From an uncultured Anaerolineae bacterium (GTDB taxonomy: Bacteria; Chloroflexota; Anaerolineae; Anaerolineales; Villigracilaceae), in assembly GCA_903822545.1 (NCBI GenBank), contig CAIJPN010000142.1:1-60228 (forward strand): a DNA stretch of 60,228 nucleotides, written 5' to 3'. Shown here piece by piece: positions 1 to 60,228 of the stretch. The position numbers and the translations under genes were made by a program. The notes beneath the pieces were generated by a model. It searched no databases. It was not told the DNA's origin and saw only the letters and a program-made list of their open reading frames with translations. Every line of letters starts with the position of its first letter. The first letter of the stretch is position 1.

Positions 1-1
1 G

Positions 2-73
2 TACCCTCGAAGAGACTCGAACTCTTGCTTTTGGCTCCGGAGGCCAACGCTCTATCCACTGAGCTACGAGGGC
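2..73 (-). tRNA. tRNA-Arg (anticodon CCG)
   Basis: On the minus strand a full cloverleaf can be drawn: acceptor GCCCTCG paired with CGAGGGT, D arm GCTC/GAGC, anticodon stem TTGGC/GCCAA around loop CTCCGGA (anticodon CCG, reads CGG), and T arm AAGAG/CTCTT around TTCGAGT. CCA is not seen because the window ends at the discriminator. The first base pair of the acceptor is G-U. A TAAAAT box lies about 10 nt upstream. Confidence 0.93.
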
Positions 74-82
74 GCGGGGGAG

Positions 83-88
83 ATTTTA
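83..88 (-). promoter_or_regulatory. Candidate -10 box of tRNA-Arg
   Basis: TAAAAT on the minus strand, preceded by GG, ends 9 nt before the tRNA 5' end, the spacing expected for a tRNA promoter. No good -35 box is visible. The same GGTAAAAT/GGTATAAT form recurs before other genes in the window. Confidence 0.45.
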
Positions 89-103
89 CCACAGGTCATT
101 CGT

Positions 104-1093
104 CTAGAATTGGGCTTTTGGGGCCAGGCGGGCCAACTCGTCGCGGTAACGCTGGATGATGAGGCTGTTGCCGCCTTCATCGCCGACATTCAATAGCTGG
201 CGTTTTTTGTGGGCCAGTTCGCCACAGACCTGGTAAAAGCGGGTGGTGGCGAAATAGTTACCGTTGAAGAGGGCTGCCAGGCTCGCGATCCAGCGGTAGA
301 AGGATGAGCTGGCAGTGCGGTATTGCGCCGGGCTGATAAGCCCCATTTGGGCTTCTTCGCGCAGTTGGCGGGCAATGTTGTTGCCTTCGGCCCAGCCCGC
401 CCATAGGATGATGATGAACATGAAAAAGACGCCAGTCCAGTCGAGGAAGGTGCCCAGCAGGCAGGTCAGGTCGCCAAGGAAGGGCACGGAGGCCAGGAAG
501 TTGTGAAGCCCGTGTGCGAACATTGCCATTCCCCAGCCAGCCAGCGGGGCAAAGATTTGGACGAGGCATGAGCGGCTGTTGCGGGAGATTGCCAGGCCCA
601 TACCAGTAAAAGCTGTGTAGAACGGGTGCTGCCAACCCACCAGGATAACACGGATGAATACCAGCGTGAATAAACCATCCCAGCCGCCGCTTTCGTATCC
701 GCGCCAGATGTAGAGGCAGTTTTCGGTGGCGGCAAAACCCAGGGCTGTGATCCCGGCGTAGATGATGCCATCTAGCAGCGAGTCAAATTCGCGCCGAAAG
801 ATCAGGAAAACCAGCAGAACGGCCAGCCCTTTAAGGCCTTCTTCCACCAGTGGAGCGCTGATGGATGCGGTGGTAATGTCTGTCAGGGTTGGGTCGCCGG
901 TGATGGCATAGACGCCAATCCCAAAAGCGGTGTTCAGGATGTAGGAGCCTCCTGCGGCCACCAGCATCCCCCAACCGAAGACCGCGCCCAACAACAGGAG
1001 TGGTTCTTTTTCGTAGTGATCAAGCCAGTAGAGGATGGCGGCAAAGAGAAACATCGGCGCGAAGCCAAAGAAAAGGGTGGCGAGAATTTCCAT
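104..1093 (-). CDS. PrsW-family intramembrane metalloprotease
   Basis: A 329-residue polytopic membrane protein. It shows the PrsW/M82 hallmarks: an acidic DHYEKEPL segment after the first membrane helix, the EExxK motif APLVEEGLKG near residues 81-89, a FAATENCLYIWRG segment near residue 120, and two later histidine segments (WQHPFYTAF and MFAHGLHNF) that complete the presumed metal site. PrsW in Bacillus cleaves the anti-sigma factor RsiW inside the membrane. No anti-sigma factor or sigma factor gene is next to this one, so its substrate here is unknown. The C-terminal 90 residues are soluble and not recognised. It is followed closely by the tRNA and stands 62 nt downstream of the DUF2344 gene on the same strand. 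Confidence 0.85.
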   Translation of the reverse strand: MEILATLFFGFAPMFLFAAILYWLDHYEKEPLLLLGAVFGWGMLVAAGGSYILNTAFGIGVYAITGDPTLTDITTASISAPLVEEGLKGLAVLLVFLIFRREFDSLLDGIIYAGITALGFAATENCLYIWRGYESGGWDGLFTLVFIRVILVGWQHPFYTAFTGMGLAISRNSRSCLVQIFAPLAGWGMAMFAHGLHNFLASVPFLGDLTCLLGTFLDWTGVFFMFIIILWAGWAEGNNIARQLREEAQMGLISPAQYRTASSSFYRWIASLAALFNGNYFATTRFYQVCGELAHKKRQLLNVGDEGGNSLIIQRYRDELARLAPKAQF

Positions 1094-1155
1094 GCTGGTT
1101 CCTCCAGGGGGTCAAAATCTCCCGACTTTGGGCGTGGCACAAGATAAATCTTGTG

Positions 1156-1767
1156 TTACTTCAAAATAAGCTGGGTGCGTTCTATGCGCGTTTCTTCAAA
1201 AGGGATGCCAAGTTGGTCGAGGACTTCTTCGGGGCGGCCGGTGGCCGAGGGGCGGGCAGCCAGCTTCATGGTGATTTTGTCGGGGCTGATGAAGCTCAGG
1301 CTTTCGATGAGCGGCCGCAGGTCGTAGGATTTGCCGCGCCGCTCTCGGGGCAGGGTTTCTGATTCCATAACGGAAGAAAGGCGGCGGGGCAGTTCGTCAT
1401 CTGCCGGGGTAAGCAGGGTGATTTCAAATGCGGCAGAATCCACCAGGGTCTGGAGCGCCGGGGCGCGATCATCCACAATATCTACCTGTTGGATGTGCAA
1501 CCCGGGCGGGACGGCGGCCTGGATGGCCTCGGCAAACCCGCTAAGGTCGATTTCTTCGCTCAGCCACATATCGATGATTTCGCAGCGGCTGGAAAAGCCG
1601 AGCGGCAGGGCGGCGGCAATCTGGATTTTCGGCTGGGGATGGAAGCCCTGGCTGTAGGCCAGCCGGATACCGGCGCGACGGGTGACGCGTTCCCACATTT
1701 TATGCAGGTCGAGGTGTCCGATGTAGCGCAGGGCGCCTTGTTTGGCAAAGGTTAGTCTGATTCTCAT
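1156..1767 (-). CDS. DUF2344 (radical SAM-linked) protein
   Basis: A 203-residue protein that starts with MRIRLTFAKQGALRYIGHLD, typical of DUF2344/TIGR03936. Family members are found fused to, or encoded beside, TIGR03960-type B12-binding radical SAM proteins, and one lies just upstream at 2293-4209. The HLDL and SQGFHPQPKI segments are the conserved family blocks. The reading frame stays open far upstream, but the ATG at 1767 is chosen because similarity to the family starts there and it overlaps the stop of the preceding gene as ATGA, which indicates translational coupling. The biochemical role of the family is not firmly known; a link to tRNA or RNA modification is often inferred from the company it keeps. 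Confidence 0.85.
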   Translation of the reverse strand: MRIRLTFAKQGALRYIGHLDLHKMWERVTRRAGIRLAYSQGFHPQPKIQIAAALPLGFSSRCEIIDMWLSEEIDLSGFAEAIQAAVPPGLHIQQVDIVDDRAPALQTLVDSAAFEITLLTPADDELPRRLSSVMESETLPRERRGKSYDLRPLIESLSFISPDKITMKLAARPSATGRPEEVLDQLGIPFEETRIERTQLILK

Positions 1768-2141
1768 GGTTTGGGGATTCGATTTAGGGGGAAAGACCTG
1801 GCAGCTAGCGGCGGGATAACGAGGCAGATGATGATGCCAGGAATGCTGAAAATGAGCGGGCTGTAGGTGTCGCCTGCCTGGGCAGAGAGGCTCAGGTAGA
1901 GCAGGATGCCGCCTGAGATGATCCCGGCGGCGATGGAGGTGGGGATGGCCCAAAAAGGTCGCGAAAGCCGGAGCAGGGCTCCAACGATGGCGGCATCGGC
2001 TGCGAGGATGGGCAGGTCGATCCAGGAGGGGTAAGCGGGGATGCGGCGTAGCAGCGCGCCAAACATCATGGTGCTCATAAAGATGAGCACCCCGGCGGGT
2101 ATGCCTACGATAATATCCCAAAAGCCAATGCGGAGTTTCAT
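1764..2141 (-). CDS. Small integral membrane protein, unknown function
   Basis: 125 residues with about four hydrophobic segments (IIVGIPAGVLIFMSTMMFGA, ILAADAAIVGALL, IPTSIAAGIISGGILLY, LIFSIPGIIICLVIPPLAA). I do not recognise a family. Its stop overlaps the ATG of the DUF2344 gene by four bases, so the two are probably co-translated. It is separated from the upstream radical SAM gene by 151 bp of repeat-rich DNA. Confidence 0.6.
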   Translation of the reverse strand: MKLRIGFWDIIVGIPAGVLIFMSTMMFGALLRRIPAYPSWIDLPILAADAAIVGALLRLSRPFWAIPTSIAAGIISGGILLYLSLSAQAGDTYSPLIFSIPGIIICLVIPPLAARSFPLNRIPKP

Positions 2142-2320
2142 GTTAATTGTTTTTGAACGCGGATGGCACGAATTTGCGAATTTCTCGAATTCAAAGCCTG
2201 GAGGCTTCGCGCAATTCGCCCATTTGCCGAACTTGCGTTAAATTCCTGGCATTGCAGCCGCGAAAAACCGGGAGATTTTCGAGTCTGTCTGCTCACGGCA
2301 CACTGATTACTGATAACTGC
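2142..2320. repeat. Degenerate repeat patch between and into genes
   Basis: The spacer carries several short direct and inverted runs (for example gcacgaatttgcgaatttct followed by cgcaattcgcccatttgcc). At 2301-2319 it contains cactgattactgataactg, a half copy of the TTATCAGT-type repeat found complete at 59387-59462. This half copy forms the last codons of the radical SAM gene (tail QLSVISVP), suggesting that a repeat replaced the original end of that gene. Confidence 0.5.
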
Positions 2321-4209
2321 TTGGCCGGGCTTTTTACATCTGGGCATTTCCAGCCCTCGCCGGGGTTTTCACGGCGCTGGTTGCTGAAAGTCGGCAGGAT
2401 GCCGCAGGCATAGCATTTCTGGCGGCAATCAGGGCGGATCTCGCCTTCCAGCGACATGCGGAAATCCTGGAACAGGTAGTTTTTGCGCACGGCGGCGCTG
2501 ATATGATCCCAGGGGAAAGTTTCATCCAGGCGGCGCTGGCGGTGAGTGTAAAAATCGGGGTCGAGGCCGTGCTCTTCAAAGGCTGCCAGCCAGATGGGGT
2601 AGCGGTACTGGTCGTTCCAGGCATCAAACTTCGCGCCGTTTTTCCAGGCGGTATAAATCACCCCGGCGATTTTGCGGTCACCGCGCGAAAGGAAGGCCTC
2701 CAGGAAGGTGTCTTCGGCGTGTGTCCACGAGAGTTTGATATTCTTGTCTTTCAGCATGCGCCGCAGCACATCCTGCTTTTCCTTGATCTGCCCGGTGGTG
2801 TCGCACGGAACCCACTGGAAAGGCGTCTGACTCTTGGGTACGAACGTGCTGACACCCAGGTTGAGCTTCACCTTCATCCCGGCCACTTTGCGGCCCTCGG
2901 CCAGCACCTTTTTTGCCAGTGTGGCAATCGCTTCCACATCTTCGATCGTTTCGCTGGGGTGACCGATCATAAAATAGAGCTTAATCGTCGTCCAACCGCG
3001 CGCGTAAATCTCGCGGGTGGTGTTCAGCAGGTCTTCATCGGTGATGAACTTGTTGATGATGCGGCGCATCCGCTCGGTGGCGGCCTCGGGAGCCAGTGTA
3101 AAGCCAAACGAGCGCCGGTCTTTCAGCCGCTCCATCAGCTCAATCGAAACCGACTCAATCCGCAGCGAGGGCAGGCTGATGTTCAGGTGTTTATCACCAA
3201 ATTTCTCGCCGATGGTGGTCACCAGTTCCAAAATATTGGTGTAATCCGAGGATGACAACGAGAGCAGCGCCAGCTCTTCAAAGCCGGTCGAGCGAATGGC
3301 TTCTTCGGCAGCCGCGACCACTTCAGCCACAGAGCGTTCGCGCACCGGGCGGGTGATCATCCCAGCGTGACAAAAGCGGCAGCCACGCGTGCAGCCGCGC
3401 ATAATTTCAACGGTGGCGCGGTTGTGAACCGTTTCGGTATTCGGCACGATGAATTTGGTCGGCGGCGGAGGCAGTTTCGCCACCATGCGCTTGGTCACCA
3501 CCTTTGGCACATCCGCCCTGACTGGTGCCACCGTTTCGACAGTTCCATCTTCCTGGTAGGTAACCGTGTACAGGCTGGGAACGTAGATTCCGGGGATCTT
3601 TGACAACGCTAGAAGCATGTTTTCCCGTGTTCCGGTTGTCCCGCTTTGGCGAAACCTGGCCACGGTGTTGATGACATCATGGATCGCTTCTTCGCCTTCG
3701 CCAATGACAAACGCATCGATGAAGGCGTGCATCGGCTCAGGGTTCATGGTCGAGTGCCCGCCAACCAGGATGAGCGGGTGTTCCATCGTCCGCTCGGAGG
3801 CGCGCACGGGAATCCCAGCCAGGTCGAGCACGTTCAGGGCGTTGGTGTAGAGCGTCTCATACGGGAGGGAAATGCCGATAATGTCGAATGCTGCCAACGG
3901 GTGGAAGGTTTCCAGTGAATATAACGGGATCCCGCCCTCGCGCATGAAGAGTTCCATGTCGGTCCAGGGCGCATAAGCGCGTTCGGCCAGGGCATCTTCC
4001 CGCTGGTTAACCTGATCATATAAGATTTTCAACCCGACATTGGATACACCGATATCGTAAATGTCTGGAAAAACGAAGGCCACACGGTTGGGGGTTGTAT
4101 CCCAGTTTTTTACCGTGATGTTGTATTCCCCGCCGACATAACGGCCAGGTTTGATTACCTTTAAGAGAATGCGGTCAAGTTTTTGTTGGATTTGTTCTGG
4201 GGTTAACAT
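2293..4209 (-). CDS. TIGR03960-family B12-binding/radical SAM protein
   Basis: About 638 residues. The N-terminal half matches the B12-binding-like domain of this family (VAFVFPDIYDIGVSNVGLKI, later VGGHSTMNPEP) and the centre has the radical SAM cluster RGCTRGCRFCHAG (CxxxCxxC, around residues 270-280), which binds a [4Fe-4S] cluster and S-adenosylmethionine. The C-terminal CRQKCYACGIL segment could hold another metal. The DUF2344 partner sits downstream on the same strand, the usual arrangement. A frame-open ATG exists at 4230, but a TATAAT box lies between the two ATGs, ending 7 nt before the ATG at 4209, so 4209 is preferred and the mRNA is probably leaderless. The last residues, PAKQLSVISVP, are encoded by a repeat. 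The substrate is unknown. Confidence 0.88.
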   Translation of the reverse strand: MLTPEQIQQKLDRILLKVIKPGRYVGGEYNITVKNWDTTPNRVAFVFPDIYDIGVSNVGLKILYDQVNQREDALAERAYAPWTDMELFMREGGIPLYSLETFHPLAAFDIIGISLPYETLYTNALNVLDLAGIPVRASERTMEHPLILVGGHSTMNPEPMHAFIDAFVIGEGEEAIHDVINTVARFRQSGTTGTRENMLLALSKIPGIYVPSLYTVTYQEDGTVETVAPVRADVPKVVTKRMVAKLPPPPTKFIVPNTETVHNRATVEIMRGCTRGCRFCHAGMITRPVRERSVAEVVAAAEEAIRSTGFEELALLSLSSSDYTNILELVTTIGEKFGDKHLNISLPSLRIESVSIELMERLKDRRSFGFTLAPEAATERMRRIINKFITDEDLLNTTREIYARGWTTIKLYFMIGHPSETIEDVEAIATLAKKVLAEGRKVAGMKVKLNLGVSTFVPKSQTPFQWVPCDTTGQIKEKQDVLRRMLKDKNIKLSWTHAEDTFLEAFLSRGDRKIAGVIYTAWKNGAKFDAWNDQYRYPIWLAAFEEHGLDPDFYTHRQRRLDETFPWDHISAAVRKNYLFQDFRMSLEGEIRPDCRQKCYACGILPTFSNQRRENPGEGWKCPDVKSPAKQLSVISVP

Positions 4210-4216
4210 GCGCGAA

Positions 4217-4222
4217 ATTATA
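4217..4222 (-). promoter_or_regulatory. -10 box for a leaderless radical SAM mRNA
   Basis: A perfect TATAAT preceded by GGG on the minus strand, with 7 nt to the ATG at 4209, so transcription should start at or next to the start codon. No convincing -35 box. Confidence 0.6.
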
Positions 4223-4238
4223 CCCGCCATCTGGAAAT

Positions 4239-4265
4239 AAAAAGGGGCGGAGTTGCCTCCGCCCC
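4239..4265 (-). terminator. Rho-independent terminator of the SBBP gene
   Basis: On the minus strand GGGGCGGA pairs with TCCGCCCC over a short loop and is followed by TTTTTATTT. It lies 15 nt after the stop codon at 4281. Confidence 0.9.
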
Positions 4266-4280
4266 ATGATAGGGATTGGG

Positions 4281-7200
4281 TTATGGGATGTAATCGATGA
4301 TGAGTTTCGGCCGGTAATTTAGGTTGGCATGGTTTCCGCTAAAGAATGCAATGTAATTGTTGATGTTGTTATCATTGTCATCCTTGAAGAAACGCAGTCT
4401 CAGTTGGGTGACCCCGGCCCGGTTGATATTATTGGCAAACGTTGCCAGACTGGTGAAGGAGCCGTAGTAATAGCCACCCAAATTCTGGTTGGTGACTGTA
4501 CCCGCCCCATTTGCACTCGCCGCTGATCCAAAGTCGGCCAACGCCAGCGTTGCAGCGGTTCCAAAATAGCCTTTACGAATGTCGATCTTCAAGGGTGTAA
4601 GGGTTATAAACGGGTTGGTGCCGACCAACTTTTCATAACGCAGGCGCAACTTTGTATTGACGATAGTGGCTCCAACAGGAAAACCGGTTGTCGTAAAAGA
4701 CAGGATGGCTCGATATTGCTTGTCGCCAACAGCGTCCCCCAGGAAGAAGTCCGTACCCAGGTAGTTCAGGCTGCCACCGGTGTTATAAGTTTCGCCCTTT
4801 TCAAGAATCCAGCCATCTTGGGCGCCTACGCTGGTGTAGGTTACCTGCCTCGTGATGGTCCAGGAGTAGGTTTTGGTATCCACATTATCCAATGCATCTC
4901 TCGAAGTGACAGTGAAGGTATAGGCACCAAAACCGAGCAAATTAGTGGCGGGGTCAGTTCCATATTGTTTTGTCAACCCATCACATGGTTCATAGGGATA
5001 AACCGGTGTCAGCACACCAGCCACCAGCTTTTCCAATTTGCAGGTCACGCTCACAGGGCTGCCGCCGCCAGCAACTGTCCATGTGAACGTTGCTGCATGG
5101 ATTGCATTATTAATAGCTGGAGGTATACTTGCATCACTTTTAATAACAGGAGGGTAGGAAGTCAGAGTAAGCGAGTTGACAGTACGGTCTACAAAGTATT
5201 TGCGTCCATCATCACATGCTGACACTGATGTAACACTAAGGGGATTTCCATCAGCGTCTTTAACACCACTGGTAAATGCGTCCAGGCAGATGGAACCATC
5301 CACAGCGCCAACCGTGACGGTAATCAGATAATCGGAGTATGAAGGAGCAGATGCATTGGGCAGGTAAGAAACAGCTGTAATCTGTGCAGTTGAAGATTTG
5401 TCAGTTCCGGCGGCAAGGCTGAAATCGTTGCTGGCATAAGCCGGCGAACCGGAACCTACGTCGAGGCCGGTAACTGGCTCAGAAAAAGTAATGGTGTAAT
5501 AAACTGTGTTACCAGACACATACTCGACCACACTGTCCGTGCCTACAGGGTCGCCAGTATTATCACTACGAACCATCCCAACAATTGTCGGGGAAATGCC
5601 CGCCTCAAAACTCGCCACAAAACCATCGCTATCCGTATCAGAAGGGTCATCCCAACCTGATGATATCTTGCCAGCAACAACCGGGAAATTATTATAAACA
5701 CCAACAGCATTGGCATAATCTCCCTGAGCACTGTTCGCGCCACCCAGGAATGCGTGCCAGGTCGGCTTTCCATAGTTTGGGCTGGCACTATCATTATCTA
5801 TTTTCACAACAAAACCATCATAGCCGCCAACATAAGATCGCCCAGGTGCGCCAGCCCCAAATGTACCCCAATCCCTGTTTGTTGTACCAACCAGGTAAAT
5901 GTTGTTGTTGTCACTGGTCAGTGCCAGGCTACCTTCACTTTCATTACTCAATGCTGTACCGATAAAAGTATTCCATAATGGAGCTCCATCCAGTCCGAAT
6001 TTAGCAACATAAGCATCGTCCCCACCTGTATATGCGACTTTCGGCGCTGCGCCCATCGTCCAATCCAGATCGCTACTACCGCTAACATAAATACCAGTGC
6101 TATCAATGGCCAATCCTTTTACAGAATCATATCCATCCTGGCTACCCACAAAACGATGCCAACCCTCGGTTCCATCAGATGAAAGCTGGGCGATAAAACC
6201 ATCATAATTGCCTTTGTATGCACCACCTGCAACTGTGCTGGGCCAATCAGTGGGCAAATCATAGACAGTTCCCCCCACATAAACGTTGGTTCCATCCGTT
6301 GCGATAGCCTCAGCCTGGAAATAAGCATCTGTAGGGCCCAGGAGTTTCATCCAACTTTCTACGTTATTTAAATTCAATTTGGCAACAAAAGGTTGTCTGC
6401 TACCAGTAGCTGGTGCTATAAAACCGGCTACATACAGAAAACCTCCATTTTCAACAATTGCAGTAGCACGGTCTTCCCCATAGGTTGAAGACTTCGTCCA
6501 AACCCAGATCACCGCGTTGTTGTCTGTTACGGTACCAGATAAGTCAACTTTTGCAACAAAAGCATCACCCGAACTGTCAGCATTCCATGGGCTATCAGAT
6601 GAAGCAGTCTTCCCAGCAACATAAGCATAGGTTCCGGTATCATCAATAGCAATACCAAGACCCTGATCAACCCCAGCGCCACCTAAACGATGAGTAACTA
6701 GCAACGTACCATCAACATCTATCTTAGCAACAAAGGCATCAGAGTCTGGTGAACCGTCAAGTAAACCCTCAAACAAGCCTGTCACATAAGTATTCCCAGC
6801 ACTGTCAATTACCAGGCTCTTAACCGTATCATTTGGGCCATCACCGCCATGCAAAATTACTGGGGTCCAGGACAACTCAGGGTCGATGGTGACAGGATAA
6901 GCCGGGTCATACTGGCCCAGCGCAAAAGCCACTTCACGTTCACCTGACTGTTTGAAAGCAACTTCCACAGGTTTGCGCTGACCATCAATCACCTGCCAGG
7001 CCAGTGGCGCGCTTTCGCGCATTTCACCACGCTCGAAGCGGGTGCTCAAGCTGCCGTCTGGGTTAACATGCACCGGGCTGTTGTATCCCAATCGGATTTG
7101 CCCCGGGTCAGAGCCAGCCGCCAGGGTGTACACGCTTTCCAGAATACCATTCTGGCTGGCATAATAGTTCAGGCTGATGCCCGTCCACAGGTTGGAATAG

Positions 7201-7481
7201 GTCACTACCTGGAAATCCTTCCCACCACTAGTGGTCGGTTTGACCGCCTGGGCGCCCGCGAAACTAACACGCAAGGCATGGTCAGAACCAGCCACAGTCA
7301 TTCCATCAGCGCCAAAGGCCAGGATATGCCCGCCCACAGTAAACTGCACCAAATCCGACTTGGAAGATACAGCAACCGCAGGGGTGGACTCTTGCGAAAC
7401 ACCAAGGCTGCCCGCCAACAGGGCCAGGCTCAAAAGTGCAAACATGATCAGGTACAAGGGTTTTGTCATGATAGTTTTCAT
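4281..7481 (-). CDS. Secreted SBBP beta-propeller protein with shared C-terminal module
   Basis: 1066 residues with an N-terminal signal peptide (MKTIMTKPLYLIMFALLSLALLAG by parts). Residues about 40-210 resemble the N-terminal domain that often precedes SBBP repeats. Then come six or more SBBP/beta-propeller repeats of the form DSAGNTYVTG...DAFVAKID, roughly residues 210-620. A bacterial Ig-like or SwmB-like section follows (VGMVRSDNTGDPV onwards), with GDKQY-type adhesive module at about 877-1066 that is also found at the end of the subtilase at 22692-26816. The start at 7481 is chosen because GGAG lies 6 nt before it; the ATG at 7493 overlaps that ribosome binding site. It is probably exported and either cell-wall associated or released. 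The function is unknown; adhesion or carbohydrate contact is an inference from the C-terminal module. Confidence 0.82.
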   Translation of the reverse strand: MKTIMTKPLYLIMFALLSLALLAGSLGVSQESTPAVAVSSKSDLVQFTVGGHILAFGADGMTVAGSDHALRVSFAGAQAVKPTTSGGKDFQVVTYSNLWTGISLNYYASQNGILESVYTLAAGSDPGQIRLGYNSPVHVNPDGSLSTRFERGEMRESAPLAWQVIDGQRKPVEVAFKQSGEREVAFALGQYDPAYPVTIDPELSWTPVILHGGDGPNDTVKSLVIDSAGNTYVTGLFEGLLDGSPDSDAFVAKIDVDGTLLVTHRLGGAGVDQGLGIAIDDTGTYAYVAGKTASSDSPWNADSSGDAFVAKVDLSGTVTDNNAVIWVWTKSSTYGEDRATAIVENGGFLYVAGFIAPATGSRQPFVAKLNLNNVESWMKLLGPTDAYFQAEAIATDGTNVYVGGTVYDLPTDWPSTVAGGAYKGNYDGFIAQLSSDGTEGWHRFVGSQDGYDSVKGLAIDSTGIYVSGSSDLDWTMGAAPKVAYTGGDDAYVAKFGLDGAPLWNTFIGTALSNESEGSLALTSDNNNIYLVGTTNRDWGTFGAGAPGRSYVGGYDGFVVKIDNDSASPNYGKPTWHAFLGGANSAQGDYANAVGVYNNFPVVAGKISSGWDDPSDTDSDGFVASFEAGISPTIVGMVRSDNTGDPVGTDSVVEYVSGNTVYYTITFSEPVTGLDVGSGSPAYASNDFSLAAGTDKSSTAQITAVSYLPNASAPSYSDYLITVTVGAVDGSICLDAFTSGVKDADGNPLSVTSVSACDDGRKYFVDRTVNSLTLTSYPPVIKSDASIPPAINNAIHAATFTWTVAGGGSPVSVTCKLEKLVAGVLTPVYPYEPCDGLTKQYGTDPATNLLGFGAYTFTVTSRDALDNVDTKTYSWTITRQVTYTSVGAQDGWILEKGETYNTGGSLNYLGTDFFLGDAVGDKQYRAILSFTTTGFPVGATIVNTKLRLRYEKLVGTNPFITLTPLKIDIRKGYFGTAATLALADFGSAASANGAGTVTNQNLGGYYYGSFTSLATFANNINRAGVTQLRLRFFKDDNDNNINNYIAFFSGNHANLNYRPKLIIDYIP

Positions 7482-7987
7482 AATTATCTCCATTTTTTAG
7501 CACGAACTGCGGTGAAGCCTTCATTCACAGCTCGAAAAAGTGTTTGGAAAACTCACATTTTACAGACAAGAAACATTTCAACGATATCCTACTTAAAGTA
7601 TACATGGATTCCCCCAGCAACCACTAGCCTGTTTGGACTATCCAGACTATCAATACTGTCAATATAAACATCGTGTAATACATTTTGAGCAGCTGATTTT
7701 ATGTTTTTGCAAAGTGTCGCTTCTCTCAAAGCAAAATACGCCCAACTGCCCGCTCAACTCCACCACGGTCGGGATTTTAAGCGGTGCGCGGCGGCAAAAT
7801 CGCCATGATTTTCCAGGACCCCCAGGCCCTATTTGGCGCCATCCCGCTGCTGGTGGTGGATAGCAAACGTGAGTTAACCATCCTGGGGTGGATTAAATTC
7901 CTATACCCATCAAGGGCGAAATTTGCGCTTTTTTCTTAAGGCAAACAGCGCTATTTTCGCCCGTAGGCACTATAGTATAAGAAAAAG
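7482..7987. other. Gene-poor spacer, AT-rich half then GC-rich coding-like patch
   Basis: No credible gene. The half next to the SBBP gene is AT-rich and should hold its promoter, which I could not place. From about 7780 to 7925 the composition becomes GC-rich and one plus-strand frame reads GGKIAMIFQDPQALFGAIPL before running out; the first part resembles the Q-loop of an ABC ATPase, but the match is far too short to name. It may be a gene remnant. Confidence 0.35.
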
Positions 7988-8022
7988 AAAAGGCGAGAAG
8001 GAATACTTCCTCTCGCCTTTTC
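7988..8022 (-). terminator. Terminator of the alpha-2-macroglobulin gene
   Basis: AAAAGGCGAGA and TCTCGCCTTTT form a long stem extended by AGGAA/TTCC, followed on the minus strand by TTTTCTTTTTCTT. It sits 16 nt after the stop at 8038. Confidence 0.88.
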
Positions 8023-8037
8023 TTTTAATCTACTTCG

Positions 8038-11000
8038 CTACTCCACAATCACCCAATCGCTGGCGCTGCGGCCAAAGACTTCGGGAGAGTACATCTCTTC
8101 GGCTTTGGCGGGCGGCACGACGAACTTGCCGGGGGTGGTGGCGCGGGCGATGTAAGTGTAATCATAAACGCCATCCCACAACAGCGAGGTGAAGGCTTCG
8201 GCGCGCTCGTCGCGCATATTCTGGTGCTCGTACCAGGTGCCCCACCACCACCATCCATAGCGGAAGGTGTTCTGGCTGGGGTCTTGCGGCACACTGCCAG
8301 AGACGGCCAGCGCCGGGTTGACGATTTCCAGACCAGCAGGCAGCGGATCTACCAGGGCGACGTGATAACGGCGGTTGTCGGCTACCATCTTGATCTTGAC
8401 GCGCACACGCGCGCCGGCTTTGATGTGCCAGGTGCCATCAGCATCGCGCCAGACATCTTTGGGATCGTCCACGCCTTCGTAGCTGCGTTGGACAACGAAA
8501 CCCATCTCCAGCGGAGGCAAGGACAGGTCGGTGGGAGCGTAGCGCAAGCCCAGGCGGTAGTACAGGCGTCCGGGGCCTTCTTTGCTCAGGATCAAATCCT
8601 GCTGCCCACCGCCCGCGATGGTTTCATCCAACAGGTTCTGCATCGGGATGAGCGTTTCATGCAGGTCGGTGGTGCGCCCGCGGAATTCGCTGCTGCCAAC
8701 GTAGGTGTTGCCCAGCCAGATGCGCGCCACGAAGTCGGGAGTCTGGGTTTCGTAGGTGTTGAAATAACGGTCAAGCGCAATCAGGGCGAAAACGTTCTCC
8801 TGGGTGTTGTACCAGCGCCCTTTGGTGCGATGCGCCAGCAGCCCGTTGACCACTTTCACAATCAGGTCACTCTGCGGGTTGTCTTCCATCAGCGCATCGA
8901 GCAAAATCGCATCGGTGCGGCGGTCAGAGCTGAGCAGCAGGTAGGTCTGGTCGCTGTAATAGGTGGTGAAATTGGCCGCGCCGGGCGTCTCGACCACGCG
9001 ATTGCCAATATAACGGCGGATGGCATCCAGCTGGGTCTGATCGTCGATGACCGACCACAGCCAGCCAATGGCTTCCATCGAAAGGTTCTCCAACCCGGCT
9101 TCGTTGAACAGCGCTTCGGCCCTGGCGGCATCGCGCTCGCCAGCCAGGTTGCGGACGTACAGGGCATAGGCGCTCAGCGTCCAGCGCGTGTTTTTGTCAT
9201 ACCAGTTGGGGTAGTAATTCTCAATCTGGCGGATGTAATTCAGCGAGGACTGCTGGATTTCATCGGGCACGCTGAAGCCTTTTTGCTGGGCCAGGATCAG
9301 GGCATGGGTAACGTGGATGCTGTTAAATGGAACGGAGTCGAACCCGCGCCGCCAGTAGGGATACCCGCCATCCCAGTTTTGCATACTCTGGAGTTTTGCA
9401 ATATCCGCCCCGACGCTGGATTCCATTTCAGCGGGGGTGGGCAACCCGTCAGCTTTGAAGGCGGTCAGCACGTCGCGCAGGGCCGAAACCGCCAGGATGC
9501 GCGAAGCGAGCTGCTCGGAACACTCAAACGGATACTTGACCAGGTACAACACAGCGTCTGTCAGCGCTTGCAGCGCGGTGGACGATGTGGTGATTTCCAT
9601 GCCGCCATACTGCGGGAAAACGCCGGTTGGCTCCAGCACAGGTTGGGAGGTGGCCCCTTCATCGATAACGCCATAGGTTGCGAAGGCTTCGGTGGTGGCG
9701 GGCGTATAAACCGGCAGGCTGACGGTGGCAGCGTCGGCGTAATCGCCTGAGATGGCCGCAATCTGGATGGTGGCGGTGCCCGCTTTGACGGTGCTGGCCG
9801 GGAAACGCACTTCGATGCGGTCATTGGCCGGGACGGTGACACGCAGCCCCACCCCCCTTTCGTCCCCCCATTTTTGAACTTCAAAATGGGGGGATAGAGG
9901 GGGGTTGAACTCGAGATTCGTGGCTCGCGCCACAACTTCCACCGTCATATCGAAATCGGTCTGGTTTTGGAGCACAACCGGCAGTTCGAATTTGTCGCCA
10001 AAGTTCAAGAAGCGCGGCGCGGAGGGACGCACCATCAGCGGCAGGCGGGCGGTGAGATTGGATTCGCCCGCGCCGAATTTTTTACCGGATTCATCCACAA
10101 CCACGACCATGATGCGATATCGGGTCAGGTTATCGGGCAGGGTGACCGGAACACGTGCCACGCCATTCATATCGGTAGACACAGCCGGGGCGAAGGTTGC
10201 CAGGGGGTTGAAATCTGCCCGGATGCGGATGGGCGCGCCAGGGGCGGATTCTTCCGATTTCATGCCATCCATCGCCGGGGCTTCCATGGCGGCCGGGGCC
10301 ATGGTTGCCATCGGCGCGCCCGCGGCCCCAAAGGCCAACGAATCACGCTGCGCGCTGGCTTCGTTGACTTGCTGGGAGAGCGCCAGCGGGTCGAGCAGCA
10401 CGATGCTGGAGCGGGCATACACGCCGCTCCAATAGGACGGCCGCGCGCTATAGAAGATGCCCAACGGGTCGGCCATCTGGTAGTTGGTCAGGGCCAGGAT
10501 GGCTTCATCGACCACCACCACCGCCAGTTCGGCGCCCTGGACGGGTTGGCCGCTGGCATCCCTGACGGTCACATCCACCTTGGTTTGCGCGCCAGGCTCC
10601 AGCTTGCTCTCCGCCGGGGTGACTTCGACTTTTAGCGTGCGCGAAAGCGGCGGGATGCTCAGATTGAGCGTGCCGGTGGCGTAGGCCGGGCGCGGTGGAA
10701 CACCCGCCAGCGGGTCGCCGTTATCATCCAGACGCTGGGCGCTGCCGGTTAAATCCACCTGGATGACCAGGTTGGGGATGTGTTTGTCTTCGATGGGAAT
10801 GTTCAGGGTGGATGTGCCGTTCTCGATGCGGAAACGTTCCGTGTAAAGCGTGCCGCTGCGGCTGACGGTCAGCAGGCCTTCGGCGGGGCTGAAGGGTGAC
10901 TGGACAAGAATCTGGGCGGTGTCGCCGGGCTGGTAGGTTTGTTTATCGGGGATAAGCGTGACTTTTTCCTGCTCCACTTTGCGGGATGGAACAAGCTGGC

Positions 11001-14000
11001 CACCGCTGACCCAGCGGGTGAAACTCGATTGGTTTTTGCGGCCCTGCGAATCGGTCACGGTGGCGGTAATCTTATAGCTGCCGCCGATTTCGGTGGTGAA
11101 GGTGCAGGTGACCGGCTCGGATTTGGATTTTTCCTGGCAGACCTGCGGGGATACTTCTTCTTCTGCCCACTGGCCGTTTTTATACTTCCATTCCAGCCGG
11201 GCAGCGCGGATTTCTGCCGGGATTTCGGTGATGGGTTTGCCATCCAGGTCGGTGACGATGAAATCGATTTTCAGCGGCGCGCCGCGTTCAACGAAATAGC
11301 GATCGCTGCGCAATCCGATGTAAAGCTCGGCAGGGTGCACCAGCAGCGCGGTGGAACTGGCCCAGGCCTGGCGGTTGACATCCATGACGGTGGCCTGGGC
11401 AGTGACGCTCAGCGGGCGCGGCTTTTCGGCCTGGCCCTGCTGCTCAAAGTCGAGGCGCAGGTAGTGGAATCCCGCAGCGTCGGTTTTGCCAGTATAAGTC
11501 TCGACTCTGGTTTCGGTGCCAGGGTTGGGGCCGCCAAAGTCGTAGAACCACCACCAGGGAATCCATTCGCCAAAGCTGAATTCAGGCCAGTTTGGCGGGG
11601 AATAGCTGCCAGGAGCGGTGGTGACATTCCAGGTGACATCGGCGTTGGGCAGCGGGCCGCCTGCGTAGTATTTGGCCTCCACCGAAACGATGGCGTGCGT
11701 CCCGGCAAAATACGGGCCGGATGTCTCATTCTGGGCGATGACTTCAAACTCTGGCCGCCGGAATTCCTGGATCTGGAACTGGTGGCCAGATTGCCAGCCG
11801 TCGATGCCGCTCGAATCGCCCGAGATGCTCAGGTTGATGTAGGCTGAGCCAAGATTGATCCGTTCGGGAATGGTAAAGGTAAAGTCAAAGCCACCCAGCG
11901 TGGTGATACTGGATGAGCCGCTGGCAATCGGGTTGCCGGTGGCATCACTGATCTGGTAGCTGACCTGGTTTGTGCCCCTCAGCGGGCCAACATCGCCGTT
12001 CTGGCGTCCGCCAATGAGCCGGATCCAGCCTTTGATGTGGACTTCTTCGCCGGGGCGGTACATTTTCCGGTCGTCGAAGACGTACCAGGATAGCGTATCG
12101 TTTGGCGGGTAGGACTGCCACGGGTCATCGCCCCAATAGTAAGTGGAACGCGGCAGCAGGGCGGAATCCTTGCCCAGGCTGGCAACCAGGTAGTTTGATC
12201 CACCGGGCAGGTCAAAGCGGGCGGTTCCATCTGCAGTTGTGACATATTCCCCGCCACTCTGTGGGGCGATGCTGACGCCTTGCAGCGGTGAGCCATCTTT
12301 GAGACTGGTAACGAAGGCTGTCATCTGCTCATAATCACTGAAGGCGTCCAGCCCTATTTGGGTGACCTGCGCCCAGGAAATAACAGTTTGCGAGAAGCGC
12401 CGCCATTTTTGCTCGTCAGTTTCAAACAGGAGCGGTTTGGGCGGCTCAATGATGACCACGAACTGCCCGTACCCATCATTGAGATAGTCACCAAGCGGAA
12501 TATCGACCTGCGTAAGCGTATCAGCGGGGATATCGAGATTGAGGGACTTGTCGTAAACCAGTTTGCCGGGCATCTGCGTGGGCCGGTCAGTTTGCTGCCA
12601 GTCGCGAAGATATTGCTTGAAAGCCGGCCAATTGGCAGGCTCAACTTTGTAGATTTTAACCAGCACCTGGCTGTAGTTGATGGCATATACTGAAAAGACC
12701 GGTTTGGCCGCCACCGGGTCGAGCGTAACGAAATTTTGCCCCGGGCCAGAAAGGAATGGCTCGGCTTTGCCCACTTTGAAGTCCAGGTGGGCATCTTTGC
12801 CGAGTTTTTGGCCAAAAATGTCCTGGATTTCGCCCGAAACCGTAACGGTGTAAGTGGTTTGCCCCTTGGTCTGGCCGCGGATTTCAATGGTGGTGCCGTA
12901 GATATTGACCGATACACCCGGGATTTCAGGGGTAACGCTCAACAAGCCTTCACTAAAGGCATCCATGTTGAGCGGGTTGTTGAAGCGGATCGTAAATGGG
13001 GTTAACGGACGGCACTGGCTGTCGTACCAGTAGCAGCCGTGATCTTCGATGCGCAGCGGTGCGTATGTGCGAAAACCGTATGATTGCGGCTCGGTGGTGC
13101 TCAACGGGCCTTCGGCAGAGGGCGTGCCGGGGCCAATCGTCAGGTTAATGGCCGTATCGGCGGGCAGGCTTTCGAGCGCGCGGAAGGCCAGCCAGCGGCC
13201 TTCCTGGGCGTTTTTGGCCATCTGGGCCACAGCCTCATCTTTTTCCAATTCGGTTTCGGTGACCTGCGCCACGCCGATGCTGCGTCCACCCGCATCGAGA
13301 TGCACCGTCGCCAAAACAGCTGCCGGGTCGATGCGCTGGTCAAATGCCACAAAAAAGATCGGCTCCAGCTTGACAAAGTCGCCATACGGGTAAGTCGTGA
13401 TCACTTTGGGCGGCGGTGTGCGGAAAGTCCACGAAACCGCCTCGGCCAGCACCGCGCCGGAGGCCGATTTGACCCCGGCGGGCACGGTCACGCGGTATTC
13501 GGTGGCCTTGGGCAGGCGGTCGATCAGCTCAGAGTCATATTCAAAAGTCAGGGTTTTGGTGCCCAGCCAGCGCCAGGTTCCAGCCAGCGGCGGCTCGATG
13601 GTCACAGGCACATCCAGCTTGGCCAGGTCTTGCAGCGTGCCGAGCGGCACCATCGGCTGGTTGAAGGTGACGGAAACGAACGGCGCGATGGGGATTTCGC
13701 CCTCCGGGGCATATCTCAGCACCTGGAGCGGGCCCATATCCACCGTCCCGGCGCTGCCTGCCGTTTCAACAGGTGGAAACACATCTGGAATGGTGTTGCC
13801 CGGCCTGGGCGGGGGCAGCACATCTGGCGGCAGCTTGAAATCTGTTTGTTGGTTCGGGTCCACTGGCAGGGCGGGCAGGCGGTTCAAAATCGCGGCCACC
13901 TGCTCGGCTGAAAGCGCATCCCCGCTTGCCAGCGGCAGCGGCACGAGCGTCTCAACTGGCTGCTGCCCTTCACTCAAATGGATCGTCATCTGTCCATCTC

Positions 14001-14211
14001 CTCCCGGCGTGGGCGTGGCTGCACCCGATTGACCGGATGAATCAACATTGATGGGGATCGGAACGGAAGTGCCTCCGCCTCCAAAAATAGCGGGACGGTC
14101 TGAAAACACCTTAATCAAGACTCCCAAAAAACCGGCGACCATCAACAAGATGATCGCTCCCAGCGCAAGAGTCTGTTTTTTACCAAATGATGGTCTCGGA
14201 TTGTCTGACAT
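8038..14211 (-). CDS. Bacterial alpha-2-macroglobulin, membrane anchored, thioester type
   Basis: 2057 residues. It begins with a short cytoplasmic stretch and one membrane helix (QTLALGAIILLMVAGFLGVL by parts), then a low-complexity Pro/Thr/Gly linker, a series of Ig-like MG domains, the A2M central region (DYEQMTAFVTSLKDGSPLQG, MYRPGEEVHIKGWI) and the alpha-alpha barrel thioester domain. The thioester motif is intact: PFECSEQLASRIL, Cys near residue 1564. Family members trap proteases that cut an exposed bait region and are thought to protect the cell. Most described bacterial A2Ms are lipoproteins paired with PBP1c; this one is anchored by a helix and has no PBP1c neighbour. A palindromic repeat is inserted in frame near residues 1436-1453. 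The frame stays open upstream, but AAGGAG lies 9 nt before the ATG at 14211, fixing the start. Confidence 0.92.
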   Translation of the reverse strand: MSDNPRPSFGKKQTLALGAIILLMVAGFLGVLIKVFSDRPAIFGGGGTSVPIPINVDSSGQSGAATPTPGGDGQMTIHLSEGQQPVETLVPLPLASGDALSAEQVAAILNRLPALPVDPNQQTDFKLPPDVLPPPRPGNTIPDVFPPVETAGSAGTVDMGPLQVLRYAPEGEIPIAPFVSVTFNQPMVPLGTLQDLAKLDVPVTIEPPLAGTWRWLGTKTLTFEYDSELIDRLPKATEYRVTVPAGVKSASGAVLAEAVSWTFRTPPPKVITTYPYGDFVKLEPIFFVAFDQRIDPAAVLATVHLDAGGRSIGVAQVTETELEKDEAVAQMAKNAQEGRWLAFRALESLPADTAINLTIGPGTPSAEGPLSTTEPQSYGFRTYAPLRIEDHGCYWYDSQCRPLTPFTIRFNNPLNMDAFSEGLLSVTPEIPGVSVNIYGTTIEIRGQTKGQTTYTVTVSGEIQDIFGQKLGKDAHLDFKVGKAEPFLSGPGQNFVTLDPVAAKPVFSVYAINYSQVLVKIYKVEPANWPAFKQYLRDWQQTDRPTQMPGKLVYDKSLNLDIPADTLTQVDIPLGDYLNDGYGQFVVIIEPPKPLLFETDEQKWRRFSQTVISWAQVTQIGLDAFSDYEQMTAFVTSLKDGSPLQGVSIAPQSGGEYVTTADGTARFDLPGGSNYLVASLGKDSALLPRSTYYWGDDPWQSYPPNDTLSWYVFDDRKMYRPGEEVHIKGWIRLIGGRQNGDVGPLRGTNQVSYQISDATGNPIASGSSSITTLGGFDFTFTIPERINLGSAYINLSISGDSSGIDGWQSGHQFQIQEFRRPEFEVIAQNETSGPYFAGTHAIVSVEAKYYAGGPLPNADVTWNVTTAPGSYSPPNWPEFSFGEWIPWWWFYDFGGPNPGTETRVETYTGKTDAAGFHYLRLDFEQQGQAEKPRPLSVTAQATVMDVNRQAWASSTALLVHPAELYIGLRSDRYFVERGAPLKIDFIVTDLDGKPITEIPAEIRAARLEWKYKNGQWAEEEVSPQVCQEKSKSEPVTCTFTTEIGGSYKITATVTDSQGRKNQSSFTRWVSGGQLVPSRKVEQEKVTLIPDKQTYQPGDTAQILVQSPFSPAEGLLTVSRSGTLYTERFRIENGTSTLNIPIEDKHIPNLVIQVDLTGSAQRLDDNGDPLAGVPPRPAYATGTLNLSIPPLSRTLKVEVTPAESKLEPGAQTKVDVTVRDASGQPVQGAELAVVVVDEAILALTNYQMADPLGIFYSARPSYWSGVYARSSIVLLDPLALSQQVNEASAQRDSLAFGAAGAPMATMAPAAMEAPAMDGMKSEESAPGAPIRIRADFNPLATFAPAVSTDMNGVARVPVTLPDNLTRYRIMVVVVDESGKKFGAGESNLTARLPLMVRPSAPRFLNFGDKFELPVVLQNQTDFDMTVEVVARATNLEFNPPLSPHFEVQKWGDERGVGLRVTVPANDRIEVRFPASTVKAGTATIQIAAISGDYADAATVSLPVYTPATTEAFATYGVIDEGATSQPVLEPTGVFPQYGGMEITTSSTALQALTDAVLYLVKYPFECSEQLASRILAVSALRDVLTAFKADGLPTPAEMESSVGADIAKLQSMQNWDGGYPYWRRGFDSVPFNSIHVTHALILAQQKGFSVPDEIQQSSLNYIRQIENYYPNWYDKNTRWTLSAYALYVRNLAGERDAARAEALFNEAGLENLSMEAIGWLWSVIDDQTQLDAIRRYIGNRVVETPGAANFTTYYSDQTYLLLSSDRRTDAILLDALMEDNPQSDLIVKVVNGLLAHRTKGRWYNTQENVFALIALDRYFNTYETQTPDFVARIWLGNTYVGSSEFRGRTTDLHETLIPMQNLLDETIAGGGQQDLILSKEGPGRLYYRLGLRYAPTDLSLPPLEMGFVVQRSYEGVDDPKDVWRDADGTWHIKAGARVRVKIKMVADNRRYHVALVDPLPAGLEIVNPALAVSGSVPQDPSQNTFRYGWWWWGTWYEHQNMRDERAEAFTSLLWDGVYDYTYIARATTPGKFVVPPAKAEEMYSPEVFGRSASDWVIVE
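9852..9904. repeat. Palindromic element inside the A2M gene
   Basis: 53 bp imperfect inverted repeat: CCCCCC...CCCCCCATTTT on one side and AAAATGGGGGG...GGGGGG on the other. It lies in the coding frame and adds the peptide NPPLSPHFEVQKWGDERG without a stop, between NLEF and VGLRVTVP, at a domain boundary. The purine/pyrimidine asymmetry is unlike the surrounding codons. Confidence 0.8.
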
Positions 14212-14269
14212 AACAGCAGTCTCCTTCCACAGCGATGACGCTGGCGTGGAAAACAAAGTTCCCAAAATC

Positions 14270-14275
14270 ATTATA
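14270..14275 (-). promoter_or_regulatory. Candidate -10 box of the A2M gene
   Basis: TATAAT on the minus strand about 59 nt before the A2M start codon. The -35 region is weak. The 165 bp between the two divergent start codons (14211 and 14377) is the likely shared control region, with a possible TATGAT box at 14297-14302 facing the lipoprotein gene. Confidence 0.45.
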
Positions 14276-14376
14276 TACCGCCCGTCTACGGCATGATATG
14301 ATTTCGCCGAAAAATGCCGATGTCTCCCGACATCGGACTCCAAAATCTCCTGATTTTGAAGCAACCGGAAATAACC

Positions 14377-15678
14377 ATGCGCCGAATCATCCTGTTCTTC
14401 TGCTTCCTTTCCATCCTCGCGCTGGCTTGCAGCCTGCCAGCCAGCGCCCCACAGCCCGAGCCAACCGCCGACAACCGCCTGTTGGAAACGCTCGTCGCCA
14501 CCAAGCTGACCGCCGCGGTGGCAGCGGGCACCCCCTCGCCGCTGCCGCCCGACCCAATTGGACAGGCAACGCCGCAGCCGCCGGTTACATCTACATTCAG
14601 CGTGGTTTACACCAGCAGCGGGAATCTGTGGCTGCGGCGTGAAAATCTCCCGGCTGCACAACTCACCTCCAGCGGGCAGGATGAAAACCCCACACTTTCA
14701 TCTGATGGACAGGTGGTGGCCTTCACCCGCAACGGGCAGTTATACGCCGTCAACGCCGACGGCTCCAACGAGCGCCAGTTGGCCTCCCAGGCCTATCTCG
14801 ACAGCTTCAAAACCGCCGATGTCGCCCGCGTCAGCCTGCGTAAATTCGCCTTCATCCCCGGCACACACAGCCTGCTGTTCGACATCATCGGCCTGGGCGA
14901 TGGCTACCCATTCACTTATTACGACCTGCACCGCGTCGATGCCGACAAGCCCGCCCCGTCCCGCATCCTGGCAGAAAACAAGGGCGGCGGTGCGTGGAGC
15001 TTCTCGCCAGATGGCAACTGGCTGGCCATCTCAGCCGCCGATACCATCCGTTTGATGCGCCCGGACGGATCAGACTACCAGGTGCTGTTCAAATTCAAGC
15101 TGGTATCCACCTACAGCGAGTGGTTCTACTTCCCCCAGGTAATCTGGATGCGCGATGCGAGCGGCCTGTACACCGTCATCCCGGCCTCGGCGGCGCTCGA
15201 CAACCCCCAGGAACCATCACGCTTCTACTTTATCCCACTCAAAGGCGACCCCGCCAAACTGGCCGAATTCGTCGCCGCGCCAGTCTGGATCAGCATGCCG
15301 CAGCTCGCGCCAGATGGCACCAAAATAGCCTACATGCGCCCGGCAGGCAACGCTCTGGAATTGCACATTGTGGATGCTTCCACCGCAGACAGGGTTTTCG
15401 CCAACGCCCCGGCAGATTCTTTCGGGTTGCTCGGATGGAACCCCAACGCGAAAGATTTCACCTATTTTAGCGGCTCAACCAACTCGGCCTGGCTGGCCCG
15501 CCTCGATTCACCCCCGGCCCCACTGGTAGACACCCCCGAAATCACCTCCCTGCGCTGGCTGGATGACCGCCGCTTTATCTTTATCAGCCGCGGCGAGCTG
15601 CGCCTGCGCGAAATCGGCAAACCCAGCAGCACCCTGGCAGCAGATGTCAGCGAATATGATGTGATCGTGCTGAAATAA
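14377..15678 (+). CDS. TolB-like/PD40 beta-propeller lipoprotein
   Basis: 433 residues. The signal MRRIILFFCFLSILALAC ends in the lipobox LALAC, so the mature protein should be a lipoprotein. After a Pro/Thr-rich linker come WD40-like PD40 repeats, for example DENPTLSSDGQVVAFTRNGQ, WSFSPDGNWLAISA, MPQLAPDGTKIAYMRP. Such propellers usually bind proteins or peptides. The frame extends 21 codons upstream into a hairpin-like repeat (caaaatctcctgattttg), so the ATG at 14377 is preferred. It is divergent from the A2M gene and 54 bp upstream of the DUF885 gene, which may be co-transcribed. Confidence 0.8.
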   Translation: MRRIILFFCFLSILALACSLPASAPQPEPTADNRLLETLVATKLTAAVAAGTPSPLPPDPIGQATPQPPVTSTFSVVYTSSGNLWLRRENLPAAQLTSSGQDENPTLSSDGQVVAFTRNGQLYAVNADGSNERQLASQAYLDSFKTADVARVSLRKFAFIPGTHSLLFDIIGLGDGYPFTYYDLHRVDADKPAPSRILAENKGGGAWSFSPDGNWLAISAADTIRLMRPDGSDYQVLFKFKLVSTYSEWFYFPQVIWMRDASGLYTVIPASAALDNPQEPSRFYFIPLKGDPAKLAEFVAAPVWISMPQLAPDGTKIAYMRPAGNALELHIVDASTADRVFANAPADSFGLLGWNPNAKDFTYFSGSTNSAWLARLDSPPAPLVDTPEITSLRWLDDRRFIFISRGELRLREIGKPSSTLAADVSEYDVIVLK

Positions 15679-15732
15679 CCCTCAACCTCCGCCCTCGCCC
15701 TTTGGGAGAGGGGACTCATCAAAGGATAAAAA

Positions 15733-17415
15733 ATGACTGTTGAAACCTTTCACCAGCTTTTGAACGATCATTGGGATTTTGTCATGCGCACCGACCCGCT
15801 CTTCGCCACCATGTGCGGGAATCATCGCTTTAACCATCTTTTACCGGATGGATCGGAAGCCGGGATGAGCCGCCAGTTAAGCGGGTTGACCGACTTCCGG
15901 GCGCGGCTCCGCCATATTGACAAAAATTCCCTACCCGCCGCCGACCAGCTGAACTATGAAATTTTTTCCCGGCTGTTGCAAAACGCCATCGAGCTGATCG
16001 AGTTCCGCGCCTACCGCTTCCCGATCGCCAAAGTGGGCGGAATCCACACTTTTTTGCCGGATATGGCCGTGCTGGTGCCGCTGGAAACGGTGCAGGATTA
16101 CGAAAATTACATCGCCCGGCTGGAGCAGGTCAAGCGCTACATGGATGAGCAGATCGAGGTGATGCGCGCCGGGCTGGATGACGGGCAGATTCCGGCGCGG
16201 GTAACGCTGGAGGGTGTAGAGGACTCCATAGCGGCGCAAATTACCAGCGATCCAACTGACAGCGTTGTATTCCTCCCGTTTAACGAGATCAAAGTTGGCG
16301 GGGAGTTAGATCGGGTGAGACTGGCCGAGGCGGCGAAAAAAGCCATCGCGCAGTCAGTAATTCCAGCGTTTGAGTCGCTCCAATCTTTCCTGAAAAATGA
16401 ATACCTGCCGCATTCGAGAGAATCCATCGCCGCGAAAGACCTGCCCAACGGGGATGATTATTACCGGCTGTGCATCCGCCATTTCACGTCGCTGGAGCTG
16501 ACGCCGGAGGAAATCCACGCAACCGGGCAGGATGAAGTGCGCCGAATCCGGGCCGAGATGGAAGCGATTATGACCGAAACCGGGTTCGAGGGCGATTTCA
16601 AAGCCTTTATCGAGTTCCTGCGCACCGACCCGCGTTTTTACGCCCAAACCGCCGACGAATTGATGATGAAAACCGCCTGGCTGATGAAGCGGGTGGATGG
16701 CGAACTGCCGCGCCTGTTCCGCACCCTGCCGAGGCTGCCCTACGGCCTGCGCACCGTGCCCGATTTCGCCGCGCCGGGCGCGACGGCGGCCTATTACATG
16801 CTCGGCGCAGGTGACGGGACGAAGGCCGGGTTCTATTATGTGAACACTTACGACCTGCCGAGCCGCCCGCTTTATGAGATCGAGGCGCTCTCGCTGCACG
16901 AGGCGGTGCCGGGGCATCACCTGCAACTGGCCCTGCAGCAGGAGCTTAACCTGCCGAATTTCCGCCGTTTTGGCGGGTTCACCTCGTTTGTGGAGGGCTG
17001 GGCGCTGTACGCCGAGCGCCTGGGGCTGGAACTGGGCTTTTATGCCGACCCGTATAGCAACTTTGGGCGGCTTTCGTATGAAATGTGGCGCGCCTGCCGC
17101 CTGGTGGTGGATACCGGGATGCACGCCCTGGGCTGGAGCCGCCAGCAGGCCATCGACTTTATGCTGGCGAATACGTCATCCACCGAACTGAACATCATCA
17201 ACGAGGTGGATCGCTATATCGCCTGGCCGGGTCAGGCCCTGGCGTGTAAACTGGGCGAACTGAAAATCCGCGAGTTGAGGGCGCAGGCCGAGGAAAAGCT
17301 TGGCGCAAGGTTCGACATCCGCGCCTTCCACGATGTCATCCTGACCAGCGGGGCGGTCCCGCTGGATGTGCTGGAGGGGATGGTGGGTGCGTGGATTGAG
17401 AGCGTGAAAGCGTAA
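15733..17415 (+). CDS. DUF885-family putative metallohydrolase
   Basis: 560 residues, the usual length of the family. The HEAVPGHHLQLA segment near residue 392 is the HExxxGHH-type metal site typical of DUF885 and related M32/gluzincin-like hydrolases; FVEGWALYAERLGLE is a second conserved block that supplies a likely third ligand. No signal peptide is visible, so it should be cytoplasmic. AAGGA lies 6 nt before the ATG. The substrate is not known; peptides are a reasonable guess. Confidence 0.85.
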   Translation: MTVETFHQLLNDHWDFVMRTDPLFATMCGNHRFNHLLPDGSEAGMSRQLSGLTDFRARLRHIDKNSLPAADQLNYEIFSRLLQNAIELIEFRAYRFPIAKVGGIHTFLPDMAVLVPLETVQDYENYIARLEQVKRYMDEQIEVMRAGLDDGQIPARVTLEGVEDSIAAQITSDPTDSVVFLPFNEIKVGGELDRVRLAEAAKKAIAQSVIPAFESLQSFLKNEYLPHSRESIAAKDLPNGDDYYRLCIRHFTSLELTPEEIHATGQDEVRRIRAEMEAIMTETGFEGDFKAFIEFLRTDPRFYAQTADELMMKTAWLMKRVDGELPRLFRTLPRLPYGLRTVPDFAAPGATAAYYMLGAGDGTKAGFYYVNTYDLPSRPLYEIEALSLHEAVPGHHLQLALQQELNLPNFRRFGGFTSFVEGWALYAERLGLELGFYADPYSNFGRLSYEMWRACRLVVDTGMHALGWSRQQAIDFMLANTSSTELNIINEVDRYIAWPGQALACKLGELKIRELRAQAEEKLGARFDIRAFHDVILTSGAVPLDVLEGMVGAWIESVKA

Positions 17416-17418
17416 AAA

Positions 17419-17473
17419 AAAATTAACCATGGAGCCCTTATCAGGTAACACAAGCGCTCCGTGGTTTTAATTG
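17419..17473 (+). terminator. Probable terminator after the DUF885 gene
   Basis: AATTAACCATGGAGC pairs, with mismatches, with GCTCCGTGGTTTTAATT across a 19-nt loop. It directly follows the stop codon. The T-rich tract is part of the second arm, so the fit to a classical terminator is only fair. Confidence 0.45.
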
Positions 17474-17904
17474 TTTCTCACGAAGAAGCGATGTCAGAAG
17501 CTGCATTGTTTGACAAGGTCAGATTTTGTCCTGAGCGGAATCGCGCGGGGTTTGTGCTGCGCCATCGAAAACATTTTGCACAAAACCATCCTTCGACTAC
17601 GCCTCGGCCTTCCGCCAGAACAGGCTGGAGAACGCTCCACCCAGGGCCGTAAGTCTTAATCTGACTGGTCAAAGTACTGCGGCATAGCGCCCTGCGACGC
17701 AAACACCTTTTCGCACGAAGCTCACCGATAAGACATTAGTACTAGTTGGATAAAATGTATGCAATTTGTACACATCAAACCTTGCATCATCCTTGCGTTT
17801 TTGTTAGTATTTAGCAGTTCCAGGCTATATTCGTTTGGCGGGATGCACTTGAATAAAAATTGTATAGTCGGCTTTTTTATCACTCCAGCAATCTTCAACC
17901 CAAA
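17474..17904. other. Spacer upstream of the riboswitch, with repeat fragments
   Basis: No supported gene. 17520-17650 holds fragments such as attttgtcctgagcggaatc and ccttcgactacgcctcgg that look like pieces of a dispersed repeat. From 17700 on it is AT-rich and should contain the promoter for the riboswitch transcript; TATAGT at 17863-17868 is a possible -10 box but no matching -35 is seen. Confidence 0.35.
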
Positions 17905-17998
17905 AGTCGGCAAGGATCGAAAAGGCAAACTCACTGCAAAGTGAGGACGCAAAGTCATGGATCTGCCCACCCAAGCAGACCGCCAGACCGCCGAAGGA
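17905..17998 (+). ncRNA. c-di-GMP-I (GEMM-I) riboswitch aptamer
   Basis: The core shows AAGGCAAA, then stem CTCACT/AGTGAG capped by a GCAA tetraloop, then the invariant GACGCAAAG, a P3 stem TCTGC/GCAGA, and the terminal ACCGCCGA. The base aligned with Vc2 position 20 is G (17924), expected for c-di-GMP. It precedes a terminator and then the subtilase at 18132, so ligand binding should set expression of that secreted protease. Confidence 0.85.
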
Positions 17999-18019
17999 AA
18001 CCCCTCCTTTGGCGTTTTT
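17989..18019 (+). terminator. Riboswitch expression-platform terminator
   Basis: CGCCGAAGGA pairs with TCCTTTGGCG (one G-U) and is followed by TTTTTATTT. Its 5' arm is the same sequence as the conserved 3' end of the aptamer, so aptamer closure and terminator formation compete. This geometry predicts that ligand binding blocks the terminator and turns expression on. Confidence 0.8.
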
Positions 18020-18131
18020 ATTTAATACCAGGCCAAAGCGTTGCGAGGAGGTTCGTTCGTAATCAATACGTTAGCATTCATCATTCCGGCTAAAAACAGA
18101 TCGCTCAAAATTTGTCAGGAGGAGAATTTTT

Positions 18132-21101
18132 ATGAAATCGAAGTTGTTTAGTTTGTTTACAATAGTAGCCCTGATTGCAATGGTTTTCTCCGTTGTAACC
18201 CCGGCATCAGCCGGTTCCGGCAACGGAAACAAAACTGTAGAACCAAGCGCCAACGGCGTGTACGTGGTTGAAATGTCTGATGCCCCGGTGGTCGCTTACA
18301 CTGGCGGCGTTGATGGCCTCAAGGCTACCAAGCCCAACGGCAATCAGAAAATTGATCCCAACAGCCCCGAGGTTCTGAACTATGTGGGCTATCTCGTTTC
18401 TAAGCATGACGAAGCCCTCGGCAAGGTTGGTGGCGGGCGCAAGTTGTATGATTACAACTATACGTTCAACGGTTTTGCCGCCGAACTGAGCGAAACCCAG
18501 GCCAACAAACTCGCCGCTATGCCCGGCGTGCTGGCTGTTTCTGCCGATGAAATCCACTACGAAGATACCGTTTCCACCCCCAACTTCCTTGGCCTGACTG
18601 CTTCTGGCGGCATATGGGAAAAACTTGGGGGCGTTGGAAACGCTGGTGAAGGTGTGATCATCGGTATCATCGATACCGGTATCTGGCCCGAAAACCCCAG
18701 CTTCTCTGACCGCACCGGCCTGAATGGTAACGGCACGCAGGATGGCAAGCTGGATTACCAGCAGATTCCCGGCTGGCATGGCAAGTGCGTGCCCGGCGAA
18801 GAATTCAATGCATCCATGTGTAACCAGAAACTCATCGGCGCCCAGTGGTTCAACGAAGGCCAGGGTGGCGATGCCGGTGTCGATGCCAACCTGCCGTGGG
18901 AATTCACCTCGGCGCGTGATTTTGGCGGCCATGGCAGCCACACCGCTTCCACCGCCGGCGGCAATAATGGCGTGGTTACGAATGGCCCGATGGCAAGCTG
19001 GGGCCCGATCAGCGGTATTGCCCCCCATGCCCGCATTGCCATGTACAAAGCATTGTGGGAACAGGCCGATGGCACCGGCAGCGGCACCACATCTGACCTT
19101 GTGGAAGCCATTGACACGGCTGTAGCCGATGGCGTGGATGTGATCAACTACTCCATCAGCGGCTCGCAGACCAGCTTCCGTGACCCGGTTGAAATTGCTT
19201 TCATGTATGCGGCTAATGCCGGTGTATTCGTCGCCGCTTCGGCTGGCAACAGCGGCCCGGCTACCTCGACCGTAGCGCACAACAGCCCCTGGCTGACCAC
19301 TGTGGCTGCCGGTACCCACAACCGCAACTTCGATGCCGTTGTGACCCTCGGTAATGGCGCTACCTATGTTGGCGCTTCGGTCACCGCCACCGCCGTTGGC
19401 CCTGCCCCGTTGATCGATTCGATGGCGGCTGGCCTTCCGGGCGCGAATCCTACCAACCTGGCACTCTGTACTGGTGCCGCTGATGCAGGCACAACCGGTC
19501 TTCCAGCTGGTGCCGATGTAGTTGTGCTTGACCCAGCCAAAGTGGCAGGCAAGATTGTGGTTTGTGATCGTGGCGCAACTGCCCGCGTAAACAAAAGCCT
19601 GGCGGTTTTCCAGGCAGGCGCAGTTGGTATGATTTTGGTCAACACCTCCTCGAGCTCGCTTAATGGCGATTTCCACAGTGTCCCGACCGTTCACCTGTCG
19701 CACACTTACCGCCCGGCCATCAAAGCGTATGCCGCCACCGCTGGCGCGACTGCCCAGATTGGTGCATCCTATTTTGCGCCGGTTCCCGCACCCTTTACCG
19801 CTTCCTTCTCATCCCGTGGCCCGCAGAAAGCTTCTGCCGACTTGCTCAAGCCCGACCTGATCGCCCCCGGACAGGATATTCTCGCGGCTGTGGCTCCTCC
19901 AGGCAATGGCGGCGCTGATTATGCCCTCTACAGCGGCACATCCATGTCCAGCCCGCATGTTGCCGGTCTGGCCGCCCTCCTCAAACAGCTCCACCCCGAT
20001 TGGTCGCCGATGATGATCAAATCGGCGCTGATGACGACCACCTACGATATTCTTGACGGCCCCAACACCCACCCGTTGGTGATCTTCCGCCAGGGCGCTG
20101 GTCACGTTCAGCCCAACAAAGCCATGGATCCCGGCCTGGTGTTCGACTCGAACATGAACGACTGGCTCGGCTTCCTGTGCGGCACGCAGTTGCCCTCCAG
20201 CTACTGCATCTCGCGTAACATTCCGGTCATTGCCCCCAGCAATTTCAACAGCCCCTCGATCGCCATCTCGGCCCTCGGCGGCTCCCGCACTGTGACCCGC
20301 ACCTTGACGAATGTTGGCGCGAAGGGTACTTACAATGTGGCTGTGACAGGCCTGGTTGGTTTCAACGTAACCGTCACGCCTGCCAGCTTCACCATCAACC
20401 CCGGGCAGAAGCAAACGCTGACCATCAAGATTGAACGCACCTCCGCCACATTAAATACCTACACTGGCGGCTACCTGACCTGGTCTGATGGCACCCACAA
20501 TGTTCGCATCCCGGTGGTTGTCCAGCCCGTGGCACTGGCTGCCCCGGTTCAGGTTTCTGGCAACTACAATGTGACCTTTGGCTACACTGGCCCATTCACT
20601 GCCACCGCCCGCGGCCTGGTTCCGGCCACCACCTTTGAAGGTGTTGCAAATGATGGCGATCTGGTGTCCTTCCCCATGACCATCCCGTCCGGCACCACCT
20701 ATGCCCGTGTTTCGCTCTTCGATGCCAACGTTTCCCCGGCCAGCGACCTCGATATGTATCTGTACAACAGCGCAGGTACTCTGGTTGGCTATAGCGGCTC
20801 CGGTACCTCGGCTGAAGAGATCAACCTGGTCAACCCGGCGGCTGGCAATTACACCATCCTCGTGGAAGGTTACGCCACCGGCAACCCGACCACCTTCACC
20901 GGTTTCTACTGGATACTCGGCTCAACCGCCGCTGGCAACATGACCGTCTCAGCGCCCGCTTCTGCAACCCTGGGACAGTTTGGCGCAATCAACCTGACCT
21001 TCAGCGGTCTGACCCCCGGCGTCAAATACCTCGGCTCTGTGGCTTATGGCGGCGCAACTGGCATGCCCAACCCCACTATCGTCAGCGTGACTGCTCCTTA
21101 A
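18132..21101 (+). CDS. Secreted S8 subtilase, cucumisin-like, with PA and PPC-like domains
   Basis: 989 residues. Signal peptide at residues 1-28, inhibitor I9 propeptide about 35-140, then the S8 catalytic domain with Asp181 (IIGIIDTGIWPE), His267 (GGHGSHTASTAGG) and Ser604 (YSGTSMSSPHVAG). A PA domain is inserted between His and Ser (GKIVVCDRG...VGMILVN). A fibronectin-III-like domain follows (VTRTLTNVGAKGTYNVAV), as in plant cucumisins, and then a PPC-like domain (SDLDMYLYNSAGTLVGYSGS). AGGAGGAG lies 7 nt before the ATG. It should be an extracellular protease. Control by the upstream c-di-GMP-I riboswitch is strongly suggested by sequence. Confidence 0.92.
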   Translation: MKSKLFSLFTIVALIAMVFSVVTPASAGSGNGNKTVEPSANGVYVVEMSDAPVVAYTGGVDGLKATKPNGNQKIDPNSPEVLNYVGYLVSKHDEALGKVGGGRKLYDYNYTFNGFAAELSETQANKLAAMPGVLAVSADEIHYEDTVSTPNFLGLTASGGIWEKLGGVGNAGEGVIIGIIDTGIWPENPSFSDRTGLNGNGTQDGKLDYQQIPGWHGKCVPGEEFNASMCNQKLIGAQWFNEGQGGDAGVDANLPWEFTSARDFGGHGSHTASTAGGNNGVVTNGPMASWGPISGIAPHARIAMYKALWEQADGTGSGTTSDLVEAIDTAVADGVDVINYSISGSQTSFRDPVEIAFMYAANAGVFVAASAGNSGPATSTVAHNSPWLTTVAAGTHNRNFDAVVTLGNGATYVGASVTATAVGPAPLIDSMAAGLPGANPTNLALCTGAADAGTTGLPAGADVVVLDPAKVAGKIVVCDRGATARVNKSLAVFQAGAVGMILVNTSSSSLNGDFHSVPTVHLSHTYRPAIKAYAATAGATAQIGASYFAPVPAPFTASFSSRGPQKASADLLKPDLIAPGQDILAAVAPPGNGGADYALYSGTSMSSPHVAGLAALLKQLHPDWSPMMIKSALMTTTYDILDGPNTHPLVIFRQGAGHVQPNKAMDPGLVFDSNMNDWLGFLCGTQLPSSYCISRNIPVIAPSNFNSPSIAISALGGSRTVTRTLTNVGAKGTYNVAVTGLVGFNVTVTPASFTINPGQKQTLTIKIERTSATLNTYTGGYLTWSDGTHNVRIPVVVQPVALAAPVQVSGNYNVTFGYTGPFTATARGLVPATTFEGVANDGDLVSFPMTIPSGTTYARVSLFDANVSPASDLDMYLYNSAGTLVGYSGSGTSAEEINLVNPAAGNYTILVEGYATGNPTTFTGFYWILGSTAAGNMTVSAPASATLGQFGAINLTFSGLTPGVKYLGSVAYGGATGMPNPTIVSVTAP

Positions 21102-21123
21102 CCATCCCAACAACCTGTAACAC

Positions 21124-21156
21124 AAAAGGGATTGTCCATACGGGCAATCCCTTTTT
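21124..21156 (+). terminator. Terminator of the first subtilase
   Basis: AAAAGGGATTG pairs with CAATCCCTTTT over a 10-nt loop, ending in a T run, 23 nt after the stop. Confidence 0.9.
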
Positions 21157-21260
21157 GATTCGCCAGCGAAAGAGAAGACTCAAGCCAAACAGTCACCACC
21201 CTTTTTCGGTTATGATATGGGTCAGATGGATTGGATGGCATGAAAGGTGAAAAGGAAAAT

Positions 21261-21833
21261 ATGTCCAAAGACAAACCTGGAATGACTGCCCCTGAAGTGG
21301 TGGAGTTTGTGAAGCTCTGCCAGGTACACGGCATTGAGATCATCATCGACGGCGGCTGGGGAGTGGATGCGCTGGTGGGGCGACAGACCCGCCCGCACAA
21401 TGACCTGGACATCGCGCTGGAACACAGGCATGTGCAACAAGTGCGAGCGCTGCTTGAAGCGCAAGGCTACGTGGATGTACCGCGCGATGACACCCGCGAC
21501 TGCAACTTTGTGCTGGGCGACGAGGCAGGCCACCTGGTCGATTTTCACTCATTCACCTTTGACGAATCTGGAAATATCATTTTCGGCGTGGCGTACCCAT
21601 TTGATTCGCTGCAAGGTCACGGTTCGATTGACGGGTTCCCGGTACGATGCATCACGCCCGAGTGGATGGTTAAGTTCCACAGCGGGTACAAGCTGGACGA
21701 GGGCGATTATCATGATGTAAAGGTACTCTGCCAGCATTTCGGGTATGAAATCCCGGCAGAATACGCGGAATTTGTGGAAAGGGATGCGCATTTTTCAACG
21801 AAAACCCCGTCTCAACGCATGAATGTCGGATAA
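21261..21833 (+). CDS. Nucleotidyltransferase, lincosamide/aminoglycoside-type fold
   Basis: 190 residues. The block GGWGVDALVGRQTRPHNDLD carries the GG/GW and DxD metal-binding pattern of small antibiotic nucleotidyltransferases such as LinA/Lnu and ANT(2'')-like enzymes, which adenylylate a drug hydroxyl. The later VDFHSFTFDESG and HDVKVLC segments also fit. Antibiotic modification is not shown by sequence alone; many environmental members are uncharacterised. In-frame ATGs exist at 21231 and 21240, but AAGGA sits just before the ATG at 21261. It is flanked by terminators or repeats and appears monocistronic. Confidence 0.75.
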   Translation: MSKDKPGMTAPEVVEFVKLCQVHGIEIIIDGGWGVDALVGRQTRPHNDLDIALEHRHVQQVRALLEAQGYVDVPRDDTRDCNFVLGDEAGHLVDFHSFTFDESGNIIFGVAYPFDSLQGHGSIDGFPVRCITPEWMVKFHSGYKLDEGDYHDVKVLCQHFGYEIPAEYAEFVERDAHFSTKTPSQRMNVG

Positions 21834-22079
21834 ATCCGGCTTATGCAGCCAAAGGGCTTTTTACACCGAAGCAGGTTGGCGAAAAAATCTTGATTGCAAG
21901 AAGGCCCTGGCAACGATTTTAAAGAAATTAAGCCCAAAGTTCAGTTTGCCCGTTTACAGGAGACTGCCTCGGGCTAACGCCATCACAGCGACATTTCTCG
22001 GACTTTGAGAAAGCCATGAGTATGCGGTGGTGCAAATTAACGATTTTATTAAAACTATGCATCTTCTCAAAATTTCGGG

Positions 22080-22345
22080 GCGCTGATTAACGCAAAGTCG
22101 CTGAGACGCAATGATTTACTCCTGGTCAAAAAACCAGTCTGGAAAACCCAGGAAACCACCGATCCACGGAGTTTTTAAGGTTTTTCTCCGTCGTGGTGAA
22201 ACCATCATGAGTCCACTGCAAAAAGCATAAAACCGCGGAATCAAAGAGTTCACGGAGAGAAAACGCCAGTTTGTTGTTAAAAACGCGAGTTTCCCGCCAG
22301 GAAAAACTCAAAACTCCGTGTCATCGTGGTGAAAATAACCTTTTT
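22080..22345. repeat. Degenerate dispersed-repeat cluster
   Basis: The stretch repeats words such as gcaaagtcgctgagacgcaa, cacggagttttt, ttcacggagag, ctccgtcgtggtgaaa and ctccgtgtcatcgtggtgaa in both orientations. This is the look of decayed dispersed repeats rather than a gene. Short open frames here have no coding character. The 21834-22080 part before it shows nothing recognisable. Confidence 0.55.
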
Positions 22346-22387
22346 TACAGTGAAGTCACTCATTGCAGGGCAAAAATTCACCCATTT

Positions 22388-22417
22388 TTGCGAGAAGACA
22401 CAAAACTATCTTATAAT
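22388..22417 (+). promoter_or_regulatory. Promoter of the second subtilase
   Basis: TTGCGA, 18 bp, TATAAT. Transcription would start near 22424 and leave a leader of about 265 nt before the subtilase start codon. The leader contains possible pairings (for example around gcctgctgtacc and cagcaaagcggta) but I cannot assign it to a known riboswitch class. Confidence 0.6.
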
Positions 22418-22691
22418 TATGGCTATGTGATCCCAAGGCTTTGCCTGCTGTACCTTTCCATATCAGCAAAGCGGTAAGTTGAAAATACCAGGCCTGTGCT
22501 CATCGAACCAAAAAAAGTTATTGAAGGGGATATGGACAGCGAGCCTTCTCGCAAGCAAGACCAGGTAATTCACTGCTCGACAATACTTTCATTCCCGGAG
22601 GTCAAAAGAAACCTACAAAGATAACTATGTTTATTAGCCTTCTGGTACATTCCAACATTAAATCATGTCAAGTTTCATCAGGAGAATGATC

Positions 22692-25600
22692 ATGCAGAAG
22701 AAAATTACATCAGGTCTGTTTCGCTTAACTATGGCGATTGCCCTGCTTGGATTGGTTTTTGCGCAGTTTGTCGTCCCGGCAGCAGCCCAGGGCGTCAAAC
22801 CACCAAACGCTGAAGATTTTATAAAAACGGTTGACTTAGGTGAAGTTGAAGATTTTTTTGGAAGGATGGGCGATATTAAAGGCCCAGTAAATATTGTAGT
22901 TGAAATGCGCGGCATATCTGGCGCAGTGGCTTACAAAAGCGCGGGCGGATCGTGGAATGCTGCCGCTGACCAGATCGCTGAAAATGATGCGGCTCAGGCC
23001 GACTTTATGAGCAGCCTGAGCGCCAAAGGCATCCAGGCGTCTGAATTTTTCCGCACCCAAAAAGCTTATAACGGTATCTGGATGCAGGTTGATCCCAAGG
23101 ATCTGAAAGCCATCGCGGCCATGCCCGGTGTTGCAGCCATCCATCCAATGATCCCCAAGGAATTGGATCACACCACCAGCGTTCCGCTGATCGGCGCACC
23201 ACAGGTGTGGGCTGGTCTGGCTGCATATCAGGGCCAGGATATCAGTGTTGGCATCATCGACTCTGGTATTGACTATAAACATGCCAATATGGGCGGCACG
23301 GCTGCCAGCACTTTCCCCACCGCCAAAGTTGTCGGTGGTTGGGATTTTGTGGGCGATGATTATAATGCCCAGGATGATTTCCCTGTAATTGCCCCGGATC
23401 CTGACCCGCTGGACTGCGGCGGACATGGCAGCCACGTAGCTGGTACGGTTGCAGGGCTGGGCGTGCGTGCCAATGGCAGCACTTATGTAGAATCTGGCAC
23501 AGATACGTACGCGAACCTGGCCGGCCTGAGCAGCAACAACTATGCGGCCAAATTCCGCATCGGCCCGGGTGTAGCCCCCAAGGCAAAACTGTATGCGCTG
23601 CGCGTTTTCGGCTGCGAGGGCAGCACCAATATGACCGAAATGGCGATCGAATGGGCCATGGACCCCAATGGCGATGGCAACATCAATGATCACCTGGATG
23701 TCATCAACATGTCGCTTGGCTCCGGTTTCGGTTCCAAATATGATACGTCGGCTGTGGCTGCCAATAATGCAGCGCAGGCGGGCGTAATCGTTGTGGCTTC
23801 AGCTGGCAACAGCGGCGATGTGTTCTACGTCACCGGCGCCCCAGCAGTGGCGAAGTATGTCATCAGCGTTGCAAACAGTATTGATTCTAGCGCAATGCTG
23901 GGAGATTTTGAGCTTGTTTCTGCCACCGGCATGACAGCCGGCCCCTACCCGGCTTCATTTGCAGAATTTGGGCCTGCATTGAATGCAACTGGCGTAGTCG
24001 GCAATTTGATGACAACTACGCCCGCAGATGGTTGTGACACAATCACTGAAGATCTGACCGGTAAAATCGCCCTGATTGACCGCGGTTCTTGCAGTTTCAA
24101 ATCCAAGGTAGCCCAGGCGCAGGCTCGTGGCGCAATCGGCGTTTTGCTTGCGAATAATGTAAGCCCGTGGCCGGGTATGATGGGAGATGACTCAGATATT
24201 GAAACAATCATCACGATCCCGGCACAAATGACCACCCTCGCGGTTGGGAATTCCATCAAAACCGCCATGTCTAGCGGGTCAGTCACCGTACGGCTGACAT
24301 CCAAATACCCTGAATCACTGCACGTAGATGAATCCCTGAATGATCTGGTTAACTCATCCAGTTCGCGTGGCCCCGGGCGTGGCGGTACCAGCCTCAAACC
24401 TGATATCTCTGCCCCTGGTGACACCATCTTCTCCACCGCGGTCGGCACTGGCAATCAAGGCGCCAGCTACAGCGGCACATCCATGGCAGCCCCGCACATC
24501 TCGGGCGTGATGGCCCTGTTACGCCAGATGCACCCCAATTGGTCTGTGGCGGAACTCAAAGCCCTGGTGATGAATACCGCCACCAACGATTTATATCAAG
24601 AAGTCACTGGCTACAAGTACACCCCCACCCGTATCGGCGCGGGGCGCGTCAGCGTTTACAATGCCAGTAATGCCGAAGTGGTTGCTTACTATGCCGACGA
24701 TCCCGGCCAGGTGAGTGTTTCGTTTGGCGATCTGCCAGTTGTCAAAAGCCAAACCTTTGTTAAGAATATCACCATACTGAACAAAGGCAGCTCAACGGTA
24801 AGCTATGCTTCCGACTTCGATTCGCGTTACCCATCCAATCCAGGTATCGAGTTCTCTGTAACAGACATCAGTGGAACCCCAATCACCAGCATTAATGCAG
24901 CGCCTGGATCCACAACAATTCAGATACGCGCTGCCCTTGATCCAGCGTTGATGACTCGAACCTATGATGCCACGATCGCATCTCCCAATGATACATATCG
25001 GCAATTCATCAGCGAAGCTGGCGGCTACGTTGTCCTGACCCCTGACAGCGGGCAATCCCTGCGCGTACCGGTTCACATGTCAGCACACCCTGCCTCTGCC
25101 ATGAAGGTCAGCGAAACCAATCTTGTTCCAACGAGCACGACCGGCACATTTTACCTTCATCCCACTGGCACGCCGGTTTCTACGGCTGATGATGGATCAT
25201 TAGTTTCTATTCTTGAGTTGAAAACCGAAAGCCCAAATGATCCCTGGAGCGTTGGGCCACAAGATGCAGCAGACCTTCGCTATGTTGGCACAATCTCTGA
25301 CTTTGGGCCCAAGACTTTTGCCAGTTCCAAAATTTACTTTGGCATGTCCACCTATGGCAAATGGGACACACCCAATGTTAGCGAATTCGATGTGTACATT
25401 GACAATAATGAAGATGGCATTGAAGATTTTGTAATTTTCAATTACAGCATCGACGATACAATGATCACGGTTTTCTGCCCATTAACCAGTGATGATCCGT
25501 GTGATTATTGGACATTGACAAATAACTACCCCGGTTATATCAACACGAACATCTTCAACAACAATGTCATGGAATTAGTTGTTTACGCAAGCGATATTGG

Positions 25601-26816
25601 ATTGGTTGAAGGCAGCAACACCGATTTCTACTACTACGTTGAAACATATAACCGCGAAGGCGCTGGTTGGGTCGATAGCACGAATTGGATGTATTACGAT
25701 ATTGCCAACCCATCTTTCCTCTCTGGAGACGCAACATATTGGTCCAATAGACCATACTGGTACGATATCCCTGGCTTGTATGCAAATGGATTTGCAGTCA
25801 ACTACAACCAGGATAACATGATCGCCAACCAGAGCCGCGGCCTGCTGCTGCTGCACCACCACAACGCCATCAACACAGCTGAAGTTGTGCGCACAGCCAT
25901 GCCACCCATGGTGAAGTCTATGAATCGCTTCAGCGCCAACCCGGTGCTGGCTCCCACCAACTATGTTGACTTCCTGGTCACCTTCACCGCGCCAGTAACA
26001 GGCGTAGATATTAGCGACTTTGAACTGGTCAAAACCGGCAGCCTGCCATACGCCAATATCGTCGAAGTGGAAAGTTACGGCGATGCTTACATCGTAACCG
26101 CTTACGTGGGCGCCAACAACGGCGGCACCCTGGGGCTCAAACTCGCCGATGATGACAGCATCAGCGATGAAGCTGGCACCCTGCTCGGTGGGCTTGGCCT
26201 CGACAATGGCAACTACACCAGCCAGGTACACTTCTACATCCCCAGAATCTATACCACCACAATCCGCTCCACCGGCTCACAGGATGGTCACGTACGTGAA
26301 TTTACTGAAACCAGCAACACAGGCGGCGCAATCGATGCCTTTGCAAGCACCTTCATATTGGGTGATGATGCCACCAAGAAACAATATCGCGGCATCCTCG
26401 ACTTCAATACCGCCGATATCCCCGATAGCGCTGTTATCACCAAAGCATCACTCTCCATCCTAAAATCGGAACAGGTAGGCAAGAACCCGTTCACCATCCT
26501 CGGCAACCTGACCTATGACATGCGCACAGGGCGCTTTGGATCCAGCGGCCTCCAGACCACAGACTTCCAGGCCGCGCCTGACAAGCTTGCGGCTGGCGTC
26601 TTCAACAAAGTGCCGGTCGGCAACTGGTACTCGGCTACCCTGGCTCCGACAGCCTACCCCTACCTCAACCTGATCGGGTATACCCAATTCCGCCTGCGCT
26701 TCACCACTGATGACAACAACGACCTTGTTGCTGATTACCTCAAGTTCTTCAGCGGCAACGCAGCCCTCACATCATCACCCAAACTGGTCATCCAATACTA
26801 CGTGCCTGAACCATAG
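22692..26816 (+). CDS. Large secreted S8 subtilase with PA domain and C-terminal adhesive-type module
   Basis: 1374 residues. Signal peptide to about residue 34 (ends VVPAAAQG), I9-type propeptide to about 165, catalytic Asp190 (VGIIDSGIDYKH), His245 (GGHGSHVAGTVAG) and Ser597 (YSGTSMAAPHISG). A PA domain is inserted (GKIALIDRGSCSFKSKV). The region after the catalytic domain has several beta-rich parts, including an Ig-like FTAPVTGVDISDFEL segment. Residues about 1184-1374 match the C-terminal module of the SBBP protein at 4281-7481. The ATG at 22692 is chosen because AGGAG lies 7 nt before it; upstream in-frame ATGs at 22665 and 22686 lack this. Its promoter and long leader are upstream and a terminator follows, so it is a single-gene unit. 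Confidence 0.9.
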   Translation: MQKKITSGLFRLTMAIALLGLVFAQFVVPAAAQGVKPPNAEDFIKTVDLGEVEDFFGRMGDIKGPVNIVVEMRGISGAVAYKSAGGSWNAAADQIAENDAAQADFMSSLSAKGIQASEFFRTQKAYNGIWMQVDPKDLKAIAAMPGVAAIHPMIPKELDHTTSVPLIGAPQVWAGLAAYQGQDISVGIIDSGIDYKHANMGGTAASTFPTAKVVGGWDFVGDDYNAQDDFPVIAPDPDPLDCGGHGSHVAGTVAGLGVRANGSTYVESGTDTYANLAGLSSNNYAAKFRIGPGVAPKAKLYALRVFGCEGSTNMTEMAIEWAMDPNGDGNINDHLDVINMSLGSGFGSKYDTSAVAANNAAQAGVIVVASAGNSGDVFYVTGAPAVAKYVISVANSIDSSAMLGDFELVSATGMTAGPYPASFAEFGPALNATGVVGNLMTTTPADGCDTITEDLTGKIALIDRGSCSFKSKVAQAQARGAIGVLLANNVSPWPGMMGDDSDIETIITIPAQMTTLAVGNSIKTAMSSGSVTVRLTSKYPESLHVDESLNDLVNSSSSRGPGRGGTSLKPDISAPGDTIFSTAVGTGNQGASYSGTSMAAPHISGVMALLRQMHPNWSVAELKALVMNTATNDLYQEVTGYKYTPTRIGAGRVSVYNASNAEVVAYYADDPGQVSVSFGDLPVVKSQTFVKNITILNKGSSTVSYASDFDSRYPSNPGIEFSVTDISGTPITSINAAPGSTTIQIRAALDPALMTRTYDATIASPNDTYRQFISEAGGYVVLTPDSGQSLRVPVHMSAHPASAMKVSETNLVPTSTTGTFYLHPTGTPVSTADDGSLVSILELKTESPNDPWSVGPQDAADLRYVGTISDFGPKTFASSKIYFGMSTYGKWDTPNVSEFDVYIDNNEDGIEDFVIFNYSIDDTMITVFCPLTSDDPCDYWTLTNNYPGYINTNIFNNNVMELVVYASDIGLVEGSNTDFYYYVETYNREGAGWVDSTNWMYYDIANPSFLSGDATYWSNRPYWYDIPGLYANGFAVNYNQDNMIANQSRGLLLLHHHNAINTAEVVRTAMPPMVKSMNRFSANPVLAPTNYVDFLVTFTAPVTGVDISDFELVKTGSLPYANIVEVESYGDAYIVTAYVGANNGGTLGLKLADDDSISDEAGTLLGGLGLDNGNYTSQVHFYIPRIYTTTIRSTGSQDGHVREFTETSNTGGAIDAFASTFILGDDATKKQYRGILDFNTADIPDSAVITKASLSILKSEQVGKNPFTILGNLTYDMRTGRFGSSGLQTTDFQAAPDKLAAGVFNKVPVGNWYSATLAPTAYPYLNLIGYTQFRLRFTTDDNNDLVADYLKFFSGNAALTSSPKLVIQYYVPEP

Positions 26817-26847
26817 GCATCAGTTCCTGACCTGATCAGTACCTTCT

Positions 26848-26891
26848 GCCTGCCCCAAAATCGCAAGTTGATTTTGGGGCAGGCTTTTTAT
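26848..26891 (+). terminator. Terminator of the second subtilase
   Basis: GCCTGCCCCAAAATC pairs with GATTTTGGGGCAGGC over a short loop and is followed by TTTTTATATTT. Confidence 0.93.
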
Positions 26892-26938
26892 ATTTCGATG
26901 CACCATGAATGATGATATAACTGCCACTGGTGATTCTT

Positions 26939-29155
26939 ATGAAAACCCTGGCTATCCTCTCCCATCCCCGTTTTAAACTCGCCCTGCGCCTGCTCGCCGC
27001 CATCCTGATCGGCCTCCTGGCCTGGAATATGCGCCAGAACGCCGTCCAAAAACTCCCACCAGACTATGATGAAGACGACTACCTGCGCGCCGCCCAACAA
27101 TATGCAGACGTTTTCCGCTCCGGCAACCTTGCCGGGCTGACACAGGTCAACTACCGACAAGAACATCCACCGCTCTCCAAAATCGCCTACGGCCTGGCAA
27201 TCCTACCCGCCCCCCAAGAAGCGCTGATCCCCGACCGCCCCACCTCCGCCAGCCCCGATAGCGGACTGCCGCGCGACATCCTGACCCCCGCCCGCAGCCT
27301 CGGCGCAAATTTTGGCGCGCTGACCGCCTTCCTGCTGGCGCTGGTCAACCCCTTTGGCGGGCTGCTGCTCGCCATCCACGCCCTGACCATCAAATACACA
27401 TCCCAGGTCATGCTCGAATCCCTGCCCGCACTGACCAGTCTCCTGGCAGTGATGGCTTACACCCGTGCCCGTAAGGGCGCAGCAACATCGTCCCCCCGTG
27501 GGATGCTGCGCCCCTACATCTTCATCTCCGCCATCTTCCTCGGCCTGACCGCCGCCTCCAAATATCTCTACGCCGTCGCCGGGATCGCCATCCTGGTGGA
27601 TTGGCTGCTTGTCTCCTCCCCCAAATTCCCCGGTTTTAGGAATTTAGGGGAGGCCGGGAAGGGGCTCCGTCGTTACAACCCTATCCTCATCTGGGGCCTC
27701 CTCGCCCTCGCCATCTTCTTCCTCGCCGACCCATACCTGTGGCCCGACCCGCTTGGACGGCTCAAAGAATCCATCTTCTACCACGCTGGCTACTCCACCA
27801 CTGCCGCCGAAGTGCAGAACGCCAACTACCCGTCCTACCAGCCGCTCATCTGGCTTTTCCTGTTCTCGGTGGGAGCCTGGCACCCGATGGTTTTCTCCTT
27901 CGTGCTCGACTCGCTGATTTCGCTGGTGGCCTGCTTCGGGTTGGCGCAACTCTGGAGGAAGCATCGCGTTTATGCGCTGTGGCTGATCGTCGGCCTGGGA
28001 TTCCTGCTCGTCTGGCCGACCAAATGGCCGCAGTACATCGTCACCATCATCGTCCCGGTAACACTGGCAGCCGGGGAAGCTGTCACAGCGTTCGCACACA
28101 GCCTGCTCGAAACGTGGAAAAGCTCCAGGGCAGAAGAAAAACCATCCGCCAGGGATACGCGCCGCGCCCTGCCCTGGCTCATCCCCGGGCTGGTCATCTT
28201 CGCCGTTTTCACGCTTTTCCCGCTCTTTTACCAGTTCGCCATGTCGCTGACCGATTTCAGCACCCTTTCCATCCTGGATGGCATGAAAGGCGGCATCTGG
28301 CGCGAGTTCTGGGGCGGGATTTTCGGCCAGATCATCCCCACCATGCCCGGCAACGCCTACCAGAGCCGGGAGGTCAACTACATCGGCACAGTCACCTACC
28401 TGCCAATTTTGGACGATATCACCACTTACGGCATCCTCGGCTTTAACATCCTGTGGACGTTGTTCTCGGTCGGGCTGCAAACCGCACTCGGGCTGGCCGC
28501 CGCCCTGCTGCTCTGGAATCCGCGCACCGCCCTGCGCAAGGGCTGGCAGACGCTCTTTATCCTGCCCTGGGCCATCCCTGAGACCATCGGCGCGATCATC
28601 TGGTTCACCGTGCTTGCGCCCGATAGCGGCTGGCTGGCGCTGGCCGCCGCCCAATTTGGGCACAACATCCCCTTCGCCTTCCTGCTGAACTGGCACGAGA
28701 ATACCGGCTCCACCTTCCTGGTGCTGCTCATCATCAGCCTGTGGTATGGATTTCCCTTTATGATGCTGGCCGCCAGCGCCGGGTTGAAACTCGTCCCCAT
28801 CGAAGTGTTCGACGCCGCCCAAATCGACGGAGCCAGCGCCTGGCAGACTTTCCGGCACGTCACCTGGCCGCTGCTGCGCCCACTGCTGCTGCCAGCCATC
28901 ATCGTGCGCGGGATTTTCGCCTTCAACCAGTTCTACCTGTTCCAGGTTTCATTTATGTTCGGCAACCGCGGATTATCCACACTGGCCACCCTTTCTTACA
29001 ACATCTTCAACCCCAACAGCGGCAATTTCGGCTCCCCGCCGGGGCAATTTGCCATTTCTGCCGGGCTGAACATCATCACCATGCTGATTTTGTTCGTTTT
29101 TGTAGTCATCTTCAACCAACAGAGCAACGCCAGCAAAGGGGTGGATTATGCGTAA
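26939..29155 (+). CDS. Fusion: GT-C glycosyltransferase-like domain + MalF-type ABC permease
   Basis: 738 residues in one uninterrupted frame. Residues 1 to about 405 look like a GT-C membrane glycosyltransferase of the PMT/ArnT type: an acidic first-loop motif PPDYDEDDYLRAAQQYADVF, then QEHPPLSKIAYG, SQVMLESLPAL and GLTAASKYLYA, with many membrane helices. From about residue 411 (PWLIPGLVIFAVFTLFPLFY) the sequence is a complete MalF-like sugar permease, including the cytoplasmic EAA-type loop FDAAQIDGASAWQTFRHVTWP. MalG follows with an 8-bp overlap. No binding protein or ATPase is next to it. A palindromic element is inserted in the GT-C part. The first possible start is GTG at 26930; the ATG at 26939 is preferred. 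Whether both halves are active is unknown. Confidence 0.8.
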   Translation: MKTLAILSHPRFKLALRLLAAILIGLLAWNMRQNAVQKLPPDYDEDDYLRAAQQYADVFRSGNLAGLTQVNYRQEHPPLSKIAYGLAILPAPQEALIPDRPTSASPDSGLPRDILTPARSLGANFGALTAFLLALVNPFGGLLLAIHALTIKYTSQVMLESLPALTSLLAVMAYTRARKGAATSSPRGMLRPYIFISAIFLGLTAASKYLYAVAGIAILVDWLLVSSPKFPGFRNLGEAGKGLRRYNPILIWGLLALAIFFLADPYLWPDPLGRLKESIFYHAGYSTTAAEVQNANYPSYQPLIWLFLFSVGAWHPMVFSFVLDSLISLVACFGLAQLWRKHRVYALWLIVGLGFLLVWPTKWPQYIVTIIVPVTLAAGEAVTAFAHSLLETWKSSRAEEKPSARDTRRALPWLIPGLVIFAVFTLFPLFYQFAMSLTDFSTLSILDGMKGGIWREFWGGIFGQIIPTMPGNAYQSREVNYIGTVTYLPILDDITTYGILGFNILWTLFSVGLQTALGLAAALLLWNPRTALRKGWQTLFILPWAIPETIGAIIWFTVLAPDSGWLALAAAQFGHNIPFAFLLNWHENTGSTFLVLLIISLWYGFPFMMLAASAGLKLVPIEVFDAAQIDGASAWQTFRHVTWPLLRPLLLPAIIVRGIFAFNQFYLFQVSFMFGNRGLSTLATLSYNIFNPNSGNFGSPPGQFAISAGLNIITMLILFVFVVIFNQQSNASKGVDYA
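27615..27653. repeat. Palindromic element inside the GT-MalF gene
   Basis: 39 bp inverted repeat with arms CCTCCCCCAAATTCC and GGAATTTAGGGGAGG (one mismatch) around a 9-nt loop. It is read through in frame as SSPKFPGFRNLGEAG, a hydrophilic loop between two membrane helices. Confidence 0.8.
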
Positions 29156-29990
29156 AATCCCACTTCTCCAGCAAATTGCCCGCCAGTTTGCCCTGGCGCT
29201 GATCGGCCTGTATGTCATCATCCCCATCTGGAGCATCCTGCGCCTGGCCTTCGACGCCTCGCTAATGGGCCGCCCAACCGAATTCCACCTGTTTCCCAAA
29301 CAATTTTCCATCCTGCCGCTGCTAAAAATCCTCGACCGCCCCTACCAGTCGGTCAACTTCCTGACACTTTTCACCAACAGCATGACCGTTTCCATCGGCG
29401 CAGCCCTGGCCGCCACCATCCTGGGCGCGAGCCTGGCCTATGCCTTCGCGCGCTTTCGTTTTCACGGGCGCAGCGCCGGGCTGTTCACCATCCTGCTAAC
29501 CGCCGTCCTGCCGCCGGTGGCCTTCTCCACGCCGCTCTACATCCTGCTCAGCGCCCTCGGCATCCGCACCCAACTCATCGCGCTGGTCATCGTCTACGCA
29601 GCCTTCGCCATGCCCTTCTGCATCTGGAACATGCGCGCCGCCTTCCAATCCGTGCCGCGCGAACTGGAAGAAGCCGCCATGCTCGATGGCGCGGGTCATT
29701 TCTTCACCTTCACCAACATCACCCTGCCCATCGCCCTGCCATCCATCGCCGTCGCCGCCCTGATCGCCTTCCTGGTCGGCTACTCCGAATTCACCATCGG
29801 CTGGCTATTCGTCGAGCGCGCCGACACCGTCACCCTGGCCATGTCCATCTACGCCATCCTCATGTCTGGCAGCGCCCAACCCTGGAGCCAGATCGGCTCG
29901 CTGATGATCGTCATGTCCGTGCCGGTCGTGGTGGTTTTCATCCTGTTCCAACGCACCATCTTCGAGCGCATGATCTTCGGCGCCTCGTAA
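29148..29990 (+). CDS. MalG-type sugar ABC transporter permease
   Basis: 280 residues with six expected membrane helices. The EAA loop is clear: ELEEAAMLDGAGHFFTFTNI, the docking site for the ATPase. It overlaps the end of the MalF fusion by 8 bp, so the two are translated together and should form the membrane pair of one importer for sugars or oligosaccharides. The ATPase and solute-binding protein must be encoded elsewhere. A short palindrome, AATGCGAAA/TTTCGCATT at about 29989-30010, follows the stop. Confidence 0.9.
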   Translation: MRKIPLLQQIARQFALALIGLYVIIPIWSILRLAFDASLMGRPTEFHLFPKQFSILPLLKILDRPYQSVNFLTLFTNSMTVSIGAALAATILGASLAYAFARFRFHGRSAGLFTILLTAVLPPVAFSTPLYILLSALGIRTQLIALVIVYAAFAMPFCIWNMRAAFQSVPRELEEAAMLDGAGHFFTFTNITLPIALPSIAVAALIAFLVGYSEFTIGWLFVERADTVTLAMSIYAILMSGSAQPWSQIGSLMIVMSVPVVVVFILFQRTIFERMIFGAS

Positions 29991-30019
29991 TGCGAAAATA
30001 ATTTCGCATTACATCAAAT

Positions 30020-30904
30020 ATGAATCTTCTTTCTTTCATAAAACAAGCCGAATCCACCCTCAGCCAGGTCGCCGAGTCCCCAGCATTGGAGGCCCGTGTG
30101 CTGCTTGCGCGCGCAATCGACCGCCCTGCCAGCTTCATCCTGGCACACCCCAACCTGGAACTCTCGCCCGAACAGCTTCACGCGGCTAAAACTTTGCTCC
30201 AAAAACGAGCCGCCAGGATGCCGCTCCCATACGTTGTAGGCCGCTGGGAGTTTTTCGGTCTCGAATTCATCGTCTCACCAGATGTTCTCATCCCCCGCCC
30301 CGAAACGGAATTGCTGGTGGAGCTGGCAATTGCCTTCGTCCGCAAAAATGCGCTGGAAACGGTAAACATCATCGACGTGGGCACCGGCTCCGGGTGCATC
30401 GCAGTCTCCATAGCGGCCAACCTGCCAGGTGCGCGCATCACCGCCACCGACATATCGCCCGCCGCACTACGTATCGCCCGCCAGAACGCGCAAAAGCATG
30501 GGGTGGATGGGAGAATTGAGTTTGTGGAGTGTGATTTGTTCCCAGACAAAGTGGAAGGTAGAAAGTGGCAAATCAGTCCACTTTCTACTTTCCACTACGA
30601 TCTAATCCTTTCCAACCCGCCCTATATTCCCACAGCCACCATGAAAACGCTCGAAATCTACGGAAAAGAGCCAACCCTGGCGCTGGATGGCGGCGCTGAC
30701 GGGTTGGTAACCACCCGGGGGTTGCTGGAACAAGCTACAGGGCGGTTGAATCCGCGCGGGAAAATGCTCATCGAGATTGAATCCAGCCTGGGACTTGCGG
30801 CAAAAGCCCTGGCGCAGCAGCATTTCCCATCTTCCCAAATTGAAATTGTGAAAGACCTGGCCGGGCTGGATCGGATTTTATCGATTGAAAGACTTTTGCC
30901 ATGA
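30020..30904 (+). CDS. prmC: Peptide chain release factor N5-glutamine methyltransferase
   Basis: 294 residues. An N-terminal helical domain is followed by a Rossmann methyltransferase domain with motif I IIDVGTGSGCIAVSIAANLP and the catalytic NPPY of the family in DLILSNPPYIP. PrmC methylates the glutamine of the GGQ motif in release factors RF1/RF2 using S-adenosylmethionine. The tsaC/sua5 gene follows, a common pairing in bacteria. A 45-bp palindromic element adds 15 codons just before the NPPY strand, a place where an insertion could be tolerated as a surface loop. Confidence 0.95.
   Translation: MNLLSFIKQAESTLSQVAESPALEARVLLARAIDRPASFILAHPNLELSPEQLHAAKTLLQKRAARMPLPYVVGRWEFFGLEFIVSPDVLIPRPETELLVELAIAFVRKNALETVNIIDVGTGSGCIAVSIAANLPGARITATDISPAALRIARQNAQKHGVDGRIEFVECDLFPDKVEGRKWQISPLSTFHYDLILSNPPYIPTATMKTLEIYGKEPTLALDGGADGLVTTRGLLEQATGRLNPRGKMLIEIESSLGLAAKALAQQHFPSSQIEIVKDLAGLDRILSIERLLP
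30551..30595. repeat. Palindromic element inside prmC
   Basis: Arms GTGGAAGGTAGAAAGTGG and CCACTTTCTACTTTCCAC (one mismatch) around 9 nt. It is exactly 45 bp, keeps the frame, and encodes VEGRKWQISPLSTFHY, which interrupts the methyltransferase between the ECDLFPD strand and DLILSNPPY. Confidence 0.85.
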
Positions 30905-30930
30905 CAAAGCAGTAAGTTTTGTTGTATAAA
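30901..30930 (+). promoter_or_regulatory. Promoter for a leaderless tsaC mRNA
   Basis: ATGACA, 18 bp, TATAAA, then 6 nt to the ATG at 30937. The -35 box overlaps the stop codon region of prmC. Confidence 0.5.
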
Positions 30931-30936
30931 GTTAAT

Positions 30937-31560
30937 ATGAAAACTGAAATCCTTTCAATCTATGACCCGCAGGCATTGGCTCTGGCAATTGACATCCTGG
31001 CCGGTGGCGGGGTGGTGGCTTTCCCGACCGATACGGTGTATGGGGTTGGCGCGGTGGCGCTGGATGACCTGGCGGTGGCGCAGTTGTACGAGGTAAAGGG
31101 GCGCTCGCTGGAAAAAGCCATCCCGGTGCTGGTTGGTGATTTTGAGCAGTTGTCATTGGTGGCTGCCGGGGTGAATCGCATGAGCGAGAAGCTGGCGCGA
31201 CGCTTTTGGCCGGGGCCGCTGACACTGGTGGTGCCCAAGCTGCCTTCACTGCCCGAGGCGATTTCGGCGCTGCCGACAGTGGGTGTGCGCATCCCTAATT
31301 TTGAGCCGACGCGCGAGCTTTTGCGCCTGACCGGGCCACTGGCGGTGACTTCGGCCAATATTTCGGGGCAGGCCAGCCCTTCGACCGCGCACGAGGTGGA
31401 GGTGCAGCTTGGCGGGCGTATCCCGCTGATCTTGGATGGCGGGTTAACGCCCGGTGGTATCCCATCCACGGTGGTCGATTGTTCGGGTGCAGAGCCAAAG
31501 CTGCTGCGCGAGGGGCCGATCAGTTTTGAGTTGGTTTTAATTGCGCTAAATATGGAGTGA
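30937..31560 (+). CDS. tsaC: Threonylcarbamoyl-AMP synthase (TsaC/Sua5/YwlC)
   Basis: 207 residues, the short YwlC/TsaC-like form. Conserved blocks: GGGVVAFPTDTVYGVGA, KGRSLEKAIPVLV, WPGPLTLVV, GVRIPN and PLAVTSANISGQASP. The enzyme makes threonylcarbamoyl-AMP from threonine, bicarbonate and ATP, the first step of the t6A37 modification of ANN-decoding tRNAs. A TTG six codons upstream is open, but the promoter spacing favours the ATG at 30937. Both this gene and prmC serve translation. Confidence 0.93.
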   Translation: MKTEILSIYDPQALALAIDILAGGGVVAFPTDTVYGVGAVALDDLAVAQLYEVKGRSLEKAIPVLVGDFEQLSLVAAGVNRMSEKLARRFWPGPLTLVVPKLPSLPEAISALPTVGVRIPNFEPTRELLRLTGPLAVTSANISGQASPSTAHEVEVQLGGRIPLILDGGLTPGGIPSTVVDCSGAEPKLLREGPISFELVLIALNME

Positions 31561-31652
31561 CCCGCTCCGATTTTTCTTATCAAACCTTTATCTTTTGTTC
31601 AGTTTGTTCTTATGCTGCCCCGTACAATAAAGGGCAAGCATTCTCCTCAAAC

Positions 31653-31700
31653 AAACCCCGTAGCGATCTGGGCCGATCACAAACGGGGTTTGGGCTTTAA
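31653..31700 (+). terminator. Probable terminator after tsaC
   Basis: AAACCCCGT pairs with ACGGGGTTT over a 21-nt loop, followed by GGGCTTTAATT. The tail is a weak T tract. Confidence 0.45.
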
Positions 31701-31740
31701 TTGGGTAAAATAGCTTGCAAAACGCAATGTTCTCTGCATC

Positions 31741-31887
31741 TGTGTGAAAAAAATGGCTCTCCCGTTCTTAATGGGGAACGGGTAGGGGCGACCTGCCCCG
31801 TGCGAAAAATCGTGGCTTTGTGCTTGAATTCCCTGCAAACATGCCCTGTTTATGCTTTGAAGGGTCGCCCCTACAGATTTTCACACC
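31741..31887. repeat. MITE-like 147-bp element with nested inverted repeats
   Basis: Outer ends TGTGTGAAAA and TTTTCACAC are inverted. Inside are GTAGGGGCGACC (31782-31793) and GGTCGCCCCTAC (31863-31874), and a smaller CCCGTTC/GAACGGG hairpin. It is non-coding. The GTAGGGGCG ends also occur at 36194-36222 and, slightly diverged, at 57991-58016. Confidence 0.65.
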
Positions 31888-31928
31888 AAAAACGGTAGAG
31901 CCAAAAAAATTTAAAAACGGGAGTCAGT

Positions 31929-32384
31929 ATGAATAAATTGATTGGGATGAGCCGCTACCTGGTTATTTTGGCCGTTATCAGCGCATTTGCGGCGGCTGTG
32001 GCGCTGCTCGTTTTTGGTATCTATGAAACCGGCCTGGTAGTTTACAAGCTGGTGATTGGTGAAGCCTCCAAATCGTTGGCGGCTAAATTCATTGAGTTGG
32101 CCGACCTGTATTTGCTCTCAGTGGTGATGTATATCATCGCCATCGGGCTGTATGAGTTGTTCATCGATGACAAAATCTCCACCCCGGCCTGGCTGGAAAT
32201 TCATCACCTTGATGATCTTAAAGGCAAGCTGGTGAGTGTCATCATTGTGGTGCTGGCAGTGGCCTTCCTGAAGCAGGTGGCGGATTGGAATAAAGAAACC
32301 AACCTGCTCTTTTTTGGCGGCGGCATAGGCAGTGTGATCGCTGCGCTGACGTATTTCCTGGGGACAAAGTCGAAGCACGAGTAA
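31929..32384 (+). CDS. YqhA/UPF0114-family membrane protein
   Basis: 151 residues with four hydrophobic segments (YLVILAVISAFAAAVALLVF, LYLLSVVMYIIAIGLYEL, VSVIIVVLAVAFLKQV, NLLFFGGGIGSVIAALTYFL). The order of helices and the ELFIDD and PAWLEIHHLDDLKGKL blocks fit the YqhA family, whose function is unknown. GGGAG lies 5 nt before the ATG. It has its own flanking terminators, so it is a single gene. Confidence 0.82.
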   Translation: MNKLIGMSRYLVILAVISAFAAAVALLVFGIYETGLVVYKLVIGEASKSLAAKFIELADLYLLSVVMYIIAIGLYELFIDDKISTPAWLEIHHLDDLKGKLVSVIIVVLAVAFLKQVADWNKETNLLFFGGGIGSVIAALTYFLGTKSKHE

Positions 32385-32481
32385 AACCTTTGGCCCATTG
32401 CTGTGTGGGAGCGGGTATCAAACTATTCCCAGTTTGTATGCCTGGCGTGATGCTGGCAGGGCATTATCTTGAATTCACAAC

Positions 32482-32512
32482 AAAAAAAGGCGGGAGAACC
32501 CGCCCTTTTTTG
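32482..32512. terminator. Bidirectional terminator between convergent genes
   Basis: AAAAAAAGGCGGG, AGAA loop, CCCGCC then CTTTTTT. The A run on one side and T run on the other let it serve both the YqhA gene (plus) and the ABC operon (minus). Confidence 0.88.
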
Positions 32513-32549
32513 TTTAATCAAGCTACGCAATTAGCGTGTCCTGCAAGGA

Positions 32550-33548
32550 TTAATCTGACTCAAACGGCACACCCAGCGAGGCCGGCGGGGTGGCACGCAT
32601 GGCGCGTAATATCTTCGCCACCGCGCGACGGGTATTTTCAGGCATGCCTGCCAGGGTGCGCTCAACCCATTCGGCGTTGCCGATGTTGACCAGCAGCAGG
32701 GTCAGGATCATGAGTGGGAAGGGGGCAACTTGCAGCACGTTGGACGGAATTCCTGGCAGGACGGGTTGCAGCACAAGCCCGAGCCATTGCAATATGGCGA
32801 ACAGGTACGCGCCAAAGGCAGCACGCAGCGGGTTCCAGCCACCAAATATGGTGATGGAGAGCGCGATCCAGCCGATGCCATCCAGGCCAGAGATGGTGCC
32901 TTTCCAACCGGCTTTAACCGAAAGCGAGTAGATCGGCCCGGCCAGGCCAATCAGCGCGCCGCCGATGATGGTGTAGAGATAGCGCAGGCGGTTGACACTT
33001 GCGCCGCGTACAAAGGCTGCAGCTGGGCGCTCACCGATGCCTTGCAACATTAAACCGGGGCGGGTTTTGTAGATGTAAACCCAGGCCAATAAAATGATAG
33101 TGAAGCTGGCATAGGTCATCACGTCCTGGCTGAAGAACAGTTTCCCCAACACGGGAATATCGCTCAAGCCCGGGATGGGGGCACTTTGCAGGCGTGGGCC
33201 GGTCTGCCCCATGATGGGATTGCCAAGGAAGTAAGACAGGTCGCGGCACAGCAAGGCCAGGATGAAGCCAGTTGCCACCTGGGAAATTTTCAGTGTGATG
33301 CTGGCGAAGGCCACAATCAGCGAAACTAATGCGCCGATCGCTGCTCCTGCTAAAAAGCCGAGTGCCAGGCTGTCAGTAGCCAGCGCTACTGCAAAACTGC
33401 CCATCGCCGAGAGCAAAATCGTCCCGTTCATGGAAAGGTTGATGATACCGGCCCGTTCCGAGATGGTTTCACCCATCACCGCAAACATGACCGGGGCGGC
33501 GGCAGCCAGTACACCAGCGAGGCCGATGAGGATGGTTTCAGGGGTCAT
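32550..33548 (-). CDS. BMP-type ABC transporter permease (second)
   Basis: 332 residues. GETISERAGIINLSMNGTIL matches the signature of nucleoside/simple-sugar permeases (BPD_transp_2, NupQ/YufQ-like). About eight to ten membrane helices. It is the last gene of a four-gene operon: binding lipoprotein, double ATPase, and two permeases. AGGA lies 7-8 nt before the ATG. The gap to the first permease is 69 bp. Family members import purine nucleosides or related compounds; the substrate here is inferred only. Confidence 0.88.
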   Translation of the reverse strand: MTPETILIGLAGVLAAAAPVMFAVMGETISERAGIINLSMNGTILLSAMGSFAVALATDSLALGFLAGAAIGALVSLIVAFASITLKISQVATGFILALLCRDLSYFLGNPIMGQTGPRLQSAPIPGLSDIPVLGKLFFSQDVMTYASFTIILLAWVYIYKTRPGLMLQGIGERPAAAFVRGASVNRLRYLYTIIGGALIGLAGPIYSLSVKAGWKGTISGLDGIGWIALSITIFGGWNPLRAAFGAYLFAILQWLGLVLQPVLPGIPSNVLQVAPFPLMILTLLLVNIGNAEWVERTLAGMPENTRRAVAKILRAMRATPPASLGVPFESD

Positions 33549-33617
33549 AGAATTTTCCTGTTATCCAGTTTTATCGAACCGTGAAGAACGCGAGCGCTCT
33601 TTGCGATTCGCTTATAT

Positions 33618-34652
33618 TTATTTTTTCACAAACCGCTGCCGCACACCATCGGCGAGCAGGACGAAGAGCACCAGCGCGCCTTGCAGCACGCCCGCCAGGG
33701 TGGAATCGAGCTTGAGTACCACCGGCAGTTGGATCGAGCCGATATTCAGCGCGGCAAAAAACAGGGCCACCGGGGCAGCCCAGGCCGCCTGGTAGTTGAC
33801 CAGCATGGCAACCATCAGGCCCAGGTAGCCGTATCCGCTCGAAATGGATGGAATCAGCCGGTGATAAACCGCCGTAACCTGCATCGCGCCAGCCAGGCCG
33901 GCAAAAACACCGCACAGCGCAAAAGAAACCATCATATATTGCCAGGTGGGAATGCCTAGCAGGTATGCCGCGTGCGTATTCTTGCCAACCGCCTTCAGCC
34001 GCAAACCAAAATACGTTCCTTGCAGCAAGAAATAGGTGACAATAATGCCCACGATGGCAATTCCCAACGCCCAGGCGCTCAGGCGCGTATCGGGGATCAT
34101 CGGTAGCCAGAGTTTGACATCAAACGGAACAGTTCCAGACATGGAGGCTACACCGGGGCGCTTCCACGGGCCGAAGATCAGCCAGATGTTGAGCGCAGTC
34201 GCCACAAAATTCAGGCCCAGGCCGCCAAAAATCTCATTAACGCCGCCAAAGGTTTTGAGGGCGCCCGCCAGCGCGGCCCAAATCGCCCCACCAAACATCC
34301 CTGCCAGGATGGTCAGGATGATGATCAGGGCGGGCGGGAGGGTGCTGTCTTGCAGGGTGCGCATCATCCAGGTGGCGAAAATCGCCCCGAGAGTGATCTG
34401 CCCCTCGATACCGATATTCCACAGCCCGGCGGCAAATGTCACCAGCAGGCCGGATGTCACCAGCAGCAGCGGGACGAATGAAATCAGAACATCCGAAAAT
34501 TTAGCCCATGAACCCACCGAACCGATCATGATGTTCTGGAAGGCTGCCAGCGGTGGGGCTTTGACCAACAGCAAGATGACTGTCACAAACAACAACGCCA
34601 GGATAACCGCAGCGAGTTGCACACCCAAATTGAACCACTTGTTATTACGCAT
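33618..34652 (-). CDS. BMP-type ABC transporter permease (first)
   Basis: 344 residues, NupP/YufP-like. The segment LLVTSGLLVTFAAGLWNIGI is the family signature, with KAVGKNTHAAYLLGI as the coupling loop. The ATG at 34652 has GGGAGG 6 nt before it and overlaps the end of the ATPase gene by 8 bp, indicating coupled translation; the frame-open ATG further upstream lies inside the ATPase gene and is rejected. It pairs with the permease downstream. Confidence 0.88.
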   Translation of the reverse strand: MRNNKWFNLGVQLAAVILALLFVTVILLLVKAPPLAAFQNIMIGSVGSWAKFSDVLISFVPLLLVTSGLLVTFAAGLWNIGIEGQITLGAIFATWMMRTLQDSTLPPALIIILTILAGMFGGAIWAALAGALKTFGGVNEIFGGLGLNFVATALNIWLIFGPWKRPGVASMSGTVPFDVKLWLPMIPDTRLSAWALGIAIVGIIVTYFLLQGTYFGLRLKAVGKNTHAAYLLGIPTWQYMMVSFALCGVFAGLAGAMQVTAVYHRLIPSISSGYGYLGLMVAMLVNYQAAWAAPVALFFAALNIGSIQLPVVLKLDSTLAGVLQGALVLFVLLADGVRQRFVKK

Positions 34653-36126
34653 GGATCGCCTCCCAGCCCTTGCCACCAATCAACTGACCGAGTTGTTCCA
34701 CCGTTACTTTTTCAGCATCCAGCGGCGAGGAAACTTTGCCGGTGAAGAACACCAGAACCCGGTCGGAGTATTGCAGGACTTCATCAAGGTCAGCAGAAAT
34801 GAAGATGATGGCCGCCCCATCCTGGGCGCAGCGTTCCTTTAGCTTGCTCCAGATATACATGGTGGATTCAATATCCAGCCCACGCGTGGGGTGTTCGAGC
34901 AGGATCAGGCTGAGCGGCGTCCGCAGCAGGGCCAAAAGCGCGCGCTGCTGGTTGCCACCCGAAAGCGACTCAACCGTGCTGACGGGTGTCCCCTTGATGT
35001 TGAAGGTCTTGATGCGATCTTGCGCCAGCCGAATGGCCTGGTCGCGATTGATGAAGATACCGTGCGTTTCTTCGGCCAGGACAAAATGCTCGGTCAGCGA
35101 CAGGCCGGGCACAAGTCCCTGCTCCAGGCGCGCCGCCGGGAGATAGGCCACGCCTTTATGTTTGAAAACGTGATGAGTCTGCCCGGTCACATCTGCGCCT
35201 TTGATGCTCAGTTTGCCAGCCACGGGCCGCACCAACCCGGCGCAGGCCTGCAAGAAAGTGGCCTGCCCCGAGCCTTCCATGCCCGCCAGGCCAATGACTT
35301 CCCCGGCACGCACGTCCAGCGTCACATCGCGGATTTGCAAACGGACATCTTCGAGCGAGATATGCTCCAGGTGCAGGGTGGATGCGCCCGGCGTGAGCGG
35401 GTAACGCCCACCAAACGATACCACCTTGCCAAACATCATCTCCACCAGCTTATCCACGTTGAAAGGCGGCAACATCTCGCCGACAAGCTGACCCTGCCGC
35501 AGGACGGCCACCCGGTTACACAGGAATTCCACATCTTCGAGCTTGTGCGAGACGAAGATGATGGTCATGCCCTGAGCGGCGAGCTTTTTCAGGGTTGCGA
35601 ACAGCTTTTCTTTTTGTGGGAGGCTGATACCGGTGGTGGGTTCATCCAGGATCAGGGCGCGGGCGCCCAGCCAGAGCAGGCGTAAAATCTCAAGCTGCTG
35701 GCGTTCGCCCACGGTCAGCATATCCACATAAGCATCGGGGTCGATAGAAAAATCAAACTGGACGGCCAGTTCTTTAAATTCTTTGGCCGCGGTGCGCCGG
35801 TCGGGGAAAAGCCCACCATTACGCCCCAGGATGAAATTATCGATCACCTTCATCGGCGGGAAATCCAGCGGATCTTGATGCAGCATGCCAACGCCATGGT
35901 TGATGGCATCGGCAGGCGAAGCGATGTGGACGGGTTTGCCATCCAGCAAGATTTCGCCCGAATCAGCGAAGATGAAACCCGAAAGTGCCTTCATCAGGGT
36001 ACTTTTCCCGGCCCCGTTCTCACCCAGGATGCCCTGGATAGAGCCCGCCGGGATGGTAAGGTTGATATCGTTACTGGCGTGCACTGCGCCAAAATGCTTG
36101 TGGATATGCCGTAATTCAACCTGCAT
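34645..36126 (-). CDS. BMP-type ABC transporter ATPase, two nucleotide-binding domains
   Basis: 493 residues with two tandem ATPase domains. Domain 1: Walker A GILGENGAGKSTLMKAL, signature LTVGERQQLEIL, Walker B ALILDEPTTGI. Domain 2: degenerate Walker A GMEGSGQATFLQACAG (Lys replaced by Gln), signature LSGGNQQRALL, Walker B LILLEHPTRGLD. A degenerate second Walker A is usual in this simple-sugar/nucleoside class, so only the first site may fully hydrolyse ATP. It lies between the lipoprotein and permease genes of the operon. Confidence 0.93.
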   Translation of the reverse strand: MQVELRHIHKHFGAVHASNDINLTIPAGSIQGILGENGAGKSTLMKALSGFIFADSGEILLDGKPVHIASPADAINHGVGMLHQDPLDFPPMKVIDNFILGRNGGLFPDRRTAAKEFKELAVQFDFSIDPDAYVDMLTVGERQQLEILRLLWLGARALILDEPTTGISLPQKEKLFATLKKLAAQGMTIIFVSHKLEDVEFLCNRVAVLRQGQLVGEMLPPFNVDKLVEMMFGKVVSFGGRYPLTPGASTLHLEHISLEDVRLQIRDVTLDVRAGEVIGLAGMEGSGQATFLQACAGLVRPVAGKLSIKGADVTGQTHHVFKHKGVAYLPAARLEQGLVPGLSLTEHFVLAEETHGIFINRDQAIRLAQDRIKTFNIKGTPVSTVESLSGGNQQRALLALLRTPLSLILLEHPTRGLDIESTMYIWSKLKERCAQDGAAIIFISADLDEVLQYSDRVLVFFTGKVSSPLDAEKVTVEQLGQLIGGKGWEAIHA

Positions 36127-36193
36127 AGCCGCTCCTTCCTGTAGGATGCTGTAAACAAATCTATGGTTTTTTGTTACGCGCGTAGTTAATCAC

Positions 36194-36222
36194 GTAGGGG
36201 CGCAGCAATGCTGCGCCCCTAC
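36194..36222. repeat. GTAGGGGCG palindrome between operon genes
   Basis: Perfect 14-bp arms GTAGGGGCGCAGCA and TGCTGCGCCCCTAC around one base. It sits in the 110-bp gap between the lipoprotein gene and the ATPase gene, where an RNA hairpin without a T tract could stabilise the upstream message and set stoichiometry. Confidence 0.85.
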
Positions 36223-36236
36223 AATTGTTCAAAAGG

Positions 36237-37496
36237 TTATTCTGAAGCCCCATCCATGCCTTCGACCAGCTTGGGCAGGTACCAGACCTGGAAATCGGTG
36301 GCAACTTCGCCGTCTTTCAGGTATTCAGTACCATCCTGAAGTTTCAGCGGGCCCTTCCACAGGTTCAGGCCACCGGCCAGTTCGCCGATGAACTTATCCA
36401 GGTTAGCTGCAGCATCGGCAGAGAGGGCTGCGCCCTTCTGGAAACCAACAGCGCTCGAATCGGGGTTGTTGATGTTGGCCCAATCGGGGTCGTTCCACAA
36501 GAACTGGGAAGTCCAGGAGCCATCAGCCGCCGATTTGATGGCGGTCACATAAGCAGGGCCCCAGTTGAAGAACGGCACGCCGAGACAAATTTCCTTGCCT
36601 TCTTCGCAAGCGCCAATATAGTCATAGGGCAACGCCCAAACCTTCTTGCCTTCGCCAGCGAACTTCTTGGCTTCGGTCACAGCTTCGGTGGTGTCGATGC
36701 CAGAGATGACGACATCATAGCCACTGTTGAAGAACTCATCGGCAACCTGGGTCGGGTCCGAGGTCACGCCGGGGATGTTGAACCAGAAACCAATCCAGGT
36801 GACCTTGAATTTCAGGTCAGCGGCATTCTTGCCAGCGTAGTTCGTCCAGCAATACCTGGCGCCGAGATAGGCCGAAGCGGCCAGACGGCGGGTTTCATCG
36901 TTGATCAGTGGGCCCAGGAAGCCGATTTGGCCGGTCTGGGTGGTGAGAGCCGCGGCGCAGCCAGCCATCATTTTGCCATATTCCATCTTACCCATGATGT
37001 TGGTCATGTTGGCCATTTCAGTGTAGGCCTTGCCATCTTTCCAAACCTGGTCGCCAGAAGCCATAATAACGTACACATCCGAATGAGCCTTGGCGAATTC
37101 GGTGGCGCTGTCTTTCATATCATCCGAGTTGAAGATGACCAGCTTGGCGCCCTTAGAAACAAGGTCTTCAGCGAGCTGGGCCGGGGTGGTACCTGGGCGG
37201 TCAGCAGGGTTGACTTTGTCAGCATACACCATCTTCGCGCCGGGAACGTTCTTTTCAACGTACAGACCGGCTTCATAGTGGGCCTGGCTCCAGCCGTGAT
37301 CGTTGTACGGGCCAACCATCAACAGGCCAAAGACAAACTCGGCGGGCTGGGCCGGGGCTTCAGTGGCAGCGGGCTGAGCAGGAGCTTCAGTCGCGGCGGG
37401 CTGGGCCGGGGCTTCGGTGGCAGCCGGAGCGCCGCAGGCGCTCAAAAGCACCGCAGCCAGCAACAGTACAGAAAACAACTTGGTTAGGTGACGCAT
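36237..37496 (-). CDS. BMP-family substrate-binding lipoprotein
   Basis: 419 residues. The signal MRHLTKLFSVLLLAAVLLSAC ends in lipobox LLSAC. A repeated TEAPAQPAA linker (three to four copies) tethers the domain. The body is a PnrA/BmpA-like periplasmic-binding fold: VGPYNDHGWSQAHYEAGLY, IGFLGPLINDETRRLA and VISGIDTTEAV. Such proteins bind purine nucleosides or similar ligands and deliver them to the permeases encoded downstream. GAGGAG lies 6 nt before the ATG at 37496, and the frame-open extension upstream lacks any signal sequence, so it is not used. Confidence 0.9.
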   Translation of the reverse strand: MRHLTKLFSVLLLAAVLLSACGAPAATEAPAQPAATEAPAQPAATEAPAQPAEFVFGLLMVGPYNDHGWSQAHYEAGLYVEKNVPGAKMVYADKVNPADRPGTTPAQLAEDLVSKGAKLVIFNSDDMKDSATEFAKAHSDVYVIMASGDQVWKDGKAYTEMANMTNIMGKMEYGKMMAGCAAALTTQTGQIGFLGPLINDETRRLAASAYLGARYCWTNYAGKNAADLKFKVTWIGFWFNIPGVTSDPTQVADEFFNSGYDVVISGIDTTEAVTEAKKFAGEGKKVWALPYDYIGACEEGKEICLGVPFFNWGPAYVTAIKSAADGSWTSQFLWNDPDWANINNPDSSAVGFQKGAALSADAAANLDKFIGELAGGLNLWKGPLKLQDGTEYLKDGEVATDFQVWYLPKLVEGMDGASE

Positions 37497-37561
37497 ATTT
37501 TCTCCTCTGTGAATATAGGAAGCAGGTTGGGAAAAACCCCAAACTGCCAAGCAACAAAAAG

Positions 37562-37570
37562 ATTCTAGCA
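37562..37570 (-). promoter_or_regulatory. Extended -10 promoter of the BMP operon
   Basis: TGCTAGAAT on the minus strand gives the TGn extended -10 form. The mRNA leader would be about 60 nt. No strong -35 box, as is usual for this promoter type. The rest of the 37571-37915 spacer shows no gene. Confidence 0.5.
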
Positions 37571-37915
37571 CATTTTTGTACGAACGGGCACAAACAAGGA
37601 TGGGGTTTGTCATACAACCTGATTATAAAAACACCACTTTTTTGGAAAACATGACTTGATCTACCCCCCAAAAAATACCCACATCTCAAAGAAACTTGCA
37701 CATCCCAGCCTGCCCCACTGCGGATTTTCCCCCCCATGCCTTTGCCACCGTTACCAGGGCAAAGAACAGGCTGACAAAGCCAACCCAAAATTGCGGGTCT
37801 CATGCAAAAAAAACTACACATCAAGAAATCGTTAAAACCGACGATCATAGCAAAGCCGGTTGTCCTGGCGCTACCCCCCGGCGCCGAGAAAGCCCTGGCA
37901 ACATTCAATCACCTC

Positions 37916-37943
37916 TTGACTCATATCTCAAAAATACTATAAT
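37916..37943 (+). promoter_or_regulatory. Promoter of the FadR-type regulator
   Basis: TTGACT, 16 bp, TATAAT: a near-consensus sigma-70 promoter. The transcript would begin near 37950, about 36 nt before the ATG. Confidence 0.75.
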
Positions 37944-37959
37944 TATGATTAATAGTATT
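37933..37959. promoter_or_regulatory. Candidate operator palindrome over the -10 box
   Basis: Inverted arms AATACTAT (37933-37940) and ATAGTATT (37952-37959), 11 bp apart, straddle the -10 box and the start point of the regulator's own promoter. A dimeric GntR/FadR protein bound here would block transcription, so autoregulation is inferred. Confidence 0.5.
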
Positions 37960-37985
37960 CATCTGATTAATTGAAGAGCAAATCT

Positions 37986-38678
37986 ATGATCCTGCGCGAC
38001 AAGCTTTCTTTCGACACCTTATCCGAATTCCTGCGCTACCTGGCGGCACATGCCGAGGGTGAACCCACCCTGCCGGCATTGACCAGCCTGGGCGAGGAAC
38101 TCGGCGTCAGTGTTGCCAGCCTGCGCGAGCAGCTCGAAGTGGCGCGCGCACTGGGGCTGGTGGATGTTAAACCACGCACAGGCATCCGGCGGCTGCCATA
38201 TCGCTTCCTGCCGGCTATCCGCACCAGCCTGGGGTATGCCATGGCACTGGATGAGAAGAATTTTGAGCAATATGCCGACTTGCGCAAGCACATCGAGGCG
38301 GCATACTGGCACGAAGCAGTGGCAAAGCTCACCAACGAGGATCACATCCGGCTCCAAGGGTTGATCAAAAAAGCCTGGGGGAAGCTGGATGGCCGCCCGA
38401 TCCAGATCCCACACGAAGAACACAAACAACTCCATCTCACCATCTACAGCCGCCTCGACAACCCATTCGTGAATGGCATCCTCGAAGCCTACTGGGAAGC
38501 CTACGAAAGCATCGGGTTGAACGTTTTCACCGATTACAACTACCTGCGAGGCGTTTGGGAATACCACCAGCGCATGGTCGATTGCATCTGCGCGGGTGAA
38601 TTTGACTTGGGCCATAAGGCATTGGTGGAGCATGCCAACCTGCTCACCGATTTGCTCGATCACCGTATTGCAAGATAA
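37986..38678 (+). CDS. GntR/FadR-family regulator with FCD domain
   Basis: 230 residues. An N-terminal winged helix (LPALTSLGEELGVSVASLRE, then RALGLVDVKPRTGIR) is followed by an all-helical FCD-type ligand domain with LRKHIEAAYWHEAV, EEHKQLHLTIYSRL and HQRMVDCICAGEFDLGHKALVEH; the histidines in these blocks are the usual metal ligands. Such regulators respond to small carboxylates. The gene is 28 bp upstream of the 2-oxoacid:ferredoxin oxidoreductase genes, and divergent from the BMP operon, so either is a likely target. A TTG at 37971 is open but the ATG at 37986, with GAAGAG before it, is preferred. Confidence 0.87.
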   Translation: MILRDKLSFDTLSEFLRYLAAHAEGEPTLPALTSLGEELGVSVASLREQLEVARALGLVDVKPRTGIRRLPYRFLPAIRTSLGYAMALDEKNFEQYADLRKHIEAAYWHEAVAKLTNEDHIRLQGLIKKAWGKLDGRPIQIPHEEHKQLHLTIYSRLDNPFVNGILEAYWEAYESIGLNVFTDYNYLRGVWEYHQRMVDCICAGEFDLGHKALVEHANLLTDLLDHRIAR

Positions 38679-38706
38679 TTTACTCTCATTTTCATTGAGG
38701 AGAACC

Positions 38707-40500
38707 ATGACAGAACGTATCGTGAACGATTTTTCCATCACCGTCGGGACGGTGAACGGTTCGGGGAGTTCCACCGCGAACACCACGATCCTGCGCGCCC
38801 TGTTCAAAATGGGCATCCCGGTTTCGGGCAAAAACCTGTTTCCCAGCAATATCCAGGGGCTGCCCACCTGGTACACCATCCGCGTCAGCAAGGATGGATA
38901 TTTAGCCCGCCGCGATGAGCGTGAGATCGTTATCGCCATCAACCCGAATTCTTTTGCCAAAGACCTGGATAGTGTTGCTCCTGGCGGCGCTTTTTTCTAT
39001 GCAGATGACATCAAACTGGCCGTGACCCGCACCGACATCGCCGTATACCCCATGCCGATCAAGTCGCTGGTCAAATCGAACCCCGAAATCACCGCCAACC
39101 TGCGCGACCTGGTCAGCAACATGGTATATGTGGGCGTGCTGGCGCAGATGATCGGCATGGATATGACCAAAATCGAGCAGGCGCTTGACTTCCACTTCAA
39201 ACACAAGGCCAAGCCGATTGCGCTGAACATGAGCATGGTCAAGGCCGGGGCCGAATGGGCCGCCGCCAACCTTGAAAAGAAAGACCCGTTCTATGTTGAA
39301 TCCATGAACAAAACCGATGGCATGATCATGGCCGATGGAAATATGGCCGGTGCACTCGGTTCAATTTATGGTGGCGTGCAATTCGTGGGCTGGTACCCGA
39401 TCACCCCGGCCACCAGCCTGGCAGAATCGATCAACGATTACCTGCCCACGCTGCGCAAAACCGTCGATGGCAAAGAAACTTATGCCGTAGTGCAATCAGA
39501 AGATGAGCTGGCCGCCATTGGTATGGCGATCGGCGCCGGATGGGCCGGTTTGCGCGCTATGACCAGCACCAGCGGCCCCGGCCTGAGCCTGATGACCGAA
39601 TTCTACGGGCTGGCATACTACACCGAAGTGCCAGTGGTGGTCTGGGATGTGCAGCGCATGGGCCCCAGCACCGGCCTACCCACCCGCACCTCGCAGGGTG
39701 ACCTGGGCTTCGCTGCCCACATGGGCCACGGCGATACCAATCACATCATCCTGATGCCTGGTTCTGTCAACGAGTGCTTTGAGTTTGGCTGGCGCGCGTT
39801 TGATGTAGCCGAACGGATGCAGGCTCCAGTGTTGGTGATGAGCGACCTCGATTTTGGCATGAACCAGTGGATGACCGAACCTTTCAAATATCCCGATGTT
39901 CCCATGGATCGCGGCAAAGTGCTATGGGAAGTCGACCTGGAAAAAATCAAGGGCGACTGGGGCCGTTATGTTGATAAAGATGGGGATGGTATCCCCTATC
40001 GCACCATCCCCGGCAACCGCCACCCCAACAGCGCCTATTTCACCCGCGGCACCGGCCACGATGAAATGGCCCGTTACAGCGAAGACACCCAAACCTGGGT
40101 GCGCGTGCTCGATCGCATCAAGCGAAAATACGAAACTGCCAAGAAATACCTGCCCGGCCCGGTCACCCACAAACAAGATGGGGCTAAAATCGGCGTGATT
40201 TCTTTCGGCTCCACCGACCCGGCCATCCTTGAAGCCCAGCAAATGCTGGCTGGTAAGGGCCTGAAAGTCGATTACATGCGCCTGCGGTCGCTGCCATCAC
40301 AGGATGAAGTCTTTGAGTTTATCGGTAGCCACGAGCGGGTTTACATCGTCGAAATGAACCGCGATGGACACCTGCGCGAGATCCTGATGGTAGAAAAACC
40401 CGAACTGGCAACCAAGATGAGTTCCATCGCCTACAACGATGGGCTGCCGCTGACCGCCAAATTCGTTGCCAACGCCATCCTGAAACTGGAGGAAAAATAA
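38707..40500 (+). CDS. 2-oxoacid:ferredoxin oxidoreductase, fused gamma-alpha subunit
   Basis: 597 residues. The N-terminal part (VGTVNGSGSSTANTTILRAL, FPSNIQGLPTWYTIRVS) is the gamma domain and the rest, from about residue 200, is the alpha subunit with FVGWYPITPATSLAE, ATSTSGPGLSLMTEF-like blocks (here MTSTSGPGLSLMTEFYGLAY) and VLVMSDLDFGMN. With the beta subunit it oxidatively decarboxylates a 2-oxoacid such as 2-oxoglutarate or pyruvate to an acyl-CoA and reduces ferredoxin. GGAG lies 5 nt before the ATG at 38707; the open frame upstream runs into the regulator gene and is rejected. The beta gene starts one base after its stop. Confidence 0.9.
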   Translation: MTERIVNDFSITVGTVNGSGSSTANTTILRALFKMGIPVSGKNLFPSNIQGLPTWYTIRVSKDGYLARRDEREIVIAINPNSFAKDLDSVAPGGAFFYADDIKLAVTRTDIAVYPMPIKSLVKSNPEITANLRDLVSNMVYVGVLAQMIGMDMTKIEQALDFHFKHKAKPIALNMSMVKAGAEWAAANLEKKDPFYVESMNKTDGMIMADGNMAGALGSIYGGVQFVGWYPITPATSLAESINDYLPTLRKTVDGKETYAVVQSEDELAAIGMAIGAGWAGLRAMTSTSGPGLSLMTEFYGLAYYTEVPVVVWDVQRMGPSTGLPTRTSQGDLGFAAHMGHGDTNHIILMPGSVNECFEFGWRAFDVAERMQAPVLVMSDLDFGMNQWMTEPFKYPDVPMDRGKVLWEVDLEKIKGDWGRYVDKDGDGIPYRTIPGNRHPNSAYFTRGTGHDEMARYSEDTQTWVRVLDRIKRKYETAKKYLPGPVTHKQDGAKIGVISFGSTDPAILEAQQMLAGKGLKVDYMRLRSLPSQDEVFEFIGSHERVYIVEMNRDGHLREILMVEKPELATKMSSIAYNDGLPLTAKFVANAILKLEEK

Positions 40501-40501
40501 T

Positions 40502-41611
40502 ATGAGTGACTCTCTCCCCATGGCTGGAGCCAACGTCCAGGTTAATGCTGCTGGCTTGAGCAAAGCCGACTATCGCGGCGCACCCAGCACCCTGTGTGTG
40601 GGTTGCGGCCACAATTCCATTGCCAACCAGATTGTCTCAGTCTGCTATGAGATGAACATCGTGCCAGAGAACATTCTCAAATTCTCCGGCATCGGTTGTT
40701 CATCCAAAAGCCCCACCTATTTTCTGAACCGCACCTTCGGCTTCAACGGCCTGCACGGGCGTATGCCCTCCGTAGCCACCGGCGCGCTGTTCGGTGACCG
40801 CAGCATGCGCGGCCTGGGCGTCTCCGGCGACGGCGACAGCGCCAGCATCGGCATGGGCCAGTTCAAACATGTGATGCGCCGCAACGTCAACATGGTGTAC
40901 ATCGTCGAGAACAACGGCGTTTACGGGTTGACCAAAGGCCAGTTTTCCGCCACCGCTGATAAGGGTCTGGAGTTAAAGAAGCAAGGTACGAATATGTACC
41001 TGCCGGTTGACATCTGCATGGAAGCGCTGGCCTCCCGCGCCACTTTCATCGCACGCCTGTTCGCTGGCAACGCCAAACAGGTGAAGGAAGTGCTCAAAGC
41101 GGCCATGGCGCATCGCGGCATCGCCGTCATCGACATCATCAGCCCGTGCGTGACCTTCAATAACCAGGAAAACACCTACTACTCTTACGATTTCGGCAAG
41201 GCCAACGAAGAAATGATGCACGAAGTATCCTTCCAACAAGCCGACCCATCCTTCCACCAGGGTTCGGAAGGCAGCTCGATCTCGTACATCCCGCCCAAGC
41301 CCGAGATCATGCTCGAAGCCGATATGATCGAAGGTGAGATCCGCGAGGTGAAGCTGCACGACGGTTCTAGCATCCAACTCAAGAACCTGGAGAAGGGTTA
41401 CAACCCCACCAACCGCATGGAAGCCATGCGTGTGCTGGAAGAAGCCCAGGAAAACAACTGGCTGCTGACCGGCATCATCTACATCGACCCATCCAAGCCG
41501 GCGCTGACCGAGCTGAGCAACCTGGTTGATACGCCCCTCAACCGTCTCACCGAAAAAGACTTGCGCCCCGCCCCCGAAACGATGGCGAAAATCAATTCGC
41601 TGATGTTCTAA
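40502..41611 (+). CDS. 2-oxoacid:ferredoxin oxidoreductase, beta subunit
   Basis: 369 residues. It carries the thiamine-diphosphate site GDGDSASIGMGQFKHVMRRN followed by NNGVYGLTKGQ, and cysteines for one [4Fe-4S] cluster in LCVGCGHNSI, FSGIGCSSKSP and ISPCVTF. It completes the enzyme with the gamma-alpha subunit just upstream. Which 2-oxoacid is used cannot be told from the sequence. A strong terminator follows. Confidence 0.92.
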   Translation: MSDSLPMAGANVQVNAAGLSKADYRGAPSTLCVGCGHNSIANQIVSVCYEMNIVPENILKFSGIGCSSKSPTYFLNRTFGFNGLHGRMPSVATGALFGDRSMRGLGVSGDGDSASIGMGQFKHVMRRNVNMVYIVENNGVYGLTKGQFSATADKGLELKKQGTNMYLPVDICMEALASRATFIARLFAGNAKQVKEVLKAAMAHRGIAVIDIISPCVTFNNQENTYYSYDFGKANEEMMHEVSFQQADPSFHQGSEGSSISYIPPKPEIMLEADMIEGEIREVKLHDGSSIQLKNLEKGYNPTNRMEAMRVLEEAQENNWLLTGIIYIDPSKPALTELSNLVDTPLNRLTEKDLRPAPETMAKINSLMF

Positions 41612-41629
41612 CAGCACCTGCAACTCTTA

Positions 41630-41663
41630 CCGCCGCCTGTTGAAGGCGGCGGTTTGCTTTTTT
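41630..41663 (+). terminator. Terminator of the oxidoreductase operon
   Basis: CCGCCGCC, loop TGTTGAA, GGCGGCGG, then TTTGCTTTTTT. Confidence 0.92.
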
Positions 41664-41697
41664 GGAATACCAGGCTCCAAATTCAGCTGATATTGTG

Positions 41698-41703
41698 TAA
41701 AAT
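41698..41703 (+). promoter_or_regulatory. -10 box for a leaderless aspA mRNA
   Basis: TAAAAT with 6 nt to the ATG at 41710, so the transcript should begin at or next to the start codon. The upstream -35 region is weak. Confidence 0.5.
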
Positions 41704-41709
41704 CATCGC

Positions 41710-43119
41710 ATGACTACTCAACCATACCGAACCGAACACGATCTGCTCGGCGAGCGCGATGTGCCCGCCGGGGTTTACTATGGCATCCACACCCTGCGGG
41801 CGCTGGAAAACTTCCCCATCACCGGCACAGCCATTCACTCAGCCCCGGCACTGGTCAAGGCACTGGCATGCGTTAAACAGGCCTGCGCCCGCGCCAACCA
41901 TGATCTGGGACTGCTCGACACGCTCAAAAACGAGGCCATCGAAGGCGCTTGTGAAGAAATCCGCGCCGGGAAGCTGCACGACCAGTTCGTGGTGGATGTC
42001 ATCCAGGGCGGGGCGGGGACTTCGACCAACATGAACGCCAACGAAGTCATCGCCAACCGCGCGCTGGAACTGCTCGGCTGCGAGCGCGGCGATTATAAGA
42101 AGATGCACCCACTGGAAGATGTCAACATGAGCCAGAGCACCAACGATGTCTACCCGACCGCCGTTAAGGTGGCGCTGCGCTTCGAGATTGACCGGCTGGT
42201 GGATGCCATGGATGTGCTGAGACTGGCTTTCGAGGCAAAAGCCGCCGAATTTGCCGGCATCCTGAAAATGGGCCGCACCCAGCTACAAGACGCCGTCCCG
42301 ATGACGCTGGGACAGGAATTCAGCACTTATGCAGTGATGCTCTCGGAAGACCAGCAGCGCCTGCGCGAGGCGGCGCTGCTCATCCAGGAGATCAACCTGG
42401 GGGCCACCGCCATCGGGACGGGCATCAATGCCCCGTCTGAGTATGCGCCGCTGGCAAGCAAACACCTTTCGATGATCACTGGCTTCCAGTTCATCACCGC
42501 CGGGAATCTGGTGGAGGCGACCCAGGATGCGGGTGCGTTTGTGCAGCTCTCGGGGGTGCTGAAACGGGTGGCAGTGAAACTCTCCAAAGTTTGCAACGAT
42601 CTTCGGCTTTTGTCATCTGGCCCCAGGGCGGGGTTGGGCGAGATCAACCTGCCGCCGGTCCAGGCCGGGTCGAGCATCATGCCGGGAAAGGTGAATCCGG
42701 TCATCCCCGAAGTGGTCAACCAGATCGCCTTTGAAGTCATCGGCAACGATGTGACAGTTTCGTTTGCCGCCGAGGCCGGGCAGCTGCAGCTCAATGCTTT
42801 CGAGCCGATCATCGCTCATAATCTGTTCAACAGCCTGGCGTTCCTGCGCCAAGGCTGCCTGACGCTGACTGAAAAGTGTGTGCGCGGTATCACCGCCAAC
42901 CGTGAGCGGCTGGAAGACATCATCGCCCACTCGATTGGGATTGTGACGGCGCTCAACCCGTATATCGGCTACGAGAATGCCAGCGCGGTGGCAAAAGAAG
43001 CCTACGCTGGCAACAAAAGTGTGGCCGAGGTGGTTTTGTCGCGCGGGCTGTTGACCAAAGAACAACTGGATGAGATTTTACGCCCCGAAAACCTGACCCA
43101 GCCGAAATCGATCTCATAA
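41710..43119 (+). CDS. aspA: Aspartate ammonia-lyase
   Basis: 469 residues, the usual length. RTEHDLLGERDVPAGVYYGI and HTLRALENFPIT are typical of AspA rather than fumarase. The superfamily signature GSSIMPGKVNPVIPE carries the catalytic serine loop. The enzyme converts aspartate to fumarate and ammonia, linking amino acid nitrogen to the citric acid cycle. No Shine-Dalgarno sequence is visible, in line with a leaderless mRNA. The arfB gene begins one base after its stop. Confidence 0.93.
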   Translation: MTTQPYRTEHDLLGERDVPAGVYYGIHTLRALENFPITGTAIHSAPALVKALACVKQACARANHDLGLLDTLKNEAIEGACEEIRAGKLHDQFVVDVIQGGAGTSTNMNANEVIANRALELLGCERGDYKKMHPLEDVNMSQSTNDVYPTAVKVALRFEIDRLVDAMDVLRLAFEAKAAEFAGILKMGRTQLQDAVPMTLGQEFSTYAVMLSEDQQRLREAALLIQEINLGATAIGTGINAPSEYAPLASKHLSMITGFQFITAGNLVEATQDAGAFVQLSGVLKRVAVKLSKVCNDLRLLSSGPRAGLGEINLPPVQAGSSIMPGKVNPVIPEVVNQIAFEVIGNDVTVSFAAEAGQLQLNAFEPIIAHNLFNSLAFLRQGCLTLTEKCVRGITANRERLEDIIAHSIGIVTALNPYIGYENASAVAKEAYAGNKSVAEVVLSRGLLTKEQLDEILRPENLTQPKSIS

Positions 43120-43120
43120 G

Positions 43121-43546
43121 ATGATCCAAATTACCCCCAACATTGCCCTGGATGAACGTGAGATTACGCTGGAGTTTGTGCGCGCCAGCGGGCCGGGCGG
43201 GCAAAATGTTAACAAGGTTTCGACAGCGGTGCAGCTGCGTTTTGACGCGGCGCACTCACCTTCGCTGCCAGATGATGTGCGCACGCGCCTGCTCAAGCTG
43301 GCCGGGAGTCATCTCACAGATGATGGTATTTTGCTGATCGAGGCCAAACGTTACCGTACCCAGGAACAAAACCGCGCCGACGCTTACCTGCGGCTGGGCG
43401 AATTGATCCAGAAAGCAGCCAAAAGGCCCAAAGTCCGACGGGCGACACGACCAAGCGTCAGCGCAAAGGCTGCGCGAGTTTTTGAGAAGAAGCGCCGGGG
43501 TGCGATCAAAAAAATCCGCAGTTTTAACCCGGATGAGTGGGAGTAG
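43121..43546 (+). CDS. arfB: Alternative ribosome rescue factor ArfB (YaeJ/ICT1)
   Basis: 141 residues. The catalytic loop SGPGGQNVNK holds the GGQ motif that hydrolyses peptidyl-tRNA on stalled ribosomes. The basic C-terminal tail (KAAKRPKVRRATRP ... KKRRGAIKKIRS) is the part that enters the empty mRNA channel. It is coupled to aspA by a one-base gap. Confidence 0.93.
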   Translation: MIQITPNIALDEREITLEFVRASGPGGQNVNKVSTAVQLRFDAAHSPSLPDDVRTRLLKLAGSHLTDDGILLIEAKRYRTQEQNRADAYLRLGELIQKAAKRPKVRRATRPSVSAKAARVFEKKRRGAIKKIRSFNPDEWE

Positions 43547-43613
43547 TTCGCCAGACTGGTTGGCGCGGCATCTTCATGCTGGCCTTGATCCATCACAAAT
43601 TTGGTGCTGGTTG

Positions 43614-44402
43614 TTAACTGTCTTTCATGCGCACATAGAACAGGGTCGAGCCATCAATTTCTTGGGCTCGCATCTCAAAGTATTCTTTGAGATTGCCGAC
43701 CAGCCGTGAAAGCTGGCGCTGCCCATAAGTACGCGGATCGAAACCGGGGTCTAGCTGGTAAAGGGCATTGCCCATCAAGTCCAGCCGCGCCCAGCCATCT
43801 TCCTGGACAGCCATTTCAAAGGCTTTTTCCAGGATGGGCATCGGGTCGGCTTCTTCTTTCACTTCTTCTTTCTTTTTGCCTGGTGTGGCCGAAGTAGCTT
43901 CGGCGGGTTTAACGGGACGGGAGGTGCGCTTGGGACGTTTTTGCTCAGTCACCAGGTTTTCGGTATAGACGAATACATCGCAAGCATTAACAAAAGGCTT
44001 GGGGGTTTTCTTCTCGCCTATGCCCATCACGAAGACACCGGTTTCACGGATGCGGGTTGCCAGGCGGGTATAGTCACTGTCAGACGAGACCAGGCAGAAG
44101 CCGTCGACCACTTTTGAGTGCATGATATCCATGGCATCAATGATCATCGCGCTGTCGGTGGCGTTTTTCCCAACCGTGTAGCGAAATTGCTGGATGGGTT
44201 GGATGGCATGGAAGTTCAAGATGTCTTTCCACGAATTCATATTGGGCGTTGTCCAGTCGCCGTAGATGCGCCGGACGGTGACCATGCCATATTTACCGGC
44301 CTCCACCAACATTTGTGGCAGCAGGCTCGATTGGGCATTGTCGCCATCGATCAGGATGGCAATTTTATGTCTTGATAGGGATGAGATTTGTTCTTCAGGC
44401 AT
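43614..44402 (-). CDS. NYN-domain (LabA/DUF88) protein with C-terminal LOTUS/OST-HTH domain
   Basis: 262 residues. The N-terminal PIN-like NYN domain has the acidic active-site blocks AILIDGDNAQ, KNATDSAMIIDAMD and LVSSDSDYTRLATRI, which suggest a metal-dependent ribonuclease. A charged Lys/Pro linker (EQKRPKRTSRPVKPAEATS) leads to a C-terminal OST-HTH/LOTUS-like domain (ILEKAFEMAVQEDGWARLDL ... RQLSRLVGNLKEYFEM) expected to bind RNA. A TATAAT box ends 6 nt before the ATG, so the message is probably leaderless. It is divergent from the two-component system. Confidence 0.88.
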   Translation of the reverse strand: MPEEQISSLSRHKIAILIDGDNAQSSLLPQMLVEAGKYGMVTVRRIYGDWTTPNMNSWKDILNFHAIQPIQQFRYTVGKNATDSAMIIDAMDIMHSKVVDGFCLVSSDSDYTRLATRIRETGVFVMGIGEKKTPKPFVNACDVFVYTENLVTEQKRPKRTSRPVKPAEATSATPGKKKEEVKEEADPMPILEKAFEMAVQEDGWARLDLMGNALYQLDPGFDPRTYGQRQLSRLVGNLKEYFEMRAQEIDGSTLFYVRMKDS

Positions 44403-44408
44403 GTTTTC

Positions 44409-44414
44409 ATTATA
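44409..44414 (-). promoter_or_regulatory. -10 box for a leaderless NYN mRNA
   Basis: TATAAT on the minus strand with 6 nt to the ATG at 44402. A TTATGA sequence about 17 bp upstream is a poor -35. Confidence 0.6.
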
Positions 44415-44464
44415 CTTGTTTTACACATTCTTCATAAACCCTTGTGCATCCTTTTATCACTCCC

Positions 44465-44473
44465 TGCTAAAAT
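44465..44473 (+). promoter_or_regulatory. Extended -10 promoter of the two-component operon
   Basis: TGCTAAAAT, a TGn extended -10 box, about 105 nt before the response regulator start codon. Confidence 0.45.
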
Positions 44474-44576
44474 AACTGCATAAACTGACTTCCAGCAGTG
44501 ATTAATTTCGGCAGTTCTCAAAAAAAACTGCAACAAAACCCATTTCCCCGCATCTTTGCGCAAAAAAAGAGCAACC

Positions 44577-45257
44577 ATGACGAAAATCCTTATCATTGAC
44601 GACGAACCCAGCATCACCAACCTCGTTTCGGCCTATCTCAAACCCGAAGGCTACGAAGTCTATGTCGCTTCAGATGGCCCAGCCGGGCTGAAATCGGCAC
44701 GCGCGTATAAACCTGACCTGATCGTGCTCGACATCATGCTCCCCGGCATGGATGGGCTGGAGCTGCTCAGCCGCCTGCGACGGGAATCGGATGTCTACGT
44801 TATTTTGCTCACGGCCCGCACCGAGGAAACCGATAAAATCGTTGGCTTATCGGTGGGTGCAGATGATTACGTTACCAAACCTTTCAGCCCGCGCGAACTG
44901 GTGGCGAGAATAAAATCAGCCCTGAGACGTTTACAGACGGGAACAGGCGGCGGGGCAGGTGAGATTCTTTCCTTTAGAAAGGTGCGAATCGACTCTGGGG
45001 CGCGCATCGTTACCGTAGACGGGAGCCCGATCGAACTGACCGCCATCGAGTTTGACCTGCTAAAAGCATTGGCCGAGAACCGCGGGCGCGTACTCACCCG
45101 CGAACAGCTTCTCGAAAAAGTCTGGGGCGGCAGCTATTACGGCGAAATGCGCGTGGTGGATGTCCACCTGGGGCATGTGCGCCAAAAATTGGGCGATGAC
45201 AACCTGATCGCCACAGTGCGCGGCGTGGGCTATCGCTTCGAGGACGAACCGCTATGA
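44577..45257 (+). CDS. OmpR-family response regulator
   Basis: 226 residues. Receiver domain with acidic pocket IDDEPS, phosphoacceptor Asp52 in LIVLDIMLPGMDG, and KPFSPREL; C-terminal OmpR/PhoB winged helix (VLTREQLLEKVWG ... VVDVHLGHVRQKL ... TVRGVGYRFE). The frame opens at a TTG seven codons upstream, but the ATG at 44577 starts the receiver fold properly. Its stop overlaps the ATG of the kinase gene by four bases. Confidence 0.95.
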   Translation: MTKILIIDDEPSITNLVSAYLKPEGYEVYVASDGPAGLKSARAYKPDLIVLDIMLPGMDGLELLSRLRRESDVYVILLTARTEETDKIVGLSVGADDYVTKPFSPRELVARIKSALRRLQTGTGGGAGEILSFRKVRIDSGARIVTVDGSPIELTAIEFDLLKALAENRGRVLTREQLLEKVWGGSYYGEMRVVDVHLGHVRQKLGDDNLIATVRGVGYRFEDEPL

Positions 45258-46402
45258 AATTCTTCCAGCAGCGCCTGGGCGCAAAGCTGTTTCTTTCTTA
45301 CCTCGCAGTTGTCATGGCGGGCGCGCTGGCGTTAATGTTGGCTGTCATGCTGATCGCCCCATATTCCTATGCTCGCCACATGATGACCGATGAAACCGGA
45401 ACCGCCATGCCCATGATGGGGCGCGGGATGGGTCTCGGACAGGGGCAAAATGCCCAGTCCGGGCAGGGCCTGGGCCTGGCCAACTTTCGGGCCGGGATTT
45501 TTGAAGCCGTCACCTACGCAACACTGGCAGCCATCACCGTGGCCGTTGTTGCCAGCTTCATACTCAGCCGCCGCATCGTAGCCCCGCTGCGCGCCATGAT
45601 GTCGGCCAGCCAGCACATCTCCGCCGGGCACTATGACGAGCGAGTTCAGGTTTCTGGCTCAGACGAACTGGCCCAGCTGGCCGGGCACTTCAACCAAATG
45701 GCCGGGCAGCTTGAACAAACCGAAAACCTGCGCCGCCGCTTGCTTGGCGATGTCAGCCACGAGCTACGCACCCCGCTGACCGGCATCAAAGGCTACATGG
45801 AAGGCCTGATCGATGGCGTCCTGCCAGCCACACCTGAAACCTTCCAACAGGTTTACCAGGAAGCCGACCGCCTGGGCCGCCTGGTAGAAGACTTGCAGGA
45901 ACTCAGCCGGGTTGAATCGCGGGCCTATGAGATGGAAATCCGCCCGGTGAATGCTGCCAACCTGGTGCAGACTGCCGCCCGGCGGCTTGCCCACCAATTC
46001 CAGGCAAAAAACACCCAACTCGCCCTGGAGCTGCCTCCTGACTCACTGCAAATCCTGGCTGATGAAGACCGCATCATCCAGGTTCTCACCAACCTGGCCG
46101 GGAACGCCCTGCAATACACCCCCGCTGGCGGGAAAGTGACCATCAGCATCACCACGCCAGATGGGTTCGCCTGCTTCACCATCACCGATACCGGCATCGG
46201 CATCCCACCCGACCAGTTGAAGCGCATCTTCGACCGCTTCTACCGCGTTGACAAATCCCGTTCCCGGCAAGCGGGAGGCGGCTCAGGCATCGGCCTGACC
46301 ATTGCCCGGCACATCATCGAAACACATGGTGGCCAGATCTGGGCTGAATCGGCCGGCGTTGGACAGGGCAGTTCCTTCCACTTCACCCTGCCGTTGGCAT
46401 AA
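45254..46402 (+). CDS. Membrane sensor histidine kinase with Met-rich sensor loop
   Basis: 382 residues. One membrane helix, a short extracytoplasmic loop of about 50 residues, a second helix, HAMP, HisKA with His169 (DVSHELRTPLTGIKGYMEGL) and HATPase_c (NLAGNALQYTP, DTGIGIPPDQL, GGGSGIGLTIARHI). The loop contains HMMTDETGTAMPMMGRGMG, rich in Met with a His, reminiscent of copper or silver sensing; this is an inference. It is translationally coupled to the response regulator. Confidence 0.93.
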   Translation: MKFFQQRLGAKLFLSYLAVVMAGALALMLAVMLIAPYSYARHMMTDETGTAMPMMGRGMGLGQGQNAQSGQGLGLANFRAGIFEAVTYATLAAITVAVVASFILSRRIVAPLRAMMSASQHISAGHYDERVQVSGSDELAQLAGHFNQMAGQLEQTENLRRRLLGDVSHELRTPLTGIKGYMEGLIDGVLPATPETFQQVYQEADRLGRLVEDLQELSRVESRAYEMEIRPVNAANLVQTAARRLAHQFQAKNTQLALELPPDSLQILADEDRIIQVLTNLAGNALQYTPAGGKVTISITTPDGFACFTITDTGIGIPPDQLKRIFDRFYRVDKSRSRQAGGGSGIGLTIARHIIETHGGQIWAESAGVGQGSSFHFTLPLA

Positions 46403-46452
46403 TTGCCTTTCATTAAAAACCTTAAAACATAACTTAAAATTGTCCATACCAC

Positions 46453-46481
46453 TTGAAAAGCACAAAAAAAAGTGCAATAAT
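46453..46481 (+). promoter_or_regulatory. Promoter of the triple riboswitch / muramidase transcript
   Basis: TTGAAA, 17 bp, AATAAT, close to consensus. Transcription should start near 46488, so the RNA would begin at the 5' side of the outer stem GCACT and run directly into aptamer 1. Confidence 0.7.
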
Positions 46482-46492
46482 GTGTTTGCACT

Positions 46493-46580
46493 CGATAAAG
46501 GGCAAAACAAACGAAAGTTTGTGACGCAAAGCCAAAGGGTCTAAAGTTATCCCCCGTAACCAAGATAGCCTGGCTGCCGA
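46493..46580 (+). ncRNA. GEMM-I riboswitch aptamer 1 of 3 (G at position 20)
   Basis: AAGGGCAAA, stem ACAAAC/GTTTGT with a GAAA tetraloop, invariant GACGCAAAGCC, then GGGTCTAA, a P3 stem GTTAT/GTAAC and the terminal GCCTGGCTGCCGA. The base aligned with Vc2 G20 is G46501, typical of c-di-GMP sensing. Confidence 0.85.
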
Positions 46581-46664
46581 TAAAAGCAAAACCAACGAAA
46601 GTTGGCGGCACAATGCCCTGGATCTAAAAATCTGAAAGTGAGATTCAAGATCGACCGGCTGCCG
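46581..46664 (+). ncRNA. GEMM-I riboswitch aptamer 2 of 3 (A at position 20, degenerate core)
   Basis: AAAAGCAAAA, stem CCAAC/GTTGG with GAAA tetraloop, then GGCACAATGCC in place of GACGCAAAGCC, GGATCTAA, a P3 hairpin (AATCT/AGATT) and the end GACCGGCTGCCGA. The base aligned with position 20 is A46585, the hallmark of the GEMM-Ib (3',3'-cGAMP) subclass. The altered core means it could be weak or inactive. Confidence 0.75.
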
Positions 46665-46757
46665 AAAAGCAAAACCAGGGAAACCTGGCGACGCAAAGTC
46701 AAGGGTCTAAAGTTACTTATTATTTATTAAAGTAACCATGATCGCCCGACCGCCGAA
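46665..46757 (+). ncRNA. GEMM-I riboswitch aptamer 3 of 3 (A at position 20)
   Basis: AAAAGCAAAA, stem CCAGG/CCTGG with GAAA tetraloop, invariant GACGCAAAG, GGGTCTAA, long P3 hairpin GTTACTT/AAGTAAC, and the end CGCCCGACCGCCGAAAG. A46668 occupies position 20. It starts right where aptamer 2 ends, with no linker. The following AGTGCAAA (46758-46765) is complementary to TTTGCACT (46485-46492) before aptamer 1, so one stem may enclose all three aptamers. Confidence 0.8.
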
Positions 46758-46771
46758 AGTGCAAAGTACGT

Positions 46772-46808
46772 CCTGCCGTTGAGAAATTTTCAACGGCAGG
46801 CTTTTTTA
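46772..46808 (+). terminator. Terminator downstream of the triple aptamer
   Basis: CCTGCCGTTGA pairs perfectly with TCAACGGCAGG and is followed by CTTTTTT. It precedes the muramidase start by 70 nt, so it can act only as an attenuator in the leader. Its CTGCCG also occurs at the 3' end of aptamers 1 and 2, which gives a possible competing partner for its second arm. Confidence 0.9.
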
Positions 46809-46878
46809 ATCGTTGTATCTATACGCGCTTTGTGTTAGTATATTTTTACATCACCTATCATAACCGCAAGGAGTAAAC

Positions 46879-47943
46879 ATGAAATACGTACCCGGCATTG
46901 ATGTATCTGGATGGGAACCTAATATCGATTGGCAGGCTGTGCGCAACAGTGGCATCAAGTTTGCCTTCCTCAAAGCCACAGAAGGCATCTACTTCACTGA
47001 TAAAACCTTTGCCCAATATTGGGCTGGCACCAAAAGCGTTGGCATCTTGCGCGGAGCATACCACTACCTGCGCGGTGAGTTTGACGCCAACCAGCAGGTC
47101 GATCTGTTCCTGAAAACCGTACACTTTGAACCTGGAGACCTGCCGCCAGTGTTGGATATTGAAAATATCAACAACGAGAAAATCTCCAACCAGGAGATGA
47201 TTGCAAAAGCTGAGATATGGCTCAAAAAAGTGGAGGCTGCCACAGGGCGCAAACCGATCATCTACTCTGGGCCATTCTTCCTGCGCGACCGCATGTCGCG
47301 CCCCGGCTACGGACTGCCACCGTGGTCAAAAACCTACCCCATCTGGCTTGCCAACTACCTGATCAACATGACCGAAAATTCCCTGCCCATCCAACCCGCC
47401 GGGTGGCAAGACTGGATTCTCTGGCAGTATAGCGATAAGGGCAGCGTACCCGGCATCCACAGCGGCGTCGATATGAACTATTTCCGTGGCAGCGAGGCCG
47501 ACCTGTACGCTTTTGCAGGTGCCCGCCCGGTGGAAGTCATCAGCACACCCACAACAACCACTGTAACTGCGCACAGCGTCCAGGCTGGTGATACAGTAGA
47601 GTCGATTGCCAAACAATATAGGGTCGAGGTAACTGAACTGCTCAAGGCCAACCCACAACTTTTACAAGCCGGCATGAGCCTGAAACTCCCGGCCGGGGCG
47701 GCTGCGCCTGTCACAACGCCTCCCGCAACAACGCCAGTCACAGCGCCGATCACCACGCCCCCGCAACAGACCGTTCCCACAACGACTGGGCCTTACACCA
47801 ACTACACCGTCAAATCGGGAGATAACCTTTCGGTGATCGCTGCCCGTTATAAAACCACCGTGGATAAAATCGTGGCGATGAATGGCCTGCCCAACGCCAA
47901 CATCATCTCGGTGGGACAGGTGCTTAAAATCCCGACCGCCTGA
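46879..47943 (+). CDS. GH25 muramidase with two LysM domains
   Basis: 354 residues. The GH25 domain (1-210) has GIDVSGWE with Asp8, PPVLDIEN with Asp93 and Glu95, and WILWQYSDKG, the expected catalytic face; it cleaves the beta-1,4 bond between N-acetylmuramic acid and N-acetylglucosamine. Two LysM domains follow, separated by a Thr/Pro linker: VQAGDTVESIAKQYRVEVTE and YTVKSGDNLSVIAARYKTT by parts. No signal peptide is seen, so export would need a non-classical route or lysis. AAGGAG lies 7 nt before the ATG. No phage genes are nearby, so it looks like a cellular gene, placed under three riboswitch aptamers. Confidence 0.93.
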   Translation: MKYVPGIDVSGWEPNIDWQAVRNSGIKFAFLKATEGIYFTDKTFAQYWAGTKSVGILRGAYHYLRGEFDANQQVDLFLKTVHFEPGDLPPVLDIENINNEKISNQEMIAKAEIWLKKVEAATGRKPIIYSGPFFLRDRMSRPGYGLPPWSKTYPIWLANYLINMTENSLPIQPAGWQDWILWQYSDKGSVPGIHSGVDMNYFRGSEADLYAFAGARPVEVISTPTTTTVTAHSVQAGDTVESIAKQYRVEVTELLKANPQLLQAGMSLKLPAGAAAPVTTPPATTPVTAPITTPPQQTVPTTTGPYTNYTVKSGDNLSVIAARYKTTVDKIVAMNGLPNANIISVGQVLKIPTA

Positions 47944-48011
47944 ACTTCCAGCAGAATCAAGAACAATGAATGGGGCGGAATGCTATTTCACCCCTGCACA
48001 GCACAAAAAAA

Positions 48012-48046
48012 CAACGACCGCCACTTCAGGCGGTCGTTGCGCTTTT
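48012..48046. terminator. Bidirectional terminator between muramidase and SPFH genes
   Basis: CAACGACCGCC and GGCGGTCGTTG form an 11-bp stem over ACTTCA. An A run precedes it and a CTTTT run follows, so it can serve both converging genes. Confidence 0.85.
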
Positions 48047-48068
48047 AAAACTCTTGGGGTTGCCAGGA

Positions 48069-49139
48069 TTAACCCTTCAGGAATTCTTCCAATGATGCTT
48101 TGCTGATGCGATAAGCATTGCCAAGCTTTTTGGCTTTCAGATCCCCGGCAGTGATGGCCGCGATAACATCTTCTTCCGAAACCCGCAGCACAGCAGCCGC
48201 TTCGGAGGGGGTCATCACCTCGGGCATGCCACCGCCAGCAGGAGCGCCACCCGCGGGCGCTTGCTGCGCCGTGGGTTGGTGCTGCTGGTTGGCCATGCCG
48301 CCAGCCAGGGCCTGGTTCATGATATTGCCAATGCCCATGCCCGCGCCAATGCCAGCTGTCAGGCCTGCGCCGCCGCTGGGATTGTTGGCGGCATCACGCA
48401 TCGCATCTGCTGCCTGGAGCTGGGTGTAAACGTTCATATCCAGCATGCCCATATCGCGCAGTTCTTGGGCCGACTTCTCAGATGGTTTCAGGTTGCCGAT
48501 GTAGAAGGTTTTCAAGGTCAGGCCAAGGGCCGCAAAATCATCCTGGGCTTTGGCGCGCACGCCAGCGCCGAGTTCTTCGGTCAGGCCGATCAATTCAACT
48601 ACGCTCTTCTTCGCGCCGGTTTCACCAAGCAGGTCCTGGAATTTGGAGAGCAGCACGGTGCGCAGGCGTTCTTCAATTTCAGTAGTGCGGAATATGGCCT
48701 GTTTGCCAACGATATTGGTGACAAAAAGTTGCGGGTCGCTCACCTGGAAGGAATAAGTGCCAAAGCCTTGCAGCAGCGCCACACCCAGCCCCATGCCCGG
48801 GTTGCGGACGATGATCGGCTGGGGGGTGCCCCACTTCTTGTTGGCGAACTCTTTCAGCGAGACAAAATATACTTCCGCGGGGAAAGGTGTTCGGTCGTTA
48901 AAAGCTTTCCCGATGAAATCGATCAACTTGGGGATGTTGGCGGTCACCAGGGTGTGCATCCCGGGGCCAAACACATCCAGCGCCTGGCCATTGCGGAAGA
49001 AGACCGCCGCCTGCCCATCGCGCACGATCAGTTGGGAACCTATGTGGTAGTCCCCGATACTGCTGTCATCTGGGAAGCGATGGACAATCTCGTCCACCAT
49101 CTCGTTGCGATATTCAATGACATCAAAAATTCTTGCCAT
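48069..49139 (-). CDS. SPFH-domain protein with C-terminal excisionase-type HTH
   Basis: 356 residues. Residues 1-210 are an SPFH/YdjI-like domain (FPDDSSIGDYHIGSQLIVRD, AQELRDMGMLDMNVYTQLQA). A Gly/Ala/Gln-rich low-complexity stretch follows (PTAQQAPAGGAPAGGG), and the last 55 residues are a MerR/excisionase-like helix-turn-helix (MTPSEAAAVLRVSEEDVIAA ... KKLGNAYRISKASLEEFL). No membrane helix is obvious. YdjI-type proteins recruit to stressed membranes with PspA in Bacillus. The neighbour upstream encodes a zinc-ribbon protein, as in ydjGHI-type loci. It has its own strong promoter. Confidence 0.85.
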   Translation of the reverse strand: MARIFDVIEYRNEMVDEIVHRFPDDSSIGDYHIGSQLIVRDGQAAVFFRNGQALDVFGPGMHTLVTANIPKLIDFIGKAFNDRTPFPAEVYFVSLKEFANKKWGTPQPIIVRNPGMGLGVALLQGFGTYSFQVSDPQLFVTNIVGKQAIFRTTEIEERLRTVLLSKFQDLLGETGAKKSVVELIGLTEELGAGVRAKAQDDFAALGLTLKTFYIGNLKPSEKSAQELRDMGMLDMNVYTQLQAADAMRDAANNPSGGAGLTAGIGAGMGIGNIMNQALAGGMANQQHQPTAQQAPAGGAPAGGGMPEVMTPSEAAAVLRVSEEDVIAAITAGDLKAKKLGNAYRISKASLEEFLKG

Positions 49140-49173
49140 GCGTCTCTCCTTGTTTAGTCAATGAGTTGAATTC

Positions 49174-49202
49174 ATTATATGACATGCGTAGTTTTGATAC
49201 AA
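49174..49202 (-). promoter_or_regulatory. Promoter of the SPFH gene
   Basis: On the minus strand TTGTAT, 17 bp, TATAAT, then about 30 nt to AAGGAG and the ATG at 49139. Confidence 0.75.
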
Positions 49203-49229
49203 GACATACGGGAACTTTGAAAAAAAGTT

Positions 49230-49826
49230 TCAGCCAACCACCAGGCGGGTACCGCAGGCCTGGCAAAAAAGCGCATCAGATGTGTGTGCGCGCCCGCATT
49301 TTGGGCATTTACGCGGCAGGTTGGTGGGCAGGGCTGCACCACAAGCCGCGCACGATTCCAGATTCGGGTCATTGGCGGCGCCACAAAATTCGCAGACTTT
49401 TGGATTCTGTGGGGCGTTGCGTTCCCCGGCCAGTGAGCGGGTCAGCGCACACAGGTCGTTGATGGCATTCCAGATTTGCGGGGTGATATTCTCCTGATTG
49501 AGTTCGCCCAGGATGTCGGGCAGCATCCCCAGCAGCGAAGCCGGATTGGAAGCGGCCCGCTCGATCATATCGCTCGTATCCCCGGCTTTATCCAGCCAGT
49601 TACGATCGCGGCTCATCGTCACCAGGACGCCACCGCTGGTATCTGTTATGTGGACTGTGACCGGAGTCCCGTGCTTGCTACCAATCTGCACCAGCGAGGA
49701 TGTGCCAGTATGGGTGATGTTGACTCGCCGCTGGCGATCATTGAAACGCGCGACAAGCTGGTCAGCCAGCCCGGCGGCGCTGATATTTCCGTGGAACATG
49801 CGTTGGGCGGGAGGAATGATGGGCAT
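49230..49826 (-). CDS. Protein with two C-terminal zinc ribbons
   Basis: 198 residues. The N-terminal 130 residues form an unrecognised domain (VNITHTGTSSLVQIGSKHGT), probably alpha/beta. The end has two CxxC...CxxC zinc ribbons: CEFCGAANDPNLESCAACG and CPKCGRAHTSDALFCQACG. Such tails are common in proteins that accompany SPFH/YdjI-like proteins, and that gene follows. It lies 9 bp after the small DUF gene and probably belongs to the operon that begins with the cyclase-ATPase. Confidence 0.75.
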   Translation of the reverse strand: MPIIPPAQRMFHGNISAAGLADQLVARFNDRQRRVNITHTGTSSLVQIGSKHGTPVTVHITDTSGGVLVTMSRDRNWLDKAGDTSDMIERAASNPASLLGMLPDILGELNQENITPQIWNAINDLCALTRSLAGERNAPQNPKVCEFCGAANDPNLESCAACGAALPTNLPRKCPKCGRAHTSDALFCQACGTRLVVG

Positions 49827-49835
49827 GGTTGTTTT

Positions 49836-50183
49836 TTACCTGCACTGCCAGACGCCTTCGATTACCCAATTCTTGCCGCGGCGGGAAAAATCGAGGTGCA
49901 TGTGGCCGAGTTCTTTATCGTGGCCGCCCAGTTTGAAGGTGTCCCCGGTTTCGGGGAAGGCGGAGTCTTGGTAGCGGATGCGAAAGTCCATCACCTGGAA
50001 TTGTTTTACCAGCGGCGGGAAAATGAATTGGGAGAAAAAATCGGAGGTGGTGGCGAACTTTTCGGCTTGTTTCTCGGCAAAAGTCGTCTGGTTAAAAAGC
50101 TCCAGCGCAGAATCGCGTTCCACGCACTCAGAGATGAAGGCTATTGCCTCCGCCAGCGTGTGGAACTGCCGAATTCCGTCCAT
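49836..50183 (-). CDS. Small conserved-looking protein, unknown function
   Basis: 115 residues, mixed alpha/beta, no membrane helix or signal peptide. I do not recognise the family. Its ATG overlaps the TAA of xdhC by one base (TAATG), so it is translated together with XdhC. The C-terminal HMHLDFSRRGKNWVIEGVWQC block, given its Trp and aromatic pattern, suggests a compact beta sheet. Confidence 0.6.
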   Translation of the reverse strand: MDGIRQFHTLAEAIAFISECVERDSALELFNQTTFAEKQAEKFATTSDFFSQFIFPPLVKQFQVMDFRIRYQDSAFPETGDTFKLGGHDKELGHMHLDFSRRGKNWVIEGVWQCR

Positions 50184-50995
50184 TATTTCCCCCCGGCTGC
50201 CGCTTTCATCTGCTGGCCATTGCCGCCATTGCGCAGCATCAGCACTTCGGCCATGATGCTGACTGCAATCTCTTCCGGGGTTTCGGCGTGGATTTCCAGG
50301 CCTATCGGTGAGTGGATACGGGCGATAGCTTCATCACTGATGCCAAGCTCTTTCATGCCTTTGACGGTGGTCATCCATCGCCGCTTCGAACCAATCACGC
50401 CGATATAGCGGGCTTTGGTTTTTAACAAGGCTGGCAGGCCTGGTATATCGACCATCGCACCGCGGCTGGTGATGATGATGTAGGTTTGGCGGTTGATAGC
50501 GAGATGCTCGGGGAGTTTCTCCATCAGCACCGGCTGGAACTCGTCGGCGTCGGGGTTCATCTCAGGCGTGCAAAATTCCTCGCGGTCGTCAGAGATCACC
50601 ACGTAGAATCCCAGCCATTTTGCCAGGTGTGCCACGGCCTTGCCAACATGCCCGCCACCAATGATGACGATTTTTTCGGGAGGCAAAATTGGTTCCACAA
50701 AGACCTCCACCTGCCCACCACACACTCCGGGGTCGCCGCGTGCGGGGTCGATCATGGAATAGCTCAACAGCCGGGGCTGACCGTCCGTCAGGGCAACCCA
50801 GGCTTCGTCGAGGACGCGGTGCTCCAACTCGCCGCCGCCCACACTGCCGGTAAAACTTCCATCGGCATACACCAGCATCTTGCTGCCCACGTGCCGGGGT
50901 GTTGAACCGCTGGCTTTGGTGATGGTGCAAATTGCCGCACTTTCACCTTTGGACTGAATTTCTATTATTTTTTGATAGATAGATTCGGTGTTCAT
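50183..50995 (-). CDS. xdhC: XdhC/CoxI-family molybdenum-cofactor chaperone
   Basis: 270 residues. The N-terminal XdhC/CoxI domain has CTITKASGSTPRHVGSKMLV and SVGGGELEHRVLDEA; the C-terminal Rossmann-like domain has VIIGGGHVGKAVAHLAKWLG and YIGVIGSKRRWMTTVKGM. XdhC proteins bind the molybdenum cofactor, promote its sulfuration and insert it into xanthine dehydrogenase-type enzymes. The fused Mo-hydroxylase at 57043-59931 is the natural client, although five genes lie between. GGAG touches the ATG directly, an unusually short spacing. It starts 5 bp after the cyclase gene stop. Confidence 0.9.
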   Translation of the reverse strand: MNTESIYQKIIEIQSKGESAAICTITKASGSTPRHVGSKMLVYADGSFTGSVGGGELEHRVLDEAWVALTDGQPRLLSYSMIDPARGDPGVCGGQVEVFVEPILPPEKIVIIGGGHVGKAVAHLAKWLGFYVVISDDREEFCTPEMNPDADEFQPVLMEKLPEHLAINRQTYIIITSRGAMVDIPGLPALLKTKARYIGVIGSKRRWMTTVKGMKELGISDEAIARIHSPIGLEIHAETPEEIAVSIMAEVLMLRNGGNGQQMKAAAGGK

Positions 50996-51000
50996 CTCCG

Positions 51001-52953
51001 CTATTGTAACGCAGGCAGGCTGCCAGTGGTAAGTTTTGAATTGCGATCGTGCTCATACGCCATCGCCTGGAAGGCCGGGTCATTTTTGCGTTTCAGCCAA
51101 TCGGCCACCGCCTTATGGAACATGGCCCGGTTGCGATTGGGGATCATGCTATAAGCCACATCGCGCAGGTAGGTATTCTTAAAGATATATTCCTGCTCAT
51201 CTGAAAACTGCGAGCCGCTGCGCGGGAAAGCCATCTCAGCACGCACGAGCTGGCGCAGGCCATCTTGCACAAACCGCACTGCCACCGGTTCTGGCACATT
51301 CAACATCGGCACCGAGCCCGGCAGCGGGGCCGAACGCGCCGCCTCCAGCACCGCCCCCACCCAGAAGATGCGTCCCACCACCGAGGCCAGCAGCGCCACC
51401 GTGCGCGCCTCGCGGGTCAGGCTGTCGAGACGGGCTTGCAGGGTAGCGCGCAGCGATTCGGGGATTTGAGACAGCATCCGATTCTGGATTTCCTGGGCGC
51501 TCAATTTCTGGTCAAGCAGGCCGTTTTTCACCAGGCTTTTGACAATTTCCTCGAGGAAATAGGGATTTCCCTCGGCCCGCAAGCCAATCTCTTCCAAAAC
51601 CGAAGCCGGGGTATCCTTCAAATCTGGATAAGCCAGCTTCACCATTTCTGCCTTGAAGTAGATGGGCGCCAGATCAATCACCCGCGATATGTTGCGCCAC
51701 TGAATCTGGTTTTTCAAGAAATCTGGCCGCGCCGCGCCAATCACCAGCATCTGCATGGGCGGTTTGTGGGTGTTGACCAGGTATGAGAGCAGCGACAAGC
51801 TCTCGCGGTCAGCCCACTGCATGTCGTCGAAGAGCAAGATCAGGCGGCGGCGCATGCTCAGACGGCGCAGCAACTCGCGAGTCATGGTAAACACCCGATT
51901 GAGGGTATCTTCCGAAGAGAAATTGGCATCCCCGTGCAAGCCGATCATCTGCCCCAGGATTTCGGTCACTTCCACCTTCGAGCCGGGCAGCCCGGCATCC
52001 CAGACCGAATCCACTGCGCGGGTAATTTTATCTTTGACGGTGGCCGCCGGGTCTTCTTCGCGCACCCCAAAACGGTTGCGGATCAGCACCCGCCACAGGT
52101 AGAACGGTACCCGGGCGGCCTGGGCCAGCCCACGGGTGGAGAGAATGTTCACATTTTCGCCGGCATCTTCCAGCTTGTTGCCAAACTCCATCATCAGTCG
52201 AGATTTCCCGCTGCCGACATCCCCACTTAGCATACCCATGACAGGCCGGTCGGCATCAAAAGCCATGCTGTAGAGCAGTCTAAGCCGTTCCAACTCCGAA
52301 TCACGCCCAACCATCACAGTGACGAGACTGTCAGCGCTCTGGTAACGGATGCGGCCTGGAGACGCCAGCACACCCTCTACAGTATACGGCTGAACTTGCT
52401 CGGTCTTCCCCTTCACTTTGGTGGGCTCCAAACGCCTGACCCGGAAGTTGCCTCGCACCAACCGCAGGGTACTCTCCCCGATAACGACTGTGCCCGGCTC
52501 GGCGATCTGCTCCAGCCGAGCCGCCACGTTAACAGTATCGCCGATGACTGTGTACTCATTGCGTGTGCCGACATACCCGGCAAATACCGGCCCGGAGTTA
52601 ATGCCTACCCGCAGCTTAAGTGCCTCTGCGCCGGGGATTTCAGTGCCTTTGCAGAATTCATCTAAGGCTCTTTGCAGGTTCAGCCCCGCGGCCACAGCCT
52701 GTTCGGCGTCGTTTTCACCCGCAAAGGGTGCGCCCCACAGTGCCATGATGCCATCGCCCAGGTGTTTGTCAATGTAGCCGCCCTGCTCGCAGATAACTTT
52801 ATCCAGACGGCTCCAGATGTCTTTGATCATATCGCTGACGGTTTCAAAATCCAGTTGTTCTGCCAGGGCAGTGAAACCCTTGATATCAGCAAATAATACT
52901 GTGGCAAGTCGTCGTTCTTCGGGAAAGCGTCCGGGAGTGGAGTCGGTTGTCAT
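51001..52953 (-). CDS. Class III nucleotidyl cyclase fused to an AAA-type ATPase
   Basis: 650 residues. An N-terminal class III cyclase domain has metal-binding FADIKGFTALAE and GDGIMALWGAP, and DTVNVAARLEQIA with the transition-state Asn and Arg, so it should make cAMP or cGMP. The ATPase follows with Walker A SGDVGSGKSRLMMEF and Walker B LILLFDDMQWADRESLSLLS. Members of this family usually continue with several hundred residues of TPR-like repeats; here the protein ends soon after the ATPase lid at SLPALQ, and the xdhC gene begins 5 bp on. The short form may be natural. The ligand of the ATPase is unknown. Confidence 0.88.
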   Translation of the reverse strand: MTTDSTPGRFPEERRLATVLFADIKGFTALAEQLDFETVSDMIKDIWSRLDKVICEQGGYIDKHLGDGIMALWGAPFAGENDAEQAVAAGLNLQRALDEFCKGTEIPGAEALKLRVGINSGPVFAGYVGTRNEYTVIGDTVNVAARLEQIAEPGTVVIGESTLRLVRGNFRVRRLEPTKVKGKTEQVQPYTVEGVLASPGRIRYQSADSLVTVMVGRDSELERLRLLYSMAFDADRPVMGMLSGDVGSGKSRLMMEFGNKLEDAGENVNILSTRGLAQAARVPFYLWRVLIRNRFGVREEDPAATVKDKITRAVDSVWDAGLPGSKVEVTEILGQMIGLHGDANFSSEDTLNRVFTMTRELLRRLSMRRRLILLFDDMQWADRESLSLLSYLVNTHKPPMQMLVIGAARPDFLKNQIQWRNISRVIDLAPIYFKAEMVKLAYPDLKDTPASVLEEIGLRAEGNPYFLEEIVKSLVKNGLLDQKLSAQEIQNRMLSQIPESLRATLQARLDSLTREARTVALLASVVGRIFWVGAVLEAARSAPLPGSVPMLNVPEPVAVRFVQDGLRQLVRAEMAFPRSGSQFSDEQEYIFKNTYLRDVAYSMIPNRNRAMFHKAVADWLKRKNDPAFQAMAYEHDRNSKLTTGSLPALQ

Positions 52954-53024
52954 GATTGAGTTGGGCCTCTTATAGTTATCTTAAACCTTTGAAGGATACC
53001 CCAACATTATGATGTGGTTGCAAA

Positions 53025-54371
53025 CTATTTTTCCAACAATCCCAGTACGGTTGGAAGTAGTTGTTTTTTGCGTGAAACCACACCCGGAGCGTCGCGCGTA
53101 CCATCGGCCAGCAGCGGATAAGGTAGATCGTCTAACACCGGGTGCGGGTTGGCAACGAGCAAACGGCTGGTGCTGCGCACGACGTCGGTAATTAGCAGCA
53201 TGGCAAAATCAAGCCCCTTCGATTGGCGCAGCTCATCCAGCGCGGAAAGCAATGTTTCGCGGTACTCGTTGATGGTCAGCAAATCGGTAACTTCGGCTTG
53301 CGCCACTGCGAATTTGAAACCGCCCGCTTCGTAGGGTTTAATATCGGTGCTGACAATTTCCTTTGGAGAGCGGTTTGCCAAGCCTGCCCCGGCAGAAAGC
53401 ACCTGTTGACCATAACTCTGGATACTCTCCCCTTTTAGCGGCCCGTTGCCCACAAAGGCCCAGCGCGCCAGGCGCTCGGCGGCCTGTTTATCGCGCGGTG
53501 TGACAGTTGGGGAGGTCAGGATCAGCGTATCGGCCAGCAGGCCTGCCAGCAGCACACCCGCCAACGGCGCGGGCATCGAATATCCCGCTTCGGCAGTCAG
53601 CTCTGAAACCAGTGTGCTGGTCGAGCCGACCACATCCACCGTGAAGCGGATGGGTTGGTGGGTGTAAGGGTTCCCCAACCGGTGATGATCCAGAATTTCG
53701 AGCAGTTCGGCTTCATCAAGCGCGGCGATGGCCTGGCGCGGTTCGTTATGATCCACCAGCACGATTTTCAAGCGCGGCGGGTTGAGCACATCGCGCTGGT
53801 GACACACACCGAGGTAGTGTCCTGTATCATCCACCACGAAAAAGTCGTTGTGTTCCTCGCGCAGAATGCGGTTAAGCATATCGCGGATGTGGGCATTGGC
53901 CGGGAATTTTGGCACATCGGTATCGGCGGCCTCGCTGCATTTGGCCGACATAATATCCACAATGCGCTGGTCGCTCATATCCAGGCGCGGACCGACCACC
54001 TGCCGGAAAAACTTGAACAGGCTAAAGCCATCGATGATGCCATACGGTTTGCCATCTTCGGTGACGATCGGGGCGATTCCACCGGTGCGGCTGGCAAGAG
54101 TCCAGGCTTCGGAGAGCGGACTATCGGGGTGAAGCGTATCCAATTGTTTCATGACAGATTCAAAGCGCGGCGAAGCGTCGGTCATCAAAATGGGCGCATC
54201 CAGCCCCACGCGTTTGAGCACCCAGCTGGTTTGGGCATTGGTAGCCCCGGCACGCGAAGCAACGGTATCCAGCCCATCGCGCTGGCGCAGCAGCCAGGCA
54301 TATCCCATCGCCGAGGCAATGGAATCAGTATCGGGGTTAACGTGCCCGGTAACGTAAATTTTATCGGCCAT
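53025..54371 (-). CDS. ppaC: Manganese-dependent inorganic pyrophosphatase with CBS domains
   Basis: 448 residues. DHH family II pyrophosphatase: HVNPDTDSIASAMGYAWL and EILDHHRLGN hold the metal ligands, and the DHHA2 domain lies at the C terminus (ending PTVLGLLEK). Two CBS domains are inserted between the N-terminal metal motif and the DHH motif (GIAPIVTEDGKPYGIIDG; NDFFVVDDTGHYLGVCHQRD), which in known CBS-PPases bind AMP, ADP or diadenosine polyphosphates and tune activity. No DRTGG domain is present. AGGAG lies 8 nt before the ATG. It follows the DppBC fusion by 38 bp. Confidence 0.93.
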   Translation of the reverse strand: MADKIYVTGHVNPDTDSIASAMGYAWLLRQRDGLDTVASRAGATNAQTSWVLKRVGLDAPILMTDASPRFESVMKQLDTLHPDSPLSEAWTLASRTGGIAPIVTEDGKPYGIIDGFSLFKFFRQVVGPRLDMSDQRIVDIMSAKCSEAADTDVPKFPANAHIRDMLNRILREEHNDFFVVDDTGHYLGVCHQRDVLNPPRLKIVLVDHNEPRQAIAALDEAELLEILDHHRLGNPYTHQPIRFTVDVVGSTSTLVSELTAEAGYSMPAPLAGVLLAGLLADTLILTSPTVTPRDKQAAERLARWAFVGNGPLKGESIQSYGQQVLSAGAGLANRSPKEIVSTDIKPYEAGGFKFAVAQAEVTDLLTINEYRETLLSALDELRQSKGLDFAMLLITDVVRSTSRLLVANPHPVLDDLPYPLLADGTRDAPGVVSRKKQLLPTVLGLLEK

Positions 54372-54409
54372 AAGTTATTCTCCTGATTTTGTGCACTCGA
54401 TATAAAAAC

Positions 54410-56977
54410 CTAGATTTCCCGCAACCTCGGGTTCAAAATCCGATCCAGGGCAAACCCGATCATCGACAGCGCCAGCCCGGTTAGCATCAGCAGGCCAACC
54501 GGCTCCAGCACCTGGTAATAATCCCCATTCAGCGCCCCACCCAAGATTGATTCCTGAATCAGCTTGCCCCAGGTAGGCAGCGTCGGGTCAGAGATGTTGA
54601 GATATGCCAGCGTAGCCTCCAGGAAGACCAGCCCTGGCGCAAGGCTGACCAGTTGCGGAACCATCACCGGCAGGATGCGCGGGATCAGGTACAAGAAAAT
54701 AATCCGCCAATCGCTTGCGCCATAAGCCTGGGCTGCCTCAATATAAGCTGACTCTTTGATCTGGATAAACGCTGCGCGATAATTTTTGATGGCATTGTTC
54801 ATCATGCTCAACAACACTGCCAGGCCCAAAATGGCCCAGACATTCTTACTAACAGCGATATACACCAACACCAGCAGTGGAAAAGCCGGCAGCACCATAT
54901 TAATCTCGGTCAAACGCTGAATCAAACCATCCACCCAGCCGCCATACCAGGTTCCTACTGCCGCCAGGGTCATCGTCGTCAGGCTGGCAAGCAGCGCGCC
55001 CACCAGGCCAAACGTCAGCGCAATCGGCGTGCCCCACAGCAAAGGCAGCAGCAAATTACGGCGTTGTACATCCGTCCCGGCCAGGCCATAGAGCTGCCCA
55101 TGCAGCATGATTTGCACATCAAGATCCGCGCCCGGCTCAAAAGTAACTGCTTCTAGCCGCAGCACATAGCGCCCTTTCAGGGTCTCTGGTGGAACCGAAT
55201 CCTTCACCGAAAACCAAACCACCCGGCGCGACTCAAGCAGCGTCTTTTTCAACACCGGGTCTTCCATCAAAAAACTACGGTCTTCAGTGGCCATATTGGT
55301 TGAGAAGTTTCCCGGACGCACTTCGCGCCCATCGGGCATTACCCAGGTTGGCGAAATGAAGATATTCTTCTTTTCCGGCCCAAGGCGCGTGGTCAGGCGC
55401 ATAATCAATTCGGTTGGGAAAGTGTCATAGTTATAGTCAAAGACAAATTCCATCTTAATAGGCGTCATCCCATTTGTGGTATCGCCCACTTGTTTGGTGG
55501 CAGTGCCATCGGTTGTATTCAAAATGCGTGTTTCGGCCAGCTTTTTAAAACGGAACCAATTCGTCCAGACCGGGCCAGCAGACTTTGGATTATCACGCCA
55601 GACATTGCCCTCGTTACGCCACAAACCAACGGTCTGCCGGTACGGGTACACATTTACAGCGTAAAGAGAAATCCCGATCATAACGAGAATTACAAAAAGT
55701 CCAAAAATAGCAGATGGGTAGCGGAAAAATTCCACTATAACGGGACGCATCCCGACCAGGGAATGTTTGAAATTATTAATAAAAACATTCTTTTTGATGG
55801 GAACAGAACCCCCGGAACGACTCAGGCCTGCTGTTAAAAAAGTTGGGGAATCCAGCCGAACTTTTTTCCGCCATACAAGCCGCCCCAGCCGCTCGCGCCA
55901 CGAGAGATTACTGCGCGGCTGAGACGATTGTTTCTGTCCATCGACATGCACGCGCGGGTCAACTATGGCGTACACAATATCCAGCAGGAAGACCGAAACC
56001 GCCAGGATGTAGGCAAACGTTACCGTCAGGCCAACCAGCAACGGCATTTCGGTGGTGGGACGGCGCAAGGCGTTGTAAAACAGGTGGCCGATGCCCGCCA
56101 CCCCAAAAAACAACTCAATGATGATAGCTTCCTGCCAGATACCCGTTACCAGTGTGGCGAAACTGGTCAACAGGCTGGGCAGGGCCGGGCGTATCACATA
56201 CTGCCGGTCGATGATGTTTTTAGATAAACCCTTGGCTTTACCCATTTCCACATAATCTTCGCTGGCATGCACAAGAAAAAATGTGCGCCAGGCGTAAATT
56301 GAATGGAAAATTTTACTGAGAAAAATAGCCAGGATGGGCAGCCCAAGCCGTCGCAGCAACAATTCGGCGCTGCCCCAAGTGAGTTCAGTGGGCCACTCGT
56401 CGAAAATGCCCGCCGGGAAGTAGTGAAACACCCGGGCCGCAACCACCACCAGAACCAACCCATACAGCCAGGCTGGGATGGATGACAACGGCGAGAGCGC
56501 CACCACCAACCGATCCCAAAAACCGCCATAGTTGCGATATAAAAGCAACGCCAGGGTAATGCTCAGAACAAAGATCAAGAAGTTGGCGGTACCAAACAAC
56601 ACCAATGTGCGCGAAAGGAAATCAGTGATCAGGCTGCGGATATCACTCAGGTAACCATCGCTGGAATACAAGTAAAGCACATTGGTTTGCCCCAGGTTAA
56701 GCGTCAGCCCGCGAATGAGCAAGTTCACCGTTTCTGCGAAAGTACCCTGGTACGGATCATATTCACCGCCCCCACGCCGTATGGTCATTTGCAGAATTCC
56801 TGAGAACCAGCCCCCGATCTTGCTGCCACTAATCTCACTTTCCAACACCCCGCTGTTAGCCGCCACCAGGATGGTTAACAGCACACTCACCGTCACTGCA
56901 AACATCAAACTTACGGCGCGGATAAAGGCAAAACGAAAAATGCGCACAAAAGATTTCCAGCGAGGATGAGTTATCAT
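54410..56977 (-). CDS. Fused DppB-DppC oligopeptide ABC permease
   Basis: 855 residues in one frame. Residues 1 to about 370 are DppB-like: membrane helices, EDYVEMGKAKGLSKNIIDRQ (EAA loop), and the end LLDIVYAIVDPRVHVDG that is typical of DppB. After a basic linker (SWRERLGRLVWRKKVRLD) comes a DppC-like half with EAAQAYGASDWRIIFLYLIP. Between its first helix and core it holds an unusual extracytoplasmic domain of about 200 residues (YPYRQTVGLWRNEGNVW to VQIMLHGQLYGL). The peptide-binding protein and ATPases are not in the window. The ATG at 56977 is chosen because the upstream ATG at 57046 lies in the preceding gene and its terminator; TAAAAT ends 7 nt before 56977. Confidence 0.87.
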   Translation of the reverse strand: MITHPRWKSFVRIFRFAFIRAVSLMFAVTVSVLLTILVAANSGVLESEISGSKIGGWFSGILQMTIRRGGGEYDPYQGTFAETVNLLIRGLTLNLGQTNVLYLYSSDGYLSDIRSLITDFLSRTLVLFGTANFLIFVLSITLALLLYRNYGGFWDRLVVALSPLSSIPAWLYGLVLVVVAARVFHYFPAGIFDEWPTELTWGSAELLLRRLGLPILAIFLSKIFHSIYAWRTFFLVHASEDYVEMGKAKGLSKNIIDRQYVIRPALPSLLTSFATLVTGIWQEAIIIELFFGVAGIGHLFYNALRRPTTEMPLLVGLTVTFAYILAVSVFLLDIVYAIVDPRVHVDGQKQSSQPRSNLSWRERLGRLVWRKKVRLDSPTFLTAGLSRSGGSVPIKKNVFINNFKHSLVGMRPVIVEFFRYPSAIFGLFVILVMIGISLYAVNVYPYRQTVGLWRNEGNVWRDNPKSAGPVWTNWFRFKKLAETRILNTTDGTATKQVGDTTNGMTPIKMEFVFDYNYDTFPTELIMRLTTRLGPEKKNIFISPTWVMPDGREVRPGNFSTNMATEDRSFLMEDPVLKKTLLESRRVVWFSVKDSVPPETLKGRYVLRLEAVTFEPGADLDVQIMLHGQLYGLAGTDVQRRNLLLPLLWGTPIALTFGLVGALLASLTTMTLAAVGTWYGGWVDGLIQRLTEINMVLPAFPLLVLVYIAVSKNVWAILGLAVLLSMMNNAIKNYRAAFIQIKESAYIEAAQAYGASDWRIIFLYLIPRILPVMVPQLVSLAPGLVFLEATLAYLNISDPTLPTWGKLIQESILGGALNGDYYQVLEPVGLLMLTGLALSMIGFALDRILNPRLREI

Positions 56978-56984
56978 AGGGGTA

Positions 56985-56990
56985 ATTTTA
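56985..56990 (-). promoter_or_regulatory. -10 box for a leaderless DppBC mRNA
   Basis: TAAAAT preceded by GGG on the minus strand, with 7 nt to the ATG at 56977. It lies just after the terminator of the Mo-hydroxylase gene. Confidence 0.5.
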
Positions 56991-57005
56991 CCCGCTGCCA
57001 TAAAA

Positions 57006-57041
57006 AAAAGTCCCGGCAGTTTCCTGCCGGGACTTTTCACT
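57006..57041 (-). terminator. Terminator of the Mo-hydroxylase gene
   Basis: AAAAGTCCCGGCAG and CTGCCGGGACTTTT pair over a GAAA-type loop, followed on the minus strand by a long T run, immediately after the stop at 57043. Confidence 0.93.
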
Positions 57042-57042
57042 T

Positions 57043-59931
57043 TCACTTACCACTGCCTTTCAGCGCCTTCCAGACCTTCTCCGGCGTCAGCGGGATGGAA
57101 TCTACATTCACGCCGAGCGCGTCCAGCACGGCATTGCCGACCGCCGGGGCTACACCATCCATCGGGATTTCAGCGACAGCTTTGACGCCAAACGGGTGAC
57201 TCGGCTCGAAGGTTTCCACGAAAATGGTCTCCAGCCCGGGCATTTCGTCCGCCCTGAAGATGTGATAGCGCTCAAAGTCGCGTTCGCGCCCCGCGCCTTT
57301 CTCATCGTAAGTCATCTCCTCGCAGACGGCGTAGCCGAGGGCCTGGGTCATCCCACCCTCGATCTGCCCGGAGGCCGTTTGCGGGTTGATGATGATGCCC
57401 GAATCGACCGCCATAACCAGTTTGTCCACCGTCACCTGGCCGGTTTCGGTATCGACGGTCACTTCGGCAAACTGGGCGGCAAACGGCGGCGGGGAGGAGG
57501 GCGAAACATAGCTTGCCACGCCCATGATTTGCTCCTGTTTCTGGCGGTGGAGCGAGTCGAGCGCAATTTCGGTGAAGGGAACGGAGCGGCCATCGGGGGC
57601 ATGAGCAGCCTTGTCGAATAATCGAATACTCGAATATTCGATGTTCGACCCAAGCATCAGCGCGGCGCGTTTCTGGATTTTTTCGGCGACGATTTTGGCC
57701 GCGTTGACCGCTGCCGTGCCAGAAATGTACGTGGTGGATGACGCATACGCGCCCACGTCAAATGGGGTGAAATCGGTGTCGGATGAGTAGGTGATGATGT
57801 CATCCACCGGCACGCCCAGCACTTCGGCGGCCATCTGCGCCAGGACGGTATCCGAACCCGTCCCCAGGTCGGTCGCGCCGACGAGCAGGTTGAACGAGCC
57901 ATCGTCATTCATTTTGATGGATGCGCCACCCATGTCGAGGTAGGGGATGGCGGTGCCTTGCATGACGAGGGCAACGCCGATGCCTTTGCGGTAGGGACGG
58001 GATGACCCCGCCCCTACGTGCCAATCGGGGTTGCCAAACTTCGAGTCCCAACCGATGGCGGCTCGTCCTTGCGCCACGCACTGCTCCAGGCCGACGGTGT
58101 GGATAATCTCCGGGCGGGGTTCACGCCCCTCGTTCCAGGCGGTGGAGAAGGGGTGGTATTCTCCAGCGTGGATGGTGTTCTTTAAACGGAATTCGATTGG
58201 GTCGAGATTCAGCGCGCGAGCGATTTTTTCCAAATGACGGTCGAGCGGCCAGTAACCTTGCGGCACGCCGTAGCCCCGGAAAGCGCCCGCGGGCGGGGTG
58301 TTGGTGTAAACCACATCCGCATAAAAACGGATGTTGGGCGATTTGCGATATTCGCCATCGCCGACATACAGCGCCATGCTTTTGTGGCCGGTATTGCCCG
58401 TGACGGTCAGGGCGTGGCAGCCATACGCGCCGGTATCGCTGAGTGCGACCATCTCGTTGGCGGTGATGGTGCCATCGCGTTTGACGCCGGTTTTCATGCG
58501 CACGCGCATTGGGTGGCGCGAACGGGCGGCGATGAACTCTTCATCGCGGGAATATTCGTAAATCACCGGGCGCTTGGTGGCAATCGTCAGGTGGGCGGCC
58601 ACATCTTCCATCAGCACTTCTTGTTTGCCGCCGAACCCGCCGCCGATGCGCGGCTTGATGACGCGGATGCGCTTGACGGGCAACCCCAGCACCGGGGCCA
58701 TCATGCGCCGCACGTGGAAGGGAACCTGGGTGGAGGTGCGAATCACCAGCCGGTCATCTTCATCCCAATAGGTGACGACAACATGCGGCTCGATGTGGGC
58801 CTGCTGGACTTTGGGGACTTCGTACTCGCCCTCGAAAATTTCATCGGCCTCGGCAAAACCCTTCTCCACGTCGCCGATATCGATGCGAATCTCGGCTGCC
58901 AGGTTTTTCTGCGGGTGCGACCCGGCAAAGTTGACGTATTCGGGTTCATCGTGGATGAGAACCGGGTTATCCAGCGCCTGACGCATATCCAGGATGGCGG
59001 GCAGCGCCTCGTACTCGACCTCGATCAACCCGAGGGCTTTTTCCGCGATCTCAGGCGTTTCCGCGGCGACAAAGGCCACCCGGTCACCCACAAAGCGGAC
59101 TTTGTAATCGAGCGAGAAGGTGTCCAGCGGCCCGGGGATGGGGTCGCTCTGCCCGGCGGTGGAATAGACCACACGCGGAATATCCTGCCAGGTCAGGACG
59201 GCGGCCACACCCGGCAGGGCGCGAGCCTTGGATGCGTCGATGCGCTTGATCAGGGCGTGGGCGTGCGGCGAGCGCAGCACCTTGGCGTGCAGCAGGTCGC
59301 GTTTCTCAAAATCAGCGGCAAAAGCGGGCTTGCCCTGCGCCAGTTTGACGGCGTCTACTTTCTTTTCGGGCTTGCCTACGGTTTTATAGTTATCAGTAAT
59401 TAGTGGGTCAGTTATCAGTGATTTGTCCATTGATAACTGGTTACTGATAACTGATGACTGATTTGCCACTCGCATCACCGCCTCCACCGGCTTGACGTAC
59501 CCCGTGCAGCGGCACAGCACACCGGAGAGCGCCTCGCGGACTTCGGCCTCGGTGGGGTGGGGATTTTTATCCAGCAGGGCTTTGGCGGCCAGGATTTGGG
59601 CCGGGGTGCAGTATCCGCACTGGATGGCGCCCGTTTCGACGAAGGCCCGTTGCAGCGGGTGCAGCCCGTCGGTTTTGCGCCAGCCCTGTTCGGGGTGCTC
59701 GCCCAAAGCCTCCAGCGTGGCGATTTTGTGGCCTTCGGCCTGTGCCGCCAGCATCAGCCCGGCATTGACGGGTTTTCCGTCAAAAATGACCGTGTCCGAG
59801 CCGGAGAGTCCCTGTTCGTCGCCGAATTTGATGCTGTAGAAGCCGAGTCGGCGCAGGGTGGCGAGCAGGGTGTCGGAGGGGGAACACTGGATGGGGTAGT
59901 CGATGCCATTGATGGTCAGGGTTAAGTTCAT
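57043..59931 (-). CDS. Xanthine dehydrogenase-family Mo-hydroxylase, FeS and Mo domains fused
   Basis: 962 residues. Residues 1-80 are a plant-ferredoxin-like fold, but all four cysteines of the first [2Fe-2S] site are replaced (KFGDEQGLSGSDTVIFDG, then NAGLML). The second [2Fe-2S] domain is intact (IQCGYCTPAQILAA ... LCRCTGY, residues 100-145). From about residue 180 it is the molybdopterin-binding subunit: IGGGFGGKQEV, PPAGAFRGYGVPQG and a C-terminal GVKAVAEIPMDGVAPAVG whose Glu fits the catalytic base. The class hydroxylates purines, aldehydes or N-heterocycles; the substrate is open. No FAD subunit is in the window. Three repeats interrupt it, at 57614, 57991 and 59387, all in frame. AAGGAG lies 6 nt before the ATG. 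Confidence 0.9.
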   Translation of the reverse strand: MNLTLTINGIDYPIQCSPSDTLLATLRRLGFYSIKFGDEQGLSGSDTVIFDGKPVNAGLMLAAQAEGHKIATLEALGEHPEQGWRKTDGLHPLQRAFVETGAIQCGYCTPAQILAAKALLDKNPHPTEAEVREALSGVLCRCTGYVKPVEAVMRVANQSSVISNQLSMDKSLITDPLITDNYKTVGKPEKKVDAVKLAQGKPAFAADFEKRDLLHAKVLRSPHAHALIKRIDASKARALPGVAAVLTWQDIPRVVYSTAGQSDPIPGPLDTFSLDYKVRFVGDRVAFVAAETPEIAEKALGLIEVEYEALPAILDMRQALDNPVLIHDEPEYVNFAGSHPQKNLAAEIRIDIGDVEKGFAEADEIFEGEYEVPKVQQAHIEPHVVVTYWDEDDRLVIRTSTQVPFHVRRMMAPVLGLPVKRIRVIKPRIGGGFGGKQEVLMEDVAAHLTIATKRPVIYEYSRDEEFIAARSRHPMRVRMKTGVKRDGTITANEMVALSDTGAYGCHALTVTGNTGHKSMALYVGDGEYRKSPNIRFYADVVYTNTPPAGAFRGYGVPQGYWPLDRHLEKIARALNLDPIEFRLKNTIHAGEYHPFSTAWNEGREPRPEIIHTVGLEQCVAQGRAAIGWDSKFGNPDWHVGAGSSRPYRKGIGVALVMQGTAIPYLDMGGASIKMNDDGSFNLLVGATDLGTGSDTVLAQMAAEVLGVPVDDIITYSSDTDFTPFDVGAYASSTTYISGTAAVNAAKIVAEKIQKRAALMLGSNIEYSSIRLFDKAAHAPDGRSVPFTEIALDSLHRQKQEQIMGVASYVSPSSPPPFAAQFAEVTVDTETGQVTVDKLVMAVDSGIIINPQTASGQIEGGMTQALGYAVCEEMTYDEKGAGRERDFERYHIFRADEMPGLETIFVETFEPSHPFGVKAVAEIPMDGVAPAVGNAVLDALGVNVDSIPLTPEKVWKALKGSGK
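57614..57648. repeat. TCGAATA palindrome inside the Mo-hydroxylase gene
   Basis: 35-bp imperfect palindrome beginning TCGAATAATCGAATA and ending TATTCGATGTTCGA. It is translated in frame as SNIEYSSIRLFDK in a surface-type segment. Confidence 0.7.
57991..58016. repeat. GTAGGG palindrome inside the Mo-hydroxylase gene
   Basis: Arms GTAGGGACGGG and CCCGCCCCTAC (one mismatch). It is read in frame as HVGAGSSRPYRKG and resembles the GTAGGGGCG palindromes at 31782-31874 and 36194-36222. Confidence 0.75.
59387..59462. repeat. TTATCAGT repeat cluster at a domain junction
   Basis: About 76 bp made of repeated words such as agttatcagtaat, cagttatcagtg, attgataactgg, actgataactga in both orientations. 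It is translated as NQSSVISNQLSMDKSLITDP (by part) between the iron-sulfur and molybdopterin parts, so it became the interdomain linker. A half copy ends the radical SAM gene at 2301-2319. Confidence 0.85.
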
Positions 59932-59943
59932 TTTCGCTCCTTG

Positions 59944-59967
59944 TGGGACAGGCTTAAGCCCGTCCTA
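59944..59967. repeat. REP-like palindrome beside the transposase remnant
   Basis: GGACAGGCTTAAGCCCGTCC is a near-perfect palindrome extended to TAC, sitting exactly at the stop codon of the transposase fragment and upstream of the Mo-hydroxylase gene. Confidence 0.6.
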
Positions 59968-60228
59968 CAGCAAATTAGGGTTAACGAAAGTATGTGGCCA
60001 GTCTTGCCAATCGGTTGCCAGGCCCGCTTTCACAGGGTTATTTATGAGATAGAACAAAATTCGCTGAAATTCCTTTTCGCTGCGCACTATCGTAAGTTTT
60101 GTGCAAATACATCGTCAGATGCCAAAAACGGCAGAAAAACACAAGATCAGATGCGCAGGGTTAGCTGGATAGCGATTTGCCGCTTGACGAGAAATGATCT
60201 GCCGACATACACACTGCGTTCTTTGAAC
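59965..60228 (-). pseudogene. C-terminal remnant of a Y1/REP-associated (IS200-like) transposase
   Basis: On the minus strand the frame ending at 59965 reads IVRSEKEFQRILFYLINNPV followed by KAGLATDWQDWPHTFVNPNLL (in two pieces), the characteristic end of Y1_Tnp/REP-associated transposases. The expected preceding YD of the catalytic-domain tail (HKTYD) is present but in another frame, so there is a small indel near 60110. The start lies beyond the window edge. It is very likely inactive. Confidence 0.65.

Follow-up and report, generated by a model that had tools for sequence, protein, structure and literature searches.

A stretch of 60,228 nucleotides from an uncultured Anaerolineae bacterium (contig CAIJPN010000142.1; hereafter the window) carries three c-di-GMP-I (GEMM-I) riboswitch aptamers in a row, upstream of a gene for a GH25-LysM muramidase. 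The first-pass annotation took the arrangement for an attenuator of this gene, and the locus raises the question of whether the aptamers serve the gene behind them or belong to an RNA of their own. We consider it probable that the array is a free-standing ncRNA, some 320 nt long and with a promoter and a terminator to itself, in which a shared outer stem (P0) closes the three aptamers and whose role is most likely that of a c-di-GMP buffer or sink.

Three c-di-GMP-I aptamers in direct tandem

Using cmscan with the Rfam model RF01051, we obtained three matches above the gathering score of 35 bits, and not fewer, lying end to end at 46491-46757:

46491-46581, + strand: aptamer 1, c-di-GMP-I (RF01051, 77.1 bits)
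46582-46666, + strand: aptamer 2, c-di-GMP-I, core diverged (RF01051, 37.2 bits; 48.2 bits as 46575-46666 in the whole-genome search)
46669-46757, + strand: aptamer 3, c-di-GMP-I (RF01051, 51.8 bits; 60.5 bits as 46658-46757 in the whole-genome search)

The direct tandem of three aptamers proposed at first reading was thus borne out, and the E-values of 1.9e-13, 1.1e-3 and 3e-7 for aptamers 1, 2 and 3 in the 60-kb window rule out chance for all three. Aptamers 1 and 2 are separated by 0 nt, aptamers 2 and 3 by 2 nt. Two details of the proposal needed amendment, one of them in the outer stem (see below). The other is that the core type said to be shared by all three does not extend to aptamer 2, which reads GGCACAATG and not GACGCAAAG; this aptamer is the weakest of the three and barely clears the Rfam cut-off.

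The bases G20, A47 and C92 (Vc2 numbering), which we take to be the ligand contacts, are present in all three aptamers of the window. Among 26 representative arrays, G20 was found in 26, 26 and 25 for aptamers 1, 2 and 3, A47 in 22, 21 and 25, and the CCG(A) end, whose first C is C92, in 21, 22 and 25, respectively. Across these representatives, aptamer 3 was the most conserved and aptamer 2 the least. All three window aptamers have a G at the ligand-selecting position, which presumably favours c-di-GMP over cGAMP, so that c-di-GMP is the more likely ligand. We infer that the RNA is made and that it would bind up to three c-di-GMP.

At the Rfam cut-off, two of the three aptamers passed in 7 of 7 arrays from relatives, and among 16 arrays bearing P0, three aptamers passed in 2, two in 13 and one in 1, counts that are affected by the dropping of overlapping matches of related families in cmscan. 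Since Rfam picks up just two of the three aptamers in most relatives, trivalency is uncertain. In many relatives the aptamers have an identity according to position, with CGACC in the middle one and CGCCA in the outer two. The Rfam annotation of the array consists of separate cis-regulatory aptamers only.

The arrangement recurs across Anaerolineales

A search of sister genomes with a pattern for adjoining aptamers turned up arrays, with the same order of parts on reading; a pattern scan over genome contigs gave at least 117 matches, many of them by chance, and is no census. A covariance model (R1) was built from aptamer 2 and the first part of aptamer 3. It matched at 75 bits or more in 60 of 152 genomes of the host's family, with one locus per genome, in 11 genera. 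The scan of the order gave matches at E ≤ 1e-12 in 61 of 400 genomes, ten of them in three other families; six of these ten have the outer stem, one is unreadable at the 5' end, and the remaining three (L280, L281 and L283) are laid out differently. A scan of the class with R1 gave matches in 12 of 396 genomes, all within the host's family. The search in relatives recommended at first reading thus found the arrangement within the family and related arrays in three other Anaerolineales families. Among the matches listed, the named records were Chloroflexi and Anaerolineales MAGs. In total 63 array loci (L211-L273) were collected, of which L272 was not parsed.

The conserved unit runs from the promoter through the first strand of the outer stem and the three abutting aptamers to the second strand of the stem and the terminator. 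Other multi-aptamer layouts were seen in L280, L281 and L283 (family f13), which have a TCTAG start, more aptamers downstream and no visible P0; L281 has one additional aptamer on the opposite strand.

A predicted promoter and a terminator frame the array

The near-consensus promoter and the terminator noted in the first pass are both present, together with further elements in the flanking DNA:

44556-46402, + strand: genes for an OmpR-type response regulator and a histidine kinase (ORFs, Pfam; genomic neighbours, outside the RNA)
46421-46439, + strand: direct repeat CTTAAAA with 12-nt spacing, upstream of the -35 box; candidate response-regulator site
46453-46481, + strand: promoter TTGAAA-17-AATAAT (10/12 consensus bases)
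46772-46807, + strand: intrinsic terminator, a 13-pair stem (46772-46800) followed by T6; predicted 3' end of the RNA

Because two promoter-like sites were found in 46400-46890, where 1.1 were expected, the consensus match alone is weak evidence for a promoter. Better support comes from its constant position in relatives: the -35 box sits 35 nt before the GC of the outer stem in 46 of 60. Judging from the spacing to the -10 box, transcription would start at about 46488, giving a predicted RNA of about 320 nt up to the terminator.

The terminator, which lies after aptamer 3, is the only one on the same strand in the array region. In all 61 arrays read, a terminator-like hairpin lies 9-21 nt past the final CCGA when 70 nt are searched; with 110 nt, the best terminator of L236 and L266 was 61-67 nt off. 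Only 1 of 183 shuffled segments reached the lowest real terminator score.

The CTTAAAA-type repeat upstream of the array is shared in kind between the window and genus g12, and CTTA(A/C)AA direct repeats occur every 11 nt just 5' of the -35 box in L259, L262, L263 and L267. In both the window and L259, an OmpR-type two-component system adjoins the direct repeats, which could be its binding site. A perfect inverted repeat, AGTGCAA-8 nt-TTGCACT, surrounds the -10 box at 46471-46492 and is followed by T on the minus strand; it is possibly an operator or a minus-strand terminator. Further, a TAGAACAnnTGAGTGATTGAAA block, located 55-35 nt 5' of the outer stem and covering the -35 box and upstream DNA, is conserved in most g9 arrays and missing from g1 and g12. 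It is possibly an activator site.

A covarying outer stem would close the three aptamers

The two flanks of the array had been singled out as perfectly complementary and able to close the whole array with one stem. The complement is exact, and relatives support the stem by covariation:

46485-46492, + strand: P0, 5' strand, TTTGCACT
46758-46765, + strand: P0, 3' strand, AGTGCAAA

When the leader was folded, as the first-pass annotation had recommended, P0 formed together with the terminator in the minimum-energy fold (z-score of -6.9 against 100 shuffles). Since the -10 box places the start near 46488, only about 5 of the 8 P0 pairs (GCACU/AGUGC) are surely in the RNA. In relatives, pairing was near-complete at the four innermost pairs and went down to half at pairs 7 and 8, which coincides with the RNA boundary set by the predicted start site.

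At least four contiguous P0 pairs were found in 58 of 59 arrays, compared with 13% of 2950 random internal positions; these counts leave aside L269, which runs into a contig end, L240, which lacks its 5' end, and L223, for which a wrong end was picked. The letters of the stem differ by lineage, being GCUC/GAGC in most, GCACU/AGUGC in the window, GCACUU/AAGUGC in g12, GCACUC/GAGUGC in g11 and f13, ACGCUC/GAGCGU in g24 and part of f14, and UGCAUCC/GGAUGCA in other f14. Among 26 sequences, 8 of 8 pairs had changes on both sides. The paired P0 cells amounted to 83.2%, against 67.8% in shuffles, and the covariation score was 0.498, against 0.248 in shuffles (reached in 0 of 500) and at most 0.129 in slid versions of the stem. 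The number of further pair types (17) was not above chance, shuffles giving 15.6 and 123 of 500 reaching the real value. With one sequence per lineage, among them L247, which is not in alignment A4, 78 of 90 inner pairs formed, compared with 60.8 in shuffles (4 of 5000 as high). Swapping P0 strands between genera gave a weaker, modest energy signal (25 of 2000).

A DNA operator was also considered as the reason for TTTGCACT. The repeat it would need, AGTGCAA-8 nt-TTGCACT around the -10 box, is present in the window, yet relatives keep an RNA stem with other letters, and the stem was favoured.

Genes downstream of the array are not conserved

The muramidase gene begins 71 nt past the terminator and has an AAGGAG ribosome site:

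46879-47943, + strand: GH25-LysM muramidase gene (a neighbour, probably not the target)

Downstream neighbours, defined as the longest reading frame starting within 600 nt (a rule that can miss short genes), could be read in 59 loci, L216, L226 and L269 being unreadable. They were ruvB in 33, an MBOAT acyltransferase in 8, a response-regulator/ParA in 4, other same-strand genes in 4, including the muramidase of the window, and opposite-strand genes in 10. The last comprise five xanthine-dehydrogenase-like genes (genus g12), two DnaJ-like genes, PurA, a zinc-ribbon protein and a methyltransferase. L255 was called ruvB by motif, the automatic pick being a spurious antisense frame; in L245 the opposite-strand neighbour is 449 nt off with a Pfam match below the cut-off; and the DnaJ-like label of L231 was given by eye on account of its resemblance to L235. 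Two f13 arrays beyond the host's family also have opposite-strand genes downstream, and in L277 a TPP riboswitch is the next element after the array.

The neighbour thus changes from genus to genus. The window and four g12 genomes have a histidine kinase as upstream neighbour but differ in the downstream one. Downstream genes vary around fixed array ends, which indicates that the array keeps its own ends.

As 10 of the 59 neighbours lie on the opposite strand, five of them alike in g12, the RNA might be an antisense regulator of the 3' end of a convergent gene. We regard this as highly improbable: different genera have different neighbours, 49 of the 59 loci have theirs on the same strand, and in the loci read the terminator precedes the end of the convergent gene, so that the RNA need not overlap it.

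Evidence against an attenuator

In the attenuator model, a triple c-di-GMP riboswitch leader would act through the terminator on the muramidase in the window and on other genes elsewhere. The parts are all in place, that is, promoter, aptamers, terminator and, 71 nt on, a same-strand gene with its ribosome site; same-strand neighbours prevail in the relatives, a look at the gap before the muramidase in the window revealed no promoter-like site, and the accessible text on tandem glycine riboswitches (PMC9481103) offers a precedent of abutting aptamers with one expression platform. Several results speak against it. There is no conserved same-strand gene behind the arrays, since the neighbour varies and is reversed in the 10 loci mentioned. 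At the ruvB loci, the gene has its own TATAAT 12-13 nt before the ATG in 33 of 33 cases beside arrays and likewise at 18 of 18 readable ruvB loci with no array beside them, the window's genome included (8 of 30 such loci were unreadable by motif), so the promoter box is there with or without the array.

No expression platform competing with an aptamer was found either, judged by pairing energy and by the coexistence of P0 and the terminator in the minimum-energy fold. In an antiterminator test based on pairing energy only (n = 57; L236, L266, L269, L223 and L240 excluded), no antiterminator was detected: the 5' arm of the terminator paired with its own array at -9.9 kcal/mol, compared with -10.1 kcal/mol for other arrays. 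Own-array pairing was stronger by 1 kcal/mol in 13 arrays and weaker in 17, and no array-specific alternative partner for the arm emerged.

Finally, among muramidase homologues from other genera, the 12 best had no GEMM aptamer within 1.5 kb on either side (0/12), and a role as muramidase leader was rejected on this ground. A 6S RNA gene adjoins these relatives instead in 8 of the 12 loci (L009-L015 and L019). The attenuator claimed for the muramidase therefore did not hold up, and we judge the model distinctly unlikely. Some read-through into the muramidase may occur in the window, and some control by this route is conceivable, given 49 same-strand neighbours among the 59 and a gap in which no promoter-like site turned up.

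A predicted trivalent c-di-GMP receptor

With the attenuator set aside, the sequence evidence makes it likely that the array is a free RNA. In the proposed mechanism, the 5' flank of aptamer 1 would pair with the 3' flank of aptamer 3, and the resulting P0 would replace the P1 stem of each aptamer. P0 would hold the RNA at its 5' end and the terminator would do so at its 3' end. The whole is a predicted trivalent receptor for c-di-GMP. Its most likely role would be that of an intracellular c-di-GMP buffer or sink, as has been proposed for merRNA of Bdellovibrio; we consider a buffer role plausible.

A free RNA could instead act in trans, with c-di-GMP opening or closing P0 or a loop and exposing a sequence that pairs with an mRNA or holds a protein. 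All the evidence for a free RNA applies equally here, and the available part of PMC3627812 cites trans-acting riboswitch RNAs of Listeria. A candidate sequence exists as well: the GCUGAACUGAGC hairpin, P3 of aptamer 1 with a GAACUG loop, was present in 37 of 60 arrays. Its distribution is confined to certain genera, namely 33 of 40 arrays in g9, 2 of 3 in g18, 1 of 2 in g8 and 1 of 1 in g6; it was absent from all 14 arrays of the remaining eight genera, and no unpaired stretch conserved across genera was found in the 60 arrays. What is conserved across genera are the aptamer cores, the outer stem, the promoter and the terminator, and for this reason a receptor or buffer fits better than an RNA that works by pairing. 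We hold a trans-acting, ligand-controlled RNA to be less likely than a buffer and give it a small but real chance.

Extending the buffer reading, we tentatively suggest, as a possibility that falls somewhat short of even, that the arrays form an undescribed and widely conserved family of free RNAs in Anaerolineales (Chloroflexota), in which one closing stem welds three aptamers into a trivalent receptor that is abundant, sets the level of free c-di-GMP and is loaded cooperatively via the stem. Such an RNA would be the counterpart of a second-messenger buffer.

Relation to known tandem riboswitches and free c-di-GMP RNAs

Triple c-di-GMP-I aptamers as such are not new, and this candidate claim was rejected, since they are in print (PMC4759541, PMC9481103; as far as the accessible texts go). 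The triple-tandem riboswitch Bc3-5 of Bacillus thuringiensis has been characterised (PMC4759541) and, like the array, has three tandem c-di-GMP-I aptamers. According to the portion of that paper available, each aptamer of Bc3-5 forms a full riboswitch, has a terminator to itself and acts independently before the cspABCDE operon. The array differs in that its aptamers abut and have in common an outer stem and a single terminator, and in that no target gene is conserved. With 0 and 2 nt between its aptamers, it has no terminator after each of them.

The accessible text of PMC9481103 reports 12 c-di-GMP-I triplets and 347 doublets, and c-di-GMP is enriched among tandemly arranged riboswitches (PMC9481103 and PMC12452182, in the parts at hand). 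The view of the first-pass annotation that a triple is rare agrees with the former numbers, but not with the 60 of 152 genomes of the host's family in which abutting arrays are common. As described in the available sections of both papers, the computed triplets and doublets are gene-controlling tandem riboswitches, each unit complete; these sections contain no description of a free triple RNA or an outer stem. The tandem glycine riboswitch resembles the array in its immediately adjacent aptamers, which have one common expression platform, and differs in ligand and fold, in being cis-regulatory and in having, as a rule, two aptamers (PMC9481103, same portion).

The closest functional parallel is merRNA of Bdellovibrio bacteriovorus, a massively expressed 445-nt ncRNA with a c-di-GMP riboswitch, which has no conserved downstream reading frame and has been proposed to be a c-di-GMP reservoir (PMC3627812, from the text available). 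The array likewise appears to place c-di-GMP aptamers in an RNA without a conserved downstream frame, a likeness drawn by comparing descriptions. In the accessible text, merRNA is reported as not conserved outside Bdellovibrio (PMC3627812), whereas the array is conserved across many genera. Our literature search, in which subscription journals were thinly covered, found no paper on a free triple c-di-GMP RNA with abutting aptamers and a covarying stem. With triplets and one free c-di-GMP RNA already known, the best reading of the array would be a variant with a conserved abutting triple and a common stem.

c-di-GMP-I aptamers are catalogued as cis-regulators. If our reading is true, the array would join merRNA as a second and much more widely distributed example of an RNA dealing with the messenger itself. 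The common stem offers a direct test of structural coupling between aptamers, for which about 60 natural variants are supplied.

Other c-di-GMP aptamers in the genome and in relatives

Besides the array, the window's genome has three further single GEMM aptamers and 26 GGDEF matches. One single c-di-GMP-I aptamer, the fourth aptamer in the window, lies at 17914-17995. In contrast to the array, the aptamer at this locus and the one on contig C29 form a terminator arm with their own 3' end, and for the single aptamer on C83 a 7-nt complement occurs within the terminator arm. In the segment 17914-18030, the aptamer 3' end doubles as the terminator 5' arm in the manner of a typical ON switch, and the gene that follows looks, by eye, like one for a secreted subtilisin-type protease. 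Ordinary c-di-GMP-I doublets with about 70-120 nt between the aptamers were seen at L038, L039, L041, L042, L043, L044, L052, L057, L059 and L060; several have a terminator-like hairpin between the aptamers and, by eye, downstream genes with signal-peptide-like starts.
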